Below are positions 1 to 32,754 of a stretch of 32,754 nt of DNA, one piece after another (the first letter of the stretch is position 1; every line of letters begins with the position of its first letter). A model generated the notes under the pieces. It had not been told where the DNA came from. It saw only the letters and a list, made by a program, of their open reading frames with translations, and ran no database searches. Made by a program: the position numbers and the translations under genes. Origin of the DNA: an uncultured Bacteroidales bacterium (lineage in GTDB: Bacteria; Bacteroidota; Bacteroidia; Bacteroidales; FEN-979); the NCBI GenBank assembly GCA_903925275.1, contig CAIYES010000131.1, forward strand, positions 1-32,754. Direction: 5' to 3'.

Positions 1-108
1 ATGCCTTCAGCGCATTTTGAGCTTACGGTTGCTGTGAGAAAGGAAAAAGCTGATGTTCTTTCAACCTTCCGGTATATTGAAGAAGTTCTAGGATCAAGTA
101 GCATATAG
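1..108 (+). CDS. map: Methionine aminopeptidase type I, C-terminal fragment (cut by window start)
   Basis: In-frame peptide ...[31 protein letters not shown] resembles the MetAP C-terminus; position directly before infA is the usual one. Confidence 0.7.
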
Positions 109-109
109 T

Positions 110-328
110 ATGGCAAAGCAATCGTCAATTCAACAGGATGGCACGGTCATCGAATCCCTCGGGAACGCAATGTTCAGGGTGGAATTAGAGAACGGGCATG
201 TGATAACCGCCCATATTTCGGGTAAAATGAGGATGCATTATATAAAAATTCTTCCCGGAGACCGCGTCAGAATCGAGATGTCACCGTATGATTTAACAAA
301 AGGAAGAATTACGTTCAGATATCAATAG
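110..328 (+). CDS. infA: Translation initiation factor IF-1
   Basis: 72 aa, [72 protein letters not shown]. Confidence 0.98.
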
Positions 329-346
329 TATTAAAGCAAACGTAAA

Positions 347-463
347 ATGAAAGTCAGAGCATCAATTAAGAAGAGATCGGCAGATTGCAAAATCGTCCGC
401 AGAAATGGCAAACTGTATGTCATTAACAAAAAGAACCCTAAGTTCAAACAAAGACAAGGTTAA
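347..463 (+). CDS. rpmJ: 50S ribosomal protein L36
   Basis: 38-aa [41 protein letters not shown], below the ORF-track length cutoff; lies between infA and rpsM. Confidence 0.97.
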
Positions 464-491
464 GATATTACAAACATAAAATTGGATTGTT

Positions 492-872
492 ATGGCCAGA
501 ATTGCAGGTATTGACTTACCTAAACATAAAAGAGGTGAAATTGGGCTGACCTATATCTTCGGTATTGGTAGAAGTACTGCTCAAAGGATCCTTGATGTGG
601 CAGGTGTTGACAGGAATAAGAAAGTCCAGGACTGGAATGATGAAGAACAGAATAAAATCCGTACGGTCATCAACGATAATTTTAAAATCGAAGGTGCTCT
701 TCGTTCCGAAGTCCAGATGAATATCAAGCGCCTGATGGATATCGGTTGCTACCGGGGAATCCGTCATCGTTTAGGCTTGCCTGTTCGTGGACAAAGTACG
801 AAGAACAACGCACGTACACGTAAAGGCAGGAAAAAAACCGTTGCCAACAAGAAAAAGGCAACCAAAGGTTAA
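492..872 (+). CDS. rpsM: 30S ribosomal protein S13
   Basis: [31 protein letters not shown]... with [15 protein letters not shown]-terminus. Confidence 0.98.
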
Positions 873-899
873 TCGTTAATGCACGAAGTAAATTAGAAC

Positions 900-1289
900 A
901 TGGCAAAGACTGAAAAAAGTTCAAAAAAAAGGGTTGTTAAGGTTGATACAATAGGGAAAGCCTATGTCAATGCTTCTTTCAACAATCTCATCATTACGCT
1001 GACAAACAATGGCGGGCAGGTTATAAGCTGGTCGTCGGCAGGTAAGATGGGTTTCAAGGGATCAAAGAAGAATACGCCTTATGCAGCCCAGATGGCCGCA
1101 CAGGATGCCTCCAAGGTTGCATACGACCAGGGACTCCGAAAGGTCAAGGTTTACATCAAAGGACCCGGAGCAGGTCGCGAATCTGCAATACGCACCCTGC
1201 ACACTGCCGGGATTGAAGTAATGGAGATTGTTGATATCACTCCGCTGCCTCATAATGGATGTCGTCCTCCTAAAAGAAGAAGAGTTTAA
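900..1289 (+). CDS. rpsK: 30S ribosomal protein S11
   Basis: [43 protein letters not shown]...[11 protein letters not shown]. Confidence 0.98.
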
Positions 1290-1310
1290 CATTAATTTAT
1301 CTCAATTACC

Positions 1311-1916
1311 ATGGCAAGATACATTGGCCCAAAGTCCAGAATTGCAAGAAGGTTCAGAGATCCTATTTTTGGTCCTGATAAAAGTTATGAAAAAAAGAAT
1401 TATCCTCCGGGAATGCATGGTCAGACCAAGCGCAGAGCGAAAGTTTCTGAGTACGGTACACAGCTCATGGAGAAACAAAAAGCCAAATATACCTATGGTA
1501 TTCTTGAGCGTCAATTCAAAAATATCTTCCTGAAAGCTTCCCGCAAGGGTGGTGTAACCGGCGAGGTTTTATTGCAATTGATTGAATCACGCCTCGATAA
1601 TGTGGTTTACCGGCTTGGTATTTCTCCTACACGTGATGGTGCCCGCCAATTGATCGGACACCGCCATGTAATGGTAAATGGAAAAGTGATGAATATTCCC
1701 TCTTATGAACTTCGCCCTGGCGATATCGTTGCTGTTCGCGAACGTTCCAAATCACTCGAAGTAATCACCAATTCGTTGTCTGGCCGTGGTAACCAATATC
1801 CCTGGCTTGAATGGGACGGCGGTATGTTGGCCGGGAAATTTATGAGCTATCCTGAACGGGATCAGATTCCCGAAAATATCAAGGAACAACTCATCGTCGA
1901 ATTGTATTCGAAATAG
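1311..1916 (+). CDS. rpsD: 30S ribosomal protein S4
   Basis: [21 protein letters not shown]... with S4 domain [33 protein letters not shown]. Confidence 0.98.
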
Positions 1917-1924
1917 AATTTTCA

Positions 1925-1967
1925 TTGTATATGATGAGACGGGGCATGCCCCGTCTCTACGATACAA
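1925..1967. repeat. Long imperfect palindrome with a perfect 22-bp core between rpsD and rpoA
   Basis: TTGTAT-atgat-GAGACGGGGCATGCCCCGTCTC-tacg-ATACAA; core 1936-1957 is a perfect inverted repeat, outer arms 1925-1930 and 1962-1967. Confidence 0.9.
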
Positions 1968-1998
1968 CACAATAAAAACAACAAATAAAAACCAATAT

Positions 1999-2991
1999 AT
2001 GGCAATATTACCGTTCCAGAAACCTGATAAGGTAATCATGGTGGAAGCCGATGATTGTCGCGGGGTATTTGAATTTCGCCCGCTTGAGCCAGGTTTTGGT
2101 GTGACCATTGGAAACTCACTCAGAAGGATTCTCCTTTCTTCGTTGGAAGGCTTTGCCATCACTTCGGTGAAAATTGAAGGGGTCGAGCAGGAATTTTCCA
2201 CCATCAAAGGAGTTATTGAGGACGTTACCGAGATCATCCTGAACCTGAAGCAAATACGCTTCAAACGTTTGATCGATACGGAAAACTCTGAAAAAGTTAC
2301 TGTCGTCATCGCGCAACAGAAAGATTTTAAAGGAGGAGATATCAATAAATTCCTATCTGTATTTCAGGTATTGAATCCGGAAATCGTGATATGCCATATG
2401 GAATCCAATGTTAAACTGTCGTTTGAACTTTCAGTTGATAAAGGCCGTGGATATATACCTGCTGAGGAAAATAAAACATTGAGTTCTTCCCTGGGCAGAA
2501 TAGCCATTGATTCGGTGCATACCCCGATTAAGAATGTGACGTTTAATGTCGAAAATTTTCGCGTTGAACAAAAGACTGACTATGAGAAGCTTGTCATTGA
2601 GGTTACGACAGACGGTTCAATCCAGCCAAAAAATGCATTGAAAGAAGCTGCAAAGATTCTTATCCATCATTTTATGTTATTCTCTGATGAGAAAATTACA
2701 CTGGATTCGGTAGAAAAGGCGGTCGCAGAAGAATTTGATGAAACATCTTTGCATATCCGCCAGTTGCTGAAAACAAAATTGGTTGACATGGACTTATCTG
2801 TTCGTGCACTCAATTGTTTGAAAGCTGCTGATGTCGAATATCTTGGTGACCTTGTGGCCTTCAATAAGAATGATTTGCTGAAGTTCCGCAATTTTGGGAA
2901 AAAATCACTTACCGAACTTGAAGAACTTGTTAAATCAAAAGGTCTTGAATTTGGTATGAATACGACGAAATATAAATTAGATAAGGATTAA
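1999..2991 (+). CDS. rpoA: DNA-directed RNA polymerase subunit alpha
   Basis: [53 protein letters not shown]...; alpha-[21 protein letters not shown]...[14 protein letters not shown]. Confidence 0.98.
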
Positions 2992-2996
2992 TTGCA

Positions 2997-3575
2997 ATGA
3001 GACACCAGAAGAAATTTAACCATTTAGGAAGAAAAAGTGCACACCGAAAGGCAATGTTGTCCAACATGGCGGCCTCTCTGATCATTCATAAAAGGATCCA
3101 TACGACTGTTGCCAAAGCAAAAGCGCTTCGGGTATATGTGGAACCGCTGATCACAAAGTCGAAAGAGGACACAACGCACTCACGCCGTACTGTTTTCAGC
3201 TATCTCCAGAGCAAAGAGGCCGTGACCGAACTTTTTCGCGAAATCTCTAAAAAGATCATGGATCGTCCGGGTGGATATACCCGTATTCTTAAAACAGGTA
3301 ACCGTTTTGGGGATAATGCCGAAATGTGCCTGATCGAACTGGTTGATTATAATGAAGCCATGTTGTCGCCTAAGGATGATGGCAAGACAAAATCAACACG
3401 CCGCAAAAGAGCAGGAGCCAAGAAAACAACAGGTGACGAGGTTGATGCCAAGACTGCAGTGAAACATGAAGCCGACGCCAAACAGAAAAAAACTGCAAAA
3501 AAGGTTGAGGAACCTGCAAAGGAAACTGCTCCGGTAGTTAATCCGGAAGCCTCAGACGAAAAAACAGAAGTATAA
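2997..3575 (+). CDS. rplQ: 50S ribosomal protein L17 with Lys/Ala-rich C-terminal extension
   Basis: [45 protein letters not shown]; charged tail after about residue 130. Confidence 0.97.
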
Positions 3576-3616
3576 TCGCCTGAAACAGATGTATGAGCTC
3601 ATAGTGGGCAGAAAAA

Positions 3617-4972
<1,356 letters not shown>

Positions 4973-4975
4973 AAA

Positions 4976-5731
4976 TTAACCAACATTAAAATTCTCTAAA
5001 ACATGTACCAGTAGTCCGGTAACATGTTTAACATTCTCATTGAACACCCTCAGCAAATCATCCCAGGTAACCGGTTCTTCATCGTGTTTCCAGGAATCAT
5101 AATCCGTTGAAAGTGCAATGGCGGCATAAGGTATTCCTGCCTCCATTGCCAGGCATGCTTCCGGTGCAATGCTCATGTTGATCACATCGGCACCAAGGAG
5201 TCTGAACATTTTTGATTCGGCACGGGTTGAAAAACGGGGGCCTTCAATGGTCACGATTGTTCCCTTTGGATGATATGAAATACCAGTTTTTTCACAGCCG
5301 TTGATGAGAAGGAGCCGCAAAGCTTCAGAAAACGGATCTGCCATGGGTGTATGCGCTATTTGACCATGTTCAAATTTTTCATAAAAGGTATTGATCCTGA
5401 AGCGCGTAAAATCAATGAATTGGTCGGCGATTACCACGTCGCCCCGCCCAATCTCTTCCCTCAGGCTTCCGCAGGCCGTTGTTGCCAGGATGTACCGGCA
5501 ACCCAACTGCTTTAGTGCCGTAATATTCGCGCGGTTGTTAACCTGGGTTGGAGGGATTGCATGATCGCGGCCATGACGTGAGAGAATAAATACTTCGCAT
5601 TCACCGATGGTACCAGTGAAAAATGTTGAACTTGGCGCACCATATAAAGTTGTGGCCTCAACCTCAGTTACATTCTTGAAAATGTTAAGTTTCTCGAGAC
5701 CGGAACCACCGATCAGACCTATTTTAATCAT
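4976..5731 (-). CDS. S-methyl-5'-thioadenosine phosphorylase / purine nucleoside phosphorylase family
   Basis: MIKIGLIGGSGLEK..., SRHGRDHAIPPTQVNNRANI, ATTACGSLREEIGRGDVVIADQFIDFT, YDSWKHDEEPVTWDDLLRVF; MTAP/PNP-family motifs. Confidence 0.88.
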   Translation of the reverse strand: MIKIGLIGGSGLEKLNIFKNVTEVEATTLYGAPSSTFFTGTIGECEVFILSRHGRDHAIPPTQVNNRANITALKQLGCRYILATTACGSLREEIGRGDVVIADQFIDFTRFRINTFYEKFEHGQIAHTPMADPFSEALRLLLINGCEKTGISYHPKGTIVTIEGPRFSTRAESKMFRLLGADVINMSIAPEACLAMEAGIPYAAIALSTDYDSWKHDEEPVTWDDLLRVFNENVKHVTGLLVHVLENFNVG

Positions 5732-5863
5732 ATTGGATTTTTTTTGCGAATATAAAGGAAGACAGATGATTTTACATTATCAACCTGTGAATTTTTTAAA
5801 GATACAGTTTCCGACCTAAATCATTTCTCAAAACAATCTCTTTAATCCCGGGAACAGTCAACT

Positions 5864-5887
5864 CCCCTTCTCCCAGGGGAGAAGGGG
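5864..5887. repeat. GC-rich hairpin, REP-like intergenic repeat candidate
   Basis: CCCCTTCTCC-CAGG-GGAGAAGGGG followed by TCAGGGGGATGAGG in an otherwise AT-rich spacer. Confidence 0.65.
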
Positions 5888-6032
5888 TCAGGGGGATGAG
5901 GCATATTAGAGACCGAACGAGCAGGACAAACCTGGGCTGTTAATTATTGCTTGAATATGAGCACCTAAAGCAATATTATCAGTTTGTTGCAGAAAAATAT
6001 ACATGATGCTGCCTGCATATGAATGAAAAGCG

Positions 6033-6040
6033 TAATTTTG
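6033..6040 (+). promoter_or_regulatory. Candidate Bacteroidota -7 element (TAnnTTTG)
   Basis: TAATTTTG, 20 bp upstream of the in-frame ATG at 6061. Confidence 0.4.
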
Positions 6041-6060
6041 CGCCATCTAAGAAAATATAC

Positions 6061-8118
6061 ATGCATATTCAATATATTGGTGAACATCTCTTTCCCGGAG
6101 AGATGGGTAAGTTTTTTCTGTGGCTTGGATTTGGAACCGCAATTTTAGCGACTATCTTTTACTTTTTTTCCTTTTACCTGAAGGATCATAAAAAAATATG
6201 GAAAATAAGTGCCCGCGGTTTATACATCGTTCATGCACTTTCAATGGTTACTGTGGCGGTTGTGCTCTATTTCCTCATTTTTAAGCATTACTTTGAATAT
6301 GCCTATGTTTGGCAATATTCATCTCTGGAATTGCCCATGAAATATATTATTTCCTGTTTCTGGGCAGGGCAGGAGGGAAGTTTTCTTGTTTGGGCATTGT
6401 GGCAATCACTCATCGGCCTGGTATTGCTGCGGCTTGCACGAAACTGGGAAACACCGGTCATGATCGTTTTTTCATTGTCGCAGGTGTTTGTTACTTCCAT
6501 GCTGCTTGGTGTTACGTTCCTGGGAACCAAAATCGGCGCAAGTCCCTTTACCCTGCTTAGACATACGGTTGATAATGTTCAGGGTACAATTTTCGCCATG
6601 CCAAACTACCTCACCATGATCACCGATGGCAACGGACTGAACCCGCTTCTGGAAAATATCTGGATGACCATTCATCCGCCTATTTTATTCCTGGGATATG
6701 CTCTTTCACTCGTTCCATTCAGTTATGCAATCGCCTCATTTTTAAAAAAGGATTACCATACCTGGATTGGTCGTGCCATGCCATGGACATTGTTGGCGCT
6801 GTTGATGTTGGGTGCCGGGATTCTTCTCGGAGGAGCATGGGCCTATGTTTCGCTGACATTCGGCGGTTTCTGGTCATGGGATCCGGTTGAAAATTCTTCT
6901 CTGGTACCCTGGATGACCCTGATCGCAGCATTACACTTCATGCTGATTTCGAGAAGGCAGAATTTTGCCTTGTTTGCTGCCTATTTGTTAATAACCCTGT
7001 CGTATGTATTGGTTCTTTATGCCAGCTTTTTAACCCGCAGCGGTGTTTTGGCCGATACTTCGGCGCACTCTTTTGGTGACAATGGCATGACCCTGCAACT
7101 ACTTGTTTACCTGCTTGTGTTTTTTGTTATCATGGTAGTTATGATCGTGGTCAATTTCCGGAAATTCCACATCGCTAAGGAGGATATCCTGCTTTCACGT
7201 GAATTCTGGATGTTTATCGGATCCATCATCATGGTGCTTGCAGCTTTTCAAATCGTTTTCACGACATCAATACCGGTTTTCAACAGTTTGTTTCATACCG
7301 ATATTGCACCCCCGGTCGACAGGGTGGGCTTTTACAACCGGTGGCAAATGCCGTATGCATTATTGATTGCCGGTTTTATTGCCTTCAGCCAGTTTCTGAA
7401 TTATGATGCAAACGAACCCGGAAAATTCCTGAAGAAATTGGGCATTCCGTTTCTGGCAGCCCTGGTCATCTGCATTCCCATTGTTGCGTATGGCATCGTA
7501 ACCAAGTTGAATTTCATCATGTTGATCGTTTTTACCCTGTTTGCGCTGCTTTCATCAATTTACAACATGGTGTTCCAAACTGCCAAGCCGAGGAACATTG
7601 GAGCCATTATAACCCACATCGGTTTTGTGATTTTTGTACTTGGCACAGTCCTTACCTTTTCAAACTCCAGGGTGATTTCGAAAAATACTTCAACAATGGA
7701 CTTGGGTGACTTCCAGGCCAATGCTGAAAACCTTGTCCTGACGCGGAATGATACCCTTTATATGAATGGTTTCTATGTTACTTATGTCAGCAATAAGGTT
7801 GAGGGGAATACCACAGTTTATATGGTTGATTTCCTTAGCAGGGAAGGCGGTAAATTTAAGCGGGAATTCACGTTAAATCCTTCGGTAAACGTACATCCCC
7901 GCATGGGAGCCGTGTATAATCCCGACACCCGGCATTTAATTAACCGTGACTATTATACCTATATTGCAACGGTATCGAAGGAGCCTGATTATATTGTGAT
8001 CAAAGCTATCATGAACCCCTATATCAATGTTTTATGGCTTGGTTCAATTGTTTTAATTGTCGGATTTGCAATTGCCTTTTTCAGAAGGGCACGCCACCGT
8101 TGGCGCAGTAACTCCTGA
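6061..8118 (+). CDS. Cytochrome c assembly protein, CcmF/CcsA-type (haem lyase family)
   Basis: Multi-pass protein with WGGAWAYVSLTFGGFWSWDPVENSSLVPWMTL (WWD-type domain). Track ORF starts at 6019; 6061 (MHIQYIGEHLFPGEMGKFF) preferred because a promoter-like motif lies at 6033-6040. Confidence 0.88.
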   Translation: MHIQYIGEHLFPGEMGKFFLWLGFGTAILATIFYFFSFYLKDHKKIWKISARGLYIVHALSMVTVAVVLYFLIFKHYFEYAYVWQYSSLELPMKYIISCFWAGQEGSFLVWALWQSLIGLVLLRLARNWETPVMIVFSLSQVFVTSMLLGVTFLGTKIGASPFTLLRHTVDNVQGTIFAMPNYLTMITDGNGLNPLLENIWMTIHPPILFLGYALSLVPFSYAIASFLKKDYHTWIGRAMPWTLLALLMLGAGILLGGAWAYVSLTFGGFWSWDPVENSSLVPWMTLIAALHFMLISRRQNFALFAAYLLITLSYVLVLYASFLTRSGVLADTSAHSFGDNGMTLQLLVYLLVFFVIMVVMIVVNFRKFHIAKEDILLSREFWMFIGSIIMVLAAFQIVFTTSIPVFNSLFHTDIAPPVDRVGFYNRWQMPYALLIAGFIAFSQFLNYDANEPGKFLKKLGIPFLAALVICIPIVAYGIVTKLNFIMLIVFTLFALLSSIYNMVFQTAKPRNIGAIITHIGFVIFVLGTVLTFSNSRVISKNTSTMDLGDFQANAENLVLTRNDTLYMNGFYVTYVSNKVEGNTTVYMVDFLSREGGKFKREFTLNPSVNVHPRMGAVYNPDTRHLINRDYYTYIATVSKEPDYIVIKAIMNPYINVLWLGSIVLIVGFAIAFFRRARHRWRSNS

Positions 8119-8130
8119 GTTTCACACAGG

Positions 8131-8826
8131 TCATTTTTCTTTGGCTTTGTTTTCAAGCATTGGTACAAACCTGAAAGCACCGTACTCCTTTTTCTCAAGA
8201 GTATTATCGGAATTTTTTGTGACAGTAGTCATTATTTGAACGTCATTTGCCCCGACCGGGATCACAAGGATTCCGCCCGGCTTCAGTTGCTCCAGCAATG
8301 CATCCGGAATAAATGGTGCTGCTGCCGTCACAATCACCTTATCAAATGGAGCATAAGCAGCCAGTCCCTTGTAACCATCTCCGAAAAATGTTTTAATTGT
8401 ATGATATCCAATCACCGGAAGGAACTTACTGGTTTTATCAAAGAGCGATTTCTGGCGTTCGATGGTGAATACCTTTGCGCCCAGTTCAGCCAGGATGCAT
8501 GCCTGGTATCCTGAACCGGTACCGATTTCCAGTACTTTATCGTTTTTTTTAATATGAAGCAATTCACTCTGAAAAGCTACTGTAAAAGGTTGTGAAATGG
8601 TTTGACCTGCACCAATCGAAAAAGGTTTATCCTCGTAAGCATATTCCAGAAATGAGGAGTCAAAGAAAAAATGCCGGGGAACCTTTTCAATTGCAGCCAA
8701 AACCTGCTGATCCGTAATTCCTTTTTGGCTTATAGTCTGAACTAATAATTTCCGGAGTCCCTGGTGTCGATAGGAGTCGGCCGGGATTGAGTTGGTCATG
8801 AGATTTGGATATGTTAAATTTTTCAC
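8131..8826 (-). CDS. pcm: Protein-L-isoaspartate O-methyltransferase
   Basis: PRHFFFDSSFLEYAYEDKPFSIGAGQTISQPFTVAFQSELLHIKKNDKVLEIGTGSGYQACILAELG. Confidence 0.95.
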   Translation of the reverse strand: MKNLTYPNLMTNSIPADSYRHQGLRKLLVQTISQKGITDQQVLAAIEKVPRHFFFDSSFLEYAYEDKPFSIGAGQTISQPFTVAFQSELLHIKKNDKVLEIGTGSGYQACILAELGAKVFTIERQKSLFDKTSKFLPVIGYHTIKTFFGDGYKGLAAYAPFDKVIVTAAAPFIPDALLEQLKPGGILVIPVGANDVQIMTTVTKNSDNTLEKKEYGAFRFVPMLENKAKEK

Positions 8827-8857
8827 GAAAATACTAAATCCAGTCAGGGTAAAAACC

Positions 8858-8865
8858 TACCTTTG
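8858..8865 (+). promoter_or_regulatory. Candidate Bacteroidota -7 element (TAnnTTTG)
   Basis: TACCTTTG upstream of ATG 8881; overlaps the TTG used as start in the ORF track. Confidence 0.5.
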
Positions 8866-8880
8866 CAAAAAAATATTCAA

Positions 8881-9867
8881 ATGCTGAAAATCGGAGTACT
8901 TGGCGCTGGCCATCTTGGAAAAATCCACTTGAAATGCATCAAGGAAATTCCTGGATTTGATTTGATTGGATTTTATGATCCGGATACAGCAAACGCGATA
9001 AAGACTGAAAAGGAATTCGGGGTAAAAAACTGGGAGGCTCTGGATGAGTTAATTGATGCTGTTGATGTAGTGGATATTGTTACGCCAACAATCTCTCATT
9101 TTGATTGTGCGGCTATGTCGCTTAAAAAATGTCGTCATGTTTTTATTGAAAAGCCAATTGTTACCACACTGGAGGAGGCCCGAGAATTAATCAAGATTGC
9201 CGGGGAAGCCAATGTTAAGGTTCAGGTTGGTCATGTGGAGCGTTTTAATCCGGCGTTTCTGGCCGCTGAATCAAGTTTTGACCGTCCGATGTTTATTGAG
9301 AGTCACCGGCTTGCACAATTTAATCCCAGAGGCACCGATGTGCCGGTTATCCTTGACCTTATGATCCATGATATCGACATTGTGTTAAGTGTCGTTAAAA
9401 GTAATATCAGGAAAATAAGTGCAAGCGGTGTTGCCGTGGTTAGCGATACTCCTGATATAGCAAATGCAAGGATTGAATTCGACAACGGTTGTGTTGCAAA
9501 CCTGACCGCCAGCAGGATTTCGTTAAAAAACATGCGCAAATCACGTTTTTTTCAACGGGATGCGTACATTTCAATAGATTTTTTGAAGAAAGAACTCGAA
9601 GTTGTTAAAATCAGTGATGTTGAAAAAGATACAACCCCCACCGGATTTGTATTGGAACTCGGGCATGGACGGGGAACAAAACAGATCAGTTTCGACAAAC
9701 CTGAAATCAAACCATTAAATGCAATCAAAGCGGAACTTGAAAGTTTCTATTCTGCTATAATTAATAACACTGTTCCCCCGGTTACCATCAACGATGGCTA
9801 CAGCGCATTGGAAGTGGCTCATAAAATAATTGAGAAAATTAACCAGACTGCTTCCATAATCAATTGA
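8881..9867 (+). CDS. Gfo/Idh/MocA family oxidoreductase
   Basis: MLKIGVLGAGHLGKIHLKCIKEIPGFDLIGFYDPD (Rossmann), HVFIEKPIVTTLEEA, QVGHVERFNPAF. Start at 8881 preferred over TTG 8863. Confidence 0.93.
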   Translation: MLKIGVLGAGHLGKIHLKCIKEIPGFDLIGFYDPDTANAIKTEKEFGVKNWEALDELIDAVDVVDIVTPTISHFDCAAMSLKKCRHVFIEKPIVTTLEEARELIKIAGEANVKVQVGHVERFNPAFLAAESSFDRPMFIESHRLAQFNPRGTDVPVILDLMIHDIDIVLSVVKSNIRKISASGVAVVSDTPDIANARIEFDNGCVANLTASRISLKNMRKSRFFQRDAYISIDFLKKELEVVKISDVEKDTTPTGFVLELGHGRGTKQISFDKPEIKPLNAIKAELESFYSAIINNTVPPVTINDGYSALEVAHKIIEKINQTASIIN

Positions 9868-9951
9868 ATTATTGTTTGTTTTTTGTTAATTACTTTTGTT
9901 TAAAAATAAACAATATCGGTATAAATCAACCGTTAGCCATAACAGGAAATA

Positions 9952-10860
9952 GTGAATTCAACTTTTATTCCATTTATGATTTACCGGAATTTCTTTCGCT
10001 ACTTTGTTTTTTTGTTTTTCCTGATCATCATAGTGTCATCCTGCGAAAAATTTTCCGGTGATCAAACCGTTCCTGCCTATCTCAGCATCGATTCTATTTA
10101 TCTCACTACCAATTATTATTCACAGGGAACTACCTCCCAGCGAATTACAGATGCCTGGGTAACGGTAGACAATGTTTTCATTGGCGCTTTTGAACTTCCT
10201 GCAAAGTTTCCTGTACTGAAAACCGGGAATCAAAAAGTGAAAATCTGGCCCGGCATCAAAAAAAATGGAATTTCTGCTACAAGAATCAGCTATGAATATT
10301 ATAACCCGATTGAAACAGAGTTGAAATTCACCGCCGACAGTACCACCAGAATCGGTACTGTGAAAACGACTTACCTGGGGACAACCTTGTTTTCATGGAA
10401 GGAAGATTTTGAAAATGTCGGACTCACACTCGACACCACCAGCAGAAGTACAGCATATATCCAATATACTCCTGTTGGTTCGTCACTTACCTTTGAAGGC
10501 AATCATTCAGGAATGGTTGTATTGGATTCGTTACACGATTTTTTTGAATGTCAAACACATGCAGAATATGTTATACCGGCTTCATCTGTTTTTCTTGAAA
10601 TGAACTTTAATACAACAAACAGCCTGAATGTTGGTGTGTTTACGTATGGCAGTACATTACTTTATCAAACGCCTGTAATAACACTAAATCCGACAAACGG
10701 TGCATGGAAAAAGATTTATATTGATTTGACAACCACCCTGAACGCTTATTCCGGAATGTTGACCTACAGGGTTTATATGGGAGTATTCAAAGACAAAGGG
10801 ATGAAGCAATCGACGATCCTTTTTGATAATTTTAAATTGGTAACACACCAACTGAAGTAA
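9952..10860 (+). CDS. Hypothetical lipoprotein
   Basis: N-terminal hydrophobic segment with lipobox-like IIIVSSC; alternative start at 9976 (MIYRNFF). Confidence 0.75.
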   Translation: MNSTFIPFMIYRNFFRYFVFLFFLIIIVSSCEKFSGDQTVPAYLSIDSIYLTTNYYSQGTTSQRITDAWVTVDNVFIGAFELPAKFPVLKTGNQKVKIWPGIKKNGISATRISYEYYNPIETELKFTADSTTRIGTVKTTYLGTTLFSWKEDFENVGLTLDTTSRSTAYIQYTPVGSSLTFEGNHSGMVVLDSLHDFFECQTHAEYVIPASSVFLEMNFNTTNSLNVGVFTYGSTLLYQTPVITLNPTNGAWKKIYIDLTTTLNAYSGMLTYRVYMGVFKDKGMKQSTILFDNFKLVTHQLK

Positions 10861-10890
10861 CACATCGAATGAAAACAGATAACTGAATTT

Positions 10891-12306
10891 ATGAATAAAC
10901 GGTTACAGGTTATTAAATATGTTGCCACCGATATCTTTTCGGCTTTTATTGCCTGGACATTGTTCTTTATTTATCGAAAATATGCAGTTGATCACCAGAT
11001 ATTTTCACATCTGGATGATATTTTCAAGGATAAAAAGCTTTACTACGGGGTTACCATTATTCCGATTTTTTGGTTAATACTGTACACCCTTATCGGGACG
11101 TACAGGAAGATATACCGAAAAGCCAGGTTGCGGGAATTTGCGCAAACATTTTTAATCACCATTATTGGTGTTACCATACTGTTTTTTACCCTGATCCTCG
11201 ATGATGTCATCATCAACCAGCATACCTATATCGAGTTCTTTTTTATCCTGTTGCTCCTTCATCTTTTTTTTACCGGTTCCTTCCGGTTCTTTCTTACTTC
11301 ACGGGCTGCCTATAAAATCCATTATAAAATCATAGGTTTTAACACCATTATCATCGGAAGCAACGGGAATGCAGTATCTATATACAATGAGATTGAAAAC
11401 CAGGAAAAATCCTCGGGAAACCAATTTGTCGGATTTATTAATGTTGAAGGTTACAGCCAATACAAATTAGCTGAATCGATCCCTCATCTGGGGGGATTAC
11501 AAGATCTATACAGACTTGTAAAAGAACTCGCGATTGAAGAAGTAATCATTGCCATTGAGCATTCCGAAAACCATACCATTGAAAATATCATCACCCAGCT
11601 CGAAGACACTGATGTTGTGATCAAAATTATTCCGGCAATGCAGGATATATTAATGGGTTCTGTAAAGACAACTTCTATCTTTCACGCCCCGCTCATTCAG
11701 ATCTACCCCGACCTGATGCCTGACTGGCAGATGTCGCTTAAAAGGATTCTTGATCTTGTAATCTCAATTATTTGCCTGCTTTTGTTGGCTCCGATGATGA
11801 TCATTACGGCCATCATCATCAAACTGACTTCACCGGGTACTGTTTTCTTTTCACAGGAACGAATCGGCATCAAAGGGAAACCTTTTACCATGCATAAATT
11901 CAGGACTATGTACAAAGATGCTGAAGACAATGGCCCGCAATTATCCTCGAAAAATGATCCAAGGATTACCCGCTTTGGAAGGTTCCTCAGGCAATTCCGG
12001 ATCGACGAAATTCCCCAGTTTTATACGGTGCTTAAAGGCGATATGAGCCTTGTAGGACCACGACCTGAACGGAAGTTCTATATTGACCTCATTACACAGC
12101 AGGCGCCGCATTACCGGTTGCTCCATAAGGTAAAGCCAGGAATCACTTCGTGGGGCCAGGTAAAATATGGCTATGCCGAAAATCTTGAACAGATGATCGA
12201 ACGCCTCAAGTTTGACATCCTCTATATTGAGAACATGTCGCTGGCGATGGATTTCAAGATTTTAATTTATACCATCCTTATCATTATTCAGGGTCGGGGC
12301 AAATAG
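10891..12306 (+). CDS. Exopolysaccharide biosynthesis polyprenyl glycosylphosphotransferase (sugar transferase)
   Basis: N-terminal TM segments, nucleotide-binding-like region, C-terminal RILDLVISIICLLLLAPMMIITAIIIKLTSPGTVFFSQERIGIKGKPFTMHKFRTM...DEIPQFYTVLKGDMSLVGPRPE. Confidence 0.93.
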   Translation: MNKRLQVIKYVATDIFSAFIAWTLFFIYRKYAVDHQIFSHLDDIFKDKKLYYGVTIIPIFWLILYTLIGTYRKIYRKARLREFAQTFLITIIGVTILFFTLILDDVIINQHTYIEFFFILLLLHLFFTGSFRFFLTSRAAYKIHYKIIGFNTIIIGSNGNAVSIYNEIENQEKSSGNQFVGFINVEGYSQYKLAESIPHLGGLQDLYRLVKELAIEEVIIAIEHSENHTIENIITQLEDTDVVIKIIPAMQDILMGSVKTTSIFHAPLIQIYPDLMPDWQMSLKRILDLVISIICLLLLAPMMIITAIIIKLTSPGTVFFSQERIGIKGKPFTMHKFRTMYKDAEDNGPQLSSKNDPRITRFGRFLRQFRIDEIPQFYTVLKGDMSLVGPRPERKFYIDLITQQAPHYRLLHKVKPGITSWGQVKYGYAENLEQMIERLKFDILYIENMSLAMDFKILIYTILIIIQGRGK

Positions 12307-12367
12307 ATGAGCCGCTAATTTTTCCATTATTTCGGTTGAATTTCCCTTGAGAAAAATATCTGTAACC

Positions 12368-12412
12368 CACCCCAACCCCTTGCCTAAATAAGCGAGGGGC
12401 AGGGATAGGTGG
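12368..12412. repeat. GC-rich imperfect inverted repeat, REP-like
   Basis: CCACCCCAACCCCTtgcctaaataagcgAGGGGCAGGGATAGGTGG in the spacer between convergent genes. Confidence 0.55.
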
Positions 12413-12415
12413 AAA

Positions 12416-14506
12416 TTACTTCAGCCATTTATCCAGCCAGTTATAGAATGTACGCTGCCATAAAATTCCATTTTGTGGTTTGAGTACCCAATGGTTTTCA
12501 TCTGGGAAATAGAGGAATTCGGCAGGGATACCACGCAAGGTGGCAGCATTGAACGCTTGCATTCCTTGTGTCGCCACGATCCGGTAATCAAGTTCGCCAT
12601 GAATTACCAAAATGGGTGTATCCCAGTTTTGAACAAACCGGTGGGGAGAGTTTGCATATGATTGCTGGGCAATTTTATTGTTTTTATCCCAGAAAGGTCC
12701 ACCAAGATCCCAATTAACAAACCACATCTCTTCGGTTTCAAGGTATTGGGATTCCAGGTTAAACATTCCATCGTGCGCAATAAATGCCTTGAAACGTTTG
12801 TTATGGTTGCCTGCCAGCCAGTACACCGAAAAACCGCCATAGCTGGCGCCAATGCATCCAAGTTTATCTTTGTCAACATATGGTTCTTTAGTCATTGCAT
12901 CAATGGCACTCAGATAATCTTTCATGTTCTGGCCGCCATAATCACCACTGATCTGTTCGTTCCATGCCTGTCCAAAACCAGGTAGTCCGCGACGGTTGGG
13001 AGCTACAATGATGTATCCGTTGGCAGCCATCATCTGGAAGTTCCAGCGAAATGACCAAAACTGGCTTACAGTGCTTTGCGGGCCACCTTCGCAGTAAAGC
13101 AGGGTAGGGTACTTTTTCGACGGATCAAAATGGGGTGGATAAATGATCCAGGTATGCATGTCTTTTTTATCGGAAGTCTTGATCCAGCGCTGTTCAATGG
13201 GAGCAATGGCAAGTTTATCCAACAGATCCTTGTTGGTTGTAGTGATCTGGATGTCTTTCCCGGTTACCGGATTCACCGAGTAAAGTTCTACCGGCATCGA
13301 CATCGACATCCGGGAGGCAATAAGTTTATCTCCGGCATGGATCACACCCGTATAATTGTGTATCCCCTCTGTGATCTTGGTTATTTTGTTATCGGCCACA
13401 TCAAGCCTGTAAATTTCATCTGTCGCATGATAATCGCTGATAAAGAAAATTGATTTATTGTCATCACTCCAGGCAAGGCTTTCGGCATTCTGATCAAAAT
13501 CTTTGGTAAAATCTGTTTTCGTTTTCGCGGCGCAATCATAAACAAACAACCTGTTCTTGTCCGATTCATAGCCGTCGCGTTCCATGCTCTGCCAGGCGAT
13601 TTTTTGGCCGTCGGGCGAATATACCGGCGCTACGTCATATCCCATCATGCCGTCACTTATATTTGTCGTATTTCCACTTTCAATTTCATAAAGGTAAATA
13701 TCAGAATTGGTTGATTTGGCATATTCAACTCCTTTCTTTTTCCGGCAGGTATACGCAATAACTTTGCTGTCGGGACTCCAGGTAATTTGTTCCATACCGC
13801 CAAATGGCATCAACGGGGATTCAAAGGGTTCATTCAGCAAAATATCTTTTCCCTTGGTGATCATGCCCGATGCCAGGTCGGTGAAAAATATATGGCTGTA
13901 AGCCTGTACCCAGGTATCCCAATGCCGGTACATGAGATCGTTGTAAATTCTTCCACTTGCTTTCGGAAGATCGGTATACAGATTATTCAACTGTTTCTCA
14001 GAAGTGACATCAGCAGTATAAAGAAGTTTCTTCATATCCGGAGCATATTTGTAACCGTTGATCCCGTTTTCGATATTGGTAATCTGCTTGCGGTTGTTCC
14101 CGTCACTATCCATTTCCCAAAGCTGCATCGATCCGGTTTCTGCCGACATGAAAGTGATTTTCGTGCCGTCAGGGGTCCACATAGCCTGATATTCGCTGAA
14201 TCTGGTGGTGGTAATTCGCTTGAAATCCTGTCCCCCGGTTCCGATGGTATACAATTCGCGGTTTCCCTTGTTTTGAGCAATATCATAGTAGGTGACCCCA
14301 TATAAAATGGTTTTCTTGTCGGGAGAGAGTTCCGGTTCGCTTAACCTTCCAAAACTCCACAATACTTCAGGAGTCATCAGATCACTTTTGAGCTCAATAT
14401 TTTGTTTTTCAATAATTGGGGATGCCTCTGCTTCTTTCTCTTTTGGTTTGCAGGAATTGAAACCTGCAATGAGGGCGACTAACAGAATTAATGTAATTTT
14501 TCTCAT
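12416..14506 (-). CDS. S9 family (prolyl oligopeptidase/DPP-like) peptidase, predicted lipoprotein
   Basis: Lipobox-like LIAGFNSC; TolB-like beta-propeller; catalytic motifs GASYGGFSVYW, HGELDYRIV and ENHWV. Confidence 0.93.
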   Translation of the reverse strand: MRKITLILLVALIAGFNSCKPKEKEAEASPIIEKQNIELKSDLMTPEVLWSFGRLSEPELSPDKKTILYGVTYYDIAQNKGNRELYTIGTGGQDFKRITTTRFSEYQAMWTPDGTKITFMSAETGSMQLWEMDSDGNNRKQITNIENGINGYKYAPDMKKLLYTADVTSEKQLNNLYTDLPKASGRIYNDLMYRHWDTWVQAYSHIFFTDLASGMITKGKDILLNEPFESPLMPFGGMEQITWSPDSKVIAYTCRKKKGVEYAKSTNSDIYLYEIESGNTTNISDGMMGYDVAPVYSPDGQKIAWQSMERDGYESDKNRLFVYDCAAKTKTDFTKDFDQNAESLAWSDDNKSIFFISDYHATDEIYRLDVADNKITKITEGIHNYTGVIHAGDKLIASRMSMSMPVELYSVNPVTGKDIQITTTNKDLLDKLAIAPIEQRWIKTSDKKDMHTWIIYPPHFDPSKKYPTLLYCEGGPQSTVSQFWSFRWNFQMMAANGYIIVAPNRRGLPGFGQAWNEQISGDYGGQNMKDYLSAIDAMTKEPYVDKDKLGCIGASYGGFSVYWLAGNHNKRFKAFIAHDGMFNLESQYLETEEMWFVNWDLGGPFWDKNNKIAQQSYANSPHRFVQNWDTPILVIHGELDYRIVATQGMQAFNAATLRGIPAEFLYFPDENHWVLKPQNGILWQRTFYNWLDKWLK

Positions 14507-14525
14507 GGTTGTTGATTTAATTGGT

Positions 14526-14903
14526 TTATAATATTTTGGGAAGAAACAGGATGAGTCCGATGATTACCGCAGTAATTGCGGCAATGAGCACAGCTCCGGC
14601 TGCAAGATCTTTTACTATTCCGGCATGCTCCTGGTAATCGGGAGAAACAAAATCGACTAATTTTTCGATAGCCGTATTCATTGCTTCCATGGAGATGACC
14701 AAACCCATGGTGAGCACGAGTATACACCATTCGGCACTGCTTAAGCGGGCAACGAGGCCACATATTACGACGATGACCCCCACTCCGAGATGTATCCTGA
14801 AATTATACTGGCTGCGGATGTTATATTTCAATCCGTTGAATGCAAATACAAAGCTGCGCAATCGCCCAGAAACTGTGAATTTTTTTTCCCGGATGTGTGT
14901 CAT
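14526..14903 (-). CDS. Diacylglycerol kinase (prokaryotic DgkA family)
   Basis: FAFNGLKYNIRSQYNFRIHLGVGVIV...EWCILVLTMGLVISMEAMNTAIEKLVDFVSPDYQEHAGIVKDLAAGAVLIAAI. Confidence 0.95.
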   Translation of the reverse strand: MTHIREKKFTVSGRLRSFVFAFNGLKYNIRSQYNFRIHLGVGVIVVICGLVARLSSAEWCILVLTMGLVISMEAMNTAIEKLVDFVSPDYQEHAGIVKDLAAGAVLIAAITAVIIGLILFLPKIL

Positions 14904-17900
14904 TTAAATCGGATCGTTAAGGTAATTCCCCAGGATAGCCATCAATTCACGTGCATCGATGGGTTTTGATATGTAGTTGTCGCATCCTGCAGCAACACTT
15001 TTTTCCCGTTCTCCTTTCAGGGCGTATGCAGTTTGAGCAATGATGGGTAGGTTAACATGGTCTTTTTTTATCATCCTGGTTGTTTCATAACCATCCATAA
15101 TTGGCATCCTGATGTCCATCAGTACCAGGTCAAACTGCTGGCTATTGCATAATTCGATGGCTTGTACTCCATTTTTTGCCCAGAATAATTTAACACTGGT
15201 GTGCCTCAGCATTCTGTCCAGCAATATGAAATTTGAATCTTCATCTTCAACAACGAGGATGGTTTTTTCTGCCCAGTTAAATCCTGCTGAGGTAAGCGGC
15301 TTTGGTACAACTGTTTTGGCCAGTTTGGAAAAATTGAAATGCAGGGGTAGCGTAACGTAAAATGTAGTCCCTTTGCCACGTTCAGACTCCATGCTGATTT
15401 GACCGCCTAAAAGATGTGTCAGGTTTCTTGAAATGGTCAGGCCAAGGCCTGCTCCGCCGTATTTTCGGGTGGCGGTATCATCAACCTGCCGGAAACGTTC
15501 AAAAATGACATCATGCATTTCAGCGGAAATACCAATGCCGGTGTCCTGCACAAAAAATTCAATAAAGAGGGATGATTCGATATGCTTTATTTTATAGCCA
15601 AATTCAACATGACCTTCGTCGGTGAATTTTAGTCCGTTCTCAATGAGGTTGGTCATGATCTGCCGCAGTCGGTTCGCATCGGTCAGAATGGTGAAATCCG
15701 GATCGTTGTTATCAGGTATATAATTCAGTGCAACCTCAGTTTTATTGGTTTTGCGCTTCACCTCATTCATCGTAACAATGAGATTTGTCATCAAAACATT
15801 GATCTGACATTCCTTGATATCAATTTTGATCTGACCTGACTCGATTTTGGCAACATCGATGATGTCGTCGATAATACGCATAAGATCATTACCGCGTTCC
15901 TGGATTATCTGAATGAATTCTAATCGCTCCTCATCCGACAATTCCGGATCAGATAACAGCGAGGAAAATCCTAAAATGGCATTCATCGGTGTACGGATTT
16001 CATGCGACATATTGGCGAGGAAGGCAGACTTCAGTTTATCTGATCCTTCAGCCTTTTCTTTGGCAGCGATCAGATTTTTTTCGATGCCTTTCCGGTCGGT
16101 GATGTCGCGATAGATCCCATATCCTCCTACAACATGTTCATTGATGGTGATTGGTGTAAAGAGGAACGAAACATCGATCAGATGACCATCCTTTTGACTT
16201 CTCCGGGTTTCGATTTCTGTGGTAGTGCTATGAAAGATATCTGTTGTTTTTTTGACCGGTTCGAGCTCATTTTCAGGTTCAGAATTCAGATCCACAATGT
16301 TTTTATCGAGAATTTCACTTTGTGAATATCCGAACAGTTTCAAAAATTCCGAATTGACTTTGACAATTTTCCCTAAACTATCGGTCATGATGATAGCTTC
16401 AGGGCTTCCTTCAAAAAGTTGATCCAGGTAAGCCTTTTCCTTTTGAAATGATTCTTCAACTCCTTTTTTTGAGATGGTTGTTGCGATATTATCGGCGACG
16501 AACTTAAGCAATTCCAGATCACGCATGGAGTATTGACGAGGATCTGTGTAGCTCTGAACGGCAATCACACCTATTACTTTGTTTGCGATAATCAGTGGAA
16601 CGCCAAGCCATACCTTTGAAGGAGTGCCTACAATTTCGATTTTCCCTGTACGGGCAAGCTCTTTGATGGCCTTATCAGTTGCAAGCAGCGGAGTTCGTGA
16701 CTTGATAACATAGGCAGTTAACGTTTTTCCTGCCGGGAATGCTTCAAATTTATCTTTTGAGTCGACCTGAAAAGGGAGCGTAATTGTATCAGAATTTTCA
16801 TCATACATTGCCAGATAAAAATTCTCAACATCGATGATCCTTCCAAGGTTTTCGTGGATAGATTTGAAAACTTCATCAATGGTATTTGAAGTATACGAGG
16901 CTTTTGAAATTTCAAACAACACCTTCTGGATCAGTTCAGCATGTTTGTGTTCTGAGACATCAGAAATAAACCCCTCAATATAAATTATATCCCCTTCGTC
17001 CTTGGTGATGCGTTTACCTTTTTCCCAAACCCATTTAATTTTTCCATCGGCACATTTTATCTGGTATTCAAGGATGTAGGGCTTGTTTGTACTTACTCCC
17101 AGCTGTACTTCATTCCAAACCCGTTCCTGATCTTCAGGAACAATCAGGTCGTTGTATGAAAGCTGTTTATTAAAAACGAGATCTTCCGGTAAATATCCTG
17201 TTAACTCGAAGCAACCGTCGCTGATAAATTCCATTGTCCAGTTGCGATCATTGCGACACCGGTAAACCATCCCTGGCAGATTGTCGAGCATCGTGGTAAA
17301 CTGCCTTTTCGATTCAGAGAGTTCTCCTATTTTTTTTCTTCGTTCGGAAACATCAATAAATGTTTCGAGTACAATGGGTTTAGTGCCAAATTTGAAGGCA
17401 ACCGACCATTTAAGAATGGGAATTTCAGTGCCGTTTTTATGGTAGAGAATGCATTCATTGCGCACTGCAACTCCTTCCTGGGCTGGACTTGACCCGATTC
17501 CATTATCACTGTATGAAATTCTGTCACGGCTGGGGGTGTGCAAAAGTTCCTGACAGCTGGTAAATCCCATCAATGAAACTCCTGTTTTGTTGATCATGTG
17601 GATATTTTCATCTTCCCCGACGATCATAAACCCAAAAGGAATTGCATCAAAAAGGGGTTGCAGCTTTTCAAACTCCACTAGTTCTTCCTTCTCAGAATGG
17701 TGCTTTCCTGATGCTTCAGTTGGTGTCTTGCCGCATTCCGCGTTAACTTCATGTGCTGTTCCTGCCTCATCAAGTGACTGATATTCTGAGGGTAAATTAT
17801 GAAAAAGGCGACGAAACCTTTCCAATTCTTTTAACAAATCTACATTAACCTTTCGGAGATTGTCCAATTCTTCTTTTTGATCATTCATTTGTGAGATCAG

Positions 17901-17909
17901 ATTAAACAA
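14904..17909 (-). CDS. Hybrid sensor histidine kinase/response regulator with PAS and GAF domains
   Basis: PAS repeats, GAF region, HisKA MSHEIRTPMNAILGFSSLLSD, HATPase GLGLTISRNLTHLLGG, receiver VLMDIRMPIMDGYETTRMI. Confidence 0.95.
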   Translation of the reverse strand: MFNLISQMNDQKEELDNLRKVNVDLLKELERFRRLFHNLPSEYQSLDEAGTAHEVNAECGKTPTEASGKHHSEKEELVEFEKLQPLFDAIPFGFMIVGEDENIHMINKTGVSLMGFTSCQELLHTPSRDRISYSDNGIGSSPAQEGVAVRNECILYHKNGTEIPILKWSVAFKFGTKPIVLETFIDVSERRKKIGELSESKRQFTTMLDNLPGMVYRCRNDRNWTMEFISDGCFELTGYLPEDLVFNKQLSYNDLIVPEDQERVWNEVQLGVSTNKPYILEYQIKCADGKIKWVWEKGKRITKDEGDIIYIEGFISDVSEHKHAELIQKVLFEISKASYTSNTIDEVFKSIHENLGRIIDVENFYLAMYDENSDTITLPFQVDSKDKFEAFPAGKTLTAYVIKSRTPLLATDKAIKELARTGKIEIVGTPSKVWLGVPLIIANKVIGVIAVQSYTDPRQYSMRDLELLKFVADNIATTISKKGVEESFQKEKAYLDQLFEGSPEAIIMTDSLGKIVKVNSEFLKLFGYSQSEILDKNIVDLNSEPENELEPVKKTTDIFHSTTTEIETRRSQKDGHLIDVSFLFTPITINEHVVGGYGIYRDITDRKGIEKNLIAAKEKAEGSDKLKSAFLANMSHEIRTPMNAILGFSSLLSDPELSDEERLEFIQIIQERGNDLMRIIDDIIDVAKIESGQIKIDIKECQINVLMTNLIVTMNEVKRKTNKTEVALNYIPDNNDPDFTILTDANRLRQIMTNLIENGLKFTDEGHVEFGYKIKHIESSLFIEFFVQDTGIGISAEMHDVIFERFRQVDDTATRKYGGAGLGLTISRNLTHLLGGQISMESERGKGTTFYVTLPLHFNFSKLAKTVVPKPLTSAGFNWAEKTILVVEDEDSNFILLDRMLRHTSVKLFWAKNGVQAIELCNSQQFDLVLMDIRMPIMDGYETTRMIKKDHVNLPIIAQTAYALKGEREKSVAAGCDNYISKPIDARELMAILGNYLNDPI

Positions 17910-17915
17910 TGATGC

Positions 17916-18479
17916 TTATAAATATCGTCTTACCTGTGCGGTATAATTCGTCCAATCTTTGCCAAACCTGCGGGTCAGAAAAAGCTCTTCCCCTTTGATA
18001 ATCTGGTGATGGATATATACTCCATAAATGGTAAATACGATGTTTATCAAATCGATAAAATATAAGCAGGATGCAATACAAATAAGATATATCCCTAAAT
18101 ACAAAGGGTTCCTGCTTAACAGGTAAATACCCTTTGTTTGTAATGATGTTTCTTCCCTGGGCAATCCTACTTTTAAGGATCCGCCCAAACCAACAATAGA
18201 AAATATGACAATGATGACGCCAATCCAAAGTATGCCTGCAGCAATCCAACAAAGGAAAACCGGACTTGGAAAGTACCCTGTTTTCGGCATAATGGCTTTC
18301 AAAATAAACAATGCCCAGGTTGTAAAAATGGCAACTTTACCTGAAAAAAAATAATATTTGTCAATTGAAGGCTTTCCCATGAATTCAGATCCTTCGCTTC
18401 TGATTCTTACTGCCTGAAAGAAAAAAACTACTCCCAGCAAGGTGAAAGCTAGCAATACGACATAGCTGTACAGTGGCAT
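17916..18479 (-). CDS. Membrane methyltransferase, isoprenylcysteine carboxyl methyltransferase/PEMT-like
   Basis: Several TM segments and RNPLYLGIYLICIASCLYF...GEELFLTRRFGKDWTNYTAQVRRYL. Confidence 0.75.
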   Translation of the reverse strand: MPLYSYVVLLAFTLLGVVFFFQAVRIRSEGSEFMGKPSIDKYYFFSGKVAIFTTWALFILKAIMPKTGYFPSPVFLCWIAAGILWIGVIIVIFSIVGLGGSLKVGLPREETSLQTKGIYLLSRNPLYLGIYLICIASCLYFIDLINIVFTIYGVYIHHQIIKGEELFLTRRFGKDWTNYTAQVRRYL

Positions 18480-18558
18480 TTTTTTGTTCGTAAATGTATG
18501 TAAAATTCTGGTTTTAGCTGAGACTTCGCGGGTATATTTTTCATGATGGGATAATCCT

Positions 18559-18566
18559 TACCTTTG
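18559..18566 (+). promoter_or_regulatory. Candidate Bacteroidota -7 element (TAnnTTTG)
   Basis: TACCTTTG, 19 bp upstream of ATG 18586; same octamer as at 8858. Confidence 0.5.
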
Positions 18567-18585
18567 CCAAACACTTGCACAATCC

Positions 18586-20454
18586 ATGTCCACTGTCCTT
18601 CAAGTTGAAAATCTTGCCCGTTCCTATGGAGAAAAGAATCTGTTTGAAAATATTTCATTCGTTTTAAGCCAATCGCAAAAGGTGGCTTTGATAGCCAGAA
18701 ACGGTGCTGGTAAAAGCAGTCTGTTAAATATTATTGCCGGGCTTGAACCTTGCGATTCGGGCACTGTGACTATGTTTAACCGCAACTCCTTTGAATACCT
18801 GAAGCAGGAACCTGAAATGACCCTTGAGAATACTGTTTTTGAGGAGGTCTATTCCCATTCCAACGATATCCAGCGGGCAATTCTCACCTATGAACATGTT
18901 ATAAAGGGTAACGACAAGGATTTGATTCAAAATGCCATCGCACAGATGGATGCTATCCAGGGGTGGGAATATGAAACACGTGTCAGGCAAATCCTTACAC
19001 AACTTAAATTGCCCGATCTTGATCAGAAAATCAGTGAATTATCGGGTGGGCAGTTAAAACGTGTAGCCCTGGCAAAAGTGTTGATCACTGAACCAACTTT
19101 TCTGATCCTCGACGAGCCAACCAATCACCTTGATGTCGAGATGATTGAATGGCTGGAGGAGTACCTTTCAAAAAGCAGCATTACCCTGCTGATGGTGACC
19201 CACGACCGCTATTTTCTCGATCTGGTATGCAATGAGGTTCTGGAAATGGAGAATGCGGCCATTTACAGATATAAAGGAAATTACTCCTATTTCATAGAGA
19301 AGCAGGCTGAACGTCTTGATATTCAAAACAAGGAGACCGAACGGGCTCAGAATTTGATGCGGACAGAGCAGGAGTGGATGCGTCGCATGCCAAAAGCCCG
19401 AACCACCAAAGCCAAGGCCAGGATTGATAGTTTTTATGAGTTGCAGGAGAAGGCATCGAATAAAATTTTTGAAGAACGGATGAACCTGAACATCGAAGGG
19501 GTTCGCATGGGAAATAAAATTCTCGAAATCAATGATGTTTCTTTCAAATGGGGTGAACTGGCTATTTTGAAGGGATTCACCTACACCTTCAAACGTGGTG
19601 AAAAAGTCGGGATCGTCGGGAAAAACGGTTCGGGTAAATCCACCTTCCTCGATATCATCACCGGGAGAATCAGGCCACAGAAAGGCCACATCCAGACCGG
19701 TGAAACAATTCAGTACGGGTATTACAAACAGCAAGGGCTTGTCTTTAATGACCAGACAAAGGTGATCGATGTTGTGAAGGAAATTGCCGAAGTTGTCAGA
19801 ATCGGCAATGGTGATACCATTACGGCTGCTGCATTCCTCAATTATTTCATGTTTCCGTATCCATCGCATTTTCAACAGGTTTATAAACTGAGTGGAGGGG
19901 AGAAGCGAAGGCTTTATCTTGTTACTGTGCTCATGCGCAGCCCGAATTTTTTGATCCTCGACGAACCTACCAACGACCTTGATATTCTGACGCTCAATGT
20001 GCTGGAAGATTATCTCTCTTCTTTCAATGGTTGTGTGATCGTTGTGACCCATGACCGGTATTTTCTCGATAAGATCGTTGATCATCTGTTTGTATTTGAG
20101 GGCGATGGAATAATCAAGGATTTTCCCGGCAATTACACGCAGTACAAGTTTTGGCGTGATGAACTCAAGCGGAAAGCTCAACTGCAAAAACGCGTTGCGG
20201 TTCAAAAAACCGAAATTCCAAAACCGCCTTTGGTCACTTCCAATAAACTTTCTTTCAAAGAAAAACGTGAACTTGGCAATCTGGAGCAGGAGATAGCCGC
20301 ACTGGAAGAAGAAAAGTCCGCAATTGAGACCCGGCTGCAATCGGGAAACCTGACTCCTGCTGAACTGAAGCAACAATCGGAGCGGTGGGCAGCGATTATT
20401 CCTGACATTGAAACCAAGACCGAGCGCTGGATGGAACTCAGCGAAAGGGATTAA
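18586..20454 (+). CDS. ABC-F family ATP-binding protein
   Basis: Two ABC domains: NGAGKSSLLNIIAG / LSGGQLKRVALAKVL / LILDEPTNHLD and NGSGKSTFLDIITG / LSGGEKRRLYLVTVL / LILDEPTNDLD; no TM segments. Confidence 0.95.
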   Translation: MSTVLQVENLARSYGEKNLFENISFVLSQSQKVALIARNGAGKSSLLNIIAGLEPCDSGTVTMFNRNSFEYLKQEPEMTLENTVFEEVYSHSNDIQRAILTYEHVIKGNDKDLIQNAIAQMDAIQGWEYETRVRQILTQLKLPDLDQKISELSGGQLKRVALAKVLITEPTFLILDEPTNHLDVEMIEWLEEYLSKSSITLLMVTHDRYFLDLVCNEVLEMENAAIYRYKGNYSYFIEKQAERLDIQNKETERAQNLMRTEQEWMRRMPKARTTKAKARIDSFYELQEKASNKIFEERMNLNIEGVRMGNKILEINDVSFKWGELAILKGFTYTFKRGEKVGIVGKNGSGKSTFLDIITGRIRPQKGHIQTGETIQYGYYKQQGLVFNDQTKVIDVVKEIAEVVRIGNGDTITAAAFLNYFMFPYPSHFQQVYKLSGGEKRRLYLVTVLMRSPNFLILDEPTNDLDILTLNVLEDYLSSFNGCVIVVTHDRYFLDKIVDHLFVFEGDGIIKDFPGNYTQYKFWRDELKRKAQLQKRVAVQKTEIPKPPLVTSNKLSFKEKRELGNLEQEIAALEEEKSAIETRLQSGNLTPAELKQQSERWAAIIPDIETKTERWMELSERD

Positions 20455-20745
20455 CAATCTGTTTCCATTAGTACGTGTGTGAAACAGCGGTACCAGGCAG
20501 GAATAAAAGTCAACTTTTTGATCAAGATCAGTCAGGCCGGGTGTTTTTGACCAAACGATGTTCCATGGCCGTTCAATTTATTTTTTTGTCTCACCAATGA
20601 AAACAGGGCTTAAAATGAATATATTTGCGGGCTGAAAGTTCATGGGTAAATAGGGGTGTTGCTGACATTTTTCTTTTTACAGCAATTTCAGAAAATGAAT
20701 TTTCAGGTGTGAATTAACAATGCAAAAATCGTTTTTGCAGTATTT

Positions 20746-20818
20746 GCGGTAGTAGCTCAGATGGTAGAGCATCAGCTTCCCAAGCTGAGGGTCGTGGGTT
20801 CGATCCCCATTTACCGCT
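20746..20818 (+). tRNA. tRNA-Gly (anticodon CCC); genomic CCA follows at 20819-20821
   Basis: GCGGTAG/TTACCGC acceptor stem, TCAGC-TTCCCAA-GCTGA anticodon arm, GGGTTCGATCC T-arm. Confidence 0.93.
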
Positions 20819-20832
20819 CCAGTAAAATCAAG

Positions 20833-20860
20833 GGTTTCAGAATTTCTGAGACCTTTTTTT
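20833..20860 (+). terminator. Rho-independent terminator after tRNA-Gly
   Basis: GGTTTCAG-aattt-CTGAGACC followed by TTTTTTT. Confidence 0.75.
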
Positions 20861-20941
20861 ATGGCATGTGCCTACAAATACGCCTACAACCAGAGTAAGT
20901 TTTCATTGTGTCAGATATGGTAATATTTAGTGTGAGAAAAT

Positions 20942-20984
20942 AAAAAAAAAGGTTCCCAAAGTGGTACTTATCCACCTGGGAACC
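20942..20984 (-). terminator. Rho-independent terminator (minus strand)
   Basis: Minus strand: GGTTCCCA-g-GTGG-ataagta-CCAC-tt-TGGGAACC then TTTTTTTTT; directly downstream of the decayed DUF932 end. Confidence 0.8.
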
Positions 20985-20999
20985 CTTTCTGACACTATT

Positions 21000-21150
21000 C
21001 TATAACTTCATCAGCCTGTCAAAAACTCTCTGAGAATATTGGGCCGACAATCCTCCCAAAACAATTGATTTCATCTTCACCTCATCATTCCGGAAATTCT
21101 TTACTCTCTGGAATTAGCCAGCCACAGAATAGGATACACCAATGTTAGCC
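21000..21150 (-). pseudogene. Truncated second copy of the 3' end of the DUF932 gene (left boundary set by its stop codon)
   Basis: Minus-strand reading ...GVSYSVAG*FQRVKNFRNDEVKMKSIVLGGLSAQYSQRVFDRLMKL* aligns with GVYNSMAGYFQNVKNFSSEEVKMKSIVLGGLSAQYSQRVFDKLLKY* of the intact gene at 22092-23069; internal TAA and no upstream homologous region. Confidence 0.88.
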
Positions 21151-21401
21151 AAACAAACGATCTTTCACATGGAAGAGTAATAATTTGATCTGTTTTTTAC
21201 ATAAGAGTTTATTTGGTTAAAGCAAATTCCCAAAATATATAATATATCCTTATCCTTGTCCTTGTCCATTTATATTAAAGAAATAGATAGTAACCACAAG
21301 ACTATCATTTCAACGTACAATATATAACCAAAAACACTCATCCAAGTGTAGGTGACAGTCTCAAATACTATAACATGCCTCAGCCTTCAAAATAGAGTTT
21401 T

Positions 21402-21436
21402 AAAAAAAAGGAACACCTCACGGATGAGATGTTCCC
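21402..21436 (-). terminator. Rho-independent terminator (minus strand) for ORF 21454-21819
   Basis: Minus strand GGAACATCTCATCCGTGAGGTGTTCC followed by TTTTTTTT. Confidence 0.82.
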
Positions 21437-21453
21437 TTGAAAGGCAATAACAG

Positions 21454-21819
21454 TTATTGCTTAACTGGATTTGCAGGAGAAGCGATAGGCCCTGAGAAAA
21501 CAGCATTGGTATACTTTTCACCCTCGCCGGACTTTGAAACGGTTACATTGAAACGCTGACCAATGTAACCTTCAAAGTCTTTGTCAGTTCTTACCGGTAT
21601 GACAGTGCCATTGTCGAGTTCTGTCATGACCTCAAGAACTCCGAAAAGTTCCCCGGCATGGTTGCCGTTGCGTGCTTTGAATTGCCTGAAGGTTGCAATA
21701 CCTTTGATAATACCGGCATAATTGCCCGCTGCAATGTTAATCTGATTAACTGACTGAAGCAAAGTACCTGAAAATCCGAGTAATTGACCTTTTAACAGGT
21801 CGTTAATACATTTTTCCAT
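21454..21819 (-). CDS. Hypothetical protein of the accessory element (about 121 aa)
   Basis: Track ORF starts at 21876; internal MEKCINDLLKGQLLGFSGTLLQSVNQINIAAGNYAG... is a more plausible start; followed by a strong terminator. Confidence 0.65.
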   Translation of the reverse strand: MEKCINDLLKGQLLGFSGTLLQSVNQINIAAGNYAGIIKGIATFRQFKARNGNHAGELFGVLEVMTELDNGTVIPVRTDKDFEGYIGQRFNVTVSKSGEGEKYTNAVFSGPIASPANPVKQ

Positions 21820-21885
21820 TTTACTAATTATTAAATTTATAACTATGTGAATTTTACCCAATAGAAACGGAGGCAACCGCCACCG

Positions 21886-21913
21886 CCCCTTTTAGGATTA
21901 AAATCCGACGGGG
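21886..21913. repeat. Nested hairpin in the spacer upstream of ORF 21454-21819
   Basis: CCCC-ttttaGGATT-aaa... AATCC-gac-GGGG: GGATT (21895-21899)/AATCC (21902-21906) inside CCCC (21886-21889)/GGGG (21910-21913). Confidence 0.55.
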
Positions 21914-22091
21914 TTATCTTTTGGGGTACCCTGTCGTACTCTTGGGCCGTCGATCTTTTATCAAATAGATGTTCAATGGGGATGTATCTGGGAAATGTAA
22001 GTATAGTATAATGATCTTAGGAACGTATTGAAGCATTATCTCCCCAGAGTGGTAGAATTAACCCGACCCCGAGGAGAAAGTGCCTCAAATA

Positions 22092-23069
22092 TCAATATTT
22101 AAGAAGTTTATCAAAAACTCGCTGGCTATACTGAGCAGACAATCCACCAAGAACAATGGATTTCATCTTCACCTCTTCAGAACTGAAGTTCTTTACGTTC
22201 TGGAAATAGCCAGCCATACTATTATACACCCCAAATCCATTCCCGCGAATACTGTCTATCTCAGAAGCCTGGTGGTAGTAATTGACCACCCCCTCCACCA
22301 TATTCGCCTTACGAGTGGATAGTTCAATGTTTCCGGTAAGTGCAAGTGTTTTCAATTCTTCCTTATTCAGGAACGCTCTGGTGATTATTGATTTCATGTC
22401 CCGGTCCGTCACCTTCTTATCATATAGCAGCCGAAAAGCTACTTCCAGTTTATCCAGGTATTCTGAATGCATGCCCATGACCAATGCTGCCTCAACAAAC
22501 CGTTCCTTTACATTCTGGGTATGCTTAATAAACACCCTGTTGGTGTTATTGTTGAAGGCAGCATTGAGCGTATTCTGGCACACAACCCTGACAGGGGTAA
22601 AGAATGCCGTAATAGCCATTGAGCCATCATGTGAGGAACAAAGAACCAGGTAATTTTCAATGGGGCCATCCCTACCAATGACAATCTGCTTTGGTAGTTT
22701 GGCGGTGATGAATAACACTCCGCCCTTTCCAAGGCAACCGGCAGTCTCGTAAATTGCCTGGCCCTGTCCAACAATCTGGTCAAAGAATGAGAATACATCA
22801 CGGTTCTGGACGATGGTATAATCTTTACCAACCATGCCCAGCACGTCGTTGTTATCTTCCCTGACCGTTGCGAAGTAATCCGGAACATCAAGCCCTCGTT
22901 CAGTAAAGAGCTTTTGTTTTTCGACTGTAAAGTCCAGTCCACCAAACTCAATGGCTTCCTGGGCCGTGAATATATGATCCAGGATTTGGCCCAACTTATG
23001 CCAAGCAGGTTCTTTGGCACTTACAAACGAATACCTTTGGGAATCGTTGTTGAAATTCAAATTATGCAT
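22092..23069 (-). CDS. DUF932 domain-containing phage/plasmid-type protein
   Basis: MHNLNFNNDSQRYSFVSAKEPAWHKLGQILDHIFTAQEAIEFGGLDFTVEKQKLF...VCSSHDGSMAITAFFTPVRVVCQNTLNAAF: DUF932 signature segments. Confidence 0.88.
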   Translation of the reverse strand: MHNLNFNNDSQRYSFVSAKEPAWHKLGQILDHIFTAQEAIEFGGLDFTVEKQKLFTERGLDVPDYFATVREDNNDVLGMVGKDYTIVQNRDVFSFFDQIVGQGQAIYETAGCLGKGGVLFITAKLPKQIVIGRDGPIENYLVLCSSHDGSMAITAFFTPVRVVCQNTLNAAFNNNTNRVFIKHTQNVKERFVEAALVMGMHSEYLDKLEVAFRLLYDKKVTDRDMKSIITRAFLNKEELKTLALTGNIELSTRKANMVEGVVNYYHQASEIDSIRGNGFGVYNSMAGYFQNVKNFSSEEVKMKSIVLGGLSAQYSQRVFDKLLKY

Positions 23070-23727
23070 GTTGATTGATTGTTAATATTTTTAAATCAAA
23101 TAGGTCATGTTTAATTAATCCGAGTTGCTTGGAATTCAATCTATTATTGGTTTGTTGAAGGCGAAGTATGTCATGTAAACGAAGAAATCTATTCAACTTT
23201 ATTGCTGATGTTCCAAGTCCCTGTGCAATTTGAGTGGTTGTAAGTTTTGAACTTGAACTTAACCCACTTTTTGCATCGTCTATTATTGGAGCCTGTTTTT
23301 CGAGCTGAGTATTTGCCTCCAGGAGTTTATTTGAGGTTTCTGAATAATTTGCTTGAAGTTGTTTGAAATCTTCAATAGCATATTTATATCCCCTGGCAAT
23401 GATTGATGCCCGATCGTTAAGAAGTTCATAGTTTTTGTTAAAAGATTTAATGAATTTTTCTTTAAATTCTGCTGCTTTTTTCCCAGTATATCCCATTACT
23501 AAGAATGAAAATCCATCTCTAGTAATAATGTACATAGGTTGTGTTTTCCCTCTTGAATCAACATAATCTCGCTCCTGAAAATTCAGGAGTCGAAATTCAT
23601 CACTACATTCAAGTTTTTTAATATCCTGAAGTACATTATCATGTCTCTTTTCAAACACTTCAGCAATTATTAACGATGTTGTATGGATTCCATGAGGTTT
23701 ATCCATTAATACAATTTCATTTTCCAT
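23062..23727 (-). CDS. Rha-family phage regulatory protein with KilAC-like C-terminal domain
   Basis: MENEIVLMDKPHGIHTTSLIIAEVFEKRHDNVLQDIKKLECSDEFRLLNFQERDYVDSRGKTQPMYIITRDGFSFLVMGYTGKKAAEFKEKFIKSFN; C-terminal helix-turn-helix-like ANT region. Start moved from 23838 to ATG 23727. Confidence 0.88.
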   Translation of the reverse strand: MENEIVLMDKPHGIHTTSLIIAEVFEKRHDNVLQDIKKLECSDEFRLLNFQERDYVDSRGKTQPMYIITRDGFSFLVMGYTGKKAAEFKEKFIKSFNKNYELLNDRASIIARGYKYAIEDFKQLQANYSETSNKLLEANTQLEKQAPIIDDAKSGLSSSSKLTTTQIAQGLGTSAIKLNRFLRLHDILRLQQTNNRLNSKQLGLIKHDLFDLKILTINQHA

Positions 23728-23862
23728 AAATTTGGACTTATGTGTGAGTACTATATCCGTAGCCCTCCTGTCAGGTGATCCCGCCATTATATAGCGGTGG
23801 ATTGTTGAAATAGAAATTATCAGCTTCAACTGCAACAAGTCCCTTAATAGGTTTAACGATTT

Positions 23863-24873
23863 TTATACTTCGATGGTCTCATTTCGCTTCTGGCAATCCA
23901 GGATCGGGCAGGTTGCACACACTTTTGGAATAGCTTGCATCGGCCAGCCTGATCTTTCCCATCCAAGGATGGTTTCAACAACCCATTTGATTGTGCGTTG
24001 AAGTTCATTCAAGCGAATACTGGCTTTGGCAGCTTTCTGAGGATCGGGATCATTGATGTCCGTGATGATCGGGATATCCTTAAACCCTGCATTATCCCTT
24101 TTATAATCAAAGACCAGGTAAACAAAAGGTCTTCCAAAGATTTGCCGGTACATCATTGCTTCGGTAAAATCAGCCATCTCCATATTCCCCCAGGGAGTGC
24201 CATGAAACAATCCGTTACTGAATGATTCAACGACATCCTTGTCCTTGGTCAGTTTCAGGTCAATGGTAGCCGAGGGAAAGGAGTATCCGGGAGTTGTAAT
24301 CGGTGAAACGAAATCCAAGGTGCCATCGAGAAAAACAGGAATTTTCCAGTTGTGGTCCGGATCAACCCAGCGGCGCTTATGGTAAACCTGAGTATGGTTC
24401 TGATCGATTGCCAGACCATAATCTTGTTTCACCTTGAAGAATAGTTCTACAGCCATGTCAATCCTGTCATGGTCTGCAAGTTTAGCCCCTGTTTTCTTAT
24501 GCCGTGGGAGGTCAATAGTCTCACTACCATCAGCAGATAACCCAAGGCATTTGCTCTCAAAATACAACCCCTTGATCATTGAATCCGAAGGTGGTGATAC
24601 AATATCCCGAAGCAGTGAGACATGGTAAACTTTGTATGGGCATACCGGGTATGGTTCTCCTTTATGGATCAGCTGCCGGATAAGTGATTTAGAAACACGG
24701 ATAGCAGTTATCTTTCCTGTTTCCGCTGAAAGGTCGATCTTTGAAGGTAGTTTATCGTTACTGATTACCTCATTGATCTTTTCCACCGGCAGACCGATGA
24801 TCTGGTTGAACAGCCCTACAAATACATTGAACGGGCTATCCCGAATAACTTCATACCTGGGCAGCATGACCAA
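23863..24873 (-). CDS. Predicted PD-(D/E)XK (RecB/Cas4-like) nuclease with candidate Fe-S cysteines
   Basis: GLYFES, DGTLDFVSP...ATIDLKLTK (D...DxK), FTEAMMYRQIF helix, N-terminal CPYKVYH and C-terminal CATCPILDC. Confidence 0.7.
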   Translation of the reverse strand: MVMLPRYEVIRDSPFNVFVGLFNQIIGLPVEKINEVISNDKLPSKIDLSAETGKITAIRVSKSLIRQLIHKGEPYPVCPYKVYHVSLLRDIVSPPSDSMIKGLYFESKCLGLSADGSETIDLPRHKKTGAKLADHDRIDMAVELFFKVKQDYGLAIDQNHTQVYHKRRWVDPDHNWKIPVFLDGTLDFVSPITTPGYSFPSATIDLKLTKDKDVVESFSNGLFHGTPWGNMEMADFTEAMMYRQIFGRPFVYLVFDYKRDNAGFKDIPIITDINDPDPQKAAKASIRLNELQRTIKWVVETILGWERSGWPMQAIPKVCATCPILDCQKRNETIEV

Positions 24874-25498
24874 TCTGTTTAAGAGGTCTTAAAAGTGCCT
24901 CTGCAGACTCAATTACCTGTTCCATCCGGGTAATTCCAAGGCCGGTGAAGGGTATGCATTCCACGGCAAGCTGCAGGGCATAATACCTCCTGGAAACGAT
25001 ATCACGCATGTGAGGATCATTCTCCAGGACATTGGACAATACCCAGTTGTTATAGATGGTGGCAAGAGTATTGACATCTTCAATGGAACGGGGAGAGATA
25101 CCAGCATTGGTATAATGCTGCCGGGCGATGGTCTGGCACATCGAAAATGCGATCCTTCTTACGACTCCGGGATCATTGTATGATTTGCCGTTTCCATTTC
25201 CATTCCCATTCCCGTTGCCATTCCCGTTCCCGTTTCCCGGAATTCCTCCAAAAGGTTCCAGTTTCTTTACCTTGGTGATATGATTGGAGCCATTGGGGGT
25301 CAGGGATAGTTCGTAGGTGACTGCGGTTCCCGGCAGTAATGGATAAACATCCTTTTCTGACCCGCAGCTTCCGCTAACCCCATCTTCAAAGATGATGGTG
25401 AACCCATAGTTTGTTTTGCCTGTGAACTTGTTCTGCCATGCCTTATGGATGCCGTTCTGCATCTGCGGCGTGACGCTTTTAATAATTGACTGTGCCAT
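24851..25498 (-). CDS. OB-fold-like putative nucleic-acid-binding protein with (Gly-Asn)8 linker
   Basis: N-terminus NKFTGKTNYGFTIIFEDGVSGSCGSEKDVYPLLPGTAVTYELSLTPNGSNHITKVKKLE, then GN repeat, then helical C-terminal domain. Confidence 0.55.
   Translation of the reverse strand: MAQSIIKSVTPQMQNGIHKAWQNKFTGKTNYGFTIIFEDGVSGSCGSEKDVYPLLPGTAVTYELSLTPNGSNHITKVKKLEPFGGIPGNGNGNGNGNGNGNGNGKSYNDPGVVRRIAFSMCQTIARQHYTNAGISPRSIEDVNTLATIYNNWVLSNVLENDPHMRDIVSRRYYALQLAVECIPFTGLGITRMEQVIESAEALLRPLKQIGHAAQV
25190..25237 (-). repeat. Hexanucleotide-period repeat encoding (Gly-Asn)8
   Basis: gtttcc atttcc attccc attccc gttgcc attccc gttccc gtttcc on the + strand: 8 units with synonymous variation. Confidence 0.9.
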
Positions 25499-25545
25499 GT
25501 TTTTTAAAAATTAGCATATGTATTAAATTTTGATTTTTGGTAGGG

Positions 25546-25854
25546 CTAAAATGGAATAGAATCTTTTCCGCTGTTTACCGGCATTGCCAAAGGAACTGTT
25601 GCTGATTGTTCCATCATGATCCCTGCGGGAAGATCCACGTTCATTTTCGTTACAGGTGAACCATTAATCGGGGTTGCTGCCTGTACCGAATCCGTTTTCG
25701 TTACTTCAGGGATGTGATTGCCACCATTGGAGCCTTGGTTGATTTCAAATTCCAGGGCAAGAATCTCTTTGGCAATTGGCAGAGAATCATGTGTAAAATG
25801 CTCGAACACCCGCTTTGCCAGTTGCAGTGCCCGTTTTTCTGTTTCGGTTATCAT
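25546..25854 (-). CDS. Small hypothetical protein ending in an SSB-like C-terminal tip (DSIPF)
   Basis: 102 aa; C-terminus ...VNSGKDSIPF*; starts with a 4-bp ATGA-type overlap with the helicase gene. Confidence 0.72.
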   Translation of the reverse strand: MITETEKRALQLAKRVFEHFTHDSLPIAKEILALEFEINQGSNGGNHIPEVTKTDSVQAATPINGSPVTKMNVDLPAGIMMEQSATVPLAMPVNSGKDSIPF

Positions 25855-27359
25855 CTTGTTTTCGTTTTTAATTTGTTAATAAACTGTTTCTCATTTGCTT
25901 GAATTGAATCAGGCAAAGGGATCTCCCAGAACTGATCATATGCCATCTCGGTAAAGAAATGTATCAGGGCAGATGAATCGTTAATCTTATTCTCCCTGTT
26001 CTTTCCTGTGTCCACGATAAACATGTGGCTGAGAATGTCATGTTCAGCACCATTGAATTCACTCATAAGGTCTTTGTAGATATTAAAGGAATTGATTAAA
26101 AGCACCTGGTTTGGTGTCCTCCGGAATGTTTCAGATCCTTTCATATCCTTTAATATAGGCCTGTAACCTGTTTGAAGATTTTCCTTGTCCTGTTGGGCAT
26201 CGTTAAAGTGATGAAGCGGAATGATCAATCCCTTCGTCTTCTGCCTGCATTTGAGCAGGTTATGCATCACATGGTTTGAGAATCCGTTGGGATCAAATTT
26301 GAAATCTCCCTGATCATCAAGAGAAAGAATGTTATCTACAACCAGTATGTTAAAACGCTCTTTCCTTTGATCACAGAATTGGACAAAGTGGGTCACTATA
26401 TCATCTGATCTGATAGCCTGGTCAATGAACTCAATGTCGAATTGTTGGAATTCACGAGTAAACCTTTTCATCACATCAATCATTGAATGATCATACTTCA
26501 TGGACTTCAAGTGCTTTGCCGAAATGAAAACCTTGGAGGCGAGGTATGACCTTAGCAAATCCTGTCTGGAATCTTCCAGGGATATCCAGCACACTGAAAT
26601 ATCAGGATACCGTTCCAAGAGCCTGTAAATAATGGTGCGAATAAACCTGCTCTTCCCGGCCGAAGCTGCTCCGGCAATCAGGATGATCTTGTCTTTACCC
26701 AATGAGATCACCTCGTCAAAGCGGGGCCACCCCAGGTTATAGACTATCATCGGCAGCGAGAGCTTTTGGGATTTATTGACTTGGATGGAATCAAACTCAA
26801 TTATCATCTCGTCGGCCAGCCGGTCTGCTGTTGTTGCCACCGTTTCAGACAAAAGTGGGTCGAGCCTTTCCAACTCAGCAATGAAATCCTCCAACAGGTC
26901 AAATACATCTGCTGAATCATTCAAAGCGATATCGGCCTTTTGAATTCCGATCCGGTTGATTTCCCTTTGAAGGAATTTCTGGTATATGATCCGGAACCAG
27001 AATTCTATATTCACTGTACTTGAAATTCTTGATGTCAGCATCGTTATTCCGTAGGCACCCCCAACCAATTCCAGAGTGCCGTTCTTTCTGCACTGTTCGG
27101 TTACGGTCAGAATATCAATCGGAAAATCATGTTCATAAAGGGTTTTGATTGCGTTTAACAATAGTTGGTGAGATTCCTTATAGAAGTATTCCGGCCGTAG
27201 TTTTAGCAGCACTGTCTTTACATGGTCTGCCAGAGATTCCAGCATGATGCTTCCAAGAATTGCCTCTTCAAAATCAATAGCACTGGGTGGACTTTTATCC
27301 TGATGGAAAACCAGATCTGTACTGGATTTTCTTATAACTCTGAAATTATTTTGTTTCAT
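25851..27359 (-). CDS. DnaB-like replicative helicase
   Basis: DnaB N-terminal region AIDFEEAILGSIMLESLADHVKTVLLKLRPEYFYKESHQLLLNAIKTLYE..., Walker A-like IAGAASAGKSRF, Walker B-like NILVVDNILSL. Confidence 0.88.
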   Translation of the reverse strand: MKQNNFRVIRKSSTDLVFHQDKSPPSAIDFEEAILGSIMLESLADHVKTVLLKLRPEYFYKESHQLLLNAIKTLYEHDFPIDILTVTEQCRKNGTLELVGGAYGITMLTSRISSTVNIEFWFRIIYQKFLQREINRIGIQKADIALNDSADVFDLLEDFIAELERLDPLLSETVATTADRLADEMIIEFDSIQVNKSQKLSLPMIVYNLGWPRFDEVISLGKDKIILIAGAASAGKSRFIRTIIYRLLERYPDISVCWISLEDSRQDLLRSYLASKVFISAKHLKSMKYDHSMIDVMKRFTREFQQFDIEFIDQAIRSDDIVTHFVQFCDQRKERFNILVVDNILSLDDQGDFKFDPNGFSNHVMHNLLKCRQKTKGLIIPLHHFNDAQQDKENLQTGYRPILKDMKGSETFRRTPNQVLLINSFNIYKDLMSEFNGAEHDILSHMFIVDTGKNRENKINDSSALIHFFTEMAYDQFWEIPLPDSIQANEKQFINKLKTKTR

Positions 27360-27792
27360 TTGGAAAATCCTTTCTGAATAGTTCGAGTTGCTTTTTGAGA
27401 TAATCTATAGTGAAGTCCCCAAAAAGATACTTGTTTCGTTCACTTTGTCCGGTACTGATGACAAATTCCCGTTCATATAGTTTATCTCCAATGAAGTCAT
27501 AAAAGCTCTTTCTCAGAGCATAAGCCTTTGTGGGAAAGTATTGCGTCCCAAGTTTCGGCCCATACATCATATTCCACTGGTCGATATGCTGCTTGAACTT
27601 CATAAACAAGAATTCTGATGTCAATGGATTATCCTCAATGGTCATGTTTTTCAGGAACCACGTGAACCTGTTATATGTCTGTTGTAAGTCTCCTTCGGCA
27701 TATATTTCAGACAGAAGTTCCTTGAATTCATCAAAAGATGGAGTTTCGGGCTCACCTCCTTCATTTTGGTCTCCCTTTGTTGTAGTTGACAT
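27346..27792 (-). CDS. Hypothetical protein overlapping the 5' end of the DnaB-like gene
   Basis: 148 aa, 14-bp overlap with the helicase gene, same strand in a dense operon. Confidence 0.65.
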   Translation of the reverse strand: MSTTTKGDQNEGGEPETPSFDEFKELLSEIYAEGDLQQTYNRFTWFLKNMTIEDNPLTSEFLFMKFKQHIDQWNMMYGPKLGTQYFPTKAYALRKSFYDFIGDKLYEREFVISTGQSERNKYLFGDFTIDYLKKQLELFRKDFPNETK

Positions 27793-27807
27793 ATTGATCG
27801 ATTTAGG

Positions 27808-28557
27808 TTAAATGGCCCCTTCATCGGCGAAAGAGTAAAAGTGGTCATTTGCCAAGATGATGTGATCGAGAACAGTTATTTCCAAAAGAGCTCCGGCATC
27901 AACGAGCTTCTTGGTCATCCTTTGGTCAGCCTCGCTGGGTGTTACAACATTTGAGGGATGGTTGTGGCCCATAATTAATGAGCAGGCATGATGATCAAGT
28001 GCTATCTTGAAGATCTTCTTTGGATCCACGACAGTTCCGGAAATTCCTCCTTCGCTGATCTGAACTTTCTGCAATACCTTGTTGGCCCTGTTCAGCAATA
28101 TGATCCAGAATTCCTCATAAGGTTTATCAGTCAACACCGAGCGGAAGATTTCATATGCATTCCTTGAAGTTGAGATCTTTTCTTTCAAAACAACTTCTGA
28201 GGCACTGCGTCTGCGACCAATTTCAAAGGCTGTAATCACCCGTGTGGCCTGCGCCATTGTGATATTCCCTGTCTTGACCAGGTCATTGACAGATAATTTG
28301 GCAATCTCACCAAGGTTATCAGCGCTATGGTTAAGAATTTGCCGTGCTGAATCCAGACAAGATCTTTTGCGGGAACCATCGTTACCAATTATTATAGAGA
28401 GCAGTTCTGAATCCGATAATGCCAATCTGCCTTTGAGTAGGAACTTTGTGGCTGGCTTGTCATCTTCGCACCACATCTGCATGGGAACGGTGTGTCTGTA
28501 TTCTTTCATGTTGTCACGATTATTACGGATGGGTTGTTTGAAAAGTTCAAGTTGCAT
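27808..28557 (-). CDS. radC: RadC-family JAB/MPN domain protein
   Basis: LALSDSELLSIIIGNDG...ISEGGISGTVVDPKKIFKIALDHHACSLIMGHNHPSNVVTPSEADQRMTKKLVDAGALLEITVLDHIIL. Confidence 0.93.
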   Translation of the reverse strand: MQLELFKQPIRNNRDNMKEYRHTVPMQMWCEDDKPATKFLLKGRLALSDSELLSIIIGNDGSRKRSCLDSARQILNHSADNLGEIAKLSVNDLVKTGNITMAQATRVITAFEIGRRRSASEVVLKEKISTSRNAYEIFRSVLTDKPYEEFWIILLNRANKVLQKVQISEGGISGTVVDPKKIFKIALDHHACSLIMGHNHPSNVVTPSEADQRMTKKLVDAGALLEITVLDHIILANDHFYSFADEGAI

Positions 28558-28762
28558 GGTTGAATGGGTTTATGGAAGGATCCTTCAGTAAGGCAATACG
28601 CTGAAGTTCCTTACCGATCATGAATAAGTCCAGGGGTTCGTCGACATAGATAACCCTATCGTCATCAGTGTTGTTGATAATAGTCGATCCGGGCATTACA
28701 TTGTCGAAAATTTCAATTTCACCTCCTTTGAATTCCAGGATTCTTTTATCTGTTGCATTCAT
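28547..28762 (-). CDS. Hypothetical protein (71 aa)
   Basis: Overlaps radC start by 11 bp and the upstream ORF end by 17 bp; operon position supports coding. Confidence 0.55.
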   Translation of the reverse strand: MNATDKRILEFKGGEIEIFDNVMPGSTIINNTDDDRVIYVDEPLDLFMIGKELQRIALLKDPSINPFNHAT

Positions 28763-29255
28763 GTTCGCAGGTTTTTAGATGATGGTTGATATCGTTTTGA
28801 AGGTTAATCAGAAAATTCCTGTCACAAAACACCGAAGATGTTCCTCTCTTTGTGATCAACGTGAGTTTGTGTATTTCATCTTGCTTTTCCTTTGACAGTT
28901 CAATACAGAAGTTATCGGTACGTTTTTTCTGTATAAACTTTTGAGGTTCTGTAAGTAACCGTTCGACGATTTGCTCATACATTTCACATTGCTGCAGGTA
29001 GTAAGGATATTCATTATCTTTCTTACTTCGGTTGCAGCATGTGTTGTGGATCTGGTTAGCCAGGATGTTCTCACGTAGATTCTGACAGGTCTGGTATTCT
29101 TCGATAAAACCATCCAGGTCATAATGAGCAATGAATCCCGCCCTAACATGGATCCATCGGTACGCTTCCAGGGACAGACATGAGATATCCCTGCAGGCCT
29201 GCAAGACGTTATTAACAATCCTGGAGACCCTTTCGGGTTCAAGTGGGTGTAACAT
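28746..29255 (-). CDS. Hypothetical protein (169 aa)
   Basis: Same strand and overlapping gene arrangement; Cys-containing helical protein, family not recognised. Confidence 0.6.
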   Translation of the reverse strand: MLHPLEPERVSRIVNNVLQACRDISCLSLEAYRWIHVRAGFIAHYDLDGFIEEYQTCQNLRENILANQIHNTCCNRSKKDNEYPYYLQQCEMYEQIVERLLTEPQKFIQKKRTDNFCIELSKEKQDEIHKLTLITKRGTSSVFCDRNFLINLQNDINHHLKTCEHECNR

Positions 29256-29275
29256 ACTTACAATAGATTAGGTGC

Positions 29276-29461
29276 TTAGATTGGCAGAAGGGGTATTCGA
29301 TTTTGGGATTTTTCACCACAGTATTCCATCATCCGAAGAATCTCATTTTCGATACGGTCATTGAGATAAACTTCGAAGAGGTAATGTTCAAATTCCAGGT
29401 CAATCGGTACATCATGGAATACTTTGACACAATGCTTTCGTTGATTAATGACGGTGGTCAT
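29276..29461 (-). CDS. Hypothetical small protein (61 aa), first ORF of the minus-strand cluster
   Basis: MTTVINQRKHCVKVFHDVPIDLEFEHYLFEVYLNDRIENEILRMMEYCGEKSQ...; 20 bp upstream of the next ORF. Confidence 0.45.
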   Translation of the reverse strand: MTTVINQRKHCVKVFHDVPIDLEFEHYLFEVYLNDRIENEILRMMEYCGEKSQNRIPLLPI

Positions 29462-29747
29462 AATTCTTGAATTATTAGCATGAAAATTATAAGGGAGAGA
29501 ATGAATTCTGGATTTTCGTCTTTTTATAATTAGGACTGAACAGTGGCATTCATACCGGAATGATCCAGATGAAAAAATTTCAGAAAAGTTGTGCGAATAA
29601 AGAATATTGTAACTTTAACCTCTTAATATTATCTTCAATGACTATCCTGCATCAGCGTACTGTTCTACTCTGCATATGGTCAGGAGTTACTCTTCTCCAC
29701 AAAAAGAGATGATCGCAAATCGGATCAGGTTCGAGAGTAAACTTAAA

Positions 29748-29801
29748 ACTGGTAGAGAAACCAGTAGCTAATTTCTGAAATCATGCGATTATCTCAGAAA
29801 T
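29748..29801. repeat. Two consecutive perfect inverted repeats in the spacer before the WD40-caspase gene
   Basis: ACTGGT-agagaa-ACCAGT (29748-29765) and ATTTCTGA-aatcatgcgattatc-TCAGAAAT (29771-29801). Confidence 0.7.
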
Positions 29802-29897
29802 ATGGAGGAAAAAGACAGCTTTAGTGGGGTATAAGGTAAATATAAACTCAATAATGTTTGGCCCAATCGTTTAGCCGTTATTGAAATAAATTATAAA

Positions 29898-32754
29898 ATG
29901 AAAATAGGACTTTTATTAATAAACTTTCTCTTATTATTTCCCGAATATATAGTTGCCCAGCAACCAATGTTAACTGTTAACACCGGTCATGCAAATCTAA
30001 TAAGTTCTGTTTGCTTCAGCAATGATGGGAAATATGCTTTATCTGGTTCTTGGGATGCAACATTAAAATTATGGGATATTGCGACTGGAAAAGAAATACG
30101 ATCTTTTTTAGGGCATTCAAATTGTGTTACATCTGTACAATTTAGCCCCGATGGGAAATATGCTTTATCTGGTTCCTGGGATAAAACATTAAAATTATGG
30201 GATATTGCGACAGGCAGAGAAGTTCGTTCATTCAAGGGACATAATGAGAGTGTCAACTCAGTCTGTTTCAGCCCAGATGGGCAGTATGCTATATCTGGAT
30301 CAGGGGATCAAACAATTAATTTATGGGAGATATCTACAGGAAAAAAAATAAAATCTTTCATACGATTTTCAAAAGGCTTTGAAAGCATTAAATCTATCTG
30401 TATTAGTCAAGATGGAAAATATATTTTATCAGGATCATGGGGTGGTAAAATAAGACTGTGGGATATGACATCTGGGAATGAACTGCTTTCTCTTATTGGT
30501 CATAATCAAGAAATATGTTCAGTATGTTTTAGCCCTGATGGGAAATACGCTTTATCTGGATCAGCGGATAAAACTATCAAATTATGGGATATTACAACTG
30601 GAAAGGAAATCCGTTCTTTCATTGGCCATACTGAGAGTGTCAATTCAGTTTGTTTCAGTCCAGATGGAAAATATGCATTATCTGGGTCACATGATAAAAC
30701 TATCAAATTATGGGACATTACAACTGGAAAAGAAATCCGTTCGTTTTATGGACACTCATGTTTCGTTAATTCTGTTTGTTTCAGTCCTGATGGTAAATAT
30801 GCTTTATCCGGATCTGGTGCATGGAACGGTAATAGTAAATTTGATAATACATTAAAGCTATGGGATATTTCGACCGGAAAAGAAATCCGTTCGTATATTG
30901 GGTATACGGATAATGTTAATTCCGTTTGTTTTAGTGCTAATGGAAAGTATTTTATATCTGGGTTAGGTGATAAAACTATCAAATTATGGGATATCTCAAA
31001 TGGAAAAATAATTCGTTCGTTTATTGGACATTCGGAGGCTGTGACTTCTGCCTGCTTTAGTCCGGATGGGAAACATGTTTTATCCGGATCTTCTGATAAT
31101 ACAGTAAAATTATGGGATATTTCTACCGGGAAAGAAATCCGTTCATTTACCGGCCATAAAATTGGTGTTCATTCTGTTAGTTTCAGTCCTGATGGTAAAT
31201 ATGCCTTATCTGTGTCTGATTATCCGAATGAGATCTTGAAATTTTGGGATATCTCAACCGGGAAAGAGATTCGTTCAATTATTGGAAATTCAAAAATTTA
31301 TGGATTATTTTTTATTAGCCTTGACAGTATAGTTGCTTTAAAACTTTCTCAGGAGAATAGAATAAACCTTATAAATATTTCTACCGGGAAAGAAATCCGT
31401 TCGTTTATCGGTCATTCAAACTCAGTTGAGTCTGTTTGTTTCAGTAATGATGGTAAATATGTCTTATCCGGTTCTTTGGATGAGACAATGAAATTATGGG
31501 ATATTTCTACCGGAAAAGGAATTCATTCGTTTGGTGGACAATCGGGAGCAGTGCATTTTGTTTGTTTTAGTCCTAACGGTCAATATGCATTATCAGGGGC
31601 ACATGAGTCAACGACCCTATGGGAAATCTCAACAGGAAAAAAAATTAGTTCGTTTGTAGGACAATTGGATTACGGCACATCTGTTTCCTTTACACCAGAA
31701 GGTAAATACATTTTATCAGGTTCAAAAAATGGCAACATGAAGATTTGGAATTCAGGTACAGGTGAATTATTATTAACGATTTATCAATTAAGGAATTCTG
31801 ATGATTGGGTTGCAGTGACTCCAGATGGAAGGTTCGATGGTACTCAAAAAGGAATGAATTTATTATATTATGTAATGGGAATGGAAATAATTCCTTTGGA
31901 AAGCACATTCGAACAATTTTATACTCCTAATTTAATTGCACGAGTAATGTCAGGGGAATCGTTTTCTACGATTGAAATTAAAATTAGAGATTTGAAATCA
32001 CCGCCATCAGTAAAAATAATAACACCCATTGACAAATCAATTACCAGCAAGAATCGATTAACTGTTAATGTAAATGTAATTGATAAAGGTGGTGGTATCG
32101 ATGAAATCCGTTTATACCATAACGGAAAATTAATTGAAAACACTCAACGAGGATTTAAACCAATATCACAAACAGGTAGCGCCCAAGAACAAAGTTTTAA
32201 CATCACTTTAGTGAATGGTCAAAATAAGATTAAAGCAACATCTTTCAATAATGAGCGAACCGAGTCAATTCCTGATGAGATAACGGTTTTCTATAATGGC
32301 ACTGCTTTAAAACCCTGCTTACATCTTTTTGTTATTGGCATCAATTCATTTAAAAACCCTAAATATAATCTTAATTATGCTATCCAAGATGCACAGTCAT
32401 TGTCACAAGAAATTCAAGTCGGTTGTAAAGGTATTGTCGAAAAGGTGGTACCCTATATTTTACTGGATGAAAAAGCGACAAAGCTAAATATCCTAAGCAC
32501 CATTAGCCAGATCAAATCTACATCTAAGGAAGAAGATATCTTCGTATTCTATTATGCAGGTCATGGTGTCATGAGTGTTGATGAATCATCAACTTTTTAC
32601 ATAATCCCATGGGATGTCACCCAACTATATGGCAACAACGCAATACTCAAAGAAAAGGCTATTTCTGCAGAAGAGTTAAAGACCTTTTCAAAGGAAATCC
32701 AGGCACGAAAGCAATTATTCATAATGGATGCATGTCAATCGGGTGGAATTGTTG
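29898..32754 (+). CDS. Exported WD40-repeat protein with C-terminal caspase-like (peptidase C14) domain, partial at window end
   Basis: Open frame from ATG 29898 to the window edge (no stop seen, hence absent from the ORF track). Signal peptide MKIGLLLINFLLLFPEYIVAQQ; repeated SVCFSPDGKYALSGS-DKTIKLWDISTGKEIRSF units; caspase motifs FVFYYAGHG and FIMDACQSGG. Confidence 0.93.
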   Translation, partial: MKIGLLLINFLLLFPEYIVAQQPMLTVNTGHANLISSVCFSNDGKYALSGSWDATLKLWDIATGKEIRSFLGHSNCVTSVQFSPDGKYALSGSWDKTLKLWDIATGREVRSFKGHNESVNSVCFSPDGQYAISGSGDQTINLWEISTGKKIKSFIRFSKGFESIKSICISQDGKYILSGSWGGKIRLWDMTSGNELLSLIGHNQEICSVCFSPDGKYALSGSADKTIKLWDITTGKEIRSFIGHTESVNSVCFSPDGKYALSGSHDKTIKLWDITTGKEIRSFYGHSCFVNSVCFSPDGKYALSGSGAWNGNSKFDNTLKLWDISTGKEIRSYIGYTDNVNSVCFSANGKYFISGLGDKTIKLWDISNGKIIRSFIGHSEAVTSACFSPDGKHVLSGSSDNTVKLWDISTGKEIRSFTGHKIGVHSVSFSPDGKYALSVSDYPNEILKFWDISTGKEIRSIIGNSKIYGLFFISLDSIVALKLSQENRINLINISTGKEIRSFIGHSNSVESVCFSNDGKYVLSGSLDETMKLWDISTGKGIHSFGGQSGAVHFVCFSPNGQYALSGAHESTTLWEISTGKKISSFVGQLDYGTSVSFTPEGKYILSGSKNGNMKIWNSGTGELLLTIYQLRNSDDWVAVTPDGRFDGTQKGMNLLYYVMGMEIIPLESTFEQFYTPNLIARVMSGESFSTIEIKIRDLKSPPSVKIITPIDKSITSKNRLTVNVNVIDKGGGIDEIRLYHNGKLIENTQRGFKPISQTGSAQEQSFNITLVNGQNKIKATSFNNERTESIPDEITVFYNGTALKPCLHLFVIGINSFKNPKYNLNYAIQDAQSLSQEIQVGCKGIVEKVVPYILLDEKATKLNILSTISQIKSTSKEEDIFVFYYAGHGVMSVDESSTFYIIPWDVTQLYGNNAILKEKAISAEELKTFSKEIQARKQLFIMDACQSGGIV
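29970..31780 (+). repeat. Tandem ~126-bp repeats encoding about 14 WD40 units
   Basis: Recurring ...aaattatgggatatt(t/a)c(t/a)ac(c/t)gg(a/g)aaagaaatccgttcgttt... ; units 5 and 6 (around 30566 and 30692) nearly identical with 126-bp spacing. Confidence 0.88.

Follow-up and report, generated by a model that had tools for sequence, protein, structure and literature searches.

The window analysed here, a stretch of 32,754 nucleotides from an uncultured Bacteroidales bacterium, encodes on its minus strand a 102-aa protein (positions 25546-25854) in which a predicted helical hairpin is followed by a predicted disordered linker and by a C-terminal tip of the type carried by bacterial single-strand-binding proteins (SSBs). 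The tip is conserved among homologues, and the OB-like protein encoded beside it has none. We tentatively propose that the 102-aa protein is an adaptor, which would give an SSB-type tip in trans to the replication/recombination complex of the element and thereby recruit host SSB partners. In bacterial DNA metabolism the SSB tip serves as a central hub on which other proteins dock, and it normally forms part of the same polypeptide as the ssDNA-binding domain. A tip protein that stands alone, if true, would make recruitment separable from ssDNA binding and would provide a natural probe, encoded genetically, for the partners of the SSB tip. None of the open-access papers searched describes a stand-alone protein with an SSB tail.

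The tip gene belongs to an operon-like series of minus-strand genes that encode, in this order, a RadC-like JAB-domain protein (27808-28557), a 148-aa protein of unassigned function (27346-27792), a DnaB-like replicative helicase that is itself tip-less (25851-27359), the tip protein, the OB-like protein (24851-25498), a probable PD-(D/E)XK nuclease with four conserved cysteines (23863-24873), a Rha-type phage regulator with a KilAC-like domain (23062-23838) and a DUF932 protein (22092-23069). The ATG of the tip gene and the stop codon of the helicase gene share four bases (25851-25854), and the start of the nuclease gene overlaps the OB gene. The nuclease assignment is based on related members, which match PDDEXK_1/DUF3799 weakly; the protein of the window itself has no Pfam match.

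Translation confirmed the two frames and the ends that the original prediction had given for them: the smaller protein terminates in SGKDSIPF (DSIPF codons GAT TCT ATT CCA TTT, 25549-25563) and the larger in GHAAQV, which is not a tip. The smaller protein had also been described as unlike an OB fold; its structural model consists of a two-helix hairpin at residues 4-41 and disorder thereafter (mean pLDDT 57.5; 71-80 in the hairpin, corresponding to moderate confidence). As in the SSB C-terminal motif (SSB-Ct), the tip lies at the exact C-terminus and behind a linker that is predicted to be disordered; however, the tip and the OB-like domain reside on separate proteins rather than in one polypeptide. 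Neither of these two window proteins matched PF00436, and the tip protein had no trustworthy match to a known family in Pfam, PHROGs or NCBIfam.

Among 100 related genomes that were searched, several from the same genus encode homologues of the tip protein. Nine distinct tails were available for comparison, eight from one Bacteroidales genus (the window included) and one from an IMG/VR viral contig, and all nine keep the tip as [acidic/polar]-[hydrophobic]-P-[F/Y/L], as the original prediction required: DSIPF in the window, DDLPF, DDFPF (three times), EDFPL, EEVPY (twice) and, in the viral protein, DNSPF. The frames of eight of the nine homologues are intact; in the other (L048) the frame is broken close to its beginning, but the tail is intact. 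The linkers between hairpin and tip vary in length and sequence, and the tip codons are varied too, proline being encoded by all four of its codons and aspartate and glutamate by both of theirs. Because nine distinct homologues keep the tip while their linkers differ, the tip is not a product of chance. This possibility was ruled out by the conservation together with the rarity of P[F/Y/L] ends. The fetched loci contain 544 distinct ORFs with a length of 100 aa or more, and 26 of these have such an end; nearly all of the 26 encode tip proteins, SSBs or proteins of phage replication. This background frequency is rough only, since the sample is enriched for such loci. Retention of the tip despite diverging linkers counts in favour of the adaptor. 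Five more copies (L008, L020, L021, L041 and L045) are truncated or decayed remnants without the tail. A wider search of 396 genomes of the phylum returned nothing better than borderline matches (E 0.005-0.009), which lay within long frames, and in the collections searched the known range of the tip protein is narrow, comprising one genus and one viral contig.

Eight of the nine homologues are not independent, because they come from one bacterial genus, and this lends some weight to the view that the tip has no SSB-tip function and is either a vestige or another acidic-hydrophobic end signal. DdrB of Deinococcus provides a precedent, as its SSB-like end was reported to be unnecessary for radioresistance (PMC3834827), but there the motif sits on the DNA-binding protein itself. 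We consider a functionless tip quite improbable, given that it is kept at the exact C-terminus of a viral homologue of only 38% identity, through replaced linkers and with varied synonymous codons.

The best conserved region in the homologue comparison is the hairpin, which suggests that it has a docking role of its own. This argues against the idea that the protein is a soluble competitor, docking on nothing in the element and using its tip to occupy host SSB partners, which would be redirected or blocked during element replication. Such a competitor could well be small and separately encoded, as this protein is, and some copies closely match the host SSB tip (DDLPF); yet one free tip per molecule would face competition from SSB tetramers, which are abundant and carry several tips each, and we regard this explanation as unlikely.

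The tip of E. coli SSB is DDDIPF. Bacterial SSBs resemble the tip protein in having a flexible linker that ends with an acidic or polar residue, a hydrophobic residue, proline and phenylalanine at the exact C-terminus, and differ from it in that their tip is fused to an ssDNA-binding OB domain (PF00436) instead of being carried by a separate helical-hairpin protein. The single PF00436 match in the genome of the window lies on another contig (C283) and ends in MPEDDLPF, while the eight SSBs read from relatives end in DDLPF or NDLPF; the host tip EDDLPF and those of the relatives were counted for the adaptor. No canonical ssb was found within the element, in keeping with the original prediction. 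Phage SSB tails, including NDYPPF, mediate functional coupling to partners (PMC5928155; PMC11846896). The SSBs of HK620 (NDYPPF, partner Sak4) and of phage 80alpha (partner Sak) are comparable to the present system in that a tip-like C-terminus couples to a partner in a replication/recombination context, but their tail and OB domain are parts of one protein.

The OB-like protein (215 aa) is predicted to comprise a strand-rich domain (residues 2-79), a Gly/Asn linker (83-105) and a four-helix bundle (110-209). Its AlphaFold2 model has block pLDDT values of about 86-96 for both domains, and the linker is disordered. In line with the original prediction, the strand-rich domain is predicted to be OB-like and is modelled with high pLDDT, but the fold matches in the PDB are weak, none reaching E <= 0.001, which counts against the adaptor. 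Many of these matches are OB folds, as we take the cold-shock protein, ribosomal protein S12, Teb1 and RPA among them to be. One RecO (7ymo), likewise built of an OB domain and a helical domain, was also among them, but the match is poor (TM 0.26, rmsd 18), and RecO binds the SSB tip and carries none. Predicted viral proteins matched the fold with E down to 7e-7 and had uninformative names. Profile searches against PDB sequences gave nothing useful, no entry of Pfam, PHROGs or NCBIfam gave a trustworthy match, and no relatives were found among named phages and plasmids. A stand-alone tip protein, if true, would help with the annotation of this phage replication module, in which the OB-like protein matches none of these family collections. 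By description only, the protein can be set beside PriB, which PMC8509808 presents as an SSB-like OB protein without the SSB C-terminal domain. PriB differs in being a primosome protein, and we know of no dedicated tip protein for it.

Searching viral contigs with the nuclease retrieved modules with OB-like counterparts. These are likewise tail-less, and their homology was supported for three sets by profile comparison. The IMG/VR contig 3300001335_000566 (L066/L126) encodes, in this order, a 153-aa protein, a DnaB-like helicase, the tip protein, an ATPase, the OB-like protein and the nuclease; its helicase, tip protein and nuclease show 36%, 38% and 32% identity, respectively, and by position and appearance the protein upstream of its helicase is the counterpart of the 148-aa protein. 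Two of these findings were counted for the adaptor: the OB-like proteins are tail-less, and one viral contig combines the helicase and the tip protein with the OB-like protein and the nuclease. In eight other viral modules (L055, L057, L059, L061, L075, L076, L079 and L082) the OB-like protein is tail-less and no tip protein was seen. The neighbouring SMC/RecF-like ATPase of these modules ends in LF (STLF, GTELF, ETDLF, KPLF or EILF), mostly after acidic residues; the ATPases of L054 and L066 have no LF end, and the small proteins there end in GLPF and NSPF. The LF end might represent a further kind of tail or a motif for clamp binding; the cases are few and mutually related.

The adaptor proposal combines these computed features, i.e. 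tip conservation, the hairpin-linker-tip layout, the tail-less OB-like neighbour and viral-contig synteny, with steps that we infer. The conserved hairpin would dock on the replication/recombination complex of the element, most likely on the tail-less OB-like protein, which would bind ssDNA, and the flexible linker would present DSIPF to those host proteins whose normal docking site is the tip of the host SSB, so that partners such as DnaG, PriA or RecO might be recruited. The OB-like protein is favoured as the docking partner because two cassettes without a DnaB helicase gene at this place, L047 and L051, still have its gene next to that of the tip protein.

In the window and in L126 the order of the genes favours a different docking partner, as do helicases that have a tip-like end of their own, and both points were counted against the adaptor. 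The small protein might dock on the DnaB-like helicase and provide it with an SSB-type tip, which would recruit the primase DnaG of the host or a different SSB partner, while the OB-like protein would work separately. In both cases the tip gene comes immediately after that of the helicase (four-base overlap and 26-base gap respectively), related helicases end in DPKDPVPF (L053) and FDNQPPF (L054), and DnaG is a known SSB-tip partner (PMC5872125). Conversely, L047 and L051 keep the tip protein without an adjoining helicase gene, and L054 has both the tip-like helicase end and a small protein that ends in GDGLPF. We judge service to the helicase somewhat unlikely. The original prediction, which split binding and partner recruitment over two adjacent proteins, had left the helicase out of account as a second possible docking partner; the split fits the anatomy of the proteins and the conservation in the viral contig. 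The other option that had been offered, mimicry by which host SSB partners are redirected, agrees with these data as well.

The two helicase ends, and a different protein in L062 whose gene lies just before that of the nuclease and which ends in EDDLPF, place tips on different proteins of related modules. The tip thus seems to shift from one protein of the module to another. Extending the adaptor proposal, it is possible, if speculative, that Bacteroidota phages and elements derived from them have a split SSB, in which a tail-less OB-fold protein is paired with a separate tip-bearing hairpin protein, and that the tip has moved in evolution between the hairpin protein and the replicative helicase of the module. 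The small proteins of L053, L054 and L064 were considered as homologues of the tip protein, but hhalign gave no support (probabilities 1-6%) and they are treated only as positional look-alikes, though the one in L054 has the end noted above. In the EEVPY sub-lineage (L006/L051) the OB-like protein ends in SDEPQF, and L011 has a partial copy of an OB-like gene whose product ends in TDEPPF; the OB-like protein, too, may therefore carry a tip-like end.

Several observations concern the surroundings of the cassette. In genus relatives (L008, L020, L021, L041, L045 and L015) the cassette copies are truncated or internally deleted; some of these adjoin genes that look like FISUMP-type surface proteins, with several copies in G013. 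In the window, an open frame with WD40 repeats (29898-32753, plus strand) runs off the contig end, its last part being caspase-like by eye. A tRNA-Gly(ccc) adjoins a stretch that resembles the 3' end of the DUF932 gene (window positions 20746-20821 and 20980-21142), and the site looks as if an earlier cassette copy once sat there. Part of this tRNA recurs in the same genome as an identical 45-base copy (contig C32:2795-2839) beside a tyrosine integrase gene.
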